From Mucilaginibacter jinjuensis (GTDB taxonomy: Bacteria > Bacteroidota > Bacteroidia > Sphingobacteriales > Sphingobacteriaceae), in contig NZ_CP117167.1 in assembly GCF_028596025.1 (NCBI RefSeq), positions 4,588,001-4,652,000 on the forward strand: DNA of 64,000 nucleotides, read 5' to 3'. The translations under genes and the position numbers were made by a program. Positions 1 through 64,000 of this stretch are shown here, in pieces. Position 1 is the first letter of the stretch. Every line of letters starts with the position of its first letter. The notes below the pieces were generated by a model. The model saw only the letters and a program-made list of their open reading frames with translations, was not told where the DNA came from and did not search any database.

Positions 1-152
1 TTACCCGTAAGTACTTCGCGACGGCCGATCAAAGCGGCTTGTCGGCTCTCGAAGCCTATACGATAATCATTGATGACTATTTTTTTAAAGTCTTCAAAAT
101 TCAGTTCGGCAGAATCAAACCTGTTGGTAGTAAGTTGAGCGGTCTGAGGCAT
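1..152 (-). CDS. 2-oxoacid dehydrogenase E1, alpha/beta type (5' end only)
   Basis: Only the first 50 codons are inside the window; the gene runs off its left edge. The peptide begins MPQTAQLTTNRF and continues with ESRQAALIGRREVLTG. I recognise this as the N-terminus of the Bacteroidota thiamine-diphosphate-dependent 2-oxoacid (branched-chain type) dehydrogenase in which the E1 alpha and beta parts are fused. That enzyme decarboxylates 2-oxoacids for acyl-CoA formation in the cytoplasm. The ATG is at 150-152. The 135 bp before the divergent DUF1573 gene would hold both promoters. The catalytic part is not visible, so the call rests on N-terminal resemblance alone. Confidence 0.6.
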   Translation of the reverse strand, partial: MPQTAQLTTNRFDSAELNFEDFKKIVINDYRIGFESRQAALIGRREVLTG

Positions 153-239
153 ATTATATTTTGATTAGAAGTCAAAGTTATAAAATTGTATTTTGTTATT
201 AACGGCTTTTGCAATTGTTTAAACCGTTTACTGTAAAAT

Positions 240-269
240 TTTGGTTTCCAATGAAACATTTTATATTTG
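240..269 (+). promoter_or_regulatory. Bacteroidota-type promoter of the DUF1573 gene
   Basis: TTTG at 240-243, an 18-bp spacer and TATATTTG at 262-269 match the -33/-7 consensus (TTTG, about 19 bp, TAnnTTTG) of the Bacteroidota primary sigma factor. The start codon follows 18 bp downstream. Confidence 0.75.
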
Positions 270-287
270 TACAAAGTATACAAGGAT

Positions 288-689
288 ATGAAAAAGTTAA
301 TGATATTATGCGCAGTAATCTTAGGTTTTGCCTTTACTGCTTCAGCACAGACTGATAACAAAGCCGAGTTTAAATTTAACGAAGAAAAGCATGATTTCGG
401 TAAAATCCCTCAGGGTAAACCAGTTACTACCGAGTTCACTTTCGTTAACACCGGCGAAGAACCTTTAATTTTATCTGATGTAAAACCTACCTGTGGTTGC
501 ACCATTGCCGATTACACTAAAACACCTGTTAAAAAAGGTGACAAAGGTATTATCAAAATCACTTACAATGCTGCTGTAGTTGCTCCGTTCAACAAAACCA
601 TCATTGTTACATCAAACGCTAAAACCCCTCAGAAATACCTGAACATTGTGGGCGAAGTGGTAGCTGCACCAACATCGAGCAGTAAATAA
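288..689 (+). CDS. Secreted DUF1573 domain protein
   Basis: This is a 133-aa protein with a cleavable signal peptide (MKKLMILCAVILG...ASAQ). A single DUF1573 domain follows, an Ig-like/MSP-type beta fold with the family's conserved block VKPTCGCT around residues 69-76. DUF1573 proteins are abundant exported proteins in Bacteroidota; their molecular role is not established. The ATG at 288 is preferred over an in-frame start at 267 because it gives a canonical signal peptide and lies after the promoter's -7 box. A strong hairpin terminator follows directly, so the gene is probably monocistronic. Confidence 0.85.
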   Translation: MKKLMILCAVILGFAFTASAQTDNKAEFKFNEEKHDFGKIPQGKPVTTEFTFVNTGEEPLILSDVKPTCGCTIADYTKTPVKKGDKGIIKITYNAAVVAPFNKTIIVTSNAKTPQKYLNIVGEVVAAPTSSSK

Positions 690-715
690 TTTGTTTTTAA
701 ACAATAACATTATAA

Positions 716-742
716 CGAAAGGCGCAAATTGCGCCTTTCTTC
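716..742 (+). terminator. Intrinsic terminator after DUF1573 gene
   Basis: GAAAGGCGCA at 718-727 pairs with TGCGCCTTTC at 730-739 around a 3-nt loop, followed by a T-rich stretch. The A-rich left arm and T-rich right arm could make it act in both directions. Confidence 0.75.
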
Positions 743-767
743 GTTTATAGGGCTTGCATCTTTTTGC

Positions 768-775
768 TAACTTTG
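768..775 (+). promoter_or_regulatory. -7 box directly in front of the aminotransferase start
   Basis: TAACTTTG fits TAnnTTTG. It ends only 4 bp before the ATG at 780, so the expected transcription start falls on or beside the start codon, giving a leaderless or nearly leaderless mRNA. No clear -33 box is seen. Confidence 0.55.
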
Positions 776-779
776 CCGC

Positions 780-1976
780 ATGCCGCAAATTTCGCACAAG
801 GGCGAGCAAATGCCCGCCTCTCCTATACGTAAACTAACTCCGTTTGCCGATGCTGCAAAGCAACAGGGCAAAAAGGTATTCCACTTAAATATTGGTCAAC
901 CCGATATCGAGACCCCACAGGGAATGCTGGATGCCATACATAACAGCACCTTTAAAGTATGGGCCTACACGCCATCAGAAGGTACATTAAGCTATCGCCA
1001 AAAACTTACGGAATACTATAATAAGCTGGGCTATAACATTACCCCGCAAAATATTATTGTAACCACCGGCGGTTCTGAAGCTATTACAATAGCCATGATG
1101 ACTTGCTTAAATCCGGGCGACGAGGTAATTATTCCCGAACCGTTCTACGCCAACTATAATGGTTTTGCCTGCCAGAGCGATATTGTGGTGAAACCGATCC
1201 TCTCTTACATTAACAATGGTTTTGCATTGCCCGAGATCAGCGAGTTTGAGAAGGTGATTACCGATAAAACCAAGGCGATTATTATCTGCAACCCTAACAA
1301 CCCGACAGGTTACCTCTACTCGAAAGAGGAAATGGAAGAGTTAAAGACACTGTGTCTGAAACACGACCTGTATTTATTCTCTGACGAAGCTTACCGTGAG
1401 TTTTGCTATGATGGCCGCGAGTTTATTTCGCCCATGCATTTAGATGGTTTAGACGAAAATGTTTTGGTGATGGATACTGTAAGCAAGCGCTACAGTGCAT
1501 GTGGTGCCCGTTTGGGTTGCCTGATTACCAAAAACGAAGCCGTAATTAAAACAGGATTAAAGTTTGCCCAGGCCCGCCTAAGCGCAGGTATGCTAGAACA
1601 AATTGCCGGCGAAGCCGCCGTTGATACACCAGACAGTTATTTTGAAGGTGTAAATAAAGAATATACCCATCGCCGTGATGTTTTAGTGAAAGCCTTAAAC
1701 AACATGGAAGGCGTTTTCTGTCCTAATCCGGGTGGAGCATTCTACGTGGTAGCCAAACTCCCGATTGACAATGCCGACAAGTTTTGCCAATGGATGCTGG
1801 AAGAGTTTGAATACAACAACCAAACCGTAATGATGGCCCCTGCTACAGGTTTCTACAGCACCCCTGGTGCCGGAACCAACGAAGTAAGAATGGCTTATGT
1901 TTTAAACAGTGATGACCTGCAAGCCGCAATGACTTGCCTGCAGGAAGCGTTGAAGGTTTACCCGGGAAGAAAATAG
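780..1976 (+). CDS. PLP-dependent class I/II aminotransferase
   Basis: This 398-aa cytoplasmic enzyme has a fold-type I aspartate-aminotransferase pattern: HLNIGQPDIETP near the N-terminus, the TTGGSEA phosphate-binding turn, NPNNPTG, SDEAYREF (PLP-ring Asp and Tyr) and the Schiff-base lysine in DTVSKRYSACGARLG. It would move an amino group between an amino acid and 2-oxoglutarate; the substrate cannot be read from the sequence. The ATG at 780 is used because MPQISHKGEQMPASPIRKL matches the usual N-terminus of this subgroup. The start sits right behind a -7 box. Confidence 0.88.
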   Translation: MPQISHKGEQMPASPIRKLTPFADAAKQQGKKVFHLNIGQPDIETPQGMLDAIHNSTFKVWAYTPSEGTLSYRQKLTEYYNKLGYNITPQNIIVTTGGSEAITIAMMTCLNPGDEVIIPEPFYANYNGFACQSDIVVKPILSYINNGFALPEISEFEKVITDKTKAIIICNPNNPTGYLYSKEEMEELKTLCLKHDLYLFSDEAYREFCYDGREFISPMHLDGLDENVLVMDTVSKRYSACGARLGCLITKNEAVIKTGLKFAQARLSAGMLEQIAGEAAVDTPDSYFEGVNKEYTHRRDVLVKALNNMEGVFCPNPGGAFYVVAKLPIDNADKFCQWMLEEFEYNNQTVMMAPATGFYSTPGAGTNEVRMAYVLNSDDLQAAMTCLQEALKVYPGRK

Positions 1977-1977
1977 T

Positions 1978-2042
1978 AGCAGTGGTTAGTGGCAGTAGCA
2001 GTCACCTTTATAATTATAATGCCAGGACTGCCACTGCTACTA
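1978..2042. repeat. Inverted repeat between aminotransferase and ssrA
   Basis: GTAGCAGTGG and GGCAGTAGCAGTC on the left pair with GACTGCCACTGCTAC on the right, with an AT-rich middle. It is a likely terminator for the aminotransferase gene. The left side contains the AGTAGCAGT/GGCAGTAGCAGT motif twice, so alternative pairings exist. Confidence 0.5.
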
Positions 2043-2064
2043 AAAAACTGCAACTAATATTTAG

Positions 2065-2072
2065 TATATTTG
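2065..2072 (+). promoter_or_regulatory. ssrA promoter -7 box
   Basis: TATATTTG is a full match to TAnnTTTG and lies 48 bp before the mature tmRNA 5' end. Transcription would start around 2078 and leave a short 5' leader for RNase P to remove. Confidence 0.55.
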
Positions 2073-2119
2073 TAACCCTTAACTGCTACTGCAAAAAAAG
2101 GACTACCACTACAACCAAT

Positions 2120-2484
2120 GGGGTCGACCGGAATTGACAGGATGGAGATAAGTAAGTAAGCACGCAGCGCGTTGGGTGAATTAGCGCTAAAATCTGAACG
2201 CTCAAACTTTCAAATGGCGAAAATACTTACGCCTTAGCTGCTTAATTTAGAATTAACTAGCTTTTGTCCCACCGGTTTTCCGTTTCATCGGATCGGTATA
2301 TGGGGCATCGAAAGATGAAACTGGCCTGCTTAAAGGTGTGCATAGCAGGTAAGATAAAGCACCTAAGGTAGACGGTATAGGTGAGTAACTGACCTTCCCC
2401 TGCCCTACAACCAAACAGTACTAAGCATGTAGAAAGCTTACCTTATACCATGTTTGGACGAGGGTTCGAATCCCTCCGGCTCCA
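2120..2484 (+). ncRNA. ssrA: tmRNA
   Basis: tmRNA rescues stalled ribosomes by acting first as alanyl-tRNA and then as mRNA for a degradation tag. The 5' end GGGGTCG (2120-2126) pairs with CGGCTCC (2477-2483) as the acceptor stem, with G-U wobbles, and the T-arm GGTTCGAATCC lies at 2463-2473. The tag reading frame is at 2216-2245: GGC resume codon, then GAA AAT ACT TAC GCC TTA GCT GCT TAA, giving the tag (A)GENTYALAA. CCA is not encoded. The 3' end is the island's integration target: the last 15 bp are duplicated at 39944-39958. The gene remains intact because the island restores the 3' end. Confidence 0.95.
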
Positions 2485-2485
2485 C
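2471..2485. repeat. attL core (tmRNA 3' end)
   Basis: TCCCTCCGGCTCCAC is identical to 39944-39958. The flanking bases differ on both sides, so the exact repeat is 15 bp. Confidence 0.88.
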
Positions 2486-2508
2486 GAAAACGGTATCAAA
2501 CACCACTA

Positions 2509-2541
2509 AACCCCTCAAACGCTACGTTTGAGGGGTTTTTT
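2509..2541 (+). terminator. Terminator behind tmRNA, carried by the island
   Basis: AACCCCTCAAAC (2509-2520), a 5-nt loop and GTTTGAGGGGTT are followed by a T run to 2541. It lies inside the island, so it replaces the chromosomal ssrA terminator that now sits beyond attR. Confidence 0.8.
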
Positions 2542-2584
2542 GTTGCATTTTGGTGTCATTTGCTCATCTTTGAACGGCCATTTT

Positions 2585-2629
2585 GGTGAGCATTCTGGTG
2601 AGCACCTGATTTCAAAACAAGTGCTCACC
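2585..2629. promoter_or_regulatory. Integrase arm-type sites, left end
   Basis: GGTGAGCA (2585-2592) and GGTGAGCAC (2597-2605) are direct repeats spaced 12 bp; an inverted copy GTGCTCACC is at 2621-2629. The same pair recurs near attR. Their position fits arm sites bound by the N-terminal domain of the adjacent integrase. Confidence 0.6.
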
Positions 2630-2655
2630 AGAGCTCTTGTAACTAATTGATAAAC

Positions 2656-2709
2656 AAGGTGTTCAGAGAATGAACATCTTGTGAGAATTATGCTGTAAAG
2701 GTAAATTTG
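2656..2709 (+). promoter_or_regulatory. Integrase promoter with overlapping inverted repeat
   Basis: TAAATTTG (2702-2709) is a good -7 box and TTG at 2679-2681 lies 20 bp upstream. The inverted repeat AAGGTGTTCA (2656-2665) / TGAACATCTT (2671-2680) abuts the -33 region and could be an operator for the integrase or an excisionase. Confidence 0.5.
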
Positions 2710-2731
2710 TTTAACTTTTTAACAGCTTTTT

Positions 2732-3949
2732 ATGATCAAAAATGTGGCTGTTCTCTTTTATCTGAAAAAGAGGACGAATTCAAAAGAAGAAAAAGTTCCG
2801 GTTTATGTACGGATCACCTGCGATGGACAGCGTGCCGAATTGGCAACCGGTCAAAAAATTCAGGCAAAGCTCTGGAATCCCAGTGAAGAAAGAGCCAAAG
2901 GCAAAACAGAGGCGGTGTATAAATTGAACTCGGCCCTTAATGATTTCGAACTAAAGATTAACGATACGATCCGTTACTTAAAAGATTGTGGTGAAGAGCT
3001 CACAGCGGAAAAAATCAAAAACAGGTTCCTGGGCAAAACTGAAAAGCCCGTTATGCTGGTTGACGTATTCAAGGAACATAACCGTAAAGTAGCAGCCTTG
3101 GTGAATGAGGAATTTGCACCCGCGACCGTTACCCGGTATGAAACAACGCTAAAGCATACGCAAGACTTTATGCAATGGAAATACAAGATCAATGATATCC
3201 GCGTCAAGCAAATTGATCACCGGTTTATCAGTGAATTTGAGTTCTACCTCCGTTCGGTTCGTAAATGCAATAACAATTCAGCTTTAAAGTATATCAAGAA
3301 CTTTGGTAAAATTGTTCGCATCTGTTTGGCGAGTGGCTGGATTACTGTCAATCCCTTTCTTAATTACAAAATCAAAATTAAAAAAGTTGATCGGCCATTT
3401 CTGTCGAAAGAAGAGTTGGAGATCATGGCTTCGAAAACTTTCGTTAGCGCTCGTCTTGAGCAGGTCAGGGATATCTTTTTATTCAGTTGTTATACAGGAT
3501 TGGCTTACATCGATGTGCAAAAACTTAGGCGCTCTGAAATTGTCAAGGGTCACGACGGTGAGCAATGGATTTTTACAAGTCGCCAAAAAACCGATACACC
3601 CTCCCGTATTCCACTTATGCCTTATGCATTGAGTGTAATTGAAAAATATCGCGATCATCCACAATGTGAGATTGAGGATAAGCTCCTACCCATATTAAGC
3701 AACCAAAAAACGAATGCTTACTTAAAGGAGATTGCAGATTTGTGCGGTATAAATAAAGATCTAACTTTTCATATTGCCAGGCATACTTTCGCAACCACCG
3801 TCACCTTATTGAATGGTGTACCAATAGAGAGCGTGTCCAAAATGCTTGGCCATACCAATATTAAAACCACGCAGCATTACGCGAGGATCTTGGATTTAAA
3901 GGTTGGCGAAGATATGGGAGCTTTGAGAAAGAAGCTGCAAACTTCCTGA
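2732..3949 (+). CDS. Tyrosine recombinase, island integrase
   Basis: This 405-aa protein would integrate and excise the island at ssrA. The N-terminal part (about 1-100) looks like the beta-rich arm-DNA-binding domain of Bacteroidota integrases. A SAM-like core-binding domain (about 105-210) and the catalytic domain follow. Visible catalytic residues are the HIARH box, the LGH box (KMLGHTNIKTTQHYARI) with its nucleophilic Tyr, and a Lys in RQKTDTPSRIP. Where classical recombinases have the first Arg (TGxR), this has CYTGLAYIDV, as in CTnDOT-type integrases that lack Arg I. The gene lies 247 bp from attL and reads away from it. Confidence 0.92.
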   Translation: MIKNVAVLFYLKKRTNSKEEKVPVYVRITCDGQRAELATGQKIQAKLWNPSEERAKGKTEAVYKLNSALNDFELKINDTIRYLKDCGEELTAEKIKNRFLGKTEKPVMLVDVFKEHNRKVAALVNEEFAPATVTRYETTLKHTQDFMQWKYKINDIRVKQIDHRFISEFEFYLRSVRKCNNNSALKYIKNFGKIVRICLASGWITVNPFLNYKIKIKKVDRPFLSKEELEIMASKTFVSARLEQVRDIFLFSCYTGLAYIDVQKLRRSEIVKGHDGEQWIFTSRQKTDTPSRIPLMPYALSVIEKYRDHPQCEIEDKLLPILSNQKTNAYLKEIADLCGINKDLTFHIARHTFATTVTLLNGVPIESVSKMLGHTNIKTTQHYARILDLKVGEDMGALRKKLQTS

Positions 3950-4017
3950 CATTGATTGGAGGAACATTAATCGTTCCGTTCAGCATAATTGATGCGCGTT
4001 AATACAACAGAATATCC

Positions 4018-4038
4018 GAGGTCGCAAATTGCGACCTC
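4018..4038. repeat. Palindrome upstream of ORF6N gene
   Basis: GAGGTCGCA/AAT/TGCGACCTC is a perfect 9-bp-arm hairpin 18 bp before the ORF6N start codon. It belongs to a set with 4603-4631, 5365-5385 and the intragenic 4256-4278. Confidence 0.8.
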
Positions 4039-4056
4039 AAAAGTAGAAATTAAACG

Positions 4057-4578
4057 ATGAAAGAGCTAAACACAAACGACCAACAAATAGTTGAAAAGAT
4101 ATATCTGATAAGGGAAATAAAAGTTATGCTGGACAAAGATCTTGCGGAAATGTATGGAACAATTCCTAAGCGTTTACGGCAACAGGTCAAACGTAACATG
4201 GAGCGTTTTCCCGAACATTTTATGTTTCAACTTTCCGATAAAGAAGTAGATTCATTGGTATCACAAAATGCGATACCATCGAGACAGTCGTTAGGCGGTA
4301 CTTTGCCTTATGCATTTAGTGAACATGGGATATTAATGCTTGCGAACGTAATCAAAAGCCAGCAGGCTATTACCATGAGCATTAGAATTATCGAGGTATT
4401 TGTCAAATTTAGAGAAATGTTAATCTCTCAAAAAGATCTATTACTTAAATTCGAACAGCTTGAAAAGCTAATCGTTCAGCATGATGATGACATCAATACC
4501 ATTTTTGCAGCATTGAAACAATTAATACATCAAAAGAATGAACCTCGGGAACCGATTGGTTTTAAACTGAAAGGTTGA
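4057..4578 (+). CDS. ORF6N domain protein
   Basis: This 173-aa protein has the ORF6N domain at about 12-100 (IYLIREIKVMLDKDLAEMYG, then KRLRQQVKRNMERFP and LPYAFSEHGILMLANV), a DNA-binding domain related to the KilA-N/Bro family of phages and mobile elements. A helical, probably coiled-coil C-terminus follows (about 120-160). Its function in bacteria is not established; a role in regulation or phage/element control is usual inference. Residues 67-74 (LVSQNAIP) are encoded by an imperfect palindrome (4256-4278) that resembles the hairpins on both sides of the gene. It reads in the same direction as the integrase, 107 bp downstream. Confidence 0.82.
   Translation: MKELNTNDQQIVEKIYLIREIKVMLDKDLAEMYGTIPKRLRQQVKRNMERFPEHFMFQLSDKEVDSLVSQNAIPSRQSLGGTLPYAFSEHGILMLANVIKSQQAITMSIRIIEVFVKFREMLISQKDLLLKFEQLEKLIVQHDDDINTIFAALKQLIHQKNEPREPIGFKLKG
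4256..4278. repeat. Intragenic palindrome in the ORF6N gene
   Basis: TGGTATC at 4256-4262 pairs with GATACCA at 4272-4278. The centre CACAAAATGC has one mismatch. Its middle (TCACAAAATGCGA) differs at one position from TCGCAAAATGCGA in the hairpin at 5365-5385. Confidence 0.7.
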
Positions 4579-4602
4579 GAGAAGAATTTCATTAACTAAC
4601 CT

Positions 4603-4631
4603 TCAAGGGGTCACATTTTGTGACCCCTTGA
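4603..4631 (+). terminator. Hairpin downstream of ORF6N gene
   Basis: TCAAGGGGTCACA / TTT / TGTGACCCCTTGA is a perfect 13-bp stem 25 bp past the ORF6N stop. It may terminate transcription, but it has no T run and shares the GGTCrCA...TGyGACC design with the hairpin upstream of the gene, so a recombination or protein-binding role is also possible. Confidence 0.5.
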
Positions 4632-4713
4632 ACATAGAGTAGAATAAGCCAATTAATGGAGACGATATGATAAACCTACCTATAAAGCCGTCGTTAAATT
4701 CATGATATAATTT

Positions 4714-5073
4714 ATGTTAAAGTCAATTAAAGAAGAAAAACAATACAATGATGCTTTGGCTCGCGTGTATGAGCTGATGCAAACTGATATAAATGAAGGC
4801 TCTGTGGCATCAGATGAGTTGGAGGTTCTTAGTATTCTTATTAAGGAATATGAGTTGGTATACCATCTTTTGCCTTCTCCTAGCCCACTGGAAGCAATTA
4901 AATTCAGACTTGATCAAATGGAAATGTCTGAAAAAGAACTGGGCGATATTTTAGGTTACCGGTCTCGTAAATCGGAAATCCTTTCTGGAAAAAGAAAATT
5001 GAGTTTAGCTATGATTAGAAAATTGAACGAAATCCTGCATATACCTGCCGAAGTTTTAATTCAGGCTTATTAA
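4714..5073 (+). CDS. HigA-like antitoxin / XRE HTH protein
   Basis: This 119-aa protein has a helical N-terminus and a C-terminal HTH (about 68-119: EAIKFRLDQMEMSEKELGDILGYRSRKSEILSG..LSLAMIRKLNEILHIPAEVL). That matches the Bacteroidota HigA antitoxin group, which binds its own promoter and neutralises a HigB-type mRNA interferase. In such systems the toxin gene lies immediately upstream. Here only 135 bp separate it from the ORF6N hairpin and no HigB-length frame fits, so it appears to be an orphan antitoxin. It may act as a regulator or protect against a toxin encoded elsewhere. Confidence 0.75.
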   Translation: MLKSIKEEKQYNDALARVYELMQTDINEGSVASDELEVLSILIKEYELVYHLLPSPSPLEAIKFRLDQMEMSEKELGDILGYRSRKSEILSGKRKLSLAMIRKLNEILHIPAEVLIQAY

Positions 5074-5717
5074 TTATAACGACATGTTATAGTAAGAGTA
5101 GAAGGCTTACAAGGTCGACGAAAAAACGCCCTTGTTTAGTTTGTTGAATAGTTATGTGTCTGAGACATTACTGGTAGATCGGACACAAATCTTGATCGTC
5201 GAAATTTTAATCGGCTCAAAAAAACGGCAATTCAAGAGCCGATTATTTCAATTAATCGGCTCATGAAAACTTTTTACTAATCTTCATAGAATAATTTCGA
5301 ATAGGGTTACAGCTTATACCATCAATAGATCGACACAAAAAAGCCCAATCACACATAATAGGTTGAGGTCGCAAAATGCGACTTCAAAGCAAGGCGGGAA
5401 AATGATAATAAAGCCGTTGATTTTATTTCCATAAGAGCCCACATTTTCACCCCCGCGGGCTTTAAGTAACGACTTAATTGTTCGCTATCCGTTTCCACAA
5501 CGGTCTTTGATTAAATATGCCTGCTTTATACTAACTTATCCCGGTCAGGAATTTCATATCCGGGAAACCTTTTGCTCTTTTGTTAAGCTGAATATTTAGA
5601 AACATGGTGTCTCTTGCTTGCCTATCAAAGGTAAGATAATGTAACAAATCATTGATTTGTTAGCCAAAGAACATCGGTTTTCAATACACCCATGATAAGA
5701 TTTACAAACAATATTAT
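5074..5717. other. Gene-free stretch with hairpins
   Basis: No convincing coding frame is seen. It contains three copies of a 10-11-bp motif in alternating orientation, TTAATCGGCTC (5207-5217), GAGCCGATTA (5236-5245) and TTAATCGGCTC (5252-5262), able to form either of two hairpins. It also contains the ORF6N-type palindrome at 5365-5385. It probably holds the promoter of the HTH/integrase pair that follows and remnants of older insertions. Confidence 0.5.
5365..5385. repeat. Third ORF6N-type palindrome
   Basis: GAGGTCGCA AAA TGCGACTTC has one mismatch between the arms. It is nearly the same as the palindrome at 4018-4038. No ORF6N gene adjoins it on the right, so it may mark the far edge of a cassette (about 4.0-5.4 kb) or a lost second copy. 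Confidence 0.65.
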
Positions 5718-6005
5718 ATGACCCTTGACGAACTAATCACTAAAAAGGATCTTGAAAATTTTAAAGCCGAACTATTTGAACTTTTAAAACCAATAGTAGT
5801 AACGCAATCCTTTCAACGGCAAAAATGGTTAAGAAGCAAAGATGTCCGTACCATGCTAAAAATTTCTCCAGGAACTTTATCGAACCTTCAAAAAGATGGC
5901 ACGCTCACCCCCCGGAAAATTGGCAAGATCTTGTTTTACAAAGCGGAGGAGATCGAGAAGTTGCTGAACGCCCCTGAAAAAAAAAGCCCGAAAAAGCTGA
6001 TTTAA
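5718..6005 (+). CDS. Excisionase-like HTH_17 protein
   Basis: This 95-aa protein has a MerR/excisionase-type helix-turn-helix at about 38-85 (KWLRSKDVRTMLKISPGTLSNLQKDGTLTPRKIGKILFYKAEEIEKLL). Such proteins act as recombination directionality factors or regulators for Bacteroidota integrative elements. It lies 26 bp before a second integrase on the same strand. It is a paralogue of the protein at 17346-17615, sharing the KWL(R/K)S..VR..LKISPGTL pattern. Confidence 0.82.
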   Translation: MTLDELITKKDLENFKAELFELLKPIVVTQSFQRQKWLRSKDVRTMLKISPGTLSNLQKDGTLTPRKIGKILFYKAEEIEKLLNAPEKKSPKKLI

Positions 6006-6031
6006 TTCGGGCTGAGGCACAATCTTTTAAA

Positions 6032-7255
6032 GTGCTATTCTTCTTAAAAAAGACAAAAAGTCTAAGTAGGCCTTGCTATTACATTTACATCCGGATCAGT
6101 GTTAACGGCCAAAGAGAAGAATGGTCTACGCAATCTCAATGTCAACGTGAGGATTGGGATGGACAAAAAAGCAGGTTAAAAGGAAACACTCCGGATGCCC
6201 GTAACATCAATTCCTGGCTTGACACACTTTACGGACGGGCACTTCTAAGTAGACAGGAACTATACTCCTCAGGAAAATCTTTTACCCCACAACACATCCG
6301 CAAAGTTATGCAGGGTGAAGAATTGGATACCCCTAAAACGCTTTCCGATATCTGGACTTATCACACCACGCATATTGCGGGTCTCATTGGTAAGCAATAC
6401 ACGCCGGGTACGCTGCAAAAATACAAGTCAGTTTTCCGAGTATTAAAACGTTTTATGTTATTGAATAGTCAGACGGACGATATACGCCTGGATAAGATCG
6501 ATTACCGGTTTGTCAGAGCTTTTGATTATTACCTGAAAACGGATTATGGGGTTAAGATCAATACGGCAACGCAGATGTTGAAAAAACTGAGAACAATGAT
6601 GAAAATTGCAATTGAGATTGGCTGGGCTAAACAAGACCCATTCATTGCATACCGCGCTCATAATGAAGAAGTTTTCCGGGAGTACCTGACCAGTGAAGAG
6701 CTACGCGAACTTGCGGAGAAAAATTTATCCAAGAAACGGCTACATGTTGCAAGGGATCTTTTTTTGTTTAGCTGTTATACTGGACTCTCTTACGCGGATA
6801 CTGTAAAGTTAACTAAATCAGATATTGTAAAAGGGGAAGATGGCGGTACTTGGATACAAACACACCGGATGAAGAATAATAATCGGGTTCGGATTCCTCT
6901 CCTCGCTCCCGCATTAGAACTGATCAATCATTATAAGGATTATCCCCGACTAAAAGACGATGAAGCTATTCTGCCCAAACTAAGCAATCAAAAAGCAAAT
7001 GCTTATCTAAAAGAAATAACAAAGGCGCTTGGATGGAATAAATACCTAACTTATCATTGTGCGCGACACACGTTTGCAACTACGGTAACTTTGACAAACG
7101 GCGTTCCAATTGAAACTGTTGGCCAAATGCTTGGACACAAAAGTATTCGCTCTACTCAAATTTACGCGAGAGTAACGGATACTAAGGTTAGTAAGGATAT
7201 GCGGGTTTTAAAGAAAAAGTATGCTGGTCAAAAGCTGTTTTTAGCGGATATTTAA
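6032..7255 (+). CDS. Second tyrosine recombinase
   Basis: This 407-aa integrase has the same architecture as that at 2732-3949: arm-binding N-terminus, SAM-like core-binding domain, and catalytic domain with HCARH, LGH (GQMLGHKSIRSTQIYARV) and nucleophilic Tyr. CYTGLSYADT replaces the usual Arg I position. The start is GTG at 6032. The two integrases are clearly related but well diverged, so they are probably two elements rather than a recent duplication. No second att repeat was found, so its target is unknown; it may be a relic of an element that inserted beside the first one. Confidence 0.9.
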   Translation: MLFFLKKTKSLSRPCYYIYIRISVNGQREEWSTQSQCQREDWDGQKSRLKGNTPDARNINSWLDTLYGRALLSRQELYSSGKSFTPQHIRKVMQGEELDTPKTLSDIWTYHTTHIAGLIGKQYTPGTLQKYKSVFRVLKRFMLLNSQTDDIRLDKIDYRFVRAFDYYLKTDYGVKINTATQMLKKLRTMMKIAIEIGWAKQDPFIAYRAHNEEVFREYLTSEELRELAEKNLSKKRLHVARDLFLFSCYTGLSYADTVKLTKSDIVKGEDGGTWIQTHRMKNNNRVRIPLLAPALELINHYKDYPRLKDDEAILPKLSNQKANAYLKEITKALGWNKYLTYHCARHTFATTVTLTNGVPIETVGQMLGHKSIRSTQIYARVTDTKVSKDMRVLKKKYAGQKLFLADI

Positions 7256-7378
7256 ATATTTATTCAATTAAAATTTTTAACGAGATCGCGTATTTGTCAA
7301 TAAGTTGCATTGCAATCAATTTACCTTCATTAGAATAAACGCTTTGCTATGACGTTCCAAATTTAGCTACCCTCCAGT

Positions 7379-7657
7379 ATGGAAAGATCAGAATTAGTTG
7401 ACTGGTTACTTGCCCATATAAACAACATTCACGAATTAGGCGGGCAATGTGCTTTTGAACTCGATAATCCTTTTTATGCCAAATATGAAGGCGATGGTGA
7501 CTGCTATCTTAAAGAGAACTGCCTACAGGAGAACTATATCTGGTCAGCGTCAATTGCTATATTTAGTGTTGAATTTGGGATTTTACGTGATCGTATTGAA
7601 AAGGCTGAAGCATGCTGCCTTTATATTTACGGAATGAAATCTGATAGCACTCGGTAA
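7379..7657 (+). CDS. Small hypothetical protein
   Basis: This is a 92-aa frame (starts MERSELVDWLLAHINNIHELGG) with a protein-like composition and no recognised motif. Its last 95 bp overlap the 3' end of the convergent gene on the other strand, which weakens the case. No clear promoter or ribosome-binding site precedes it. Confidence 0.3.
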   Translation: MERSELVDWLLAHINNIHELGGQCAFELDNPFYAKYEGDGDCYLKENCLQENYIWSASIAIFSVEFGILRDRIEKAEACCLYIYGMKSDSTR

Positions 7658-8921
7658 GTTGCTGTAAAAATCCTTCGTGGAAGCTCTCGAAATCCTGTTT
7701 TAAAACAGTAAGCTTGTTATAGTCCTCGCTCAGCCAGTTTAATAGATATTCGTCCTGTAGATTGCCGACCAAGTGGAAATGAAAGTTTGTTGTTGTTATA
7801 GGTTCAATTACGAAAAGCGAGACTTTGTAACAGTCTTTACTGATATCTTTTCCATTTGTTTTTATAACCGGCTTGAGCTGATAATAGTCTCCCTGATCAC
7901 TTAATATAAAGCTGATCTCCAAATCGTCCATAGTGACCCGGGTAGCTTTTGCATCTGCCTTTCTCGGGCGATCCCGGTAGCAGGAACTGCTATGAGAATA
8001 GATGCTTTTTAAATGCTGCTCAAACCGTAATTTGGGGATAGCCTTTCGCCAGAGGTCAAGCATCAAAGGTATGTACTCTTTGGTTTCTGCTGAGTATTCT
8101 CCCTTCACTTTATTATGTTCGACTGAGGTTGCAATTTCAAACATGGCTTTAGATATCTCATTCAGGATGATTTGGTCGTTAGACAGGTTTAAGCCATGGT
8201 TAAACTGTTTCTCCTTGACGAGATAATAATCGTAATAGCCAATATCATCTCCGCTTTTGGTGGTTGTTCCCACAAAAGGCAACAGAAAAGGAAGGTGATT
8301 TTTATAAAACGAATACCGGTTATATAGTAGCTGATAACCTAATGTTTGGTGAGCGCCTTCTTCTCTTTTTGCTGATTCAGGGAGTTTGTGGTCGAAGACA
8401 ACAACACTTTGGTCTTTAAAGCCCATGCCACGTCTATAAAGGTTACCGAAATCAGTTCGGGGTGATATATAGGCCTCAAGCCTTGTGATGTCTATGTCCA
8501 AATACTTGCTCACCCCATTCGCGTCCGGTTCAAACCCCGGCCAGTAATAACCTTCAAGTTTGCGATTCTGTCCATAACTTATATTAATAAGTCCTTTATA
8601 AGCATGCTCGCATAAAACCGCTCCCGGCATACCGCAATCACAGGCTACATACAATGTTTTCTTTTCAATACCTAAGTAGATCTGCTCAAAACGGATATCG
8701 TTCTGCTGCATGACAAGCGTAAATATCCCGTCACGGTAATCGGTAAAGATGAAGTGCATTCCATTTTTTTCTTTTGGAAGCTTTTTATAGGCGGGATAAT
8801 GTTTATTGAGGACGGCTTTATCCAGTAGCAGATCATTGTTTTCTAAGGGTATGGCATAAAAGAACAGATCATCGTATGCTACTCTTGCGTTGCTAACTGC
8901 TTTAATTGTCTTTTTCATCAT
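7563..8921 (-). CDS. Uncharacterised protein with SWIM-type zinc motif
   Basis: This 452-aa protein (start at the ATGATG at 8916-8921; a longer frame to 8993 runs through GC-rich non-coding-looking DNA) has no membrane segments. Residues 94-106 (CDCGMPGAVLCEH) form a CxC-x7-CxH motif like SWIM zinc fingers, which bind nucleic acid or protein partners in SNF2 helicases and transposases. The rest is not recognised. It stands between an integrase and an XRE regulator, a typical accessory position. Confidence 0.65.
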   Translation of the reverse strand: MMKKTIKAVSNARVAYDDLFFYAIPLENNDLLLDKAVLNKHYPAYKKLPKEKNGMHFIFTDYRDGIFTLVMQQNDIRFEQIYLGIEKKTLYVACDCGMPGAVLCEHAYKGLINISYGQNRKLEGYYWPGFEPDANGVSKYLDIDITRLEAYISPRTDFGNLYRRGMGFKDQSVVVFDHKLPESAKREEGAHQTLGYQLLYNRYSFYKNHLPFLLPFVGTTTKSGDDIGYYDYYLVKEKQFNHGLNLSNDQIILNEISKAMFEIATSVEHNKVKGEYSAETKEYIPLMLDLWRKAIPKLRFEQHLKSIYSHSSSCYRDRPRKADAKATRVTMDDLEISFILSDQGDYYQLKPVIKTNGKDISKDCYKVSLFVIEPITTTNFHFHLVGNLQDEYLLNWLSEDYNKLTVLKQDFESFHEGFLQQLTECYQISFRKYKGSMLQPFQYDHVKSQIQH

Positions 8922-9111
8922 GTTGTACGTTTGATAATGAAAGACAGCAAGCCGGGCGGCGTGAGAACCGAAGGGGCCGCCCGCTGCTGCCAAGGCGTCA
9001 GAACTAACTATTAACTATTTATCAACCTTATGAGTACAAATAACCGGAACGTGGAAATGCTAACCTATTCTGTAGGTTTCTAACGAAGTAAAACCAAAGG
9101 ATAAATTATCC

Positions 9112-9167
9112 TTGCTTATTAAGCAAAAAAGGCCTTTATTCGTATTATAAGGAAATGATTACCTTTG
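9112..9167 (+). promoter_or_regulatory. Promoter/operator of XRE gene 9188
   Basis: The -7 box TACCTTTG lies at 9160-9167. Upstream is the palindrome TTGCTTA T TAAGCAA (9112-9126); a half-site TTGCTTA recurs at 9165-9171 overlapping the -7 box. This arrangement suggests autoregulation by the XRE protein. Confidence 0.5.
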
Positions 9168-9187
9168 CTTAAACCTACATTTGACCC

Positions 9188-9604
9188 ATGAGCGCAGCTA
9201 CTGAAACCTCAAAAAATATCCATCAAGGCCGTAATGTAAAACGTTTCCGCGAAATGCTGGGACTGAAGCAAGAAGCATTGGCTATTCGACTTGGTGAAGA
9301 GTGGAATCAAAAACGTGTATCGTTATTGGAAGCTAAGGAAACATTGGAAGCTGATATATTGCGCCAGGTAGCGCAAGCATTGAACGTGCCTGAAGAGGCG
9401 ATAAAAAACCTTGATGAAGAAAAGGCGGTGAACATCATATCCAACACATTCAACGACACTTCGATGTTAAATGCAGTAAATTATAATCCCAACTTCAATC
9501 CAATTGATAAACTAATTCAAATTTACGAAGAAAATAAAAAGCTGTATGAGCAATTGTTAGCTAGCGAACGTGAAAAGATTGAACTGTTGAAAAATAAAAG
9601 TTAA
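9188..9604 (+). CDS. XRE-family HTH regulator
   Basis: This 138-aa protein has an N-terminal lambda-repressor-like HTH (about 14-72: GRNVKRFREMLGLKQEALAIRLGEEWNQKRVSLLEAKE). A C-terminal helical tail (about 105-138) looks like a coiled coil for oligomerisation. It is typical of regulators on Bacteroidota mobile elements. The inverted repeat over its own promoter suggests self-repression. A 26-bp hairpin lies 23 bp past its stop. Confidence 0.8.
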   Translation: MSAATETSKNIHQGRNVKRFREMLGLKQEALAIRLGEEWNQKRVSLLEAKETLEADILRQVAQALNVPEEAIKNLDEEKAVNIISNTFNDTSMLNAVNYNPNFNPIDKLIQIYEENKKLYEQLLASEREKIELLKNKS

Positions 9605-9627
9605 AGGAAACTAATAATAGGGAATTA

Positions 9628-9690
9628 ACATTTCTGGACAAATTGAGTCGTATGCTATTTTCATATACGACTCAATTTGTCCAGAAATGT
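9628..9690. repeat. 26-bp perfect inverted repeat between convergent genes
   Basis: The arm at 9628-9653 (ACATTTCTGGACAAATTGAG...) is the exact reverse complement of 9665-9690, with an 11-nt loop. It could terminate both the XRE gene and the convergent ImmA gene. The stem is much longer than a normal terminator and lacks a T run, so a tiny inverted-repeat element is an alternative. Confidence 0.6.
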
Positions 9691-9745
9691 AGTATTGATA
9701 TAAAAGCTTATGTGATTCTTGCCGTTTAATGTATACTTAAACTTC

Positions 9746-10285
9746 TTACTTATAATAAATACCTAAGTTTACCAACCTATATGTCATTGCACTAACGCTA
9801 ACATCAAATTTCTTGGCAAGCACTTTAATATTTTCCTCGTCGTCTTTATTGGGATTCAGCTTATTAACCTCACTAATAACTAACTCTTGAGGCATTAATA
9901 AATTTGCTGCAAAATAATTTGCCTCACGTTCAATCGCTTCTTCTTTAGTGCTGTATGTGGTTATGTTTTTTCTAAAAAGCAACTTATCCATGAACATCCC
10001 TGAGGAGTTTTTATCTGCATGAAGGACAAAATGACCTAATTCATGTGCAATCGAAAAACGTCTTCTTACACTTGATTCATTAGGATTATAACCTATAGTT
10101 GCACCATCTTCGTTTATTACAAGCACGCCTGATATGTCCTCCTGAAACGGATAGTCAAGTACTTTTAAACCTATTGATTTTGCAACTTGTTCAACATCAA
10201 TAGGGACGGTGATTATATTATTTTCATTCAAAACTTTATCAATAAACTCATTGGTAAGGTCTTGGTAACTAATCTGCTTCATCAT
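9746..10285 (-). CDS. ImmA/IrrE-family metallopeptidase
   Basis: This 179-aa protein has the zinc-protease motif HELGH at 81-85 and a downstream EREANYFAANLLMP supplying the third ligand. ImmA/IrrE proteases cleave partner repressors or antitoxins of the XRE class in response to a signal. It is encoded 5 bp behind an XRE gene on the same strand, forming a two-gene regulator/protease or toxin-antitoxin-like unit. The C-terminal segment (KVLAKKFDVSVSAMTYRLVNLG) is a small HTH-like part common in these proteins. Confidence 0.85.
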   Translation of the reverse strand: MMKQISYQDLTNEFIDKVLNENNIITVPIDVEQVAKSIGLKVLDYPFQEDISGVLVINEDGATIGYNPNESSVRRRFSIAHELGHFVLHADKNSSGMFMDKLLFRKNITTYSTKEEAIEREANYFAANLLMPQELVISEVNKLNPNKDDEENIKVLAKKFDVSVSAMTYRLVNLGIYYK

Positions 10286-10290
10286 CGAAT

Positions 10291-10614
10291 TTATTTTTTA
10301 ATTTGATTGAGGAAATTACTGAATTCAATTAATGATCTTTTATCAATTTCTCTTCCTTGAATATTCTCTGTGTCTGTCGAAGAAGAAAAATGATATGCTG
10401 ATGTTAGCGAATCTAATGTTACGTTAAATTTTTCAACAATTAAATAAAGTTGGTAGATCGATGGTTTTTGTTTCCCATTTTCGATATTGACGACTGATAC
10501 CCTCGATAAGCTCAGAATCTCACCAAGCTGTTCTTGAGTCATACCAACTTTCTTTCTCTCTGACGCAATTTTCTCTCCTAGTACTTTATAAAACGCTTCC
10601 TCTTCTATTTTCAT
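10291..10614 (-). CDS. XRE-family repressor paired with ImmA
   Basis: This 107-aa protein has the HTH at about 12-66 (LGEKIASERKKVGMTQEQLGEILSLSRVSVVNIENGKQKP) and a short C-terminal tail. By analogy with ImmR/ImmA it would repress neighbouring genes until the protease destroys it. It is transcribed away from a strong promoter at 10719-10749 and the 318-aa gene at 11020, so the divergent region is its likely operator. Confidence 0.82.
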   Translation of the reverse strand: MKIEEEAFYKVLGEKIASERKKVGMTQEQLGEILSLSRVSVVNIENGKQKPSIYQLYLIVEKFNVTLDSLTSAYHFSSSTDTENIQGREIDKRSLIEFSNFLNQIKK

Positions 10615-10718
10615 ATGAGGTTAATTAATATTCGAATATATATAAAGTAAGAATAAATTTAAGAAAATGTTTGCAATACTTTACTTTTTACGTGATTCAG
10701 AAATAAATGTAAATAAAA

Positions 10719-10749
10719 TTTGGAAAAACCAAAAATTTAGTTATATTTG
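10719..10749 (+). promoter_or_regulatory. Strong consensus promoter divergent to XRE-ImmA
   Basis: TTTG (10719-10722), exactly 19 bp, then TATATTTG (10742-10749). It is the best match to the Bacteroidota consensus in the island. It drives rightward transcription over a 31-codon frame and toward the 318-aa gene. Confidence 0.7.
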
Positions 10750-10805
10750 TAGTAAATACCCATCAACACGGGCATTACTATCTGGCATTAATAAAAAAGT
10801 ATCAA

Positions 10806-10901
10806 ATGGCGCAGTCGACATTGCTGCTCAATAAGAGAAATCCAAAAGGCTTGCCACCTAAAGGAATTATGCACATTGATAACAATGTGACTGACAGGTA
10901 A
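10806..10901 (+). CDS. Possible 31-aa small protein
   Basis: ATG at 10806 opens a 31-codon frame (begins MAQSTLLLNKRNPKGLPPKG) ending in TAA at 10901. It starts 57 bp after the strong promoter's -7 box. No homology is recognised. It could be a real small peptide, a leader, or chance within a long 5' untranslated region of the 318-aa gene. Confidence 0.3.
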   Translation: MAQSTLLLNKRNPKGLPPKGIMHIDNNVTDR

Positions 10902-11019
10902 TTCTGATGAATATTCTTACTTGTATTTCGTACTACAAAAGTAAGAAGTGAAAATAATTATTTTGTCATAGAAATGTCATGAAGCTTTTTTTAGAAATAA
11001 AATATTTTCAATCATTAAA

Positions 11020-11976
11020 ATGAATTTTAATAAACAACAAAAAGCCAACACGGCTATTAACTCATTGGGTTTCACAAGTGTATTAACCCAGCAAAACGTT
11101 GAATTTTTCAATGTCAATTTAGATTCTGACAACGAAGCATTCGTAGATTACAACTTAATTAAGAAAAAAGCTATTACTGGAGACAGATTGGCAAAGGAAA
11201 TGTTGAGCTCAATAGATTCCTTCATGAAAAATCTATTTAATTTTGCTCATTTTCAACATTCCATAAAGTTGAACACGCTGCTTTCTGGCTTAGGTGAAAC
11301 CAATCATACTTCTTTAGGATTTAGCATTAGACAAATCCGAGGCAAGGCCGTTGGAAACGTGCTTAAAGTCGCTATACAAGGTCAAATTGAGCACCTTATG
11401 GAATCATTGAAACAGGGTAATTTTACACCTAATTCATTTTATTTTGGCTTAGATAACATTGGGGCAGATAGGACTTCTGATATTTTGGTAGGTATAGTAA
11501 AACAGCAGCTTATTGACTTTACTGGCATTATTGCGCAGAAGTACAATCTGCCAACCAAATCGTTTTCCGTACCCAACGTCTACAATTCAACTTCCGGGCT
11601 TTGGGAAAATGTGATATGCGATCTACCTCATTTTAACGGGAGATCAATTATACTTCTTCCTAAGTTTGTAATATCTAACAGGAAGTTTGGAGAAAAAGCA
11701 TTTAGACGATTCATGTCTTTCGCCTTTGAAAAGTATGTAAAAAATGATTCTGCATATGCTGATTTAATTAAAAACATCGATAAAGGATTGACTAAAAAGG
11801 AATATAAAGAATTCCTAAAAAGGAACGGAATTCCAGAAAAAGAAGAATTCAGAAAATTCATAAAAAAGATCTCTGGACTCATCAATGATTTTGAGATTTC
11901 CTATTCCGATGATATTGACTTCTTATCTGATAGCGAACTCGAGCTAATCGTTCTTGAATCAATTTCGAAACAATAA
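11020..11976 (+). CDS. Uncharacterised 318-aa protein beside XRE-ImmA
   Basis: This is a soluble protein, rich in Lys and Asn and encoded in AT-rich DNA. I do not recognise the family. A conserved-looking patch at about 141-172 (YFGLDNIGADRTSDILVGIVKQQLIDFTG) has the acidic GxDRxSDI pattern seen in some nuclease-like defence proteins, but this is not enough for a function. Its position opposite an XRE-ImmA pair and its own strong terminator make it a self-contained unit whose expression the XRE protein could control. A defence effector is a reasonable guess. Confidence 0.6.
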   Translation: MNFNKQQKANTAINSLGFTSVLTQQNVEFFNVNLDSDNEAFVDYNLIKKKAITGDRLAKEMLSSIDSFMKNLFNFAHFQHSIKLNTLLSGLGETNHTSLGFSIRQIRGKAVGNVLKVAIQGQIEHLMESLKQGNFTPNSFYFGLDNIGADRTSDILVGIVKQQLIDFTGIIAQKYNLPTKSFSVPNVYNSTSGLWENVICDLPHFNGRSIILLPKFVISNRKFGEKAFRRFMSFAFEKYVKNDSAYADLIKNIDKGLTKKEYKEFLKRNGIPEKEEFRKFIKKISGLINDFEISYSDDIDFLSDSELELIVLESISKQ

Positions 11977-11980
11977 ATTC

Positions 11981-12010
11981 TAAGCGGCCCATATATCTAT
12001 GGGCCGCTTA
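11981..12010 (+). terminator. Terminator after 318-aa gene
   Basis: TAAGCGGCCCATA / TATC / TATGGGCCGCTTA is a perfect 13-bp stem followed by TTTAAATTT. Confidence 0.85.
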
Positions 12011-12622
12011 TTTAAATTTCAGTCAGATATATTAGTTATATTAATAGAAGGTGTTTAACAATTGTAATTCACTTTTTTAGAATTTACAATCGTTTCATTT
12101 TTTAATTGTGTTTCTACGGTTATTTAAGAATTTCATGTCTGTTCTTATGCTGATCTCTTCAAGGCATTCATTTAACCAAGGTTGATTGTCGCATAAATAA
12201 GTCACCTCTATCTTTAGCTAAGCATCCGTTTCAAAACATAGGTTGGCATTTCACCGCTTAAACAACAGGGAGCGTTAGCAGGTAATTGTCAAGGGCAGCG
12301 CACAGCTGAAAAACGATACATCGCCGCGCTGTTTATATACCCTTTACAATTTATCTGCGGTGCTAATTTTGTGCCCGCGGCGCTATGCCTTACTTTCAAG
12401 AGGTGCGTTTGGGAAAGCAGGTGTATGAGGTACGAACACTCCTGCATGTGCGGGAATTGAGGCGGACGGAGACATGGAACCCAGCGCAAAGCGCGTGGTG
12501 AAATGCAGCCGTCTGCCGCAACCGTGAGGGCATAGACTATGTGTATAAGATTCATTTTAGCGACCAACTCAGCCTTCGCCTCACTTGTACGCCATCGATA
12601 AATATATTAGCTTTATTCCTTT
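12011..12622. other. Gene-free stretch leading to the MazG gene
   Basis: No supported gene. It contains an imperfect AT-rich hairpin (about 12059-12090) and the first 107-bp flanking repeat (12417-12523). TAGCTTTA at 12608-12615, one base off the -7 consensus, probably drives the MazG/DUF2075 pair 8 bp downstream. Confidence 0.5.
12417..12523. repeat. 107-bp structured repeat, copy 1
   Basis: This copy is closely similar along its whole length to 14948-15054 in the same orientation (about four of five bases by eye). The shared core includes GAGGTACGAACACTCCTGCA and GCAGCCGTCTGCCGCA. Internal complementarity is kept in both copies: TCCTGCA/TGCGGGA, GCGC/GCGC and GCGGACGG/CCGTCTGC. That points to a folded RNA or a cruciform DNA element rather than a gene. 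Confidence 0.75.
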
Positions 12623-12952
12623 ATGAAAGACTGGGATAATATTATAACGCAATTATTAGAATTCAGGAAGGATCGTGACTGGGAACAATTCCATAATCCC
12701 AAGGATCTTGCATTAGCACTATCTATTGAAGCTTCAGAACTGAATGAGCTATTCTTGTGGAAAAGCCCTGAAGCTGCTGATAAAGAGAAAATCAGACATG
12801 AGATTGCTGATATCTTCTCATTCTTACTATTACTTGTCCATGAATATAAATTGGATATCTCAGCCATAATGGCGGAAAAGATCCAAATTAATAACGAGAA
12901 ATATCCAGTAGCCAAAGCTAAGGGCAACGCAACAAAATATACTGAACTGTAA
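12623..12952 (+). CDS. MazG-like nucleotide pyrophosphohydrolase
   Basis: This 109-aa all-alpha NTP pyrophosphatase has the first metal-binding helix LALALSIEASELNELFLW (about 28-45) and the second EIADIFSFLLLLVHE (about 60-74). Together they give the ExxE...ExxD pattern of the MazG/dCTPase superfamily. It would hydrolyse an NTP or dNTP to NMP and PPi. The ATG of the next gene lies 2 bp after its stop, so the two are co-transcribed and probably work together. Confidence 0.88.
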   Translation: MKDWDNIITQLLEFRKDRDWEQFHNPKDLALALSIEASELNELFLWKSPEAADKEKIRHEIADIFSFLLLLVHEYKLDISAIMAEKIQINNEKYPVAKAKGNATKYTEL

Positions 12953-12954
12953 TA

Positions 12955-14826
12955 ATGATCGTCTATCAGAATTCAAAAAAGCAGTTTCTCGACGATGTCT
13001 TTTCCAATGATATAGAAAATATCATTCACGATTTTTACAGGAAAAAACTTCAAAAACGTAGCCAAAAAAATGAAATCCGTTCATGGCGTGAATCCATGCA
13101 CTATATGGATCGGATTTTAAGAGATGACGCTATTCCAGATAACTGCGGAGTTTCTATAGAATATCAGATACCTCAAACCGGTAAGCGTATTGATTTCATT
13201 CTGTCCGGTCAAAATGCAGATGGTGAAGATCAGGTCATCCTGGTTGAATTAAAACAATGGAGTGAAGCAAAACTTACAGGACAAGACGGATTAGTAAGTA
13301 CCCGATTTGAACATGGACAGGCTTTAACCAGTCATCCGGCTTATCAGGCGTGGTCATATGCTACATTACTTCAAGGCTTTAATCAAACTATTTACGACGA
13401 AAATATCGGGTTGATACCCTGTGCTTACCTGCATAACTATCCGCCTGATGATGTTATTTTAAACCCGTTCTATCAGGGGTACATAGACAAGGCTCCCGTG
13501 TTCCTAAAATACGACGCCAAAAAATTGCAGGACTTTATCAAGCAGCATGTTAAATATGGTGATACGACAGACATTCTTTACCGTATTGATTCGGGTAAAA
13601 TTAAGCCATCTAAAGCATTGGCGGATAGTCTGGCCGCCATGCTCAAGGGGCAACAAGAGTTTGTGCTCATTGATGAGCAGAAAGTGGTTTACGAGACCGC
13701 GTTGGCATTAGTCAAAGGCCACCAATCAGAAAAGCAAATCCTTATTGTTGAGGGCGGGCCAGGCACGGGCAAATCTGTAGTCGCCATTAATTTGTTAGTG
13801 GCTTTAACCAAGTTGGGCTTGTTAGCGCAGTATGTTTCAAAGAACGCAGCGCCACGTGCAGTTTATGAAGCTAAACTAAGCGGTACACTACGCGCAACAG
13901 CAATACGCAATCTTTTTAAAGGCTCGGGGGTTTATATAGATGTTTTGCCAGATACATTCGATGCATTAATTATAGATGAGGCTCACCGGCTCAATGCGCA
14001 GGGCGGTCTTTATGGTAACCAGGGAGAAAATCAGATCAAGGAACTGATAAGGTCGTCAAAAACCAGCATCTTCTTTATCGATGAAGATCAGCGGGTAACG
14101 CTTAAAGACATTGGCGATAAACAGGAAATTTATAAATGGGGCAATTTAGCAGGTGCGAAAATTATTGAAGTAGAGCTATCATCCCAGTTTCGCTGTAATG
14201 GTTCCGATGGTTATCTGGCCTGGCTGGATCAGGTACTCGATATTCGGGAAACCGCTAACGATAACATCGCTGAATTAGCTTATGATTTCCGGGTTTTGGA
14301 TTCGCCAACTTCGCTTCGAGAATTAATTCTTGAAAAGAATAAGGTAAATAATAAAGCCAGAATGGTTGCTGGCTATTGTTGGAACTGGATCAGTAAAAAA
14401 GATCCCAGCGTATATGACATAGACATGCCTGCTTATGATTTTCGTATCCGATGGAACCTGACTACCGATGGTAGTTTATGGATTATAAGCCCGGAGTCCG
14501 TAAATGAAATTGGATGTATTCATACTTGCCAGGGATTGGAGGTCGACTATATCGGTGTAGTCATAGGACCTGATCTGATTATTCGCGATGGCGAAGTAAT
14601 TACAGACGCATCTAAAAGAGCTAAATCAGATAAGTCTACCAATCATTACAAGAGCTACTTGGCTAAGCAGCCGGAATCCGGCCCGGATTTTATCGATAGC
14701 ATTATTAAAAATACTTATCGCGCATTAATGACCAGGGGGATGAAAGGGTGCTACATATTTTGCACAGACGCTGAAACCAACGCTTATTTTAAAGAAAAGC
14801 TAAGCGACTTTCGCCGTTCAGAGTAA
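12955..14826 (+). CDS. Nuclease-like N-terminus fused to DUF2075 helicase
   Basis: This 623-aa cytoplasmic protein has, at about 65-102, E69, the D80 strand (GKRIDFIL) and ELK (98-100), which resembles a PD-(D/E)XK nuclease core. The C-terminal DUF2075 (Schlafen-type helicase-like) ATPase has Walker A GGPGTGKS at 267-274, Walker B IIDEAHRLN and later IHTCQGLEVDYIGV/RALMTRGMKG superfamily-1 motifs. It is encoded directly behind MazG. The pair is plausibly a nucleotide-sensing or nucleotide-depleting defence unit (inference). The module is bracketed by two 107-bp repeats. Confidence 0.85.
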   Translation: MIVYQNSKKQFLDDVFSNDIENIIHDFYRKKLQKRSQKNEIRSWRESMHYMDRILRDDAIPDNCGVSIEYQIPQTGKRIDFILSGQNADGEDQVILVELKQWSEAKLTGQDGLVSTRFEHGQALTSHPAYQAWSYATLLQGFNQTIYDENIGLIPCAYLHNYPPDDVILNPFYQGYIDKAPVFLKYDAKKLQDFIKQHVKYGDTTDILYRIDSGKIKPSKALADSLAAMLKGQQEFVLIDEQKVVYETALALVKGHQSEKQILIVEGGPGTGKSVVAINLLVALTKLGLLAQYVSKNAAPRAVYEAKLSGTLRATAIRNLFKGSGVYIDVLPDTFDALIIDEAHRLNAQGGLYGNQGENQIKELIRSSKTSIFFIDEDQRVTLKDIGDKQEIYKWGNLAGAKIIEVELSSQFRCNGSDGYLAWLDQVLDIRETANDNIAELAYDFRVLDSPTSLRELILEKNKVNNKARMVAGYCWNWISKKDPSVYDIDMPAYDFRIRWNLTTDGSLWIISPESVNEIGCIHTCQGLEVDYIGVVIGPDLIIRDGEVITDASKRAKSDKSTNHYKSYLAKQPESGPDFIDSIIKNTYRALMTRGMKGCYIFCTDAETNAYFKEKLSDFRRSE

Positions 14827-14947
14827 AGTCTTTTGCTCTCAATAATTCCAATATTTGCCAATAGCTGACACCTTAGATTGTTAATTAATAACTAATCTGA
14901 TCAGCACTCGGTAAGTATTAATTCCATAATTCAGAAGTTGGGCTTGG

Positions 14948-15054
14948 GCAGGTATGTGAGGTACGAACACTCCTGCATGTGCGGGAGGCGAGGCGGACGG
15001 TGGCATGGAACCTGGCGCTAAGCGCGTGGTGACACGCAGCCGTCTGCCGCAGCC
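14948..15054. repeat. 107-bp structured repeat, copy 2
   Basis: Direct-orientation partner of 12417-12523. Differences sit mostly in loops and joining parts, while the complementary arms are kept (GGCGCTAAGCGC here, AGCGCAAAGCGC in copy 1). Confidence 0.75.
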
Positions 15055-15140
15055 GGATCGGCTTATAAACGCTCCCAATAATATTAATATCTTTGTACCA
15101 GGGCAAAATTCTTTTGTCCTATTGTGATAAGGTTTAGGTT

Positions 15141-15173
15141 TAATTCCCCAAACAGCGAGTGTAAGGGGAATTA
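15141..15173. terminator. Hairpin between DUF2075 and relaxase genes
   Basis: TAATTCCCC (15141-15149) pairs with GGGGAATTA (15165-15173), followed by TTTTAAT. It lies 30 bp past the relaxase stop on the other strand and may terminate converging transcripts. Confidence 0.5.
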
Positions 15174-15202
15174 TTTTAATTGGAATATCTCATATAAAAC
15201 CA

Positions 15203-16126
15203 TCATCGGCTCGGGCCACGGCTCTGATCCTGCCCCGGTTTCTTTTTTTTCTTTTTCTTCCACCGGCTATCATCAGATGTTGGCGCAATATTGATATTGC
15301 CGCTATTGTCCAATAATGTTTCTAATACACCTTTGCCATGATAACCCTGTTTGTAACCAAATTTCATAACCTGTTCTGCCCTTTGCGGTTCTCTTACTTC
15401 TTCCTTTTGTTCGTATGAACCATGCTTTAAGGCATTCGCGTAGTTAAACGATTCTTTGACCTCCCGGTTGTAACCAAACATATTGTCGAATAAGCTTTCT
15501 GTAGCTTGCTTAAAAGCAACCCGGTCAAACTGTCCCACCTTTTGGCTATGTGATTTATTCGTGCCTCTTGAATTATTTAATGGGCTTAGTTTAATGCTAT
15601 TACTGGCGTCCTTACGGCTAACGATAATTTGCACATGCATTTGTTCACCTGGCTTAATATCGCCTTTCTTGGCCTGCCCTTTCCTGAATTCCAGATCTTT
15701 GTAAGTGTAGTAACGGTTATTTTCCAATTTCCCGAAATACACCAGATCCTGATTGCCATTAACACCATCACGTTTAAAGTTCTTGGCGTAAGCATCCATC
15801 ACCTGATTTGTATAGGTAATCAGATGCGCTTTAGCATCCTCCTCTCCATATTTGGTTTTCAGAAATAGGATTTCCTTTTCGCTTGGGCTAACATTAATCA
15901 GGAAGAACTTCGCGTCGTCTTTAGAAAGCTTTGCGACGTTATTATCTATCCCCAGCCTTACCTCGTAAGGATGTATATCATGCCTTTCATGGTTGAACCA
16001 GTATTCAGGTTGGTAGTTCTTATTTAACTGCTCGGCCATCATGTTTTCTTTTTCCAGGTAAGCTACCAATTGGCTGCTGCTACCTTTGTTGTTCCCGGTT
16101 GCGCTTTTCGTGATGTTGATGTGCAT
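15203..16126 (-). CDS. DUF5712-family relaxase (MobB-like)
   Basis: This 307-aa protein begins MHINITKSATGNNKGSSSQL, the typical start of the DUF5712 mobilization proteins of Bacteroidota elements. These nick oriT and lead the transferred strand. A candidate metal/His motif is GEQMHVQIIVSRKD (about 180-193). The C-terminus is a basic tail (KKKKKK). It lies 68 bp behind the BfmA/BtgA gene on the same strand, forming the relaxosome operon. Confidence 0.8.
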   Translation of the reverse strand: MHINITKSATGNNKGSSSQLVAYLEKENMMAEQLNKNYQPEYWFNHERHDIHPYEVRLGIDNNVAKLSKDDAKFFLINVSPSEKEILFLKTKYGEEDAKAHLITYTNQVMDAYAKNFKRDGVNGNQDLVYFGKLENNRYYTYKDLEFRKGQAKKGDIKPGEQMHVQIIVSRKDASNSIKLSPLNNSRGTNKSHSQKVGQFDRVAFKQATESLFDNMFGYNREVKESFNYANALKHGSYEQKEEVREPQRAEQVMKFGYKQGYHGKGVLETLLDNSGNINIAPTSDDSRWKKKKKKKPGQDQSRGPSR

Positions 16127-16194
16127 GATATTTCATTAATAAGGCTTTTTTCTCTTCTCTGGGTTCGATATTATAGTTTATCAACTTTCATTGC

Positions 16195-16755
16195 TCACAG
16201 CTTGCTGACCTCTGCACGGACGTGAGCGATCAATTCATCCTTTTCCGATTGCTTCGTCATCATAGACATTTGGTCCCTGCGCCTATTGTAGAATTCCAGT
16301 GTTTCCATAAACTTTCTTTTAAGCTCGGCCTTGTCGTATTGCATCAGGTCAATCCGTCTCATGTACTCGGCAATCTTAGTCATATTGGCTGCCTGGCTTT
16401 GATTGATGACTCTCTGTTCATCATTAAATCTGATCACAGATTGGTTAAAGGCATCCACGATTTTGCCTTGTACGGTGACTATCTTTTCAGAATCTTTCTT
16501 CATCGGGATTAACAAATCCTGCTCCTGCGTCTTGATAAAAGCAACGATATTATCGGTCTTTTTATTGATCGCATTCTTCAGCAACTCATCATTCAGGTCC
16601 CTTGGATCTTTCTTTGACTTATAGAAATAATCCACCATGTGGATAAAGAAATCCAGCTTGGTCAGTCCGCTCTTATTAGCCAGTATTTGCAGCTTCTCGT
16701 CTGTCTTGACCGGGAACCTGATCGTTTTCACATTTTCATCTTTCGTAGCCTTCAT
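16195..16755 (-). CDS. BfmA/BtgA-family mobilization protein
   Basis: This 186-aa protein has an N-terminal ribbon-helix-helix-like segment (KTIRFPVKTDEKLQILANKSGLTKLDFFIHMVDYF) followed by long helices rich in charge, probably a coiled coil. BfmA/BtgA proteins are accessory relaxosome components that bind oriT DNA. Two GTATACC/GGTATAC palindromes lie just upstream, suggesting that it binds them to repress its own operon or build the relaxosome. Confidence 0.8.
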   Translation of the reverse strand: MKATKDENVKTIRFPVKTDEKLQILANKSGLTKLDFFIHMVDYFYKSKKDPRDLNDELLKNAINKKTDNIVAFIKTQEQDLLIPMKKDSEKIVTVQGKIVDAFNQSVIRFNDEQRVINQSQAANMTKIAEYMRRIDLMQYDKAELKRKFMETLEFYNRRRDQMSMMTKQSEKDELIAHVRAEVSKL

Positions 16756-16772
16756 ACACTTTCTTCGTTCTT

Positions 16773-16844
16773 AGTATACCGCCAGGTATACTGTTTCTTA
16801 TTGTTATGGCTTTAAGCGGGGGGTAAAGTATACCGCAGGTATAC
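16773..16844 (-). promoter_or_regulatory. Two GTATACC-GGTATAC palindromes upstream of mob operon
   Basis: AGTATACC gcca GGTATACT (16773-16792) and GTATACC gca GGTATAC (16828-16844) are spaced about 54 bp apart. Duplicated symmetric sites like these fit binding by the ribbon-helix-helix protein encoded 18 bp away. Confidence 0.6.
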
Positions 16845-17032
16845 GCAAAACGCCTTTGCCCCGCAGGGCAAGCGGAAAAAGTCGGGTGCGCCCGACTTCC
16901 GCTTGCTCCCCCCGCTTTCTGCGCGAGGACATTGCTTCGCCGCCGGTCTGCTTTGCAGACCGGTTATTTTGTTATACCGATAGCTGGTTATATGCTTAGT
17001 TGTATATCTGTATAACCAGCTATCGCTATAAC
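16813..17032. other. Candidate oriT / replication region with nested inverted repeats
   Basis: This 220-bp GC-rich gap holds four stacked inverted repeats: TTGCCC-cgca-GGGCAA (16856-16871); AAGCGG..AAGTCGGG / CCCGACTTCCGCTT (16870-16904), itself enclosed by AAGCGGGGGG / CCCCCCGCTT; CCGGTCTGC-ttt-GCAGACCGG (16943-16963); and a 15-bp perfect stem CGATAGCTGGTTATA (16978-16992) / 17011-17025 with an 18-nt loop, extendable to 16971-17032 with one mismatch. It lies directly upstream of the relaxosome genes, as expected of an origin of transfer. No nick-site consensus was identified. Confidence 0.5.
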
Positions 17033-17034
17033 TT

Positions 17035-17349
17035 TTAAATCTCCCAACCGGCAGGCCAGTAAACCTGGCTGCCGAGTTTGGGATGGTAAGAGGGCTGGTA
17101 ACGGATATAGCCATACGCATCCAGTTCTTTAATGCACTTGTGGTAAGTGGCAATCGAGGCGATCTTACTGAACGCCATCATCTCTTTCCTGGTGATTGCA
17201 AAAGGGTTGGCATAGCCATTCCTTTGCCAATGAACGAACAAGCCTGTAAACAGGCTGACATGCGTTGCATTGAGCCGCTCGTCTTTGCTCATGCGGCGCA
17301 GCAGCTTACCGTATCCGGTAAGCTCTGCATTCGATAGCTTGGTTCTCAT
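17035..17349 (-). CDS. Winged-helix-like protein of mobilizable elements
   Basis: This 104-aa protein begins MRTKLSNAELTGYGKLL; the ATG at 17347-17349 overlaps the stop of the upstream excisionase-like gene (ATGA-type overlap). The sequence ITRKEMMAFSKIASIATYHKCIKELDAYGYIRYQP reads like a winged helix-turn-helix followed by a beta wing. Similar proteins accompany BfmA/relaxase genes in Bacteroidota elements; a role in regulation or replication initiation is possible but unproven. Confidence 0.65.
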   Translation of the reverse strand: MRTKLSNAELTGYGKLLRRMSKDERLNATHVSLFTGLFVHWQRNGYANPFAITRKEMMAFSKIASIATYHKCIKELDAYGYIRYQPSYHPKLGSQVYWPAGWEI

Positions 17350-17615
17350 TGAATGCCTCCTTCCAAAAGCTTGTTGATATCTTCCAGCTTGTAGTACATG
17401 ATACTTCCGATACGGGTAAAGCGAAGCGTACCGTTGATTCGCAGGTTTTGCAAGGTGCCAGGCGAGATCTTCAGCAGCTTTCTGACCTCGTTGCTTTTGA
17501 GCCATTTCTTAGACGTAGCTTGTCCGTCCAGCTGAACGAGTTTTTTAATCTCGGTTAGCAGCTCGCTTTTGAACTCCATTAAATCTTCTTTGGTGATAAT
17601 CTCCAAATTCATCAC
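17346..17615 (-). CDS. Excisionase-like HTH_17 protein (second copy)
   Basis: This 89-aa protein has an HTH at about 36-82 (KKWLKSNEVRKLLKISPGTLQNLRINGTLRFTRIGSIMYYKLEDINKLL). It is a paralogue of 5718-6005. It is translationally coupled to the following winged-helix gene through a 4-bp overlap. Probably a recombination directionality factor or regulator of the mobilization module. Confidence 0.82.
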   Translation of the reverse strand: MMNLEIITKEDLMEFKSELLTEIKKLVQLDGQATSKKWLKSNEVRKLLKISPGTLQNLRINGTLRFTRIGSIMYYKLEDINKLLEGGIQ

Positions 17616-17762
17616 TGATCCTCCTGTTGTTTTGGGTAAATATTAAACCGGTTCAAAGGCGGTATACAATAGTTACCTGTGAACACTATAGCTCAAATGT
17701 CAAGAGGGAAATGGCAAAATGAATGACCAATGGAGGCGTTTAGTCAGATTTGGACAGGTAGT

Positions 17763-18524
17763 TTACTTTTTCTCTTTGGGAACGATTTTGAAAAGCTTGT
17801 CGTCTTCTGCAATATTGATGTACTTGGATGGCTTGTCGTCCTTATTCGCCGGGAAGTAATTATGCGCAGTATCAATGGAGATGTCTTTATCACCATGTTT
17901 GAAATATTTGGCAATCATTTTATACCAGGGGCTTTGTGCCTGGGAACGGGCGAGCCGGTTATTGTTTGGTAGTTTTAGATCTTGTATTTGATGTACGAGA
18001 TTCATGAAAGTAGATATGCTACCTTTGTCAATGACGATCTTTTCGCCTGCATCATATTTAGTGGACTCTTTTAACTGTGCCTCCAGATCAGCTATTCTGC
18101 CGTTTAGCTGATCGATCATCCGGTCTTTTTCTGCTACGACTGATTCTATAGGCGCGAGTTTATGCCAGCGGTCAACTTTCTTCAAGAAATATAGGAAAGC
18201 TTCCAATTGCCTCGCCGTTGCCATGTGATCGGGGTAACTTGACGAAAACGGATCTTTTTTTTTAAAGAAGGCGATGCGACTAATTACAATGTCTGTAACA
18301 TGATAAAAAAACTCTTCTTCCTGCTCAGGATTGCACTTTGAAAAGTAAATGAGGTGAAAGTTATAGTACGATGAAAATTCTTCTTTACCAAGCTTGTAGA
18401 GCTTATTTAGAAAGAAGTTATCTGACAAAGCCTTATTCTGTATGATCGGGTTGCCGATCTCGAAACGGTGTGGTGAGAAATCGAAACGTCCACGGAATTT
18501 GAAATATTTGCTTTGTGTTGCCAT
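17763..18524 (-). CDS. Uncharacterised protein of mobilizable elements, coiled coil
   Basis: This is a 253-aa soluble protein. A helical heptad-rich part (about 120-155: ESVVAEKDRMIDQLNGRIADLEAQLKES) predicts a coiled coil. The C-terminal part (SPWYKMIAKYFKHGDKDISIDTAHNYFPAN) is not recognised. Proteins of this appearance recur beside excisionase and mobilization genes in Bacteroidota islands; no function is assigned. Confidence 0.6.
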   Translation of the reverse strand: MATQSKYFKFRGRFDFSPHRFEIGNPIIQNKALSDNFFLNKLYKLGKEEFSSYYNFHLIYFSKCNPEQEEEFFYHVTDIVISRIAFFKKKDPFSSSYPDHMATARQLEAFLYFLKKVDRWHKLAPIESVVAEKDRMIDQLNGRIADLEAQLKESTKYDAGEKIVIDKGSISTFMNLVHQIQDLKLPNNNRLARSQAQSPWYKMIAKYFKHGDKDISIDTAHNYFPANKDDKPSKYINIAEDDKLFKIVPKEKK

Positions 18525-18841
18525 AGGTAGGTTTTTAAGAATAACTACTTTTACAACCTATAGTTTTAGTCTCCCGCTAATTCGGTTTATTCATTACGGT
18601 TCGAATCCCATAGGTTACATTATGGCGATCCCTATGAGATTATTTTCGAACTATTTATTAGTCCAGTTGATGGATTTGGGTACTCTAAACTCCTAAGTGG
18701 TTCGAGTCTTGTTTGGGCTACCGAATCGGACAAACTTGAAATATCAAGTTTTGTCCGATTTTTTTTTGCCCCTAACTTGCTGTTTATGTTATAAGCAGGT
18801 ATTGATCAGATGGATGCATATTTCTTGTAATCAATGTTTCA
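18525..18841. other. Gene-free stretch with tRNA-3'-like scraps and a terminator
   Basis: GGTTCGAATCCC (about 18599) and GGTTCGAGTC (about 18699) are T-arm-like sequences. The second is followed by TTTGGGCTACC and a terminator, the layout of a tRNA 3' end. No complete tRNA folds. This is probably an old attachment-site scar. Confidence 0.4.
18723..18768 (+). terminator. Intrinsic terminator
   Basis: AATCGGACAAACTTGA pairs with TCAAGTTTTGTCCGATT (one-base bulge), followed by a run of nine Ts. It faces right although no rightward gene precedes it, consistent with being carried along from a tRNA locus. Confidence 0.75.
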
Positions 18842-19780
18842 TTATCGTTTTACATCACAGAATTCTACCTCACCGGCTGTTGGTTCTGCATTATCAGCAT
18901 ATAACGTCCAACTGATAGTATTGCCCGAATCTGTCGAATATTCGTGAATAGGTATTTGGCCAATTGCTGTACGCATACCCGGCAAAAGGGGCTCATGACG
19001 CGCCGGGCCATATTGTTTAGGCTTAGCAATTGGCCCTTGATAATAGCGTTCAGCATTCGGCTCAACCAGATCTCTTACTTTGTTATCTAATTGCAACTGC
19101 GTTAATGCCTCGTTTTGCCCTTCATATTTCTGTAGATTGACGCACCTTTTGGGCACGGTAAGCGTAACGTTAATATACTTCGCATATAACCGGCCAACGT
19201 TTTGGGCATAAACATTTAGGAAGTAGTGAAAAAATTTCTTTCCGCCAACAACTTGTATATAATCCTCAATTTTGACTATCTCAAAGTCTACCATTATCTT
19301 CGGGCTATTCTGCCTGCCCATAATATCCCGGATTTCATGGTCATATAGAGGCTCTACCATAAAATTATGGCGGCGATAATATTTTTTATCATCGGCCTGG
19401 TGTGCGGTTTCACCTTTAGGAATTTCCAAAATATAAACCACCTGATCCGGATTTCCCGGTATTGCTACAACGTGGATTTTCAGCCCGTGAATGCGTGGCC
19501 GAATTTTACCGTTAATCACCTGTTCCAGCCATTCTTTACTAATTGACTTACAGTCAACCGGATCTATTTTTTCGGGGAAACGCTTGTTATTTTGGTTTTC
19601 AGCAATGCCATAAATTAATACGCCACCGTTTGAGTTTGCTAACGAAGATACATCTTTAGTGATCTCCATGACCTTTTTATCATCACGCTGCAATGCACCC
19701 GCCGCTTTATATTCAAGCTCCGGATTTTCCTCTACGCTATCAGCAATAAGTTGTAATAAGTAGTTGTGGTCAAACATCAT
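18842..19780 (-). CDS. AlbA_2 (Schlafen-like) domain protein
   Basis: This 312-aa protein has an N-terminal AlbA_2 domain (about 12-145): ENPELEYKAAGAL, SSLANSNGGVLIYGIAE and the FYRRHNFMVEPL-like end YYRRHNFMVEP. AlbA_2/Schlafen domains bind or cut nucleic acids and occur in defence genes. The C-terminal 160 residues are beta-rich and unrecognised. It begins 36 bp after the DUF6527 gene on the same strand, so it may be the last gene of the ubiquitin-like operon and its effector (inference). Confidence 0.75.
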   Translation of the reverse strand: MMFDHNYLLQLIADSVEENPELEYKAAGALQRDDKKVMEITKDVSSLANSNGGVLIYGIAENQNNKRFPEKIDPVDCKSISKEWLEQVINGKIRPRIHGLKIHVVAIPGNPDQVVYILEIPKGETAHQADDKKYYRRHNFMVEPLYDHEIRDIMGRQNSPKIMVDFEIVKIEDYIQVVGGKKFFHYFLNVYAQNVGRLYAKYINVTLTVPKRCVNLQKYEGQNEALTQLQLDNKVRDLVEPNAERYYQGPIAKPKQYGPARHEPLLPGMRTAIGQIPIHEYSTDSGNTISWTLYADNAEPTAGEVEFCDVKR

Positions 19781-19816
19781 AATGGATTTGATTATAATTC
19801 AAATATAACTGGTCAC

Positions 19817-20149
19817 TTAACACCATTTGATCTCTCCTTTTTTTAAAAAGAAATGACTTTTACAGCCATTATTTTTCCAAAGAGATGGAGTTAAATCTGA
19901 GCATTTTGAATCACCCAGCTTCCAGCAGGGTGATTCATCGCTGTCCAAGTTAACGTTGATCTCTTTTCCGCAACCACAAGGGCACAATAAAGCGGCAAAC
20001 CAATATTTACCATCGCTGCCTTCTATATATAATATGCCCGGCTTCAAATTTTCCGGTATCGTTTCTACATATTTATTGATATATAAAGGCTTACGTAAAA
20101 CGATTCGTCTGTATTGAACTTTTAAAAAGAAAAACAGTTTTTTAATCAT
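19817..20149 (-). CDS. DUF6527 cysteine-rich protein of ubiquitin-like operons
   Basis: This 110-aa protein has a zinc-binding arrangement: CPCGCG, then single Cys residues (SPCWK, SKCSD, NGCKSH) and a terminal WC. This matches the DUF6527 family that accompanies ThiF/multiubiquitin genes. The ATG overlaps the stop of the JAMM-E1 gene by 4 bp, so translation is coupled. Its job in the pathway is unknown; a small metal-binding adaptor is plausible. Confidence 0.65.
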   Translation of the reverse strand: MIKKLFFFLKVQYRRIVLRKPLYINKYVETIPENLKPGILYIEGSDGKYWFAALLCPCGCGKEINVNLDSDESPCWKLGDSKCSDLTPSLWKNNGCKSHFFLKKGEIKWC

Positions 20150-21531
20150 AACATGCGTAGTGATGATAAATTTAAAAATGGCTGCATCAATCCGCGCCCG
20201 GCAAACTTAGCAAGGTATCTATCCGGCTCACCCTCTTCGGAATGCCAGATCTCCCATTCGCTGATCGTTATATCGGTTTGTGCAAACCGCTTATTGGGAT
20301 CATACCTAAATGGGTGTATTCTGGCTAAAAACTCCAATACGGCAAGCGACGAAACCTGCATATTGATAGAAATTACAGCCGGACTTTCCACATCCATATT
20401 TACCACATAGCCTCTTTTACGCTGTTCCTCATACATTTCAGGATTGGTTCTTTTTAGTTCTTCTGAACTTAACTGTTGCAATGTATAAACACCCCTTGAA
20501 AGCAAGGATGATTTACCCGGCTGTAAATAATGCACTGAACCCGATATTTCATCTATACCGCCCTTTTTATCTGCAACTAATTTTACACCCATATCTATAT
20601 ATGGCAAAAGATAAAAAGTAGCCAGGGAGTTTAAAATGCTGCGTCCCTCAACCGAATCAACACATCCAAACGCGAAATCGGCACCTATAGCGGCATTGAT
20701 CAGCCTAGGGTCTTCCTGTAACAGGCTCTGATATATTTCAACTTCCGTATTAAACCCGAAAGAGGTGATCGCCGCTTTTAAAACATCGACCTTCGGCCTT
20801 TTGTAACGTGCGTCCTCTTCTTTAGAATTTAATATCCTGTTAAGGTTCTTATAGTCGATTGGTTTTGAATCCGCGATTATTAATTTACCCACTCCTAATC
20901 TCGCCAACTGTTCAATAGTTATACTACCGGTACCCGAACAACCAATCACTACGACCGTCATGTCCTTTAGAAGAGATACCGTACCCTCGCCAAATGTTTG
21001 TTGATTTCGCAGCGAGGCAGCATGGGTGGTAAACTCATTCTTGCTGCGCATCAATTTAACAGTATCCCCTACAACGGTAATTCTTTCAACGTTTAAAAAC
21101 TCATTACCCGGTGTTACCACCCTGGCAATAATGGACTCGTCTTCATACATTATCGCGCTCATGTGCGGCTCCGTATCGTTCATCAGCGAATAAATGGACG
21201 GAAAGATAATACGGTCAGAAGCGTCATCAAGTTCAGAAAAACTGGTATCACCTTTCGGATGGGAGTGTATTTTTAAAACACCCATTCCCTTTCTGGCAGC
21301 TTCATTCACCAGATCGTCAATCAGGTTCGTCGGCCATTCTATAAAGTCACCCTTCCTGATACATACGTCATGTGGTATAAACAATAGCCTATGTACAAGT
21401 AACCATTTCTGGTTACTTGTAATGTGACGGCCACATAATGCAAACGCGATGGCTTCTTTTTCATCACCGGGGAAAAGATGTTCCCTCAGTTGCCGGTGGC
21501 TGTCACCGGTCATTTTTAAGTGGAACTCCAT
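20146..21531 (-). CDS. JAMM protease fused to E1-like ThiF adenylyltransferase
   Basis: In this 461-aa protein, residues about 1-150 form a JAB/JAMM metalloprotease with Glu26, HSHP at 89-92 and S99-x-x-D102, so the zinc site is complete. Residues about 175-400 are an E1/ThiF fold with VIGCSGTGS (195-203), the IIADSKPIDYKNLNR nucleotide motif (218-232) and GCVDSVEGR. One polypeptide could therefore mature the ubiquitin-like tail and activate it with ATP. It sits between the multi-Ubl gene (2-bp gap) and DUF6527. Confidence 0.85.
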   Translation of the reverse strand: MEFHLKMTGDSHRQLREHLFPGDEKEAIAFALCGRHITSNQKWLLVHRLLFIPHDVCIRKGDFIEWPTNLIDDLVNEAARKGMGVLKIHSHPKGDTSFSELDDASDRIIFPSIYSLMNDTEPHMSAIMYEDESIIARVVTPGNEFLNVERITVVGDTVKLMRSKNEFTTHAASLRNQQTFGEGTVSLLKDMTVVVIGCSGTGSITIEQLARLGVGKLIIADSKPIDYKNLNRILNSKEEDARYKRPKVDVLKAAITSFGFNTEVEIYQSLLQEDPRLINAAIGADFAFGCVDSVEGRSILNSLATFYLLPYIDMGVKLVADKKGGIDEISGSVHYLQPGKSSLLSRGVYTLQQLSSEELKRTNPEMYEEQRKRGYVVNMDVESPAVISINMQVSSLAVLEFLARIHPFRYDPNKRFAQTDITISEWEIWHSEEGEPDRYLAKFAGRGLMQPFLNLSSLRML

Positions 21532-21533
21532 CG

Positions 21534-22670
21534 TTATCGTTTGTTGAATTCTTGTTGCAAACTATGGTTCATTAGCGCAATGTGGGTCGCCAGGTTATCT
21601 TCACCGGGTACCCACTGATTAGCTGCGGTTCGGTGTCTTGACCATTGCTGGTAAGATTTGCCTTCAATGGTTAACGGAGATAAAGCGCCTATGGCCTGAT
21701 TATCGGTTCTTGCCAGGTTTGGATACATATAAAACATATCGAGCGGTGCAATGGGATAGTTTTGCGGTATGCGAATGGCTATATCAGGGTTAGCATGGTT
21801 ATAACCCGCAGGTATACCATAGCCGCGTAAAATAACCCATTGCGTTTCACCATTGAGAACAGTTTCGTACGCGATACCTTTTTCTTCCAAATAATTAATA
21901 TCCTCTTCCGGTAAAAGAAAGTCGCGTTTGTTAACGCGACCTTCTGTACAATTTTTGGCTTTGGCACTAAACCTTTCAATACCACAGGCTGTGAAATCAA
22001 CTACCTCGTCGGCTTCGACAATTTTAGCCCCCCCTTTATGCTTATATCTTAAATAGTAGGTTTCAGGGGTTTCATTGATTAAGGCCAGTATCTCACGGCC
22101 AGTCATAGCGGGTTTATCAACCGTGAACGGTGTGGTATTGATTTTGATAATGTACTTAAAAGCTATGACAGGTATAACGCCACAGTTAAAGCAATGCTCA
22201 ATATCAACTATGCAATCCTTACGTTCGGTGACAAAGTGCATACCGCCGCATTGAATTTTTATCTTGACCTGTGGTTGATGCCCGTAACTAACCTTAGTGC
22301 CGTCTTTGTTAACCAGAATCAGAAAATGCTCTTCCGGGTCGAGGCCAGCCAGTTTTAATATTTCCACCGGGGTCAGCTCACGTTTATCCGTAACTTCCGG
22401 ATCATTGTTTACACTATAGCCCCTGTATTCGGCTTCTTTAGTAACAAAACGCTCAAACCCTTTTGCTGATAAATCAACGATTTCATCCTTTGCTATTTTT
22501 TTGAAGTTATCTTCAAAAAGCTGAAATAGCTCCAGGCATTCGATGTGTTTCAGGTCAGCCTTTTCCATCAGTTCTAACCCGCTAACTTTAGGCTCGTGAA
22601 ACAGAAGCTCAATCTCATTAACTGATGTTGCAAAATGTTGAACCTCATGCGGTTCTTTGATATTTTCCAT
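21534..22670 (-). CDS. Multi-ubiquitin-like protein with E2-like C-terminus
   Basis: This 378-aa protein seems to contain up to three beta-grasp segments (about 12-75, 85-150 and 165-235), recognisable by repeated FKYIIKINTTPFTVDKPAMTG / DEVVDFTACGIERF-type and DEIVDLSAKGFERF blocks. The C-terminal part (about 245-375) matches the prokaryotic E2 family E pattern: GYGIPAGYNHANPDIAIRIP, QQWSRHR and NQWVPGEDNLATHIALMNHSL. No obvious catalytic Cys is present in the E2-like part. It is the first gene of the operon multi-Ubl/E2, JAMM-E1, DUF6527 and perhaps AlbA. Confidence 0.8.
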   Translation of the reverse strand: MENIKEPHEVQHFATSVNEIELLFHEPKVSGLELMEKADLKHIECLELFQLFEDNFKKIAKDEIVDLSAKGFERFVTKEAEYRGYSVNNDPEVTDKRELTPVEILKLAGLDPEEHFLILVNKDGTKVSYGHQPQVKIKIQCGGMHFVTERKDCIVDIEHCFNCGVIPVIAFKYIIKINTTPFTVDKPAMTGREILALINETPETYYLRYKHKGGAKIVEADEVVDFTACGIERFSAKAKNCTEGRVNKRDFLLPEEDINYLEEKGIAYETVLNGETQWVILRGYGIPAGYNHANPDIAIRIPQNYPIAPLDMFYMYPNLARTDNQAIGALSPLTIEGKSYQQWSRHRTAANQWVPGEDNLATHIALMNHSLQQEFNKR

Positions 22671-23062
22671 AATGTACTTACTTATTAAATTATTATAAAA
22701 CAGGGTAACGCACGATTGCGCTACCGATTACTGAATTGTGGCGAAGCAGGCAGCTTGTTAAAATTGCGCTGCTAAAACCGTTAAAAATTGTGTTAAAGTG
22801 CTGCGTATCATTTCGGCAGCAGGCTGAATCATATTCAGTAACTTGCTTAATTTTTAATTTAATAAGTGTTAAATCCGACCATTCAGGAACTAAACCGCGC
22901 TAAATCAGCGTTTTTTAGTTGAAAATTCGTCGTCAGCTTGCAGAATTGCAAAAAAGAAAGTAGTTTTGATTACCACATCGTAACATACTTTAAAGACACG
23001 AGCTAATTAGGCTTATGCTTTTTTGCATTTACAAGCCAGGGCGATTTTTCCTCCTGGTTTTT
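22671..23062. other. Gene-free stretch with hairpins
   Basis: It holds the upstream region of the ubiquitin operon. CTGAATCATATTCAG (about 22824-22838) is a palindrome, and AACTAAA..CGCT-aaatc-AGCG..TTTAGTT (about 22889-22921) is a nested hairpin. A hairpin with a T run follows at 23036-23064. A small rightward RNA ending there is possible but not demonstrated. Confidence 0.4.
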
Positions 23063-23064
23063 TT
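23036..23064 (+). terminator. Hairpin with T run
   Basis: CCAGG (23036-23040) pairs with CCTGG (23053-23057) and seven Ts follow. It faces right and overlaps the last codon of the PIN-like gene on the other strand. Confidence 0.45.
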
Positions 23065-23518
23065 ATATATACATATTTAATATTTCCAAGTCCACATTCC
23101 CGCCCATATCGAATACAATCCCTACCAGATTCTGAGCCAGGTTACTATAACTTGACACCCTTGTTTTTAATTCTTTACCGGCCGTACTGGTAAGCAGGAT
23201 GTCGTCGCTCACCAGTGTTAAGTTCAAGCCTTGCGCCACTACAATCGAAGAAATGGTTTCCGGTATAAACTTCGGTTTATAAATATTAAACAACCGAAAC
23301 GATTCTTTAACCTGGTCGGCAGACAGCGATATGATTTTAAGCAAACCTAAAGCGATCATTGCCCTGGCCTGTTTTTGTTCGATGGCCGTACATTTCATTT
23401 CAAAATTGTAATCCGTTATATAAAAACAGATCTCTTTCGGTGTCAGGTAATTGATAATACCACCTATGCGGCTGATTACAAGGACAAAGTGCAAATCATT
23501 TATAACGTAGCTTTTCAT
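23063..23518 (-). CDS. PIN-like protein partner of XRE-ImmA
   Basis: This 151-aa protein begins with a short beta/alpha segment containing an early Asp (VINDLHF). It ends with LTLVSDDILLTSTAGKELKTR, reminiscent of PIN-type nucleases that carry scattered acidic residues. The match is not strong. It begins 1 bp after the stop of the XRE-ImmA gene, so the two are translated together; such pairs resemble toxin-antitoxin units in which ImmA-type proteins are the regulator. Confidence 0.5.
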   Translation of the reverse strand: MKSYVINDLHFVLVISRIGGIINYLTPKEICFYITDYNFEMKCTAIEQKQARAMIALGLLKIISLSADQVKESFRLFNIYKPKFIPETISSIVVAQGLNLTLVSDDILLTSTAGKELKTRVSSYSNLAQNLVGIVFDMGGNVDLEILNMYI

Positions 23519-23519
23519 T

Positions 23520-24578
23520 TTAAAAAACGTATTCTAAGTTTTCGTAATACTCCTTCCTAAAATGGAACTCGCTTTTTTTACTCAATTTGGCAGCCTTATC
23601 AAAACCGATTTTGTTTTCACTCAGGCATTTGTATAGCATTTGAAAAAACTTTTTAGGTTCTTCCTCACCGGGATACATTCCTGAATCAACACCGAAATAA
23701 TCCGATTCCCGCCATCTGCAAAACTGATCTATACTAATGGCATCACTCGATCTCGCCCTAACCATTATGGCCATAATAGAAATACCGTACAGTTCTTTGA
23801 TATTCCGCAACTCGGCCATCGAAACCCGCGTTCTGCCCCTGCTGAAAGTCTGAATAACAATTTCTTCCGGTAATAATACCGCCCCTGCAAAGGTGTCGCA
23901 GATTCTTTCGATCATTTCTTCCGTAGTGTTTTCCCTGATGGCCAGTAAGAGGTGACCTACCTCGTGCAAAAGGGTAAATCTCATTCTCGGTATATCCTGT
24001 TGACGGGCGTTAATCATGATGACAGGTATCCTGTTATGGTTAACCCAGCCCGACAAGCCTTCAATGTTCACATTGAACAAAACCTTAAAAACCCGTATGC
24101 CCTTACGCTCCAACAGGTGCGCTATATTGTATATAGGCGCGTCGCCTAATTTCCATTTCTTCCGAAGCTCTTTAGCCGCCTTTAATGCGTCAGTAGGATT
24201 AGCGATCGTTTGATCCTTAATCGGATTATCAAACAACACCTGCTCGCCTGAAATTTCTTCCAGTTCCAGGTAATCCTTAATGTAAGCACTGGCAAAGTCT
24301 TTAATTACCTGATTTTCCAAATCGCTTAAATGGCTGCCCTGTCGGTAATAAACACTGTTCAGTTGTATCTCAACGTCCTTATCTTCATAAAAATCGCCGA
24401 GGTCAACGTTTAATGCCTTGGCAAGCCTGATGAGTATATGGCTTTCAGGATGCCGGATACCATTTTCATAATGTGATATAGCCTGTTTCGAAATCTCGGC
24501 CATATCGGCTAATTCCTGCATCGTGAGGTTTTTCCATCTACGGATGCGGTTCAAGTTCGTTGCTATTGTATTTTCCAT
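23520..24578 (-). CDS. XRE regulator fused to ImmA/IrrE metallopeptidase
   Basis: This 352-aa protein has an XRE HTH at about 8-64 (NLNRIRRWKNLTMQELADMAEISKQAISHYENG) and an ImmA/IrrE domain with HEVGH at 205-209 and the CDTFAGAVLLPEE third-ligand helix. The ATG at 24576-24578 is chosen because it gives the usual N-terminus (MENTIATNLNRIR) and lies behind a promoter; an in-frame start at 24608 would sit within the operator. It likely senses a signal, then stops repressing or cleaves a partner. It shares an operon with the PIN-like gene. Confidence 0.85.
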   Translation of the reverse strand: MENTIATNLNRIRRWKNLTMQELADMAEISKQAISHYENGIRHPESHILIRLAKALNVDLGDFYEDKDVEIQLNSVYYRQGSHLSDLENQVIKDFASAYIKDYLELEEISGEQVLFDNPIKDQTIANPTDALKAAKELRKKWKLGDAPIYNIAHLLERKGIRVFKVLFNVNIEGLSGWVNHNRIPVIMINARQQDIPRMRFTLLHEVGHLLLAIRENTTEEMIERICDTFAGAVLLPEEIVIQTFSRGRTRVSMAELRNIKELYGISIMAIMVRARSSDAISIDQFCRWRESDYFGVDSGMYPGEEEPKKFFQMLYKCLSENKIGFDKAAKLSKKSEFHFRKEYYENLEYVF

Positions 24579-24591
24579 GTTTAATTTTACC

Positions 24592-24631
24592 TGTATACAA
24601 ATATACAATTTTTATTTTAGTGTATACAAAT
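24592..24631 (-). promoter_or_regulatory. Promoter and duplicated operator of XRE-ImmA operon
   Basis: On the minus strand TATATTTG (24605-24598) is the -7 box. TGTATACAAAT occurs twice, at 24592-24602 and 24621-24631: the first covers the -7 box and the second supplies a TTTG near -33 (spacer 21 bp). Two identical sites over both promoter elements fit autorepression. Confidence 0.6.
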
Positions 24632-24673
24632 TTATTTAAGTAATTGTTTGTATTTAAGTGTAAAAAGAAAGTT

Positions 24674-24771
24674 TGCGGAGAATAACATTTTTATAATCCG
24701 CAAATTTGCGGATTATAATTTGAAATGCGGAGAATAATGGCTACATTTACCGCATAATTGCGGAGAATATG
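24674..24771 (+). promoter_or_regulatory. Fic operator: three direct repeats plus a 28-bp palindrome
   Basis: TGCGGAGAATA occurs at 24674-24684, 24726-24736 and 24759-24769, the last overlapping the Fic start codon. Between the first two lies a perfect 14+14-bp palindrome (24691-24718) centred on CCGCAAATTTGCGG. All share TTGCGGA, so one protein may bind every site. Confidence 0.65.
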
Positions 24772-25869
24772 TATATACATCAGTTAAAGGGATGGCCAAA
24801 TTTTACCTGGAACACGGAAGCTTTGCTGACGCGGCTTGGAGAAGTACGCCACAGGCAGGGGCGTATACTAGGCCTAATGAGTTCTGCTGGTTTTAAATTG
24901 CGGGAAACAGCAGTGCTGGATACCCTTACACTAGATGTAACCAAATCCAGCGAGATAGAAGGAGAAAAATTAAATACCGAACAGGTACGCTCATCCATAG
25001 CACGCAGATTAGGGATAGAACTAGCCGGAGCTGTCCCCGCAGACCGTAGTGTAGAAGGCGTTGTGGAAATGATGCTGGATGCAACGCAACGTTATACAGA
25101 TGAACTTACAGCCGACCGCCTGTACGACTGGCATGCTGCCTTATTTCCAACCGGTAGAAGCGGAATGCATAAAATAACGGTTGCCGCGTGGCGCACGCCG
25201 GAAGCCGGGCCGATGCAGGTCGTTTCGGGCGCAATGGGTAAGGAAAAAGTACATTTTGAAGCACCCGAAGCGGAACGCCTGGGTGCTGAAATGGAAACAT
25301 TTTTAAAATGGTTCAATTCGGAACCAATGACTGATATGGTGCTAAAAGCGGCAGTAGCGCATTTATGGTTTGTAACCGTACACCCCTTTGATGATGGTAA
25401 TGGCCGTATAACGAGAGCAATAACGGATATGCAGCTTGCCCGCGCCGACGGCACACCACAACGTTTTTATAGTATGTCTGCGCAAATACTTCGTGAAAAA
25501 ACGGCCTATTACGATATACTGGAACAAACCCAAAAAGGAGGGCTGGATATAACGACCTGGCTAAGTTGGTTCCTGGATTGTTTGTTTCATGCGATGGATC
25601 ATACGGAAAAAACTTTGGCCACCGTCGTAAACAGGACTAAATTTTGGGAACGCAATCGTGATACCGCGCTCAATAGCCGGCAACAGTATATGATCACCAC
25701 TTTACTGGATGATTTCTTTGGAAGCCTGACCAGTACCAAATGGGCAAAAATGACAAAAAGCTCGCCTGATACGGCTTTAAGGGACATACAAGACCTTATT
25801 GAAAAAGGCATACTGGAAAAAGAACCCGGAGGTGGCAGGAATACGACTTACCATTTGGTTACATCCTAA
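24769..25869 (+). CDS. Fic-family AMP transferase with winged-helix tail
   Basis: This 366-aa protein has the Fic catalytic motif HPFDDGNGRITR at 205-216 and an N-terminal inhibitory motif SSEIEG at 60-65 (S-x3-E-G), typical of self-inhibited class II Fic enzymes. These transfer AMP to target proteins. The last 65 residues (SPDTALRDIQDLIEKGILEKEPGGGRNTTYHL) form a winged helix-turn-helix, so the protein could bind its own operator. It stands alone between two divergent/convergent units with no antitoxin gene. Confidence 0.9.
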   Translation: MYIHQLKGWPNFTWNTEALLTRLGEVRHRQGRILGLMSSAGFKLRETAVLDTLTLDVTKSSEIEGEKLNTEQVRSSIARRLGIELAGAVPADRSVEGVVEMMLDATQRYTDELTADRLYDWHAALFPTGRSGMHKITVAAWRTPEAGPMQVVSGAMGKEKVHFEAPEAERLGAEMETFLKWFNSEPMTDMVLKAAVAHLWFVTVHPFDDGNGRITRAITDMQLARADGTPQRFYSMSAQILREKTAYYDILEQTQKGGLDITTWLSWFLDCLFHAMDHTEKTLATVVNRTKFWERNRDTALNSRQQYMITTLLDDFFGSLTSTKWAKMTKSSPDTALRDIQDLIEKGILEKEPGGGRNTTYHLVTS

Positions 25870-26432
25870 TAAAAATATTAGGTTTAGGGCTACTTGCCAC
25901 TATGAAATCAGTTTCATGCAATTTGCGATTCAGATGTTAGCCGAGTTGGTAGCCCACTCAAAAAAGTCGATTACCTTTTGATTTCTAAAATTATCAATCC
26001 ATTGACAATAAAGCATATGCAGGATAATTGACTCACTCGTCCAAAAAGAAATTGAACCTATTATTATTCATAATACAAACCGGAAGTTTGTAGTTACCGC
26101 AAAGCTTAAATAAACCTATTAGCCCCCGCGTGAAAATTTTTAAAATTCATGTACCTGGTTCATATGTAATATTGTAGAATCAGTAAGAAAGAACAGATAA
26201 AACCTGAACTTCTTTTGCAAATTGGTTCGAATTTAGTCGCGTTGGGGCTGCCCAAATTAGTTGTGTCAAACAGCCCCGACAGGACTAAACTCGAACTATT
26301 TTATTGCGTTTTTTTTTATTTCCTATGCGTCTATCAATAACAGCTTTCTGAACTCGAAAATAGCCTAAAAAATAAATCATGATAACAGCCTCAACTTTAA
26401 GCTATTATATGAATTTTGGAAATACTCGTTGG
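25870..26432. other. Gene-free stretch between Fic and HNH genes
   Basis: No supported coding frame. The main structure is a long imperfect hairpin at 26225-26296. The rest is AT-rich with no clear promoter. Confidence 0.5.
26225..26296. repeat. Imperfect 26-bp hairpin with tRNA-3'-like arms
   Basis: GTTCGAATTTAGTCGCGTTG... (26225-26250) pairs with 26271-26296 with about four mismatches around a 20-nt loop. Both arms, read outward to inward, look like a T-arm followed by GGGGCTG, as at a tRNA 3' end. Confidence 0.55.
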
Positions 26433-27401
26433 TTATTTCTTTTCGATCAGTCCTACATCAATACTGATATCGCGGACGAACTTGGCTAAGGGTCTTTGAT
26501 GAATTTCTTCTTCTGCGGTGTAATTGCCGGTGATGAGGCGGTCAATATTTTCGGCCTTCATGTAGTTCTGAAAACTATTTAACAAGGTCCGCTTGTAGTC
26601 GGAGGTATAAACCTCGGCCTTTAAGATCAATTCGCTGGCTACGTCCTTATACTCTTTATAAATACCTTCCAGTTCAAAAAGAGTGGCGTAGTCGGAGTAA
26701 TCGGCGGGTAAGGCTTTATTGCCGCTATCCAAACATATTTTTACATCCTGAAGGTCGCGGCTGTTCAGGTATTTGCCCTTGCTGCCTTTTTCAAGGTAAA
26801 ATTTAAAATTTGAGGTGGCAGGTTGGTCTACGTATAGTGAGAAATCGATCTTTTTGGTTCCTTTCACATTATTGCAACTGCTGCAGACTGGATAGAGGTT
26901 GAATAAAGAGATGCTGAAACAGGGATAAGCTTTTTTCGCCAGATAGTGGTCGACCTGGAACTTGGCCTGAAGCCGCGTTTCATCGGTGTCCTTTTCTTTT
27001 TTCCGGGTGATGGTCAAAGCGGATTGGGCATTGCAGTAAACACAGGCCTTGATTCCGATCCGTCCAAAATAGGCTGGGTAGAATACGCTCCGTCGGTGGC
27101 TGTAACGAAGTTTGGTAAGAATCTGTTTCCGGAAAGTTTCATAGACATCGGATTCCATATCATCAGCATGGATGATCCGGTCAAACTCAGCCTGCATCTT
27201 GAGTAGATCTTTAGGCTCCGCGGTAATGATCTTCGCTGCCTTGGTTTTAAGGAGCCGGGCGTATCTCAGCTGACGGTTATCCGTAAGTGGTGTATCGATC
27301 AATTCCTGCAACCGATTTTCAATGTCTGTTTGCTGCGTTTTAATGTCTTTGCTGAAATGGCTGATCACTTGTTTGACAGCGTTGATAGCGATAGCTCTCA
27401 T
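26433..27401 (-). CDS. ptuB: HNH endonuclease, Septu PtuB-like
   Basis: This 322-aa protein has an HNH/zinc motif: ACVYCNAQSA, FQVDHYLAK, NLYPVCSSCNN (two CxxC knuckles around the DH). The flanking helices are not recognised. The ATG overlaps the stop of the ATPase gene by 4 bp. An ATPase plus HNH pair of these sizes matches the two-gene Septu anti-phage system, in which the PtuA ATPase controls the PtuB nuclease. No reverse transcriptase or retron RNA is present nearby. Confidence 0.78.
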   Translation of the reverse strand: MRAIAINAVKQVISHFSKDIKTQQTDIENRLQELIDTPLTDNRQLRYARLLKTKAAKIITAEPKDLLKMQAEFDRIIHADDMESDVYETFRKQILTKLRYSHRRSVFYPAYFGRIGIKACVYCNAQSALTITRKKEKDTDETRLQAKFQVDHYLAKKAYPCFSISLFNLYPVCSSCNNVKGTKKIDFSLYVDQPATSNFKFYLEKGSKGKYLNSRDLQDVKICLDSGNKALPADYSDYATLFELEGIYKEYKDVASELILKAEVYTSDYKRTLLNSFQNYMKAENIDRLITGNYTAEEEIHQRPLAKFVRDISIDVGLIEKK

Positions 27402-29356
27402 GGTTGCGATTGGCTTTGTTTGGCGGCTTTTAAGCCCTGCAGGCGCTTGATCTCGCGGTCGATCTCACTAACTGTTGGCAGGAACTTATCAGTAAATAGT
27501 TCGTTGAGACTGCGTTTGATGAGCGGCTCGCCGATCATATCTATCACGCTGCGTACTTTCAGTTCGTCCCATTCAATCTCCAGTTCCGGTTTTTTCTGAG
27601 ATTTTCTGTCATCCGGTGATAAATAATAAAACGCCGAGGTGATAACTTGCCGGGCATATTCGCCCATAAATCCATTTTCGTCCAGGAAAAAACTGTTGGC
27701 AAGCAAGTCATGGATATTGCCGCCAAAGGTTTCAGCGACCTGAGCAAGTTGTTCGGTCTTGTATTGTTTGGCTTTAAGGTAAAGAATATGGTTATTGGGA
27801 ATATCGGACAGGATAAAAGGCGAATGGGTCACAAAAAGAAAATTGATGGCTTTGATATCATTTAACTTTGCGGCGCGAATATTATCGAACATGTCTTTGA
27901 TAAAACGACGCTGCAGTTCGGGGTGATAGTAAAGTTCTACTTCGTCGAAAATGATGTTAATATTTTGATACTTGACCAGTTTTTCTGCACGAGGTATGTT
28001 CGTGGTGTCGACTTTCACTGAGTTAAGATTTTTAAGGTGATAGATCAGGGACGACAACGCGTATATCTTTTGCTTTTCGCCGGAACTCAACAAGTTGAAG
28101 CGGTCATGCTTATTATGAAACTCGATATCGACTTTGAAAAATGAAGGTGGTATAAGTTCGATGATAGGTAAGCCCGCTTCTTTTTCGCGCGCCGCCTTAA
28201 TACGTTGTATCAACCCGAAAACGCTGCGCGCAAACCCTTTTTTTAATTTGGGAAGTGTCGTTAGGTACAAAAAGTGGATGGCCTGCTTGATCTTGTACGC
28301 AACGTGGCTGAGATCACCTTTGAGTTTAGCAACAAACGGACGCAACTGGTCGCTCTCAGGATTCATAAAATCCCGGAAGCGCCAGTAAGGTTTGTATTTC
28401 CGGGAAATGCTTTCCAGTTTTAACAGGATATATTTTTTGGCAAATTCCTCCAGTTCGCCATTGCCGAGTTCTATTTTTTTACCTGAAAAAAAATGATCAA
28501 TAATAGCCCGGTCCGTATCAGGCCAGTACGTTTCGTAATGTTCTAAAAGCTCCTTTCGTTTTTCTTCCTCGGGTTTATAACCTAGTTTATCTTCATCTAA
28601 TTCAAAAATCAGTCTTTCCGGTATTTTTTGTTCGGAATTGAACCAGAGTGCATAATCCTTTCCCTCCATGATATTGGCCAACAGCCGGGAACGGACCAGG
28701 TAAGTCTCCGTATTGATGTCGATATTGCCTTCTTTGCGGAAAGGGTTCAGCACTATCGGAGTTTGATATGCGTCGTTTTTATGAAATATCGCTTTTATCC
28801 AATGACCCAGGTCTCGACTATTCAGGGAATATTGAGAATAATTGATTACGATGCAATAGAAAAGGGCGCTTAATTGATTAAGGTTGCGGATGCCTCGGCT
28901 TTTTTTAAAACCTATGCCATTGCTGTTAAACTCGTTTAATAATAGCTGGCTGCCCACTGAGCGGATGCGATAGTGGGTACCGTTCAATTGATAATAAATG
29001 TCAGCAAACACATCTGGTTCTTTCAAATATGGCTCACCTTCTTCATCTCCTTCTTCAATAAAATCCAGTCGATGGGCGATATTGTAGAGTATGGCGTAAA
29101 ACAGTTCTACGAGACTACTTTTTCCGGAACCATTCTTCCCCACGATGGCACTGAGTTCGACTTTAATGTGGCCAATATCGAATATGGCAGGTACGGTGGT
29201 TTGCGGTAAGGTGATCTTTTCCTGTGTTTTCGTGTGTGGCGAAATTTTATAACCTTGATATAAATAATAAACCTCGCCAGGATTAAGGACCCTAAGAAAT
29301 TTGGGGGCGCAATGCAATAGCGGTTTAATGGCGATCAGTTTCAGACCTTGTTCCAT
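27398..29356 (-). CDS. ptuA: AAA ATPase, Septu PtuA-like
   Basis: This 652-aa SMC/ABC-like ATPase has Walker A AIVGKNGSGKSS near the N-terminus. NLLSSGEKQKIYALSSLIYHL is the signature motif, INIIFDEVELYYHPELQRRF holds Walker B with the D-loop region, and NFLFVTHSPFILSDIPNN is the switch-His motif. This is the OLD/PtuA type rather than a transporter. It would sense phage infection and gate the HNH partner, with which it is translationally coupled. Confidence 0.8.
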   Translation of the reverse strand: MEQGLKLIAIKPLLHCAPKFLRVLNPGEVYYLYQGYKISPHTKTQEKITLPQTTVPAIFDIGHIKVELSAIVGKNGSGKSSLVELFYAILYNIAHRLDFIEEGDEEGEPYLKEPDVFADIYYQLNGTHYRIRSVGSQLLLNEFNSNGIGFKKSRGIRNLNQLSALFYCIVINYSQYSLNSRDLGHWIKAIFHKNDAYQTPIVLNPFRKEGNIDINTETYLVRSRLLANIMEGKDYALWFNSEQKIPERLIFELDEDKLGYKPEEEKRKELLEHYETYWPDTDRAIIDHFFSGKKIELGNGELEEFAKKYILLKLESISRKYKPYWRFRDFMNPESDQLRPFVAKLKGDLSHVAYKIKQAIHFLYLTTLPKLKKGFARSVFGLIQRIKAAREKEAGLPIIELIPPSFFKVDIEFHNKHDRFNLLSSGEKQKIYALSSLIYHLKNLNSVKVDTTNIPRAEKLVKYQNINIIFDEVELYYHPELQRRFIKDMFDNIRAAKLNDIKAINFLFVTHSPFILSDIPNNHILYLKAKQYKTEQLAQVAETFGGNIHDLLANSFFLDENGFMGEYARQVITSAFYYLSPDDRKSQKKPELEIEWDELKVRSVIDMIGEPLIKRSLNELFTDKFLPTVSEIDREIKRLQGLKAAKQSQSQP

Positions 29357-29640
29357 GTATGATTAATCGTTAATAAAGTTTTAGTCGATAGCGAATGTAA
29401 TTATAATCTACCAAATACATGATTAAAGCAGTTGAACACCATAAACGCGGTTTTGACATGTCGCAGTTTATAAAATATTACCGGATAATTGATTTAACTG
29501 TTAGAGCATCGGGAGGATATCAGTGATTTTGCGCAAAATCTTTTGCCTATGCCTTCAATAAAACAATCTTTTGATGAATGACCAGGATTGTTTGTGCATA
29601 ATGATTTTTAGATTTGCGGAAGGACAAGGGTACTGGCAGA
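29357..29640. other. Gene-free stretch upstream of Septu-like operon
   Basis: No gene is supported. CAAATACA at about 29413 would give TGTATTTG on the minus strand, one base off the -7 consensus and 60 bp upstream of the ATPase start. This is a weak promoter candidate. Confidence 0.3.
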
Positions 29641-29979
29641 GGTAATTCACACGCTCAGCGCCATAAATGGGGATTGCTATATAAAAATGCACATATGACC
29701 AGCACTTTGCGCAAAGAATACGGTCGCGAGGCTGCTGATGTGGTATTAAACATTGTCGACGATATGGAGGTCGGCCAACTAGCGGGGAATACCGCTAAGA
29801 TGGTGTCAGAAAAGATTGGCCAGATCATGCAGGACAGGGAAAGCCTGTCCACTAACCTCGGCGACACATCCATCAGCCGTTCCAAGCAACTGGAGGCCGC
29901 CGTACCGGCCTCCAGTTGGCAATGTTTAAAATCGACAATACATCCTTCAAACCCAAACCGTGTCTTAAGATTTCACTGA
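29641..29979 (+). pseudogene. Fragment of mobilization coupling protein (MobC/TraG-like)
   Basis: The peptide STLRKEYGREAADVVLNI followed by GQLAGNTAKMVSEKIGQIMQ and DTSISRSKQLEAAVPAS (about 29700-29916) matches the C-terminal half of the Bacteroidota MobC/TraG-type coupling ATPase, which brings relaxosome DNA to the secretion channel. The ATPase core is missing, and after PAS the reading degenerates to a stop at 29979. This is a decayed remnant 13 kb away from the relaxase and in opposite orientation, evidence for rearrangement of the mobilization module by cargo insertion. Confidence 0.65.
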
Positions 29980-30029
29980 AGTTTTTCCCAGCCCAGGAAG
30001 AGTCGGAAAAGATCACTTGATTGATTTAA

Positions 30030-33000
30030 TCATGGTTCAGTTTTGAAATATTTAAAGTTATAGGCGGTAGGAATGATCTCGAAATTGGTCCCTTCGATTT
30101 TTGTCAGCTTTTCTTTTATATCAAAGATTGGGTTCCCGAGAAAAATCATTTCCTCCGGAGTCACCCGGACGATCATGTAATTATTGTTTCCCATCGCTTC
30201 GTTGACTTCGCTGCCCGATAAGGTAAAATCACCCTTTCTGGCGTTCGTGGTCGACTTAACTTCGATCACCATTGCCCGACCGTCATACCAGGCGAACAAA
30301 TCCGCAAAGGCGTACTTATCATGGAGAGTTACATAATAAAAAGGGATCAGCGCTTTAGTAAGGGCCTGATCGTCGTCGACACAATGTAGGCAGTTATTGT
30401 AGATGTCCCGCTTCTTTTTAATCGTGGCATCATCCTTTTTCGACTTTTCAAGGATCAGTTCGTAAACCTTCTTCAACGCCTTCTTTCGTTCAAGCACGGT
30501 CTTTAACAACAGGTGGCGGATCATCACCAGAAGAACGTCGACCTCGCCGCTGGCCCCCGTTTCTTCGCTACCTTGTCCGGGAAGATCTTTCCCCTGATAA
30601 ATCACCTTTCTCATCTTAATATCTACTTGCACTACGGTATTTTCCCCAGTGTGGAAAAGCGTCTGCGTTCGTTCCGGAGTGCCCGGAAAGCTCTTGAAGA
30701 TCCGCTCGACTGCCGATTCTATACCGACCTGCTCCTTAGTTTCGCGGAGGCGCTCACCTTCCGATCCATTGACAAATGCTCCCGGATAGCTGACTCTCAT
30801 CTCACCTTCCAGTCTGTCCAGCGGGTCATCGATTCCGAGTTTGCCGATCAGTGCCTTGACCCGCTTAGCGAACGAATCCGCCACATCTCCCGGGTGTGCA
30901 TCGATAATCAGCTTGAGCCTTGCGATGCGTTCATCGTACATATTATAGTCGATGTCCAATGCGAAATAGAAGAAAACACCATTATCGAAGGTCTCCTTGA
31001 TCCCATCTATAATCTGAATCAAACGACCGAGATCACCCTTCTCGTAAATGGCCAGCAGGAGTTGGCTTCTGTGTTGCATATTGTACCGGTACCACGCCGG
31101 GTCGTTATTGGGCCGGCTTATTCCAGCGGTGGACATGATCTTCCTTACAAACCTAGCAAATCGATCGGAATAATTGGTAATCCATTTTTTTTGAAATACT
31201 TCGTAATCGGCCCTATACTTTCCATATAGTACTTCGAGGGAGCTATCGCTTCTATGGAAGATAATCAATTCGACGGCACCTGCATATTGATGGCTAGTAA
31301 GCAGACCTTTGGCGATCGCCTGCGCCGCGCCACTTTTCTGAAGGTCCCTGAGCATATAGACTGTTGTTTTATCCGCGTCGAATTCTCGAACGTCCGGAAC
31401 AGGCTCTTCGAAGTAATCCGAATGAATTTCCCGTTTGAGACATGAAGCCTCGATAAATCTGGTACAGGCCAGTTTTGCCGATAACTGAACAATCAATTCC
31501 GGGCTTTCAAAATAATCCAGATTTGTTAGCCTTAAAATCGAGATCTCTTTCAATAAATAAAACATCCTCTTTTCAAGCAAGGTTCTGAAGTAAGCCGTTT
31601 TATCGACCGGATCGGCGACGTGGAGCCTGCCCTCCCTGAAGATGATTATCGTCCCATTCAGATTGTCATCTTTAGGATTAATGATCCGACTTACATAAAA
31701 GCAGAGCACCGGGATATCGCGCTGAATGGCGAGTCTATAATCATCCTCGCTCGTCACGATGAAAACCGGCGTTCCCGCATTGACGAATTTCAGTTCGCCG
31801 CGTTCGGAGACAAGGCATATTTTAAGTTTTTTAAGGAAGGGCCGAAAAACCTGCTGATAGAACCTGACCATATCGTTTTTCTTCACAGCCATATTTTTAC
31901 GGCATACCGCCAGCAGCATATCAAGATAGATTTTCGGAAAAGAATCATAATTCCTGACAAGCAACGGAATACCTTCTTCCTTGAATTCGTAGGTCTTCAT
32001 TTCAGTTAAAAATGAATACTGGTTGTTGATCACGGCCGGGTGTACTTCCTTTTTTCGGTAGATGATCCTGGCATGCCTGACGATATTCGCATACACCAGT
32101 TGATCATCTTTTCCACCCGGCCGTACCGAGATCGCCGGGATATAATCAAGGCCTTTCATCAATCTGTCGCTGATGGGCTTGTCGACGAAACGGTATTCCC
32201 GATTAAAGGAGACGCCGAGATACTTAAGAAAAGTATCGACATGCACGCCCTCCGGCATTTCCGGAAGAAACTTAAGGTCGATTTCGTCATTGGCGCATAG
32301 TTGCGCCGGTTTGTAAACCTTCGATGTTGTCCTCAGAAATATGGTCGACAGTGCGAAATTCGCCAGGTCGGCAACGCTGTTATTGTCGCCTCTGGAATTG
32401 ACGTAGCCTGAATAGCGGTGGGTCGAGACGATCGTTTCCGTATTCCTGCCCATCATCGAAGCGATACTGCTTAATAGCAATCGCTGTTCATCGACGGTGT
32501 ACGCACTCTTTTTGTCCCTGAAATTGCCCGTTGGCGACACCTGGCGAAAATATTTAAGGATCTCGTTACGATCATTAAAATTTTTGATGCCGAGCCCTTT
32601 TTTCAGTTCTTCGTCAGGCACTTCGAACGAGGTCAGGTTTACGCCGATGAATGGCGGAACTTTGGCCAGATCGTTTCTGTTATCTCGAAAAATGATTTCG
32701 TCGGTAATCGACACGGGGCCTTCAGGCCCCTCGGGAATTACCTGGGCTTTTAGTCGGACAAGGTCTTTTGCTAGTTGTAATTTAAATTCGGTGGTGCGCT
32801 CCCTGTAGCCACCGTATCCCCTTGCAAAATTGTCCGTAAAACCTGCCACGTGATTAAAAAAACTGGTGTAAGCATCTTTGCCACCCTGAGGTGCGGAACG
32901 GAAAAACTTCAACGCAATATTGGCTAGCAGAGTGGATGCTATGGCATACCGGTTATTCCCAATATCCAGTATCCTGCGAACCGTGCGGAATGTATCTAGG

Positions 33001-34256
33001 CCGCCATCGGATTTCAGATAGAACCACTTAAAATCAAGATTCGCCATTGTCGCCAGTTCCCTGGTATCGATATAACGGTAATTTAGCTTCTGCCTGTGGG
33101 TGGAATCGAGATAACTGTTTATTGCGTAACATAAAAGCTCGGTGCATGCTTCTAATAAGGCTTTGTTGTAAGCGCCTATCTTAAGATCCCAGTTGATGCC
33201 TGTCCGATCGACGGAGGTGTGAAAGTCGGCATGTAGATCTACAAAATGAAAGGGTGAGCTTATCGTCGTCGGTAGGTAGTTGTAAAGCTTGCCTGTTTCT
33301 CCGTGTTTATCAAGCCCAGTTCTGAAATAGACCGCTACCCTTGGCTGCCTGAGATTAATGCCGGCATTTTGCGCTAATGTTTTTAAGTTATCATTTACCG
33401 GGCAATGAAAGAGCAGCCCTGGTTCACTCTCCTGAATCCCCCTTTGGAAGGTCAAATTTTCGGCACCCTCGGTTTCAAAATGGATTGTGATCGGATTATT
33501 GACGCGCAATTGTATGAAATGGAAATTGATGCCGCTGATATCACGGAAAAAGCGTGCCATATCCGTAATACCGCCGGTCGAAAGTGGAACCTGGATCACG
33601 GTAACGAAGCCCTCGTCCATCAACCCGGACACCACGGCATCGCGTTCTTTTAATAAAATAGGATAATAATAACCGGGTACCCCTTTATCTTTATTGTGAA
33701 GGTTCGCTTTACCGATCTGCTCTCTGAGTTTATCGGCGGTTACCATATCTAACTGATCCGGAATATCGTCTGCATCCTTGAAAGTATCGTATATCCTGAA
33801 CGACACCAAGGTCCGACGAATGATCACGTTATCCCTGCCGATGATATTTCCGTCGGTATGTATATCAGCATAGTCATGAGAAGACACGGAAAATGCGGAT
33901 TTAAAACCTACGCCTTTGTTGCCTATGCTGGTATTAACATCCTTATCGGAGGTGGATATCGAGCAAAGCGCCTGAAAATCTCCGCGGATATCGGAGCCTT
34001 GCTGATAGTTATAATTTTCTCTGTAAGTGAACCGGGTGCCGTCGTTGGCTATATACAGGTTGCCGTTTTTAACGAGCACCTTTATTTGTTTCAGGGCTTT
34101 ATCGAAAGAGTTCTGCAGCAATTCATAGATTACCCTTCCCTGATAGTCTATGCTGACCTGCTCTACCTGGCCGGCCTGCTGTTTAATCGTTTCGATACCG
34201 ACGGTCGCATAATATTGATAATGGTTTTGAAAAAGTGCTTCGATATCTTGATCCAT
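30030..34256 (-). CDS. Giant sacsin-type HATPase with DUF3883 C-terminus
   Basis: This 1408-aa cytoplasmic protein has a GHKL/HSP90-like ATPase fold at the N-terminus: ELLQNSFD (45-52, N box), NDGT (71-74) and GNKGVGFKS (112-120). This is the sacsin-type arrangement. About 1000 residues of unrecognised sequence follow. The C-terminus (about 1290-1390) contains FADLFAWYDGRAMVIEVKSTT and FTLSGSEVNEA, the DUF3883 pattern related to PD-(D/E)XK nucleases (D...EVK). Proteins of this design are usually found in defence islands. It is transcribed alone and its GC content looks higher than that of its neighbours, suggesting separate acquisition. Confidence 0.8.
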   Translation of the reverse strand: MDQDIEALFQNHYQYYATVGIETIKQQAGQVEQVSIDYQGRVIYELLQNSFDKALKQIKVLVKNGNLYIANDGTRFTYRENYNYQQGSDIRGDFQALCSISTSDKDVNTSIGNKGVGFKSAFSVSSHDYADIHTDGNIIGRDNVIIRRTLVSFRIYDTFKDADDIPDQLDMVTADKLREQIGKANLHNKDKGVPGYYYPILLKERDAVVSGLMDEGFVTVIQVPLSTGGITDMARFFRDISGINFHFIQLRVNNPITIHFETEGAENLTFQRGIQESEPGLLFHCPVNDNLKTLAQNAGINLRQPRVAVYFRTGLDKHGETGKLYNYLPTTISSPFHFVDLHADFHTSVDRTGINWDLKIGAYNKALLEACTELLCYAINSYLDSTHRQKLNYRYIDTRELATMANLDFKWFYLKSDGGLDTFRTVRRILDIGNNRYAIASTLLANIALKFFRSAPQGGKDAYTSFFNHVAGFTDNFARGYGGYRERTTEFKLQLAKDLVRLKAQVIPEGPEGPVSITDEIIFRDNRNDLAKVPPFIGVNLTSFEVPDEELKKGLGIKNFNDRNEILKYFRQVSPTGNFRDKKSAYTVDEQRLLLSSIASMMGRNTETIVSTHRYSGYVNSRGDNNSVADLANFALSTIFLRTTSKVYKPAQLCANDEIDLKFLPEMPEGVHVDTFLKYLGVSFNREYRFVDKPISDRLMKGLDYIPAISVRPGGKDDQLVYANIVRHARIIYRKKEVHPAVINNQYSFLTEMKTYEFKEEGIPLLVRNYDSFPKIYLDMLLAVCRKNMAVKKNDMVRFYQQVFRPFLKKLKICLVSERGELKFVNAGTPVFIVTSEDDYRLAIQRDIPVLCFYVSRIINPKDDNLNGTIIIFREGRLHVADPVDKTAYFRTLLEKRMFYLLKEISILRLTNLDYFESPELIVQLSAKLACTRFIEASCLKREIHSDYFEEPVPDVREFDADKTTVYMLRDLQKSGAAQAIAKGLLTSHQYAGAVELIIFHRSDSSLEVLYGKYRADYEVFQKKWITNYSDRFARFVRKIMSTAGISRPNNDPAWYRYNMQHRSQLLLAIYEKGDLGRLIQIIDGIKETFDNGVFFYFALDIDYNMYDERIARLKLIIDAHPGDVADSFAKRVKALIGKLGIDDPLDRLEGEMRVSYPGAFVNGSEGERLRETKEQVGIESAVERIFKSFPGTPERTQTLFHTGENTVVQVDIKMRKVIYQGKDLPGQGSEETGASGEVDVLLVMIRHLLLKTVLERKKALKKVYELILEKSKKDDATIKKKRDIYNNCLHCVDDDQALTKALIPFYYVTLHDKYAFADLFAWYDGRAMVIEVKSTTNARKGDFTLSGSEVNEAMGNNNYMIVRVTPEEMIFLGNPIFDIKEKLTKIEGTNFEIIPTAYNFKYFKTEP

Positions 34257-34670
34257 ATCCTGTAATAAGGTTATGGCAAGATAATAAAGTATAGCGTCCT
34301 TTCACCGATGCGGCCGATTGATTTTTCATAAGGGATTCAGGCGGTGTCCTTCGGCAGAAGATATAGCGGAAAGCCCAACCACGAGGGACGATTTGCGCAT
34401 AAAAGCCAGGATATTCATAGAGAAAAAAGGTCCGTACCTGTAACATCAACATTGACTTTTCTGAGAGAAAACAAGCGATTCAGATTTCATGACAAACATT
34501 CTCACTAATTGCCAGCGGACTGGAATGCAATGCGGTTTATATATATCGTAAGCCTTAGGACCACTATTAATATTATCCTATATCAAAGACACATTTTTAA
34601 ACCCTTATATCTTCAATAAAGCAATGTGCGAAGCTTCTTCACCGGCTAACGTAATAACCCTAATTTAATC
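34257..34670. other. Gene-free stretch
   Basis: No supported coding frame and no strong hairpin. It contains the upstream region of the 1408-aa gene and the downstream region of the nuclease-like gene. No clear TAnnTTTG box is seen on the minus strand. Confidence 0.4.
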
Positions 34671-35870
34671 TTATTCGCTTGGATAATACTCAAAATCCCA
34701 GTCATCAAAATCTTCGACATTCACTTTTAATAAACTGCGTTTAAAAGAATTTTCTCTTAAACTAAATAGGAAGAGTTTCATGAATGCCGAATGCTTGCCT
34801 ATTTTATCAAAATCAATTAAACTAATTATTGGTTTCGTCAGCTGTGCTATAAAGGGCAAAACCGCACTTAGCGAATTCAATTTGTGATATTCAAGCTCTT
34901 CAGACATCTTCAATTTGATATAATAATTGCCAGTTTGCCCGTCGATTTCAAAGTCATAACAAGTTAATCCTTCGACTGGTAATAATTCCATTCTCAATTT
35001 TATATAGTTGAAATCCTTATTATCTATATAACGATCAACTTGCTCCCAAAAGCGGTCTGGATTATATTGAAGTTCTTTTATCAGCCTAGTACAGTTTGAA
35101 AGAAATTTAACTTCCCCGCAAATAATTTCAAATCCCGGCGCATATGTTCCATCACCGAATTGGGTATATGATGCGCTGTAATTGAAAAGGCACCTGAACC
35201 GCTTATATTGGATTTGCGCGAATGACTGAAACAAAGCAATTTTCATGATTATTGCAGTCAGCGTTTTTTGAGCTTCCTCCGGCATTATTGGTAGCAAAAT
35301 ATCAGTATAAGGTATATCTCGATATTGTTTTTTGGCATTCGGATTTTGAATTTCAATTTTCGAGATAAGCGTTTCAAGCCTTCTTATCTTTTCTCGTAAG
35401 TCATTTTGGAGTACCGTAGATGCTTCCTTTAAATGCGGGAAATATTGATTTCGAATTAATGTAAACTCGGATAATTTTGCCTGTATATCATCCCAACTGA
35501 AAAAGATTATACTTATACTATGAGTCCTACTGGCATCCATACAGGCATTTTGAATGGCTATATGTTTTTTTGTAGTCGTTGCAAAATATAACTGGTCAAT
35601 AGGATGCGGAAAATTTTCAATTTGTTTAAGGGTTTCAGATAAATCCATTAATAATTCCTTGATGATCAGCCTTTGACTCCGGTGAATATCTTTTTTTTTT
35701 GCCTGCACGGCGATTTTCAAACCAGGACTATATAGATCAATTCCATGCTGATTATGCCCCTTGGAACCATACTCTTCAAATGTGGAGCTATTATGAATGG
35801 CATTAAATAGGTCCTTTAGAAATGTCTGGAACTTGTATTCCTCTGCTAACGGTTCATATTGATAGCGCAT
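34671..35870 (-). CDS. Mrr-like restriction-endonuclease-domain protein
   Basis: This 399-aa protein carries GSKGHNQHGIDLYS (35-48) and IAVQAKKKD (53-61) near the N-terminus, the G...D45...Q56xK58 pattern of Mrr-type PD-(D/E)XK nucleases that serve as effectors in many defence proteins. The segment at about 70-150 resembles the rest of such a fold; 155-180 is a predicted coiled coil. The C-terminal 220 residues are unrecognised and probably sense or bind a partner. It lies about 115 bp after the subtilisin gene on the same strand and may belong to that unit. Confidence 0.7.
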   Translation of the reverse strand: MRYQYEPLAEEYKFQTFLKDLFNAIHNSSTFEEYGSKGHNQHGIDLYSPGLKIAVQAKKKDIHRSQRLIIKELLMDLSETLKQIENFPHPIDQLYFATTTKKHIAIQNACMDASRTHSISIIFFSWDDIQAKLSEFTLIRNQYFPHLKEASTVLQNDLREKIRRLETLISKIEIQNPNAKKQYRDIPYTDILLPIMPEEAQKTLTAIIMKIALFQSFAQIQYKRFRCLFNYSASYTQFGDGTYAPGFEIICGEVKFLSNCTRLIKELQYNPDRFWEQVDRYIDNKDFNYIKLRMELLPVEGLTCYDFEIDGQTGNYYIKLKMSEELEYHKLNSLSAVLPFIAQLTKPIISLIDFDKIGKHSAFMKLFLFSLRENSFKRSLLKVNVEDFDDWDFEYYPSE

Positions 35871-35985
35871 ATTAAAACCTTAATGATTGAATTGAAAATT
35901 AAGAAAAAATGCTCATTTACACTTGCTGTCCAAGCCAAAAAGCCCTGTTTTTAACGTAACAGGGCTTTTGTTTGAATGGCTTTTG

Positions 35986-38346
35986 TTATGCATTGGAATT
36001 ACCGCCACCATATCTGATATTAACCTCATTTCTCAATTTGATATTTTGTGAAATAAAGTTGTTACTGTCTAATTGGCGAGATACGGCATTATAAACCTCT
36101 CTATTATATCGCCTATCTCTGATTGTTACAATGGCGCAGAATTCCTGTGAAAGTTCGATACTATCATCATCGGCCGCTTTAGCTTCAGCATAGGCATTAA
36201 ACAAGCCCTCCAAACGGAAAAACCATTTTTTGGGGGCGGTCAGAGCTTTTATTGCATTACTTTCTGTAAGTTCAGCAAGGTCTATCGCATATTTTTTTAA
36301 TGGGTGAAATTTTTTACCGTAATTCCTTAAAACGCGTTCGTTTGAAAAACGGTTCATAGGGTTATCCATTGTCCGTTTACTGTAAAGCGCTTCCCTCAAT
36401 AAATTCACAGCACCATCAGGTCCAAATTCATTTAAAATATGACGCATCGATATATCCCGTTCTTTTACTTTATCATATGTACCAAAAGATAAATCAATAT
36501 TTGACTGGCAATATTCCGTTGCACTACTACTGTCTAAAAGAGGTGATGCAACCAAAGTAATTGTCACTTCCCCGTAGAATAACCCATTTTCAACCATATC
36601 AGTTGGGTAAGGAAAATCAAGAATCTCGTAATAACTACCTTTAGTAATTGTATCCTGTAAGATAAGCGTGATCTCATTAGGAGAATTATAGAGGATATTA
36701 TTTACATCATCTGGCAAACCATAACCCATTGATTTGATCTTTTCTAAGGAATTAAGGCTTACTGCAGACGGGTATTTTGCTGAATGCACGATCAGTGCTT
36801 TTAACAAAAGTGTATTAAAATTCTCTGCTATTTTATGATCCAAACCAGCAGTTAAAGCAGTTATACGTGGTGTTGAAAAACTTGTGCCAACGTTGCTTAC
36901 AATCTTTCCATCGGTCGCAAATGAATATACTCCAGATGTACTTAGGTGCCCGCTTGGTGATTTACCAGCATTTCCGCCATAGTGGGTTACATCCGGCTTT
37001 ATTAAATGATTAGGGCCGAAACCAGTTCTACTAAATGGAGATGGCCAATCAATCTCAGCAATATCGGTCGCGCTCTTTGCATGGGCAATACTGCCAACAA
37101 CTAGTGAACGTAATGTATCTGCTGATTTTGGTATCCTTTGTGGCGTTGCTGGTATTATAAAATTCTGGCAATTCCCTGCGGACTTACAGATTATGATATC
37201 ATTTTTCTGCTGTATATTATCTAAAAATTTACCAAAATCCGAAAAATCGTGTAGGTCGCACTCCACTTTAAGGCCGCCTGAAAGATTCCAAATTTTTATA
37301 TCAGGCCTTGAATTTATTGCCTCTCTGATATTTTCAATTAGCTGATCTTCATCAATACTTTCTTTTCTTAAATCAGGGAATACCGTTGCGCTATATAACA
37401 TGCAACCGTCAATACCAGTCCAAGGTTTATTTTCCAGTTCATCACCGTACACAACTATACCAGCTACAAAAGTACCATGGGACTTGTCCATCAAATCTTC
37501 GGGATATGGTGAAAATGAATCAGGGAGCAACCAAGGCTTTAAGTGTTCATTGTCTTGTATTCCTGAATCTAGTATACCCACAACTGGATATTCAACTCCT
37601 TTTATCGGTAACTTAACTTCAAGTGTTTTATCAGCATCTACAAAGTCCATCCCGACAGTTAGTTTAGGCATCGGTGTTATTGAATAAAGTGCCTCGAAAT
37701 TCTCTATTTCATGTAACTGGTCAATTGTTACGTTTTCCAATTTATAGATAGTTAAGTCATCAGCATATCGTACTTTTTTAAAGTCAATATCCCTTAGCTC
37801 TAAACTTTCCCTAAAAAGTTGTTCTACAATACGATTTAGGTTGTAATCGTTATAATTAAACAGCCTGGCTTTTAAAGTTCCGCCCTGTTGTGTTTCCACA
37901 TATGGCCTGTATAAATTTATTTTATCTATTGAAGCCAAACCATGCGCGTTATCATCAACAAGTCGCAAATTTCTGGATATAGTATCTACATCCTGGATGT
38001 TGTCAACTTTAACAAGCAAATCACATTCGTCAGACATCCCGACAAAATTGAATTTATGACTAACGTTAAATATTTTTCCCACGTGGCTACGATGTGATTT
38101 AGCAATAGCTTTCTCATTGAGTGTAACCTTCATTATGGCCGGCAAATGATTTTGACGTTGCCTTCTTTCTTGCAATAGCGACTTTGCAGTATCCATCACA
38201 CTGATGAATTGAGTAGATCGTTCCAATAATTGCTCACGGCTTGGCGCCCATTTCGGCAGTTCATCATTGGACATACCCTCAGTACGACGATCATCCACCT
38301 CGTCACGTTTCTTGAACAGTTTGATAGGTAAATTTTTATTTTCCAT
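35986..38346 (-). CDS. Cytoplasmic subtilisin-like (S8) protease
   Basis: This 786-aa protein has the S8 catalytic residues in place: Asp260 (GILDSG), His290 (SHGTFVAG), oxyanion Asn392 (SAGN) and Ser489 (GTSFSTP). There is no signal peptide or membrane segment, so it should act inside the cell, unusual for subtilisins. The N-terminal 230 residues could be an inhibitory or sensing part. The C-terminal 290 residues are unrecognised. It begins 6 bp after the stop of the AAA+ gene, so the ATPase probably loads or gates the protease. Confidence 0.85.
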   Translation of the reverse strand: MENKNLPIKLFKKRDEVDDRRTEGMSNDELPKWAPSREQLLERSTQFISVMDTAKSLLQERRQRQNHLPAIMKVTLNEKAIAKSHRSHVGKIFNVSHKFNFVGMSDECDLLVKVDNIQDVDTISRNLRLVDDNAHGLASIDKINLYRPYVETQQGGTLKARLFNYNDYNLNRIVEQLFRESLELRDIDFKKVRYADDLTIYKLENVTIDQLHEIENFEALYSITPMPKLTVGMDFVDADKTLEVKLPIKGVEYPVVGILDSGIQDNEHLKPWLLPDSFSPYPEDLMDKSHGTFVAGIVVYGDELENKPWTGIDGCMLYSATVFPDLRKESIDEDQLIENIREAINSRPDIKIWNLSGGLKVECDLHDFSDFGKFLDNIQQKNDIIICKSAGNCQNFIIPATPQRIPKSADTLRSLVVGSIAHAKSATDIAEIDWPSPFSRTGFGPNHLIKPDVTHYGGNAGKSPSGHLSTSGVYSFATDGKIVSNVGTSFSTPRITALTAGLDHKIAENFNTLLLKALIVHSAKYPSAVSLNSLEKIKSMGYGLPDDVNNILYNSPNEITLILQDTITKGSYYEILDFPYPTDMVENGLFYGEVTITLVASPLLDSSSATEYCQSNIDLSFGTYDKVKERDISMRHILNEFGPDGAVNLLREALYSKRTMDNPMNRFSNERVLRNYGKKFHPLKKYAIDLAELTESNAIKALTAPKKWFFRLEGLFNAYAEAKAADDDSIELSQEFCAIVTIRDRRYNREVYNAVSRQLDSNNFISQNIKLRNEVNIRYGGGNSNA

Positions 38347-38352
38347 TGTATT

Positions 38353-39438
38353 CTATTTTAAGACGTTCCTCACTTGTCTGATAGAGATATTACACAATTC
38401 ACTGATTGCGGTCTGAGCAACACCCTGCGTGTTTAAAAAATTAATTAGTTGTTCTTGATTATAGGCACCATGCTGATTAAAGAGAAATATTTGAAAGATA
38501 AAATCTTCAAAACTGATCGATTTTTTCGCTGATATAATATTCTTAGCAATCGTATTCTGCGCAATAGACCTTATATTGGCTGGCGATAGTCCTTCTAGCA
38601 AACTAACTACCTTATCAATTTTTTTACCGTCTGCTAAAAACTCACATTCATAATTCTTAAAATACAGGTCGAGGAGATCCGGTATCTCATCTTTACCAGG
38701 CAGTCCTATTTCAATAATGTGATTGAACCTGCGCCAAATAGCTTTATCTAATAACTCATGATGGTTTGTTGCAGCAATCAAAATGTTATTAGTTGTGAAC
38801 TCATCAATATTCTGTAACAGACTATTGATCACACGTTTTAATTCCCCAAGTTCATGCTGATCGTCACGTGCCTTCGCAATCGCATCAAATTCATCTAAAA
38901 AAAGTATGCAGGGTGTTTTACCGGCAAATTCAAATACTTTCCTTATGTTTTTTGAGGTGTTACCCAATAACGACGATACTAAAGAATCTAATCTAGCCAC
39001 AACTAAAGGCAGATTTAACGTTTTTGATATGTAACGTGCTATTGTAGTTTTGCCACAACCAGGAGGACCGTATAATAACAAAGACGAATTCACATCAAGC
39101 CCGGCTGAACGCAAAGCGTTTTGGTGGGCATTCATACTAACGAATTGCCCAATGGCATTTTCCAGTTGTTTTGAGAAAACAAGATCGATTTGGTTATCAT
39201 CGGGCATAACAAAATCCACAATATTTAATCTTGTCTCCTGGTCAACAGGAGTAGCCACGAGTTGATCGAGATACACTGCCTGAGATTTATTGTTCTTTAA
39301 CAGACTATTTATTTTTTCAGATAGCTTCTCATCACCACCCTTCGCAAGATTTTCCGCAAGCATTCGCGCATAGTTAGATACTTTTTGAGTGTCTTTATTT
39401 AAACCGCCTTCGATGATTTTTATAATTTCAGTATACAT
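38353..39438 (-). CDS. AAA+ ATPase paired with S8 protease
   Basis: This 361-aa protein has Walker A GPPGCGKT at about 124-131, Walker B CILFLDEFDAI, sensor ILIAATNHH and arginine-finger region AIWRRFNHIIEI: a single classical AAA+ module of the FtsH/proteasome-ATPase kind. The N-terminal 80 residues are helical and the C-terminal end carries an HTH-like AQTAISELCNISIRQVRNVLK. The start ATG at 39436-39438 is preferred over one at 39459 because a -7 box overlaps the latter. First gene of the AAA-subtilisin operon. Confidence 0.85.
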   Translation of the reverse strand: MYTEIIKIIEGGLNKDTQKVSNYARMLAENLAKGGDEKLSEKINSLLKNNKSQAVYLDQLVATPVDQETRLNIVDFVMPDDNQIDLVFSKQLENAIGQFVSMNAHQNALRSAGLDVNSSLLLYGPPGCGKTTIARYISKTLNLPLVVARLDSLVSSLLGNTSKNIRKVFEFAGKTPCILFLDEFDAIAKARDDQHELGELKRVINSLLQNIDEFTTNNILIAATNHHELLDKAIWRRFNHIIEIGLPGKDEIPDLLDLYFKNYECEFLADGKKIDKVVSLLEGLSPANIRSIAQNTIAKNIISAKKSISFEDFIFQIFLFNQHGAYNQEQLINFLNTQGVAQTAISELCNISIRQVRNVLK

Positions 39439-39456
39439 ACTCTCTTCTAGTGTGCA

Positions 39457-39464
39457 CAAATATA
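39457..39464 (-). promoter_or_regulatory. -7 box of the AAA-subtilisin operon
   Basis: On the minus strand this reads TATATTTG, a full consensus, ending 18 bp before the ATG. No clear -33 TTTG is seen. Confidence 0.55.
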
Positions 39465-39550
39465 CACAAATCGTTATAAATAAATCATTAAACGGAATAA
39501 AATAACAATTATCGTAATTTTATAATAAAATAACGTATTTTTACAGCAAA

Positions 39551-39730
39551 AACAACTCTTCACATCGATTTGAAAATTTTGAAAAGTTAGGCTTATATTG
39601 CGTTACGGCTCTAAGTACCGATCAACCTAAAATCACTAAGGAACAAGACAGATTTCAACGTTACGCGTTTGCTAAGCAGATCGCCAATTTGGTTAAGCTA
39701 AATAATTCGAAAGGATTGCTGGTCATCTGA
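39551..39730 (+). pseudogene. N-terminal stub of a KAP-type P-loop NTPase
   Basis: An open frame without a start codon reads ...FENFEKLGLYCVTALSTDQP, then KITKEQDRFQRYAFAKQIANL and VKLNNSKGLLVI, and stops at 39728-39730. The D.P....DRF.R..FAK.IA..I pattern is the conserved lead-in of KAP-family NTPases, normally followed at once by the P-loop (G.WG.GKTS). Here the stop comes just before it. The rest of the gene is absent and attR follows about 215 bp later, so this looks like a leftover from a deletion at the island edge. Confidence 0.45.
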
Positions 39731-39867
39731 TTATACGATTCAAGTCCCGTTGATCCTAAGATGCAATGACCTATGTAACTCAAAACTCTTGACCAGTTCT
39801 AAATTAATTTTTATCTTTATAATAATACATAAAGTAGCATAATTTCAGGGTCAGTTAGTGCCCATTT

Positions 39868-39886
39868 GGTGAGCACCCGGTGAGCA
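39868..39886. promoter_or_regulatory. Integrase arm-type sites, right end
   Basis: GGTGAGCAC (39868-39876) and GGTGAGCA (39879-39886) are direct repeats spaced 11 bp, in the same orientation as the pair at 2585-2605. Confidence 0.6.
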
Positions 39887-39943
39887 GGGGCAAAAACCAG
39901 AATATCGATATTGAAAGCGAGCCTGTTACGTGATTTTTCGCGT

Positions 39944-39958
39944 TCCCTCCGGCTCCAC
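39944..39958. repeat. attR core
   Basis: TCCCTCCGGCTCCAC is identical to the tmRNA 3' end at 2471-2485 and marks the right boundary of the island. Confidence 0.88.
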
Positions 39959-39966
39959 TGAAAACA

Positions 39967-40000
39967 AAAAAGCCTTTAGCCTAAAGCTAAAGGCTTTTTT
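39967..40000 (+). terminator. Original ssrA terminator, separated from its gene
   Basis: AAAAAGCCTTTAGC (39967-39980), loop CTAAA, GCTAAAGGCTTTTTT (39986-40000). It lies 9 bp past attR, the expected place for the native tmRNA terminator before insertion. Confidence 0.8.
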
Positions 40001-40186
40001 TGTGCTTAACAGGTGATTACTGTATATCGTCATTATCAATTTAAAATTACTACATATCGGAGTTTACAATCCCCGGATAAACTTCAAATCATTTATTATC
40101 AGCAGCTTAACCTAAATGGTATTTGAATTGAATAGCATCGTTTTGTTAAATAAATCAATTCTTTTTCACCATTTAAAACTCACCTT

Positions 40187-40678
40187 ATGTTTCGCAGACT
40201 TATCTACCTACTGCCCATGCTTTTATTTGCCGGCGCTGTTAATGCTCAGGTTTCTAACAACGGACAGTTTCGCCTGACTCCAACGGAAATTAAAGCGCTC
40301 AAGGCTGCCGCTGCTGCCAATGTTCCCGGATCATCCAATTATTCGGCTGTTAAGGAAATTGTGATTATGGGCAATCCCGCTAAACCAGGCATTTATATGA
40401 TCCTGCTCGAGGTTGCGCCAAATACTAAAATTGCAGCTCACCTGCACCCGGATCAACGTGCGGCCACCGTGCTGTCCGGAACCTGGCACTTTGGTTATGG
40501 CAACAAATTTGACCAGACAAAACTCAAAACTTTGCCGGCTGGCAGCATCTATTCGGAAGTTGCAGGGCAGAATCACTTTGCGATGACCGGGAAAGAACCT
40601 GTTATTGTCGAAATCACCGGTTATGGCCCATCCGGGGTAACTTATGTTGATCCCAAAAACGACCCTTCCCATAAATAA
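40187..40678 (+). CDS. Secreted cupin-domain protein
   Basis: This 163-aa protein has a signal peptide (MFRRLIYLLPMLLFAGAVNAQ) and one cupin beta-barrel. Metal-ligand-type residues are visible in TKIAAHLHPDQRAATVLSGTWHFG (His-x-His motif) and in AGQNHFAMT (later His). Exported single cupins of this size are usually metal-binding enzymes or carbohydrate-binding proteins; the substrate is unknown. First chromosomal gene right of the island, followed by a strong terminator. Confidence 0.85.
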   Translation: MFRRLIYLLPMLLFAGAVNAQVSNNGQFRLTPTEIKALKAAAAANVPGSSNYSAVKEIVIMGNPAKPGIYMILLEVAPNTKIAAHLHPDQRAATVLSGTWHFGYGNKFDQTKLKTLPAGSIYSEVAGQNHFAMTGKEPVIVEITGYGPSGVTYVDPKNDPSHK

Positions 40679-40735
40679 TATTATTTATTGAGGTTGAAAA
40701 ATGTTCAACCTTGATCCTTCCTGCTCCACCAAAAT

Positions 40736-40771
40736 AAAATGCCCGTTCGCTGAATACGAACGGGCATTTTT
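40736..40771 (+). terminator. Terminator after cupin gene
   Basis: AAAATGCCCGTTCG (40736-40749), 7-nt loop, CGAACGGGCATTTT (40757-40770): a perfect 14-bp stem, bidirectional in design. Confidence 0.88.
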
Positions 40772-40992
40772 GATTTTATAGGATTATGATCTAAGAACCT
40801 GTGTTTTGTTTTCACTATAGATGCCAAATACGAGGTACGGTAGCCTTCTTCAAAACCATGCCCGGGTTGTCTCAAATTCTTTCAAGTCAGAAAAAAACAA
40901 ATTGGCGTAAGGGTAAACCTAAAAAAGTGTGTCCTCCATCAAACAAGCACAATTAGACGATTTAGTCAATCTGACCCGGAAACTATCAACAC

Positions 40993-43326
40993 ATGAAAAA
41001 ATTAAAGCAGTTTATTTTCTATTCACTACTCGTTTTTCCTGCCCTGTTGCAGGCGCAAACAAAAAAACACTTTACCATTTCAGGAACAATTAAAGATAAA
41101 ACAAACGGCGAAACCCTGCCCGCCGCAACCGTGAGCTTCTTAGAACTGCCCGGCAAAGGGATTACCACCAATAGCTATGGTTTTTACTCCATCGCCCTAC
41201 CCGAAGGTAATTACACCATGCTTACTACCTATACCGGTTATATTACCGATACCGTAAAAATTCAGCTCACTAAAAACTTGCTGCATAATTTAAGCCTTAC
41301 TTCAGGACAAAACCAGTTGAAAGAGGTTGTGGTTAAAAGCAGCTCATCTAAAAGCAAAAACATTTTAAACCTGCCTCCCGGTGTACAACGCCTCACTATT
41401 AATGAGGTGAAAAATGTGCCCGTATTAATGGGTGAAAAAGACATTTTGAAAACCATCCAGCTCCTGCCCGGCATTGTTTCAGCTGGCGATGGTAACGCGG
41501 GGTTCTTTGTACGCGGTGGCGGTTCTGATCAGAACCTGATGCTGCTGGACGAGGCAACTGTTTACAATGCTTCTCACGTTTTCGGTTTCTTCTCCGTTTT
41601 TAACTCAGATGCGATCAAGGATATCTCTATCTATAAAGCCGGTATGCCAGCCAATTACGGCGGGCGACTTTCTTCTGTAGAAGATATCCAGATGAATGAT
41701 GGCAATAACCAGAAATTTGGCGTAAGCGGCGGGCTTGGTCTTATTGCGTCCCGGTTGACTGTAGAAGGCCCGTTATTTGACCATAGAGGTTCTTTTATCA
41801 TCAGCGCCAGGAGAAGTTATGCCGATCTGTTTACCGGCTTTGCCAAGGATACTACGGTTAAAAACAGCAAACTTTATTTCTATGATCTTAACCTGAAAGC
41901 CAATTATCAGATCAACGATAACAACAAGATCTTTTTATCAGGCTATTTTGGGAAGGACGTAATGTCGATCAAAGACCTTTTCGGCCTTGATTATGGCAAC
42001 ATGACCGGTACCTTAAGGCTGAACCATATTTTCAGCAGCAAATTATTCTCTAATACTTCGTTGATCTACAGTAAATACAATTACAACGTACATATTGAGG
42101 ATAATAGCAATGATGTGAAGGTTACCTCTGCCATCAATGATCTTCACTTTAAACAGGATTTCAACTATTACCTTAACACGGCTAATAAATTAAGTTTTGG
42201 GTTCGAAACCACGTTGCATTTAACGCAGCCGGGTGATGCGGCTTCTTCCCAATCATCAAGCTACAATGATATTTCGTTGCAAAGAAAGCACTCGCTGGAA
42301 AGCGCACTATATGTTTCCGACGAGTGGAATGCATCTAACAAGTTAAAGATCACCTACGGGCTTCGTTTAAGTGAACTGAACGTGCTAGGCCCAGGCACAT
42401 TCTATACTTATGATCAAAATGGCAATAAGGCCGATAGTGCACATTATAACAGCGGGCAGATTGTTAAATCATACTTCACCCCAGAACCCCGTATAGCTGC
42501 AAGTTACCAGTTGAATGAGCAGAGCTCTATTAAACTTTCGTATGACCGGAACGTGCAGAATATTCACTTGCTGAGCAATTCTACCTTCTCATCAACAAGC
42601 GTTTACCTGCCAAGCAGCAACAATATCAAACCGGAAATAGCTGATCAGATCTCGACCGGATACTACCGTACCTTCCATCAGAATGCGTACGAGTTTTCGA
42701 CCGAGTTGTATTATAAAAAACTCCAGAACCAGATCGATTACAAGAACGGCGCGGATTTAATAGGTAATGAGAATGTAGAGGCAGATCTGCTTTATGGCAG
42801 TGGCCGGGCTTATGGTTGGGAAACTTTCTTTAAAAAGAAAACCGGCCGGTTTACCGGTTGGTTGAGCTATACCCTATCGCGCACCGAAAGGAAAATAGCC
42901 GGAATTAACGATGGAAACTATTACCCTGCAACGCAGGATCAAACCCACCATATTTCATTAGTAGGTATGTACCAGGCTACTAAGAAATGGACTTTCTCTG
43001 CCGATTTTGTTTACAACACGGGCAACGCCGTAACATGGCCTTCGCAAAAATTTTCTGTAGACGGCGCACCGGTTTATTACTACGGCGAGCGTAACAGCAG
43101 CCGCATGCCAGCCTACCAACGCCTTGACCTGGGTGCAACCCTGCTGGCTAAGAAAACGGCTAAATATGAAAGTAGCTGGACTTTCTCGATCTATAATTCG
43201 TATGGTTATGCCAACCCTTATACCATCGAGTTCCAGGTTGATCCTAAAAACGCAAACAAAACACAGGTACTGCAGACTACACTTTTCAAAACTGTACCTG
43301 CCGTTACTTATAACTTTAAATTCTAA
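40993..43326 (+). CDS. TonB-dependent receptor with carboxypeptidase-like N-domain
   Basis: This 777-aa outer-membrane protein has a signal peptide to about 22, a CarboxypepD_reg-like domain (about 27-108: FTISGTIKDKTNGETLPAAT) and a plug (about 125-235: LPGIVSAGDGNAGFFVRGGG..NLMLLDEATVYNASH). A 22-strand-type barrel follows, ending in a C-terminal aromatic residue (VTYNFKF). It imports an unknown ligand with TonB/ExbBD energy. The DUF4249 lipoprotein gene starts 5 bp after its stop; this pair is a frequent SusC/SusD-like unit in Bacteroidota whose ligand is not known. Confidence 0.9.
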   Translation: MKKLKQFIFYSLLVFPALLQAQTKKHFTISGTIKDKTNGETLPAATVSFLELPGKGITTNSYGFYSIALPEGNYTMLTTYTGYITDTVKIQLTKNLLHNLSLTSGQNQLKEVVVKSSSSKSKNILNLPPGVQRLTINEVKNVPVLMGEKDILKTIQLLPGIVSAGDGNAGFFVRGGGSDQNLMLLDEATVYNASHVFGFFSVFNSDAIKDISIYKAGMPANYGGRLSSVEDIQMNDGNNQKFGVSGGLGLIASRLTVEGPLFDHRGSFIISARRSYADLFTGFAKDTTVKNSKLYFYDLNLKANYQINDNNKIFLSGYFGKDVMSIKDLFGLDYGNMTGTLRLNHIFSSKLFSNTSLIYSKYNYNVHIEDNSNDVKVTSAINDLHFKQDFNYYLNTANKLSFGFETTLHLTQPGDAASSQSSSYNDISLQRKHSLESALYVSDEWNASNKLKITYGLRLSELNVLGPGTFYTYDQNGNKADSAHYNSGQIVKSYFTPEPRIAASYQLNEQSSIKLSYDRNVQNIHLLSNSTFSSTSVYLPSSNNIKPEIADQISTGYYRTFHQNAYEFSTELYYKKLQNQIDYKNGADLIGNENVEADLLYGSGRAYGWETFFKKKTGRFTGWLSYTLSRTERKIAGINDGNYYPATQDQTHHISLVGMYQATKKWTFSADFVYNTGNAVTWPSQKFSVDGAPVYYYGERNSSRMPAYQRLDLGATLLAKKTAKYESSWTFSIYNSYGYANPYTIEFQVDPKNANKTQVLQTTLFKTVPAVTYNFKF

Positions 43327-43331
43327 TACAG

Positions 43332-44120
43332 ATGAAAAATATCAGATCCATCATAGCATTATTTGCACTCGCTATTACGGTTTATTCATGCACCAAAACA
43401 ATAGAACCACCGCTGGTTAACTCACCGCCGCAACTGGTTATTGAAGGCGCTGTAAGTGATACCGCCGGCCCTTATCATGTAAACATCTCTAAGTCGGTAG
43501 ATTTTTATGCTGATAATACTTACCCCGGCGTTTCTGGCGCAACGGTAACTATTACAGATCAAACTGCAGGTGTAAATGATGTACTGACAGAAACTTCGAC
43601 AGGAACGTATACCACCCATACCATAGTTGGTAAACCCGGTAACACTTATCAACTTAAAGTAGTGCTGGATGGTAAAACGTATACCTCTACATCAACCATG
43701 CCTTACGCGGTAGCGCTGGATTCGATCACCTTTGATCATACCATTGTGAAAAACCTGATACAACCCGTGGTGCATTTTCAAGACCCTGCTGCTTATACCA
43801 ATTATTATAAGTTTTCGGTTGAGGTAAATGGCGTAAAGGTAAAACGGTTCCAGACTTTTGAAGACCGCCTTTCTAATGGTAAATACATCAACACCGATGT
43901 GGCCTTGGATACCGGTGCAATCAAAAAGAATGACATCGTTAACGTGAGCCTCGTTACCACAGACAAAGGTGCATACACGTTTTTATCAGAAGCAGAAAAC
44001 ATTGCTTTCTATAATTCTCAACAGGCAGCTCCGGCTACGCCAACTTCAAACATATCCGGCGGGTGCCTTGGTTATTTCAGCGCACAAACGGTTAGCAGCA
44101 AGAAAAGGAAACTTGAGTAA
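43332..44120 (+). CDS. DUF4249 lipoprotein
   Basis: This 262-aa protein has a lipoprotein signal (MKNIRSIIALFALAITVYSC, acylated Cys20). The DUF4249 beta-sandwich follows: PPQLVIEGAVSDTAGPYHVNI and SGATVTITDQ. The product is shorter than usual DUF4249 proteins as I remember them, but the frame ends cleanly with a terminator behind it. It would sit on the outer membrane as the surface partner of the preceding receptor. Confidence 0.85.
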   Translation: MKNIRSIIALFALAITVYSCTKTIEPPLVNSPPQLVIEGAVSDTAGPYHVNISKSVDFYADNTYPGVSGATVTITDQTAGVNDVLTETSTGTYTTHTIVGKPGNTYQLKVVLDGKTYTSTSTMPYAVALDSITFDHTIVKNLIQPVVHFQDPAAYTNYYKFSVEVNGVKVKRFQTFEDRLSNGKYINTDVALDTGAIKKNDIVNVSLVTTDKGAYTFLSEAENIAFYNSQQAAPATPTSNISGGCLGYFSAQTVSSKKRKLE

Positions 44121-44178
44121 TAAACACCGGATGGTGATAATGCCAGAAACTTAGCTTAATCATTTTTTACTAACAACG

Positions 44179-44222
44179 GGTCAATAGCTGTTCTGTTTAA
44201 AGAACGGCTATTGGCCTTTTGT
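44179..44222 (+). terminator. Terminator after the receptor operon
   Basis: CAATAGC(t)GTTCT (44182-44194) pairs with AGAACGGCTATTG (44201-44213), followed by CCTTTTGTT. One mismatch or bulge in the stem. Confidence 0.7.
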
Positions 44223-44335
44223 TGTGTAAGAAATTTAATGAGGTGTAATGATTATACTTTTATATTTTTGCCCGTGCAGGGAAATCTTTGGGCACAACCG
44301 GTCTCAATTAATTCCGATCAATTAGCATTATATTC

Positions 44336-46012
44336 TTGAACTCGCTCCAAAGACTCACTCATCTACCTTTTTTACTCCCTGCCCTGCTTTTATGCTGCTT
44401 AGAAACTCATGCGCAAGGCAAACTGATGCAACAGGTAAGCATTGCCAGTAATGAGAAAATGAAACTGGGCACCCTGCTCCAAAAAGTGGCTTACAAAAGC
44501 AATTTCAGTTTTGTTTACAATAACCAGTATGTACGTGCTGATAGTGTGGTAGCTGTTAGGCCCTATAACGGCAGGCTTGATAACTTCCTGAATAAACTTT
44601 TTGGCAGCAATTATGAATTTAAGGAAGTACCCGGCTATATCGTGATCAGGCACGCGCCCGGCAGATTCTATATGGTTGCCGATGCAGACCGGAGCCAGCC
44701 AGATCAGATCCTGATCAAAGGCCATGTGATGGATGTACAGACTAATCAAAATATCAGCGGGGTTAGCGTTTATGAAAAGAATTTCTCCACCTCTACACTC
44801 ACCGATGCGCAGGGGAATTTTGAACTAAGGCTTAAAAAGCCCGATGGCCAATATATGTTGACTGCATCTAAAGACAATTACAGGGATACATCCCTTTACC
44901 TGCTTCAGGATGTGGTTATTGTAAATTCAACAGTAAAAGAAAAAAGGTATAAATATGATCCCACCGCCGATCAAAGCAAATTTAAAAAGCGGAACGGCCT
45001 GAGCCGCTTATTTGTATCATCCAAACAAATGATCCAGGACATGAACCTGGGCGGTTTGTTCCAGTACAGCCCTTACCAAATATCACTTACACCGGGGCTT
45101 AGTTCGCACGGTATGTTTAACAGCCAGGTAATTAACCATGTTTCAATCAACCTTATAGGTGGTTATACAGCCGGGATAGATGGCGTGGAATTATCAGGCG
45201 GTTTTAATATTGACCGTAGCGATGTGAAATACTTCCAGGCGGCAACTTTGTTCAATTTCGTGGGCCGAAATTTTAAAGGCGTTCAACTGGCTGGGTTATA
45301 TAATCATGTTGTAAACAATGCGTCGGGTTTTCAGGCTTCAGGGATTATTAATATCGCACACAATTTTAAATCAGGCGTACAAGCTACCCTGGTGGGTAAC
45401 TTTGTCGATACCTCTGGCGGCGTTCAGGTTTCGTATATAGTTAACAGGGCTAAAAGTGTAGCAGGAACCCAAATTGCTGCTATTCTGAACAGGGCTAAAA
45501 AAGTGAAAGGAATCCAGATAGGCCTGATCAATATTGCCGATAGCAGCGATTATACGCTTGGGGTGCTAAACCTGGTTAAAAATGGAGACAAGGGTATTGG
45601 TATTAGTGCGGATAATGCATCGACGCTCCATTTAGAGTTTCGCTCGGGCGGGCATACCCTCTATGGTGTGGTTGGTTATGAGTACAATAACGTCAGTCGT
45701 GTCAGCGGCCTTGACCTCGGTTTTGGTGTCCACACTTTAAGGGTGAAACGATTTGGTCTGGATGCAGAATATACCAGCCAAAATGGGATTAGTTTTACCA
45801 GTGTGCAGGGCAACGTCCACTCTCTAAAAATGCTGCCTACTTATACCTATCACCGCTTCCGTTTATTCGCCGGGCCAACTTTGGACCTGGCCCGTTCCCC
45901 TGAAGATAATCAACTGAAGACTTCCGGCTGGGTAATTAACCAGCATTTCGAGAACGGGAACAAGATTGTCTGGAGCTCTGGTTTTAACTACGGCTTGCAA
46001 TTCCTTTTGTAA
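44336..46012 (+). CDS. STN/carboxypeptidase-like domain surface-repeat protein
   Basis: This 558-aa exported protein starts at TTG (44336), needed to keep the signal peptide (HLPFLLPALLLCCLETHAQ). Residues about 30-105 form an STN (secretin/TonB N-terminal) domain, and 128-205 a CarboxypepD_reg-like domain (ILIKGHVMDVQTNQNISGVS). The second half is built of repeated G-x-Q-h...N units (GVQLAGLYNHV, GVQATLVGNFV, GTQIAAILNRA, GIQIGLINIA), as in LA_2272-type surface-repeat proteins. The STN domain and the adjacent FecR/sigma pair suggest a role in surface signalling rather than transport. Confidence 0.75.
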   Translation: MNSLQRLTHLPFLLPALLLCCLETHAQGKLMQQVSIASNEKMKLGTLLQKVAYKSNFSFVYNNQYVRADSVVAVRPYNGRLDNFLNKLFGSNYEFKEVPGYIVIRHAPGRFYMVADADRSQPDQILIKGHVMDVQTNQNISGVSVYEKNFSTSTLTDAQGNFELRLKKPDGQYMLTASKDNYRDTSLYLLQDVVIVNSTVKEKRYKYDPTADQSKFKKRNGLSRLFVSSKQMIQDMNLGGLFQYSPYQISLTPGLSSHGMFNSQVINHVSINLIGGYTAGIDGVELSGGFNIDRSDVKYFQAATLFNFVGRNFKGVQLAGLYNHVVNNASGFQASGIINIAHNFKSGVQATLVGNFVDTSGGVQVSYIVNRAKSVAGTQIAAILNRAKKVKGIQIGLINIADSSDYTLGVLNLVKNGDKGIGISADNASTLHLEFRSGGHTLYGVVGYEYNNVSRVSGLDLGFGVHTLRVKRFGLDAEYTSQNGISFTSVQGNVHSLKMLPTYTYHRFRLFAGPTLDLARSPEDNQLKTSGWVINQHFENGNKIVWSSGFNYGLQFLL

Positions 46013-46047
46013 AATCCTGTCAAATTATTCTGCGTTAATTAAAAGCC

Positions 46048-47034
46048 TCATTTACTTTTAAGGATAATATTATCCCCTACCTGTTCCATTCTAAGATCCG
46101 GAGTGGTGAGTAACAATACCTGCAGGAACTTATCTACCGATTCTTTCTTAAATGTACCTGTTAACGGTAAATTACTCAGGCGTTTATCTGCAATAACAAT
46201 GTGCGAATCATAAGCCTCGTTAATGGTTTCAATTACACGCCATAGGGGTGTTTTATTGGCAATAAACTCATTGCTCCTGTAATAGTTATACAACAAATCG
46301 GTACTCGCTTCCACATGGAGCTGCTTGTCGGCATTATTAACAACAACCTTTTGTTGTGGGTTAAGTTGTACCGCTGCTTTATCTTTACTAACCCGTACAA
46401 TGCCGCTCTCTACCACAACTTCAACATTTTTGGTATGGCTCTTAACATTAAATGCCGTACCGATATCGCGGATATTTACGCCATCTGTATGTACAATAAA
46501 GGGTACCGAAGCGTTGTGCTTTACTTCAAAAAATGCCTCGCCTGTTAGTTTAACTTCCCTGGTCTTTTTAAAATCGGTTACGCAGCTTACACTCGAGTAC
46601 CGGTTTAAATGAACAATGGAACCATCTGATAAGGTATCAACCACTGCCTTATCTTTACTGGTGAATGATTGCAGCTGTCCGTTTAAACCGGCATGCTGGT
46701 TATAGAAGTAGTAGGCTACCGAAGCCCCGCCTGCAAAAATCAAAATCGCAGCTGCCATTTGTAGCCAGGGGGTAAGTGTAGTAATTGATCTTACCTTCCC
46801 CTTATTATTTAAAGCGTCTCTTTTTACCTTAAATTTCTCCCATTGCTCATTTTCATCCGCCGGGCTTTGCTGGGCAAGTTGTTGGCTCTGCTCCAGGATA
46901 AACTTAGCTTGTTCTAATTTGTGCATATTGGCCTTATCCTCCTTCAACCATAATTCCATGGCATCCCGCTCTGTATCTGTCGTTTCCCCAAGAATATACC
47001 TGATCAGCATATCTTCATCTGTTTCCTCTTTCAT
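46048..47034 (-). CDS. FecR-family anti-sigma factor
   Basis: This 328-aa inner-membrane protein has a cytoplasmic sigma-binding part (1-85), one transmembrane helix (about 89-111), a periplasmic FecR domain (VVDTLSDGSIVHLNRYSS... GEAFFEVKHNASVPFIVHT) and a C-terminal DUF4974 domain (TPLWRVIETINEAYDSHIVIAD...PLTGTFKKESVDKFLQVL). It holds the sigma factor inactive until signalled by a receptor's STN domain. The ATG overlaps the stop of the sigma gene by 4 bp. Confidence 0.92.
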   Translation of the reverse strand: MKEETDEDMLIRYILGETTDTERDAMELWLKEDKANMHKLEQAKFILEQSQQLAQQSPADENEQWEKFKVKRDALNNKGKVRSITTLTPWLQMAAAILIFAGGASVAYYFYNQHAGLNGQLQSFTSKDKAVVDTLSDGSIVHLNRYSSVSCVTDFKKTREVKLTGEAFFEVKHNASVPFIVHTDGVNIRDIGTAFNVKSHTKNVEVVVESGIVRVSKDKAAVQLNPQQKVVVNNADKQLHVEASTDLLYNYYRSNEFIANKTPLWRVIETINEAYDSHIVIADKRLSNLPLTGTFKKESVDKFLQVLLLTTPDLRMEQVGDNIILKSK

Positions 47035-47600
47035 GATCTGAATATTTTTAATAATAAAACTGCTATCAATGGCAAAAACTCTCTCATTTCGCCACGTAAA
47101 ATTTTTAATGCTTTGCCCATCTGCGTTTCTACTGTTTTAATAGAAATGCCCAATTCATCGGCAATCTGGCGGTACTTTAACTCTTCGAACCTGCTTAGAT
47201 GGAAAACTGTCCGGCACTTCTCAGGTAACTTATTAAGCGCTGCAGATAGTTTGGATTGCACATCGCGCAGGTAAATCGTATTGGCTGCATTGTCAGATTC
47301 ATCCTTCATGGCAAATGCCGTCCTCGACTGGTATTGCTGATGCACCTTTTCGCGTCGTATCAGGTTAAGGCAGTCATGATAAGCCGCCTTATACAAATAC
47401 GACCGGATCGAGGTATGCATTTCCGGCAATTCGCGCTTTTCCCATAGCTTCAGAAACAGTCCCTGCACCACTTCTTCTGCCTTATCCCAATCCTTTAAAA
47501 ACGAAAAGGCATAGGCATGAAGCTCCTTAAAATGGGCCTTAAACAAAGTCTCAAATTCAACCTCGCCAAATAAACCTGCCGTTAATTGCTTTTCATTCAT
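47031..47600 (-). CDS. ECF RNA polymerase sigma factor
   Basis: This 189-aa protein has sigma region 2 (about 12-85: LFKAHFKELHAYAFSFLKDWDKAEEVVQGLFLKLWEKR) and region 4 (about 125-178: LNKLPEKCRTVFHLSRFEELKYRQIADELGISIKTVETQMGKALKILR). It belongs to the Bacteroidota ECF group that works with FecR. Its target is probably a TonB receptor promoter. It is coupled to the FecR gene by overlap. Confidence 0.92.
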   Translation of the reverse strand: MNEKQLTAGLFGEVEFETLFKAHFKELHAYAFSFLKDWDKAEEVVQGLFLKLWEKRELPEMHTSIRSYLYKAAYHDCLNLIRREKVHQQYQSRTAFAMKDESDNAANTIYLRDVQSKLSAALNKLPEKCRTVFHLSRFEELKYRQIADELGISIKTVETQMGKALKILRGEMREFLPLIAVLLLKIFRS

Positions 47601-47838
47601 TGTTGGGTACTGATTTTGACATCATTTGGGAAGTTAATCCAAGATTTCCAAATCCCGTTATTTTATTTTCCATACTTACAACCAGGTGCCGATAGCTATT
47701 AACATCATCTTTGCTTTGTTTGATGACACATTGATTAGGGTTTACCCTGATTGGGTAAGAGAAAAATATGTTTAAGATTGGGCGCGCGTTCGACAGCATG
47801 ATCGATGATCAAACACCTTTTCTGTTTATAAACAATTA

Positions 47839-47925
47839 GCACGTCATTGCGAGGTACGAAGCAATCGCGAACTATACAGAGCGGCTCTTCAAGTCGGGAT
47901 TGCTTCGTACCTCGCAATGACGTGC
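47839..47925. repeat. REP-like 28-bp inverted repeat
   Basis: GCACGTCATTGCGAGGTACG AAGCAATC (47839-47866) is exactly complementary to 47898-47925, with a 31-nt loop. The CGTCATTGCGAGG...GAAGCAATC sequence is a dispersed extragenic palindrome I recognise from several bacterial genomes. It sits between the sigma gene and the macroglobulin gene. Confidence 0.8.
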
Positions 47926-48075
47926 TTATGAAGATAACAAAAACCACTTAATCTCTCAGCGTGAATGATTCCCTCAATCACCCAGAATAAAAATATTTTC
48001 ACTTCATTTATGGAAAAGTGATAACTAAGGCATCCTTAAATAAAAATCACTAAATTGAACATCAAACCTTGTGCA

Positions 48076-51000
48076 ATGAAACCTCTTCCTCTTAATTTCC
48101 TTAAGTATATTCTGCTTACTATACTGGTGTTTAAATTAACAGACGGAACCTGCCAAACTGCCTCCGACTCGTCAAATACTAAAAGTATTGAAAGCCTTGA
48201 AACTGCAATTGTAGAAAACAAAACGTTGGTACAAACCCGGCAGGAACTGGAAGTTATAAAGAAGCAGGCACAGAAAGCCAACAATGATGTTTTATTAGCC
48301 CGCAGTTTATATGACCTGATGCAGATACGCGACAGGCGGACGGAAGACACCTTGTATTTCCGCAATAGCGCTTTTATTGATACGCTTTTACAAAACAAAC
48401 CACGGCCTGCCCTCAGGGCAATTTTATTGGTTATGCGGGCCCAGCGCATCAGTAACTTTGATAGCAGATCATTACGCTTTAACGGGGCAACTTATCGCAC
48501 TAAAGATTTAAAAACTGATTATGCAGCCCTAACCCGCAGTCAACGCGATAGTTTGGTAGAAAATGACCTCAATGCAGCAGTACAATACCGTAACACAAAG
48601 ATTGATGGCAAACAACTATTCTGGCTTTCATCCAACCCTGATGTTTTTTTGTTCGACCCCAAATTTGAGGACATTGTTTTAGCAGAACGGGTAAATCTGC
48701 TGGCATCGAGGCGTTTTTATAGTAACGAGGCCAGGCCTTCACTAACAAACTGGCTGTCTCTAAATTCAACAGATTTCAGAAGCAAACTGGATAGCCTTGC
48801 AGCCTACGCTAAAAACAGCAATATTATGGCGGCTTATCAGCACTGGCTTTCATTTCATAAAACAGATGCCGGTGTTTCTGCTTTTATCGAATCACTGGCA
48901 AGAAAAAACATCTATCTGAATGGCAATGCCGATTCGCTCACACGCAACATTTATATTAAATATTTGCAGGCAGGCATCACCTCGCCTTATGCTGAACTTA
49001 AAGCCCATTCGGTGTATCAACTGTGCCTTACCTGGAATGAAGAGGGTAACAAGTATGCCAGTTTTGGGAATCAATACACTTACGATTTTTACCGCAATTT
49101 CGCCCCTCAGTATCAGTTTTACCCGGCCAAGGCGCTTGAATTATACGAGCAAAATAAAAACCTGATATTAAAGTACCCAGTGTTTAATACGGTGCTTAAT
49201 TCAATGGCGCTGCAAATCAAGGCAAGTACCATTCGTATTGAAATGGATAATCAGCATCTCCCCGGCAATGAAATCCCGATCAGGGCTATGTACAGAAACG
49301 TCGATAAATTATATTACCGGGTTATCCGTATTGGTTCAACCGAGCTGCCGGGGGCTGCAATGGTTAAGGCTACCGCGCAACTTTTAAACCACGAACCAGT
49401 AGCACAAGGCGATTTTGCCTTGCCCCTGCCTGCCGATCATAACAAGCATGGCGTTTACTTAAAATTGAAGCAATTACCCGCAGGGCATTACCGCTTGCTG
49501 TTTAGTAAAACGCCGATTAAGACCGATAGTTATGATATTAACAACCTGCCTTTTGAAGTTACCGGCATAACTGCCATTAACAGCGATGAGAGAATATATA
49601 TCCTCGACCGCAAAACTGGGTTCCCCCTGGTTGGTGCACAGGTTAAGGCGTTTAAGAAAAAAGAACGGGTTGCTATTGAAGGTGTAATTAATGCCAATGG
49701 TTATATCAATATTGAGGAAGATACTGCCGATAGCCTCAACATTACATACAAGGGCGATACCACCGGCTATAACTTTTATGTTCGTACCAATAACCTGCGT
49801 AATGATGTATATAACAAACACGATTACGATAACCTCGCCGATTTTTACAACGAAAAGGTTAGAACCGAGATTTTTACCGACAGAAGCATTTACAGACCCG
49901 GCCAAACGGTACATTACAAGATTATTTTTTTAACCAACGACCCCAACACAGGCGACCCTATACTTTTTAACAGCGCAAATATTGGGGAAGACAATTTGAA
50001 GAAATGGTTACAGAATGCCAACGACAAAATAATGCTGCAGGATCCTTTTAATAAGAAAATAGACTCTGCCTTACTAAAAATAAACGATTACGGAAGTTTT
50101 GCCGGCTCCTTTACTATCCCCAAAACTGCAGCAACCGGCAATTGGCGAATTGATTCTGAACCAAGAAGTAGCTACCAAAACAATGGCAGTTTCCGGGTAG
50201 AAGAATACAAAAGGCCTACCATCGAGCTAAATATGGAGAAGCAGAAAAAAATGCTGCTCCCCGGTGAACCTTTTGTGATCAAATTTAAATTAAGATCATT
50301 TAACGGTGCCGATCTGGGCAATCTGCCTGTTAATTATACCATAAGCCGTAACGGGCGCATTCTTGTAGGAAAGAGTAATCACAATGATTATATTGATGTT
50401 AAATTGATCAACAAAACAGGCTATACTGATGAAAAAGGTGAACTTTCGATCCCGGTGACAGATACGGTAGTTGCCAAAGCCAACCTAAGCGATTCTGTTA
50501 TCTGGAATTTTAACTACCACATAGAAGCAACCGCGACCGATGCTACAGGCGAAAGTACCGAGCTGAGTGAAAGGTTCAACATTAGCTCACGCCCTGTTAG
50601 TATCAGCTTTCCGTTAGATAAAACTTACGACAGGCAGGCGCTCCCTGCGTTGAACGTAAACACCAGTGCCGAATTTGAGGGCGTGGTAAGCCGCAACGTA
50701 AACATCAAACTTTATAAGGTAAGCAATCCCGGCTTTAGCCTGAATAGCATTAAGCCTGTAGACCAATGGTATTATGATAAGGCCGACTGGTACACCTGGT
50801 TTCCGAACAACGCCAATGCCCGGCCTGTAAAGCAAGAGAAAACCCTGATACTCGATACCGTGATTAACACAGCTACTCACGGTAAATTTATACTACCCAA
50901 AAACAAGATTGCCGTTGGCTTTTACCAGCTTTTTGCCGAAGTAAAAGAGAATGGAAAAATTACCGGGCAGTATAACAACAACTTTAATGTATTTGATAGC

Positions 51001-54000
51001 CAGACAGGCAATACTCCTGTTGATGACATTGATTATATGCCCGTTAATGCAGCCAAAACCGGTGATGTGCTAACCTGGTACAGCTCTGGCAAAACTGAGA
51101 ATTACACCTTGTACCAGGTGCTTTATGTGGGTATCAATAAAAAGAAGGTAATCAGAAACATTTACGAAACAAGGACAGAAAAAGCCGGGGTACGGGTTTG
51201 GAAATATAAGATCCCGATGGATGCAACCGGTAAACTGCAGATTAACCGCATTACCGTGCAGGATAATAAAATTAATACGCATTTAAAACGGGTTGATATT
51301 ATGATTGATAATGGTGCCCAACCCGAAATCATTGTCGAGAAATACAGGAAGGTAATGGTGCCCGGCGCACAGGAAACATTTACAATTTCGGTTAAAACAA
51401 AAAGTGTAAATGTGGCAGCCGAAATCATGTCCACCCTGTATGATGCATCTTTAGATAAATTGGAGGAGCATCACTGGAATGTACCAAACACTACTCCTAA
51501 CCCTTATTACTTTGACAGTGCCTGGAATTTTTGGTTAACCAGAACCGTCGGAGCCGGAAATTATATGGAAGATGATACCAGAATAATGATGCGTGAAATT
51601 CGCACAAAACCGGGGCAGAAGTTTAGTAAGGATTTGCTGTTTGCAAATACATCTATAGGCCAGGCACAAGGCTTAAATGAAGTTGTGGTAGTTGGCTATG
51701 GCGCACAAGCCAGACGGGATGTAACAGGCAGTGTAAGTGGTATAATGATCCGGGGGGTAGCCAGCCCTAATGATTATAACCTGCCCTTAATTATTGTAGA
51801 CGGGCAGATCTATTCGGGTCAATTCAATGGACTTAACCCTAATTCCATAACCCAGATCATGGTTTTAAAAGGTGCCGATGCAACAGCTCTTTATGGTTCC
51901 AAAGCCGCACAGGGTGTGGTGATCATCAGCACCAAAGGGCCAATTATATTGCCCGGAGCAACGGAAGAGCCGGTAGCAAAAGTCCGTAAAAACTTTAATG
52001 AAACGGCGTTCTTTTTACCACAGGTACATGCAGGCACAGATGGCTATTATACCTTCAGTTTTACCATGCCCGAAACCGCTACCGAATGGAACTGGAAAAT
52101 GCTTGCCCATACCCGCAATGCCAAATTTGCTTATTTGGAAAAAAAGCTTCAAACCCAGCTTAATTTAATGGTGCAGCCTAATATGCCGCGCCTGTTATAC
52201 CGGGGCGATAAAATAACCCTGCAAAGCCGCATAACCAACCTGGATACCTTGGCCATACAAGGCAAAGCAACCTGCAAAATAGAAGATGCTGTAACGGGCG
52301 AAGACCTTACCGCCGCCATAATTGAAAGTAGCACACAAGCTTTTAAGCTCAATAAAAAGAGTTTGGGCGCTGTTTCATTTTCTTTACGCATACCGGCTCA
52401 GCAACCTAACCCACTTAAAATTGTAGTTACTGCAACAAGTGGCAGCGTTGCAGATGCCGAAGAGCATATTATCCCCATATTATCAACCAAAGTATTTACC
52501 CGCCAAAGCCAGGCAATCCATTTTACAAATGAGCCAACCATTACAGTATCACCGGCCCAATTACCCGCCGATGCTTTACTATACGGTGTGGGTTTATCCA
52601 TCACCCAAAAACCGCAGGCCTCGCTAATTTATGCGCTGCCGTGGCTGGCCAATTACTCGTATGATTGTGCGGAGCAATCGTTCAATAAACTAAGGGCAAA
52701 GGTTACTGCGCTCAAATTAATGCAGCAGGATACCGTAGCGCAAAAAGCGTTTAAGAATGCCGCCGTTCTTATAGAAAAAGATAAGCCTAAAAACGACCAG
52801 TTAACCGATGAACTACCCGAAGAAGCAATGCCATGGTTAAACATTGGCAACCAAACCGCTCGCCAACAAAAGCAATTATTTCATTTACTGGATACCTCGC
52901 TAACCAAAACCGGCATAGAGCAGCATTTGGATAAATTATACAAATTGCAACAAGCCGATGGTGGCATAACCTGGTTCGAAGGCGGAAAGAGCAATGCTTA
53001 CATTTCGGCTTATGTACTGGCAGGTTTTGGCCAGTTAAAACAAATGGGCTGGGTAGCAGCCTCCCGGCGATCAGCACAGCAAACTGAGTTTATTAACCGC
53101 CTGGTTAAGTATCAGCAAAATTTGTTGCTAAGCAATGCGCAGGATAAGTATTATGATCTTTACCAGCTTTACGCCCTGTCTTACTGGATTAAAGATAATC
53201 CTTTGCCAGCCGGGCTATCTGAGAAGATAAATTCAATCCTAGAATCTGCATGGGGAGTTGCAAATACTAAAAGCCTCGAACAACAAACCTTGCTTATTAT
53301 TAACAGCCTCAGGTATTGCGCCAACGGTAGCATAGCTAATGCCAAAGCACAGCAACAGTTAAAAAACATCAGTCAGTTAGCCATTAATGATGCTACCAAC
53401 GGCTTGCGCTGGAAAGCTATTGCAGATACCGAAGACTTAAACAATTCGGCAGAAGAAACAATGGCGCTGCTCGCCGAAGCATTTGAATTAAGCGGTAAGT
53501 ATAAAGAAATACAACCAGGCATCGTAAAATGGCTTTTAACCACCAAACAGGATGAGCATTGGCAAACCACCAAAGCCACCGCAGCTGCCATTGATTTATT
53601 GCAGAAAGACAAAGGCACCACATTTGGAGAAACCAAAGCATTTTCGGCACAAATAGAAAACCATAACCTGGCTGTTTCTGATGGTTTGTTAGATGGCGTG
53701 CCTAATGCCCTGGTTAAGACGAAGCAAATGCCGGCATCCATCACCTTAAAACAACAGGGTACAAACACAAGCGGCAATTTAACCTGGTACTATTTTGCCG
53801 AACCATCAAAGCTGGATACACTTAACAAAGCGGTTAAACTAACTAAAGAATTTTATACCAACGACAAGGAAAAAGGCTGGCAAAAACTTAGTCCGGGAAC
53901 CCTGTTAAAAGCCGGAGACGAGGTACGGGTTAAACTAATTATAGAAACAAACCAACGATTAAAGTTTGTACATATCAGCGACCCACGCGCAGCGGCTTTT

Positions 54001-54240
54001 GAACCTAAAGAAAACAACAGTGGTTACCAGTACAACAACGGCTTTAGTTATTACAGATCTGTGAGAGATACCGGTTCAGAGGTGTTTACTGAAGCCATAC
54101 CAAAAGGGATCTCTGAAATTACTTACGACCTTGTTGTTGCCCATGCAGGCGAATTTGCAAGCGGGCCAGCTATTTTGCAATGCATGTATCAACCCGCCAT
54201 GACAGCGTATAGCGGTACAGAAAAAATTAAAACTAATTGA
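48076..54240 (+). CDS. Alpha-2-macroglobulin-family protein with inserted TonB plug domain
   Basis: This is a very large exported protein (about 2054 aa) with a signal peptide (MKPLPLNFLKYILLTILVFK...). The ATG at 48076 is chosen over TTG at 48055. MG2-type segments include RTEIFTDRSIYRPGQTVHYK (about 600), and the central A2M domain includes FNETAFFLPQVHAGTDGYYT / ATEWNWKMLAHT. The thioester-like motif CAEQ lies at about residue 1530, and an alpha-helical TED-like end follows. At about 1199-1290 a SusC-type receptor plug is inserted (LNEVVVVGYGAQARRDVTGS ... PLIIVDGQIY ... STKG). Macroglobulins trap proteases or protect the periplasm; the plug may link it to an outer-membrane complex. Confidence 0.85.
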   Translation: MKPLPLNFLKYILLTILVFKLTDGTCQTASDSSNTKSIESLETAIVENKTLVQTRQELEVIKKQAQKANNDVLLARSLYDLMQIRDRRTEDTLYFRNSAFIDTLLQNKPRPALRAILLVMRAQRISNFDSRSLRFNGATYRTKDLKTDYAALTRSQRDSLVENDLNAAVQYRNTKIDGKQLFWLSSNPDVFLFDPKFEDIVLAERVNLLASRRFYSNEARPSLTNWLSLNSTDFRSKLDSLAAYAKNSNIMAAYQHWLSFHKTDAGVSAFIESLARKNIYLNGNADSLTRNIYIKYLQAGITSPYAELKAHSVYQLCLTWNEEGNKYASFGNQYTYDFYRNFAPQYQFYPAKALELYEQNKNLILKYPVFNTVLNSMALQIKASTIRIEMDNQHLPGNEIPIRAMYRNVDKLYYRVIRIGSTELPGAAMVKATAQLLNHEPVAQGDFALPLPADHNKHGVYLKLKQLPAGHYRLLFSKTPIKTDSYDINNLPFEVTGITAINSDERIYILDRKTGFPLVGAQVKAFKKKERVAIEGVINANGYINIEEDTADSLNITYKGDTTGYNFYVRTNNLRNDVYNKHDYDNLADFYNEKVRTEIFTDRSIYRPGQTVHYKIIFLTNDPNTGDPILFNSANIGEDNLKKWLQNANDKIMLQDPFNKKIDSALLKINDYGSFAGSFTIPKTAATGNWRIDSEPRSSYQNNGSFRVEEYKRPTIELNMEKQKKMLLPGEPFVIKFKLRSFNGADLGNLPVNYTISRNGRILVGKSNHNDYIDVKLINKTGYTDEKGELSIPVTDTVVAKANLSDSVIWNFNYHIEATATDATGESTELSERFNISSRPVSISFPLDKTYDRQALPALNVNTSAEFEGVVSRNVNIKLYKVSNPGFSLNSIKPVDQWYYDKADWYTWFPNNANARPVKQEKTLILDTVINTATHGKFILPKNKIAVGFYQLFAEVKENGKITGQYNNNFNVFDSQTGNTPVDDIDYMPVNAAKTGDVLTWYSSGKTENYTLYQVLYVGINKKKVIRNIYETRTEKAGVRVWKYKIPMDATGKLQINRITVQDNKINTHLKRVDIMIDNGAQPEIIVEKYRKVMVPGAQETFTISVKTKSVNVAAEIMSTLYDASLDKLEEHHWNVPNTTPNPYYFDSAWNFWLTRTVGAGNYMEDDTRIMMREIRTKPGQKFSKDLLFANTSIGQAQGLNEVVVVGYGAQARRDVTGSVSGIMIRGVASPNDYNLPLIIVDGQIYSGQFNGLNPNSITQIMVLKGADATALYGSKAAQGVVIISTKGPIILPGATEEPVAKVRKNFNETAFFLPQVHAGTDGYYTFSFTMPETATEWNWKMLAHTRNAKFAYLEKKLQTQLNLMVQPNMPRLLYRGDKITLQSRITNLDTLAIQGKATCKIEDAVTGEDLTAAIIESSTQAFKLNKKSLGAVSFSLRIPAQQPNPLKIVVTATSGSVADAEEHIIPILSTKVFTRQSQAIHFTNEPTITVSPAQLPADALLYGVGLSITQKPQASLIYALPWLANYSYDCAEQSFNKLRAKVTALKLMQQDTVAQKAFKNAAVLIEKDKPKNDQLTDELPEEAMPWLNIGNQTARQQKQLFHLLDTSLTKTGIEQHLDKLYKLQQADGGITWFEGGKSNAYISAYVLAGFGQLKQMGWVAASRRSAQQTEFINRLVKYQQNLLLSNAQDKYYDLYQLYALSYWIKDNPLPAGLSEKINSILESAWGVANTKSLEQQTLLIINSLRYCANGSIANAKAQQQLKNISQLAINDATNGLRWKAIADTEDLNNSAEETMALLAEAFELSGKYKEIQPGIVKWLLTTKQDEHWQTTKATAAAIDLLQKDKGTTFGETKAFSAQIENHNLAVSDGLLDGVPNALVKTKQMPASITLKQQGTNTSGNLTWYYFAEPSKLDTLNKAVKLTKEFYTNDKEKGWQKLSPGTLLKAGDEVRVKLIIETNQRLKFVHISDPRAAAFEPKENNSGYQYNNGFSYYRSVRDTGSEVFTEAIPKGISEITYDLVVAHAGEFASGPAILQCMYQPAMTAYSGTEKIKTN

Positions 54241-54366
54241 AAATAGATCAGCAAAATCAGTAGAAACATTCAACTTTTGGAGAGATTTAAACTGAAAAAA
54301 AATATTTTTATAATTAAATAATTTGTGATTTAAATTTTATAATTTTCATTACAAAATCACCTTAAT

Positions 54367-57300
54367 ATGTCAAGCATAAAAGCCTTTTTTACAAGTAAAA
54401 AAGGCATCCTTATCACAACTGTGCTGCTTATTTTAATAGTGGCAGCCGCCTTTGCATTAAAGCATTTTTCGAAGCCTAAAACCGTCGATCAATCCTTCAG
54501 CAAATACATCGAATCCTATACCTCGGGTATTGTTTCAAAAGAGAGCAGTATCCGCATTAAACTGGTATCGCATGTGCAGGGCGTTCATGCACAAAACGAG
54601 GCCTTACCAGATGGAATCTTCAGTTTTAGCCCATCTATTAAAGGAAAGGCATACTGGGTTGATGCATTGACTATTGAATTTAAGCCCGATAAACAGCTTG
54701 ATGCCAACAAGGCTTATACCGCTACTTTTAAGCTGGGCAAGGTAACAGACGTGCCCGATCATTTCCAGGAGTTTCAGTTTGGCTTTCAAACCATGGCGCC
54801 TGATTTTACAGTTACATTTAACGGCCTGCAAACCTCGCCCCGTACTTCTATGGATAAAATGAAACTGGAGGGCACGATCCAAACTGCCGATGCTGAAAAA
54901 AATGAGCAGATAGAAAAGATCATCGCTGTAAATTATCCATCGGCTACACATATTAGCTGGCAGCATAATGCCTACAACCATACACACACTTTTACGGTTG
55001 ATAAAATATCCCGCGCCGCAAACGCTACAAACCCATTAGAAATAACCTGGGATGGCAGCCCGATCAGTGTGACTAAAAAAGGCAATAAAAGTTTCGATGT
55101 ACCGGCAGTGGGCGATTTCAGGGTACTGGATATCCGCGCTGTACAGGATCAGGAACAATACGTTTTGGTTCAGTTCTCTGATGCCATCATGGTTGGTCAG
55201 GAGCTAAACGGACTTATCGGCATTGGTAATACTACCGAGCCTGCTTATACCATTGAGGGCAGCATGGTTAAAGTTTACGCCACCGAACGCCTGGATGGTA
55301 ATTACAGCGTATTTGTAAACCCCGGCGTAGAAAACATCTCGCACCAAAAAATCAAGAAAAGCTATAAAGCCAACGTGTTTTTTGAGAACAAGCTGCCTGC
55401 GGTTACCATACCGGGCAAGGGTGTTATTTTGCCAAGTTCGGGTAAGTTAATGATGCCTTTCGAAGCCGTTAACCTTAACGCGGTTGATGTGAGTATTATT
55501 AAGGTTTATGAAGATAATGTAGCCCAATATTTTCAGGAAAATGATTTTGATGGTAAAAGCGAGTTAAGGCGCGTTGGTAAACCGGTGGTCGAAAAAACGA
55601 TCCGTTTGGATGCCGATAAATCTGTCAACCTAAACAAAAAGACCCGCTTTATGCTCGATCTGGATAAACTGATCCGCACAGAGCCAGGCGCTATTTACAG
55701 GGTGATCATCGGCTTCCGTAAAGAATACTCGTTGTACAATTGCAGTGCAGGCGGGCCTGCTAAATCTGCCAAAACCGATGAAGACGGGTATGAATATGAA
55801 GGCGGAGACGGAGATTATTACGGTTCTGGGGCTATAAGTGATGAGGACGATGAGTTTTGGAGCCGGTACAACAGCTACTACCCCGAAAATTATAACTGGG
55901 CAGATAAGGACAACCCGTGCACCAACTCTTACTTCACCAAAGATAAATGGGCAACCCGTAACATCATAGCCTCTAATATTGGCTTAGTTGCTAAACGCGG
56001 CACCGATAACAGCATGGTGGTGGTTGCTACCGATATTTTAACTGCTCAGCCTATCTCGGGCTTGGAACTCGATCTGCAGGATTATCAAAAACAGATCATC
56101 GTAAAACAAACAACCGATGCCTACGGCTTGGCCAAGTTTGATATTAAACGCAAACCTTACCTGCTGGTTGCCAAACGCGGCGATGAGCGCGGCTATTTAA
56201 AACTGGATGATGGCAACGCCCTGCCCCTCACCCGCTTTGATGTTGGCGGCGACCAGGTACAGAGCGGCGTTAAAGGTTTCATCTATGGCGAACGCGGCGT
56301 ATGGCGACCGGGCGATAGCATTTATGTATCATTTATACTGGAAGATAAAAGCAAAAAACTGCCACCCGATATGCCGGTTGAGTTTAGCTTTTACAACCCA
56401 ATGGGGCAGCTGTATAGCCGTATTACGCAGAACAAACCTGTCGATGGGTTTTACAGCTTCCATACGGCTACACAGGTTACCGATGTTACCGGCAACTGGA
56501 CTGCCAAGGTGAAGGTTGGCGGCGCCACGTTTACCAAAAACATTAAGGTTGAAACCATTATGCCTAACCGCTTAAAAATAAAGCTGGACTTTAAAGGGCA
56601 AACAGAACTGACCAAAGGCCAAAACACCGAGGGCAGCCTCAATGCCAAATGGTTGTTTGGAGGTATCGCGCAAAATTTAAAAGCTAAGGTTGATGCTTAT
56701 CTATCATCACAACCAACAGTGTTTAAGGGATTCGACGATTACTCGTTTGATGATCCAACCAAAACTTTTGATACCCAGGTAAGCTCCGTTTTTGATGGTA
56801 GACTGGATGCCGAAGGTAATACCAATATCAATGCAGATGTAGAGGCCGAAAAAGAAGCCCCGGGCCAGCTACGGGCTAATTTTATGGTTAAGGTATTTGA
56901 GCCGGGCGGTAATTTCAGCATCAACCAAATGAGCCTGCCATATAACGTTTACCCGGGTTATGTGGGTATAAAAGCGCCGAAGGGCAACGCATTGTCAGGC
57001 ATGTTGGTTACCGATCAGGATCATGTTTTTGATATTGCTGATGTGGATACCAAAGGCAACCTCATTAAAGGCCAGCGCACCGTACAGGTTGAACTATACA
57101 AAGTTAAATGGCATTGGTGGTGGGATAATACCGGTACCCAAAACAGCAACTTTACACAGGATAAGTACAACAAGCTGATTACAACAGAAACCATTACGCT
57201 GGTTAACGGCCGCGGCAAATGGAAAATGCGGATTAACCAACCCGATTGGGGCCAGTTTCTGGTAAAGGTTAAAGATGAAGAAACCGGCCATACCACCGGC

Positions 57301-59973
57301 AAAGAGGTTTATATAGACTGGCCAAACTGGGCGCAAAGGTTACAACAGGATAACCCGAGCGAGGCCGCCATGCTATCATTTACCGCCGATAAAAAGAATT
57401 ACAAAGTGGGCGAAGAAGCTGTGCTTACCATACCTACCCCGGCCAATGGCAGGGCGCTAATCAGCTTTGAAAACGGCACAAAAGTTTTAAAAACCGATTG
57501 GATAAATACTAATAAAGGGCAAACCCAATATAAATTTAAGGTTGATGAAACGATGGCGCCAAACGTGTTTATTAACGTTACTTTATTACAACCGCATTCG
57601 CAAACCATTAATGATTTGCCTATCCGCATGTATGGTGCTATACCACTATTGGTTGATAATCCAGCCACTATTTTAAAACCTGTGATCAGCATGCCGGATA
57701 AGATCAGGCCCGAAACAAAATCGGAGGTAACAGTGTCTGAGGCATCGGGCAAGGAAATGACCTATACTTTGGCCATTGTTGATGAAGGCCTGCTGGATAT
57801 CACCAATTACAAAACACCCGACCCTCACGAAACATTTTATGCACGCGAAGCACTTGGCGTTAAAACCTGGGACTTGTTTGATTATGTAATAGGCGCTTAT
57901 GGCGGCGACCTGGAACGCATCCTCAGCATAGGTGGTGATGCCGGGGGACGAAATCTCAACAAAAACATCACCGTTAACCGTTTTAAACCGGTGGTAAAAT
58001 TTATGGGGCCATTCCGTCTAAATGCCGGTGAACGCCAAACGCATGCTTTTACCCTGCCTCAATACATCGGCTCGGTTAAAGTAATGGTAATTGCCGGGCA
58101 CGATGGCGCTTACGGCTTTGCCGATAAAGACGTTACTGTTAAAAAACCGTTAATGATACTGGCCACCCTGCCGCGCGTACTGGGACCGACAGAAAAAATA
58201 CAACTGCCTGTCACTGTTTTTGCAACCGAGAATAGCATTAAAACGGTTAGCGTAGATGTACAATCGACCGTATTTAGCAATTTGGGCGGCAACAACCATC
58301 AAACAGTAACATTTACCAAACCGGGCGATCAGATGGTAACTTTTGCGCTGGATGTTAAAAATTTCATTGGCGTTGGTAAGGTAAAAGTGACCGCCCGCAG
58401 CGGTAATGAAACGGCTGCTTATGATGTCGAACTATCGGTACGCAATCCTAATCCCGGTATAACGCGTGTGTTGGAAAAAGAACTAAACCCCGGCGAAACA
58501 TGGAGTACCCCGTACAAAGCCATTGGTATGAATGGCACCAATAAAACCACACTGGAGGCATCGAACATCCCACCGCTTAACCTGGCAAAAAGGCTTGATT
58601 ACTTAATTGAGTACCCGCACGGCTGTGTGGAGCAAACTACTTCGGCAGTATTTCCACAATTGTACCTAAATCAGCTTACTGATCTGTCATCGGCACAAAA
58701 AGCATTTATAAACCGCAATATACAGGCAGGCATTCGCAGCCTTTCGGGCTTTCAGCTACCTGGTGGTGGTTTAAGTTACTGGCCAGATGGTAGCCAGGCC
58801 GATGATTGGGGCACCAACTATGCCGGGCATTTTATGCTGGCCGCCCAAGCCGCAGGTTATGCATTGCCGGTTGGCTTTATAGAGCACTGGAAAACCTATC
58901 AGCGCCAGAAAGCATTAACCTGGGCACCCGATTCCCGCAGCTTTTATGGTGCCGACCTTGACCAGGCTTACCGCTTATACTTATTGGCTTTAGCCCATGC
59001 GCCTGAACTTGGGGCCATGAACAGGTTAAAAGAATTCCCATACATCAGCGTCGAGGCCAAATGGCGTTTGGCTGCCGCTTACAAATTAGCCGGACAGCCA
59101 GAGGTTGGCTTACGCATGACGGCCGGATTACCACTCACGATAAAACCATACAACAGCATGTGGGGCACCTACGGCTCAGACCTGCGCGATGAGGCCATGA
59201 TATTAGAAACGCTGACTTTATTAGGCAAACAACAGCAAGCGGCAGGTATGCTGAAAACTGTGGCGGCTCGTTTATCACAAGACTCGTGGTACAGCACCCA
59301 AACCACAGCCTATAGCTTAATTGCCATTGCCGAATATTGCGGTAAAAACACATCGCACAGCAAGCTAATGTTTAACTATCAGGCTGGCGCAACGCATGGT
59401 ACGGTTAATTCCAATTCGTATATCTCACAAACAAAGGTAGCTGATAACGGTAACCTGGGGCTAAAAAACAACAGCAGTACCAAACTATATATCAGGCTGA
59501 TACAATACGGCCAGCCCGTTACCGGCGAGGATGTTAAGCCTATCAATAACCCGGATGTGCTACAAATGCGTATAAACTATTTTACACTGAAAGGCATACC
59601 TGTTGACCCTACGCAGTTAAAACAAGGAACCGATTTTGTGGCACAGGTAACTATTAAAAATCCGGGGCGCCGGGGTAGATACGATAACATGGCGCTTACC
59701 CAGATCTTCCCTTCGGGATGGGAGATCCTGAACACCAGATTGATGGAAGGTGATGATGCATTTAAATCATCAGAGTCTGATTACCGCGATATTCGTGATG
59801 ACCGGGTAAATACTTATTTCAGTCTGCCGGAAAATAAAGAGGTGACTTATTATGTGATGCTTAATGCTTCGTACCTCGGCAAGTATTACCTGCCTGCTAT
59901 TTATTGCGATGCCATGTATAACAATTCGATAAGCGCATTGGCAAAAGGCCAATGGGTTGAGGTGGTGAAGTAG
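54367..59973 (+). CDS. Bacterial alpha-2-macroglobulin (YfhM-like)
   Basis: This 1868-aa protein has an N-terminal membrane anchor (about 14-36) rather than a lipobox. MG domains include FIYGERGVWRPGDSIYVSFI (MG2, about 640), the central A2M region includes VNRFKPVVKFMGPFRLNAGE, and the thioester motif CVEQ is at about residue 1419 in YPHGCVEQTTSAVFPQLYL, followed by an alpha-alpha barrel. It would trap host or rival proteases in the periplasm. It is followed 13 bp later by PBP1C, the same pairing as yfhM-pbpC in enterobacteria. Residues about 470-515 form an unusual acidic and aromatic insert (DEDGYEYEGGDGDYYGSG). Confidence 0.9.
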   Translation: MSSIKAFFTSKKGILITTVLLILIVAAAFALKHFSKPKTVDQSFSKYIESYTSGIVSKESSIRIKLVSHVQGVHAQNEALPDGIFSFSPSIKGKAYWVDALTIEFKPDKQLDANKAYTATFKLGKVTDVPDHFQEFQFGFQTMAPDFTVTFNGLQTSPRTSMDKMKLEGTIQTADAEKNEQIEKIIAVNYPSATHISWQHNAYNHTHTFTVDKISRAANATNPLEITWDGSPISVTKKGNKSFDVPAVGDFRVLDIRAVQDQEQYVLVQFSDAIMVGQELNGLIGIGNTTEPAYTIEGSMVKVYATERLDGNYSVFVNPGVENISHQKIKKSYKANVFFENKLPAVTIPGKGVILPSSGKLMMPFEAVNLNAVDVSIIKVYEDNVAQYFQENDFDGKSELRRVGKPVVEKTIRLDADKSVNLNKKTRFMLDLDKLIRTEPGAIYRVIIGFRKEYSLYNCSAGGPAKSAKTDEDGYEYEGGDGDYYGSGAISDEDDEFWSRYNSYYPENYNWADKDNPCTNSYFTKDKWATRNIIASNIGLVAKRGTDNSMVVVATDILTAQPISGLELDLQDYQKQIIVKQTTDAYGLAKFDIKRKPYLLVAKRGDERGYLKLDDGNALPLTRFDVGGDQVQSGVKGFIYGERGVWRPGDSIYVSFILEDKSKKLPPDMPVEFSFYNPMGQLYSRITQNKPVDGFYSFHTATQVTDVTGNWTAKVKVGGATFTKNIKVETIMPNRLKIKLDFKGQTELTKGQNTEGSLNAKWLFGGIAQNLKAKVDAYLSSQPTVFKGFDDYSFDDPTKTFDTQVSSVFDGRLDAEGNTNINADVEAEKEAPGQLRANFMVKVFEPGGNFSINQMSLPYNVYPGYVGIKAPKGNALSGMLVTDQDHVFDIADVDTKGNLIKGQRTVQVELYKVKWHWWWDNTGTQNSNFTQDKYNKLITTETITLVNGRGKWKMRINQPDWGQFLVKVKDEETGHTTGKEVYIDWPNWAQRLQQDNPSEAAMLSFTADKKNYKVGEEAVLTIPTPANGRALISFENGTKVLKTDWINTNKGQTQYKFKVDETMAPNVFINVTLLQPHSQTINDLPIRMYGAIPLLVDNPATILKPVISMPDKIRPETKSEVTVSEASGKEMTYTLAIVDEGLLDITNYKTPDPHETFYAREALGVKTWDLFDYVIGAYGGDLERILSIGGDAGGRNLNKNITVNRFKPVVKFMGPFRLNAGERQTHAFTLPQYIGSVKVMVIAGHDGAYGFADKDVTVKKPLMILATLPRVLGPTEKIQLPVTVFATENSIKTVSVDVQSTVFSNLGGNNHQTVTFTKPGDQMVTFALDVKNFIGVGKVKVTARSGNETAAYDVELSVRNPNPGITRVLEKELNPGETWSTPYKAIGMNGTNKTTLEASNIPPLNLAKRLDYLIEYPHGCVEQTTSAVFPQLYLNQLTDLSSAQKAFINRNIQAGIRSLSGFQLPGGGLSYWPDGSQADDWGTNYAGHFMLAAQAAGYALPVGFIEHWKTYQRQKALTWAPDSRSFYGADLDQAYRLYLLALAHAPELGAMNRLKEFPYISVEAKWRLAAAYKLAGQPEVGLRMTAGLPLTIKPYNSMWGTYGSDLRDEAMILETLTLLGKQQQAAGMLKTVAARLSQDSWYSTQTTAYSLIAIAEYCGKNTSHSKLMFNYQAGATHGTVNSNSYISQTKVADNGNLGLKNNSSTKLYIRLIQYGQPVTGEDVKPINNPDVLQMRINYFTLKGIPVDPTQLKQGTDFVAQVTIKNPGRRGRYDNMALTQIFPSGWEILNTRLMEGDDAFKSSESDYRDIRDDRVNTYFSLPENKEVTYYVMLNASYLGKYYLPAIYCDAMYNNSISALAKGQWVEVVK

Positions 59974-59986
59974 GGATTGTTTAACA

Positions 59987-62359
59987 TTGAGAACGATATA
60001 TAAAAAACCTAAGACTATAATCAGTGCCGGTATTGTACTGGTACTGATTATACTGTTTTGGTTTTGTATCCCTAAACATCTGTTTAACGCCCCAACTTCG
60101 TTTGTAATTGATGATAACCAGGGGCAGTTATTAGGTGCATCAATCGCATCCGACGGGCAATGGCGGTTTCCGTATAATGCTGATGTGCCGCCCAAATTCA
60201 AAGCCTGTATTATTGCCTTTGAGGATAAACGTTTTGAGCACCACCCCGGGTTTGATTTTCTGGCTTTTGGCCGTGCCATTAAACAAAACATCAGGGCAAG
60301 GCGCGTGGTAAGCGGAGGCAGTACGTTAACCATGCAGGTGATCCGTTTATCAACCCGAAAAAACCGCACGGTATGGCAAAAACTGCTCGAAATATTTAAA
60401 GCTTTAAGACTAGAACTTACGCATTCAAAGAGCGAGATATTGGCTTTATATTCAAGCAATGCACCATTTGGGAGCAACGTTGTAGGGCTCGATGCTGCAT
60501 CGTGGCGATATTTTGGCCGCGCACCCGATAAGCTTTCATGGGGCGAAATGGCCGTACTGGCCGTGCTGCCCAATTCGCCTTCGCTGGTGCATCCGGGTAA
60601 AAACAGGATGATACTACTCCGAAAACGCAATTTATTGCTGGATCATTTACGACAGCAACATATTATTGACGCTACCACCGCCTCGCTTGCCAAACTGGAG
60701 CCTGTGCCCGAAAAGCCTTTCCCCCTGCCAACGCTTGCGCCTCATTTACTGCAGCGTTTTAAAACCGATAATATCGCCCATAAACAAAATGGTGGCCGTA
60801 TAAAAACATCCATCAACAGCATTTTACAGCAAAATGTTACCGATATTATTGAAAGACACCACCAGCTTTTAAAGGGCAATGACATCCGCAACGCGGCGGC
60901 TATTGTTTTAGATGTGGAAACCGGGCAAACCTTAGCTTATGTGGGTAATATCAGTCACCCCGAAAATAAGGATATGGAAAGCGATGTAGATGTAATAGCA
61001 TCGCCGCGCAGTCCCGGCAGTACTTTAAAACCATTATTGTATGCTGCCATGCTGCACGATGGGTTGATATTGCCTAATAGCCTCATCCCCGATATACCTA
61101 CACAAATTGCTGGGTATCACCCCCAAAACTTTGATCTTGGGTATGATGGCGCTGTGTCCGCCTCAAAAGCCTTAGCAAGATCATTAAACATACCGGCGGT
61201 TAAAATGCTGGTACAGTATAAGTACGACCGCTTTCACAGCCTGTTACGTAATGTGGGGATGACCACGCTTAAACAACCGGCAGACCATTATGGCTTATCA
61301 TTAATATTAGGCGGCAGCGAAAACACACTATGGGAACTAAGCGGTGCTTACGCGGATATGGCACGTGTACTAAACCATTATCAACAATATAAAGGGAAAT
61401 ATAATCCAAACGATTATCGCAACCCCGTATACAAACCGGCACCTCGCGTTACCCCTGAGTTAGAAAAAGGCGGACTGCTGGATGCGGCATCTATTTACTA
61501 CACCTTTCAGGCAATGGAGGAGGTAATGCGCCCTGGTGATGAATTATTATGGCAGCAATTTACCTCCACGCAACGCATTGCATGGAAAACCGGCACCAGC
61601 TTCGGTTTTAGGGATGGCTGGGCAATTGGTGTAACCCCACGTTATGTTGTAGGTGTTTGGGTTGGTAATACCAATGGTGAAGGCCGCCCCGGATTAATCG
61701 GCGTAAACACTGCTGCCCCTATTTTGTTCGAGATCTTCAGGCAACTCCCTGTAACCCGTGATTGGTTTGCGGTGCCTGCGGGAGAGATGACAATGATGGC
61801 AGTGTGCCACGAAAGCGGTTACCGTGCAGGTGAAAATTGCGACCATGTTGATACCTTATTTATGCCCAAAAGTGGCTTAAAAGCTCCGGTTTGCCCCTTT
61901 CATCAATTAGTACATTTAGATGCAAGCCGTAAATGGCAGGTAACTTCTGTATGTGAGGCACCTGCAAACATGGTTCATGTGCCCTGGTTTGTGCTGCCCC
62001 CATCTATGGAGTTTTATTACCGCAGCCATAATTATAGTTATAAACCTCTCCCCCCTTTCCGGGCAGATTGTGCGGCTACCTTGCAGCACCCTATGGAATT
62101 AATATATCCAAAAGATGGTGCAAAAGTATATGTACCATTAGAAGCTGATGGCACACGCGGCCGGATGATATGCAATGCAGCGCACCGGCAAACAGGCATT
62201 AAAATATTCTGGCACCTGGATAATCAATACGTAGGGGAAACCAAAGACTATCATCAAATGGCTTTAAACCCATCAGCAGGTAAACACGTGCTAACACTGG
62301 TTGATGCAAACGGCAACCGCCTGCAATCTTATTTTGAAGTTTTAGATAAGGGGAAATAA
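59987..62359 (+). CDS. pbpC: Penicillin-binding protein 1C
   Basis: This 790-aa bifunctional cell-wall synthase has a TTG start, a membrane anchor (about 9-29) and a GT51 transglycosylase domain (IAFEDKRFEHHPGFDFLAFG, GGSTLTMQVIRL). The transpeptidase domain has SPGSTLKP (SxxK) and KTGTSFGFRDGW (KTG), and the PBP1C-specific C-terminal domain covers about 700-790. It builds peptidoglycan and is encoded just behind the macroglobulin, which is thought to guard the periplasm when the wall is damaged. Confidence 0.93.
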   Translation: MRTIYKKPKTIISAGIVLVLIILFWFCIPKHLFNAPTSFVIDDNQGQLLGASIASDGQWRFPYNADVPPKFKACIIAFEDKRFEHHPGFDFLAFGRAIKQNIRARRVVSGGSTLTMQVIRLSTRKNRTVWQKLLEIFKALRLELTHSKSEILALYSSNAPFGSNVVGLDAASWRYFGRAPDKLSWGEMAVLAVLPNSPSLVHPGKNRMILLRKRNLLLDHLRQQHIIDATTASLAKLEPVPEKPFPLPTLAPHLLQRFKTDNIAHKQNGGRIKTSINSILQQNVTDIIERHHQLLKGNDIRNAAAIVLDVETGQTLAYVGNISHPENKDMESDVDVIASPRSPGSTLKPLLYAAMLHDGLILPNSLIPDIPTQIAGYHPQNFDLGYDGAVSASKALARSLNIPAVKMLVQYKYDRFHSLLRNVGMTTLKQPADHYGLSLILGGSENTLWELSGAYADMARVLNHYQQYKGKYNPNDYRNPVYKPAPRVTPELEKGGLLDAASIYYTFQAMEEVMRPGDELLWQQFTSTQRIAWKTGTSFGFRDGWAIGVTPRYVVGVWVGNTNGEGRPGLIGVNTAAPILFEIFRQLPVTRDWFAVPAGEMTMMAVCHESGYRAGENCDHVDTLFMPKSGLKAPVCPFHQLVHLDASRKWQVTSVCEAPANMVHVPWFVLPPSMEFYYRSHNYSYKPLPPFRADCAATLQHPMELIYPKDGAKVYVPLEADGTRGRMICNAAHRQTGIKIFWHLDNQYVGETKDYHQMALNPSAGKHVLTLVDANGNRLQSYFEVLDKGK

Positions 62360-62364
62360 AGACA

Positions 62365-62697
62365 TTAGTCATATATACCAATATCTTTTAAATGCGGCAT
62401 CTTGTAATGGCGGATAAAACCAACGATCTTTTCAAAATCATGCGTACTAAAACCTGGTGTACGCCCATACCAGGTCCAATGATGGCTATTTAAAGGAACT
62501 ATCAAAGCCCCTAAAAACGCCAGCTCAGACTCTACCGCATAGCGTGGAGAATGTTCAATATGAAGTAATTGTTCGTGGATAATATAATTCTCAGGTATAC
62601 AAAGCTGCCCCCTTTCCGATTTCTGGAAAATTGGCATTACTTCCAAAACTCTAAACCCATTATCCGTAATTAAGGTGTACAAGGTTTTTGTAAACAT
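62365..62697 (-). CDS. Uncharacterised small protein
   Basis: This 110-aa soluble frame (MFTKTLYTLITDNGFRVLEV...LKDIGIYD) is convergent with pbpC, 5 bp apart. No recognised motif; composition is protein-like with several His and Trp residues (HHWTWYGRTPGF). About 175 bp of upstream DNA is available for a promoter. Confidence 0.6.
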   Translation of the reverse strand: MFTKTLYTLITDNGFRVLEVMPIFQKSERGQLCIPENYIIHEQLLHIEHSPRYAVESELAFLGALIVPLNSHHWTWYGRTPGFSTHDFEKIVGFIRHYKMPHLKDIGIYD

Positions 62698-62872
62698 ATC
62701 GCAAAACTTAGAGCTTTTACGAATGAATAAACTGATTAGTTATATAACTATCAAAATATTAAAATGAGTTTACCTCATACGTTATTGATTGGCTATTCTG
62801 GTTAATTTACTTGCGTATTTATACTTCAATATTACCACGTATAAGTACGGGAGAGTACATAAATAACATTTG

Positions 62873-63640
62873 TTACCGGCCACCATAGGTATCCAGATTT
62901 TGGATTTCAATTTTATACTTCACAGGTAAAAGTGCATTTTTAAGATATACCTGTAATTTAATATGGCTACTTATTTTATACAGATAAAGCAAAGGTTTTA
63001 AACGCCTGATCTGTTTGAGTTTCAACAAATCTGTTACATCCGAAGGGGCCATTAAGGCCTGTACCAACTTTAATAAGGGGAATCTTACACCTCCTAAATG
63101 TTGCCGGTATTGTTTAAACAGATCGACGGTAAAATTACTGAACTGAAGGTCTTGCTTCAGGTGTATTTCGCGCATAATTTTCCAAGCATTATAAGTTGTA
63201 GGCAAGCCTTCAAACCCCATACGGAGGCCTACTTTACAAAACACATGAAACACTTCTTCTTTCTCGGCCAGTGTCAGCTTACATTCTAACAGCTCGTACG
63301 CGCGGATCGAATAATCAATCAGCATAAATAAAACGTCACGGTAAGCCCAGTCGGGGATCTGGCTACCGCGCGCATGCTCAACCTGTTTGTGAATAGCCGT
63401 AATTTGATCTATGGCAGCACAGGCTTCGTTATTAGTCGAGAAGATAATTCGTTGCGCATAGGTAACTGTAGAAAATAATCTGCCCAATGGATCGGCCGGC
63501 AGCTTACCGGTAAAGTATAGCCAGTCCACTGCCTTGTTCAGGGCAAATTCGGCGGCTGAGGCCGCAAAAATAAACAGCACCGTATCAGCCTTGCCCCAAA
63601 TCTCCCGCACTATCGAATCTTCTTTTACAAAATACTTCAT
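62873..63640 (-). CDS. MpaB-family (DUF2236) oxygenase-like protein
   Basis: This 255-aa protein matches the DUF2236/MpaB pattern: VDWLYFTGKLPADPLGRLFSTVTYAQRIIF, HARGSQIPDWAYRDVLFMLI and a later helical part. MpaB-type proteins are haem-dependent or latex-oxygenase-like enzymes in some bacteria; the usual His ligands are only partly evident here (AIHKQVEHARG), so activity is uncertain. It lies 2 bp after the DUF2809 gene on the same strand. Confidence 0.75.
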   Translation of the reverse strand: MKYFVKEDSIVREIWGKADTVLFIFAASAAEFALNKAVDWLYFTGKLPADPLGRLFSTVTYAQRIIFSTNNEACAAIDQITAIHKQVEHARGSQIPDWAYRDVLFMLIDYSIRAYELLECKLTLAEKEEVFHVFCKVGLRMGFEGLPTTYNAWKIMREIHLKQDLQFSNFTVDLFKQYRQHLGGVRFPLLKLVQALMAPSDVTDLLKLKQIRRLKPLLYLYKISSHIKLQVYLKNALLPVKYKIEIQNLDTYGGR

Positions 63641-63642
63641 CG

Positions 63643-64000
63643 TTATTTGGGTTTACGGAGTATTTTAACTTCAATAAGCCATACCAGCAGAATGCCGAGC
63701 GTATACATCAGCATATCTATCCATGAAAAACCGGTACCGATAATAATACAAGTCACACGGGAATTTTGTAAGCCCAGTATATTCACAATGTGGAAGTATT
63801 GCAGGGTTTCTACAACGTAAGAGAACAGCAGCACTCCTATTGCGGTAACGGCCACCCTGGTATCGGCAACACTTTTAACCATGCAATACAGCAGGATAAC
63901 AACTAAGAAATCGCCCCCGAAAGGGCGAATAATAGCATCGTGCATGTAGAAGCCGATAAAAAATTCGACCAAAAACAATACGACAGCGAGAATAAAATAA
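63643..64000 (-). CDS. DUF2809 membrane protein (5' end outside window)
   Basis: The frame is open to the right edge of the window, so the start codon is probably outside; a TTG at 63976-63978 is a less likely start because hydrophobic coding continues upstream of it (FILAVVLFLVEF). At least three membrane segments are visible (VILLYCMVKSVA; VAVTAIGVLLFSYVVETLQY; WIDMLMYTLGILLVWLIEV). GDFLVVILLY and the LGL...GTGFSWIDMLMYTLG end match DUF2809, whose function is unknown. Confidence 0.75.
   Translation of the reverse strand, partial: YFILAVVLFLVEFFIGFYMHDAIIRPFGGDFLVVILLYCMVKSVADTRVAVTAIGVLLFSYVVETLQYFHIVNILGLQNSRVTCIIIGTGFSWIDMLMYTLGILLVWLIEVKILRKPK

Follow-up and report, generated by a model that had tools for sequence, protein, structure and literature searches.

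The window analysed here, a 64,000-nucleotide stretch of Mucilaginibacter jinjuensis DNA, carries an ORF6N gene of 173 aa on its forward strand (4057..4578), the sole copy found in the 6.16 Mb genome. The Pfam profile PF10543 scored this gene at 108.6 bits (E 2e-31) against a curated cut-off of 27.8, which places it in the ORF6N domain family, and was the only domain called. PHROG anti-repressor matches were also obtained and, like ORF6N proteins generally, the product matched the PADLOC candidate defence family PDC-S05 (E 5.7e-53). Codons 26-47 (4132..4197, forward strand) encode a predicted helix-turn-helix, based on two helices of an AlphaFold model and on the covariation described below; codons 38-47 read K38 R39 L40 R41 Q42 Q43 V44 K45 R46 N47, the residues that covary with palindrome base pairs. 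The surrounding genes, all on the forward strand, include a tyrosine integrase directly 5' of the ORF6N gene (2732..3949; Pfam PF13102, PF00589, PF17293), a second tyrosine integrase identified by Pfam search (6032..7255) and a 119-aa ORF (4714..5073) that looks antitoxin-like by eye only and had no Pfam match at E 0.001. A general linkage to integrases was considered and rejected, as an upstream integrase homologue, judged by similarity to four query integrases, was present in just 7 of 147 other loci.

Palindromes, to which no strand is assigned, lie within the ORF6N gene and on both sides of it. The upstream palindrome, GAGGTCGCAAATTGCGACCTC (4018-4038), is centred 29 nt 5' of the start codon and has CGCA in both halves. 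The in-gene palindrome, TGGTATCACAAAATGCGATACCA (4256-4278), covers codons 67-74, a position conserved in the family; it contains one A/C mismatch, with CACA in the left half and CGCA in the right, and differs from GGTATCACANNNTGTGATACC by 1 mismatch. A 31-bp palindrome with perfect 14-bp arms (4602-4632) is centred 38 nt 3' of the stop codon, and a further extragenic palindrome with one broken pair, TTGAGGTCGCAAAATGCGACTTCAA (5363-5387), again CGCA, lies beyond the 119-aa ORF. A sequence-only reading of this DNA had described three extragenic hairpins sharing the pattern GGTCrCA-NNN-TGyGACC and a related palindrome at codons 67-74. All were located as claimed, except that 5363-5387 breaks the pattern at one base. 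The 17-mer pattern GGTCRCANNNTGYGACC has exactly 2 sites in the genome, both at this locus.

An in-gene palindrome across the ORF6N family

The main set used for family-wide analysis consisted of 150 ORF6N genes from 100 genomes, all of the matches listed in a search of 395 Bacteroidota genomes (117 with a match); weaker matches fall outside this set. The best palindrome between two protein anchors was determined for each gene. A score of at least 7 was reached at the same codons in 147 of the 150 genes, compared with 18, 6 and 13 for three equal-sized control stretches from the same loci. The corresponding counts were 129 versus 3, 0 and 1 for scores of at least 9, and 86 versus 0, 0 and 1 for scores of at least 12, while 23 genes reached the top of the score measure, a perfect 31-bp palindrome. 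Three of the 150 genes had no clear in-gene palindrome (score below 7).

A second set, found by protein motif, brought together 80 loci spread over many phyla and 61 from viruses. After 15 loci lacking the anchors and 4 partial matches (removed before the run) had been left out, 109 of the 122 genes with usable anchors scored at least 7. Nine plasmid genes from six phyla (Pseudomonadota, Fusobacteriota, Campylobacterota, Bacillota, Spirochaetota and Bacteroidota) were also scored, out of 21 matching plasmid records; one of the ten plasmid stretches, L189, was left unscored. All nine had a palindrome at the family position, with scores from 7 to 13. The sequence-only reading took RSQIATS to be the usual family peptide at this position; the exact peptide occurred in 3 of the 150 relatives, and RSQ-x-A/V-T-S/L in 38.

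Several observations separate the palindrome from the peptide that it encodes. Resampling of synonymous codons gave an expectation of 5.16 of 12 pairs, whereas 11.08 of 12 were observed; the difference was significant (p<0.05) at 123 of the 124 distinct sites. The silent third base of the Ser codon follows its partner, TCA occurring with GTG 56 times and TCG with GCG 40 times with 2 breaks, besides six TCG/TCG pairs of another kind. The pair positions of the palindrome covary far above column expectation, out to approximately 13-15 bases from the centre. In the 252 genes with a clear odd-length palindrome, 231 carry it in one reading frame, where it is read as RSQIATS-like and VSQNAIPS-like peptides, and 21 in another, where it is read as VTNCD/VANCD-like peptides; none of the 252 uses the third frame, in which a Q-type site reads as a stop codon. 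Since synonymous resampling destroys the palindrome, its arms covary and two reading frames are used, the palindrome is held at the DNA level, and together these patterns show DNA-level selection on it in nearly all family members examined.

Covariation of the recognition helix with the palindrome

Protein columns were compared with palindrome base pairs by mutual information in 252 ORF6N genes, with residues 64-82 set aside as palindrome-encoded or adjoining. For pairs 4-9, the columns that stood out were 38, 39, 41, 42 and 43, with mean Z values from 4.0 to 19.3 and single values up to 56; the remaining columns had mean Z of at most 2.6, except for a rare-variant value at 47. Variation at pair 3 is mainly within a single clade, which probably also explains its covariation with several scattered columns. 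The residue at position 42 predicts pair 4 (Q with A, E with G, K or R with C, L with T) in 205 of 207 distinct cases (frame 0, 191 of 193; frame 1, 14 of 14), after omission of those in which pair 4 was broken or the residue was unread. Likewise, K38 was found with G at pair 7 in 137 of 139 cases; at pair 3, C accompanied R46 in 232 of 233 cases and A accompanied N46 in 6 of 6.

With relatives of at least 60% identity excluded, five helix residues predicted pair 4 with an accuracy of 0.89, compared with 0.41 by overall similarity; the values were 0.91 versus 0.80 for pair 5 and 0.90 versus 0.59 for pair 7, and for pairs 8 and 9 helix-residue prediction was no better than the majority base. 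A tree was computed with the helix and palindrome positions left out and, with so few columns, is likely poorly resolved; on it, 56 of the 80 changes at residue 42 coincided in branch with one of the 71 changes at pair 4, against approximately 12 expected, and 23 control residues reached at most about 1.8 times expectation. The code also held outside the set, giving the correct pair 4 in 8 of the 9 plasmid genes from six phyla, one of these nine genes having near relatives in the set. The failure was a K42 with G in Legionella fallonii.

In the AlphaFold model, the helix that carries the coupled residues (37-46) follows behind helix 26-33 in a helix-turn-helix arrangement, while most palindrome-encoded residues fall in a loop. 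A search of solved structures found no sequence relative of the ORF6N protein (best E 0.68), and a fold search gave no Foldseek match at E<=0.001, with weak matches alone, the best (Z 6.8) to Ski/Dachshund domains. Taken as a comparison of sequences, our analyses indicate that changes in the recognition helix and in the in-gene palindrome go together in evolution across many phyla, following a code that is nearly deterministic.

Read with this code, the palindrome at 4018-4038 is predicted to be an E-type site, non-cognate to Q42, and the one at 5363-5387 is likewise predicted to be E-type and non-cognate to the window protein. The downstream palindrome has A at pair 4, fitting Q42, and G at pair 7, fitting K38, and we predict it to be the best cognate site of the protein. 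The in-gene palindrome has A rather than G at pair 7, unique among the K38 genes compared, and looks to be decaying.

Palindromes flanking ORF6N genes

Extragenic palindromes resembling ORF6N sites were found 68 times at 44 of 253 genes, 43 before the start codon (at 15-217 nt) and 25 after the stop, under a loose filter that admitted at least 3 that look unrelated. Flanking palindromes, whose absence from other ORF6N loci would have spoken against the sequence-only reading, do recur at other loci, but in a minority of them, whereas the in-gene palindrome is nearly universal. When 17 of 21 bases had to match at least one core out of a maximum of 40 others, 28 were found upstream, 9 downstream and 1 in a far control, of 148. 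Both halves fitted the code of the adjacent protein at 33 of the 68 sites, one half at 4 and neither at 31, two sites without a readable helix being scored as not fitting; shuffling gave an expectation of 23 for both halves (p=0.002). Sites fitting in both halves made up 25 of the 43 upstream and 8 of the 25 downstream.

Many of the non-fitting sites are clean symmetric sites of another type, including those in four genomes (G000, G025, G206 and G236) that have one ORF6N match each among the matches listed. Many flanking palindromes are identical in arm to the coding palindromes of other ORF6N members. On average, extragenic sites agreed with their own gene's arms at 8.6 of 12 positions and with the best other gene's at 11.6 of 12, the latter inflated as a maximum over up to about 250 genes; the own type stood at an average percentile of 0.61, somewhat favoured. 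A model in which these sites serve only as operators for their own protein was rejected, as they are closer to some other gene's arms than to their own. Arrays of differing site types occur at three loci (L146, L211 and L255); at L146, four types follow one another at 34-bp spacing, and a truncated ORF6N gene holds the first of them. The flanking palindromes are either cognate to the neighbouring protein or clean sites that belong to ORF6N proteins of other types.

At two loci, L208 and L269, the in-gene palindrome has decayed and a perfect helix-fitting palindrome lies just 5' of the start codon, as judged by eye. The window may be a third case of a decayed in-gene site with a fitting extragenic palindrome, because its in-gene site is imperfect, in the lone K38 gene with A at pair 7, and the palindrome at 4602-4632 fits both K38 and Q42.

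Occurrence of the site in bacterial genomes

The palindrome occurs beyond chance: the 17-mer pattern was present in 70 of 395 Bacteroidota genomes, and a reversed control pattern in 6. The longer 21-mer GAGGTCRCANNNTGYGACCTC has 29 sites in 390 Bacteroidota genomes, 24 of them in or beside listed ORF6N genes; around the remaining 5, our own profile detected an ORF6N gene or remnant in the same stretch (E 1e-28 to 2e-6). A dispersed palindromic element of the REP/RPE type would be copied over unrelated genes; here all 29 of the 21-mer sites are at ORF6N genes or remnants. The looser 17-mer is at times found away from such genes: eight of its sites without a listed ORF6N neighbour were checked, and 5 (L037, L056, L059, L060 and L061) had no ORF6N match within approximately 1.5 kb or less on each side.

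In-gene palindromes in related regulators

Of the Bro-N and KilA-N genes analysed, 23 of 28 and 16 of 16, respectively, also had in-gene palindromes scoring at least 7, after 2 of 30 fetched Bro-N loci and 7 of 23 KilA-N loci had been dropped for partial matches or stops. They lie at similar places within each subtype and have covarying arms. This suggests that, at the sequence level, an in-gene palindrome is a property of the whole set of related regulators (KilA-N/Bro-N/ORF6N).

A proposed model for self-recognition, and its alternatives

We propose that the ORF6N gene encodes a helix-turn-helix DNA-binding protein and holds, inside its coding sequence, the palindromic target of that protein. 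The base pairs of the target would follow the residues of the recognition helix, pair 4 following residue 42, pair 7 residue 38 and pair 3 residue 46. A symmetric dimer would bind the palindrome in its own gene, and every DNA carrying an ORF6N gene would thereby carry its site. With less certainty, binding may let the element control and recognise itself, by autogenous repression and/or by a cis self-immunity mark like the aba element of BstA. Flanking palindromes would serve as additional cognate sites, chiefly upstream, or would be intact targets of other types of ORF6N protein, and the foreign-type sites could let the element be recognised by foreign ORF6N proteins.

The ORF6N protein very probably binds its own palindrome, and it is likely that this binding has some self-regulating or self-recognising role. 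The two roles are not exclusive of each other: autogenous control has close to an even chance, and aba-like self-immunity is a possibility that falls somewhat short of even. The former is the conservative reading and the latter the bolder. BstA-like self-recognition would account better for the clean foreign-type sites, the candidate-defence label and the tiny plasmids in which a rep gene and ORF6N are the sole annotated genes. Half of what the sequence-only reading proposed is supported, in that the helix-palindrome code and the flanking sites of the same kind agree with its self-targeting operator; the crossover of gene halves that it offered as the other option is not.

One alternative is that regulation is all there is: the in-gene palindrome would be an intragenic operator limiting the gene's own transcription, by roadblock or by looping with an upstream site, and would have no immunity role. 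The mostly cognate upstream sites near the start codon agree with this, as do the genes with two genuine in-gene palindromes 36-72 nt apart, which were both cognate in 12 genes (5 of them close relatives), compared with 3 mixed genes having one cognate and one not (L070, L076 and L132) and 1 half, further chance-looking pairs having been set aside by eye. However, such an operator would leave unexplained the clean non-cognate sites in the four genomes with one listed ORF6N match, and why the site stays within coding sequence in nearly all members. Classical autoregulation is also not obvious, because extra palindromes close to the start codon or past the stop codon occur at just 44 of 253 genes. 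We consider this explanation a serious contender with somewhat less than an even chance.

A second alternative is a self-immunity mark like aba. The protein would act against replicating or incoming DNA that lacks the cognate palindrome, the gene would shield its own element, and other elements would acquire palindromes to be spared. We know of no defence activity of ORF6N proteins, but they match PDC-S05, and the arrays of different site types would suit such a role. Further evidence comes from viruses. The 21-mer was found in 69 IMG/VR stretches, compared with 2, 2 and 7 for three control palindromes, and 59 of the 69 had no ORF6N match in the fetched stretch. Yet among 36 distinct viral contexts, 20 are terminator-like, with T-runs, and 12 are hybrids of two types, and some viral matches to an AAGGTC pattern lie in coding sequence, which together make the viral palindromes without ORF6N ambiguous. 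Phages carrying the mark without the gene would fit the idea and are a lead only; a rarer TCCA-type pattern, in 3 viral stretches, none with an ORF6N match, decides nothing. BstA itself provides a DNA-based, cognate precedent overlapping its gene (PMC8585504), but has direct repeats and lacks a palindrome of this kind; the best in-gene palindrome of bstA scores only 7 and lies far from the KilA-N-like part. Taken as the whole explanation, such a mark is possible but on the doubtful side.

It is very unlikely that the palindrome is a recombination joint at which ORF6N genes exchange halves, as the sequence-only reading had suggested. The truncated ORF6N gene in L146 ends just past its palindrome, and among 142 gene pairs with similar N parts, 16 have strongly different C parts. 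Against this, the break in identity at the palindrome is not in excess of that at other splits (Spearman correlations of 0.16 for Na-Nb, 0.30 for N-Ca, 0.20 for N-Cb and 0.33 for Ca-Cb). The two arms also remain matched with one another and, as one palindrome, with the helix encoded upstream, a match that crossovers in the palindrome would undo; the exchange is therefore unsupported. Given the truncated gene, occasional breaks at the palindrome may occur.

That the palindrome acts as an RNA hairpin in the mRNA, in translation control or processing, rather than as a DNA site, is highly improbable. Stems that are perfect over as much as 15 bp should in principle fold, but G-U type mismatches are not favoured (15 GT/TG versus 25 AC/CA at pairs 2-11) and the covariation with a DNA-recognition helix would be left unexplained. 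Finally, a chance palindrome in an amino-acid motif can be dismissed: RSQ-x-A/V-T-S/L motifs are common, but the synonymous null, the two reading frames with different peptides and the extragenic copies all contradict it.

Comparison with known systems

Operators within transcribed coding DNA are familiar from autoregulated or looping repressors such as lac O2 and gal OI, which are single cases sited in genes other than the repressor's own. The ORF6N site shares this setting, and differs in lying at the same codons family-wide and in covarying with the recognition helix. Rickettsia palindromic elements and other in-frame palindromic repeats are likewise read as protein, but are inserted in unrelated genes, whereas the ORF6N site is tied to one gene family and to the specificity of its protein. 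The match to PDC-S05 links ORF6N proteins to a candidate family only, for which neither a mechanism nor a palindrome is described in the literature consulted.

The closest parallel is BstA/aba, a prophage abortive-infection protein with a cognate DNA-based self-immunity element that overlaps its gene; aba is 63 bp long, lies at the start of the bstA gene and has terminal CCCGCC direct repeats (PMC8585504). Both systems combine a mobile-element protein having a putative DNA-binding domain with a short DNA element in its own locus that overlaps the coding region. Cognate specificity between variants is described for BstA and aba, and the sequence code would predict it for ORF6N. BstA has a KilA-N-like domain, and KilA-N genes share the in-gene palindrome habit. 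The ORF6N element is a palindrome approximately 200 nt into the gene, unlike the direct repeats at the gene start reported for aba, and any immunity role for it is putative.

A literature search, mostly outside subscription papers and bioRxiv, yielded no report of self-encoded palindromes for genes of the ORF6N, Bro-N or KilA-N type. Within the literature searched, we know of no earlier description of a code-like coupling that ties the proteins of a whole family to sites in their own reading frames; the precedents, intragenic operators and aba, are single systems.

Implications

The ORF6N family is hardly mentioned in the literature searched and would gain a function-relevant target. From genomes alone, our analysis derives a protein-DNA recognition code that can be read directly. 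It also offers an instance of a DNA site dictating amino acids of the very protein predicted to read it. As one consequence, residue 72 would track residue 42 via the DNA, which contact predictors may mistake for a structural contact.

A wider reading, which we consider rather doubtful, is that the whole KilA-N/Bro-N/ORF6N superfamily is self-addressed. Each gene would hold the binding site of its own product within its coding region, where the site would act as a cognate mark of self; the specificities would diversify as immunity types, and elements would trade and stack foreign palindromes beside or inside ORF6N genes (in phages, in intergenic DNA) to pass as self, making up a palindrome-based self/non-self system. 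If the self-immunity reading is true, the KilA-N/Bro/ORF6N set would be a large class of mobile-element self/non-self systems, and one open to immediate testing, since each gene spells out the target of its own protein.

Palindromes in related genes and in an array

Long palindromes were also found inside the genes of two related regulator families, Bro-N (stretches L555 to L584) and KilA-N (L585 to L607), where, in each of the two, they occupy similar positions and have arms that covary. In a KilA-N example the palindrome lies around GAATTC within the motif NPdFkplEFegf, and a Bro-N example lies around GACGTC in genes with DHFVDVNKMV. A separate observation was made in L196, where a palindrome of the Bro-N type, ACCATTTTCGTGACGTCACGAAAATGGT, is located upstream of an ORF6N gene, with its centre at -110 relative to the start codon.

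An array of palindromes was identified in L146 (1780-1960). Here, a truncated ORF6N gene ends just past its own palindrome and is followed by three further palindromes of differing types at 34-bp steps, and then by an intact ORF6N gene.

Palindromes outside matched ORF6N genes

Palindromes of the ORF6N type, matching the 17-mer pattern GGTCrCA-NNN-TGyGACC, were present at five loci in bacterial genomes (L037, L056, L059, L060 and L061) with no ORF6N match within the fetched stretch. In the viral contigs L425, L448 and L450, a phage gene holds two or three in-frame palindromes, which encode the peptide repeats RRKVADCDLK/KITNCDLK. These may be ORF6N-type sites within a different gene, or possibly the product of chance.

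Genomic setting of ORF6N genes

Two cryptic Segatella plasmids of 2,955 and 4,140 bp (L186 and L187) have no annotated genes beyond one for a replication protein and one for ORF6N, the latter accompanied by its palindrome. On a Treponema saccharophilum plasmid (L184), the gene run is DNA methyltransferase, winged-helix regulator, ORF6N and restriction-specificity (S) subunit.

In the window, a 119-aa ORF (4714-5073) sits between the last two palindromes; it resembles an antitoxin when judged by eye, and a Pfam search with it returned no match. Since two tyrosine integrases that are related to each other (2732-3949 and 6032-7255) flank the ORF6N region, the arrangement suggests stacked mobile elements.
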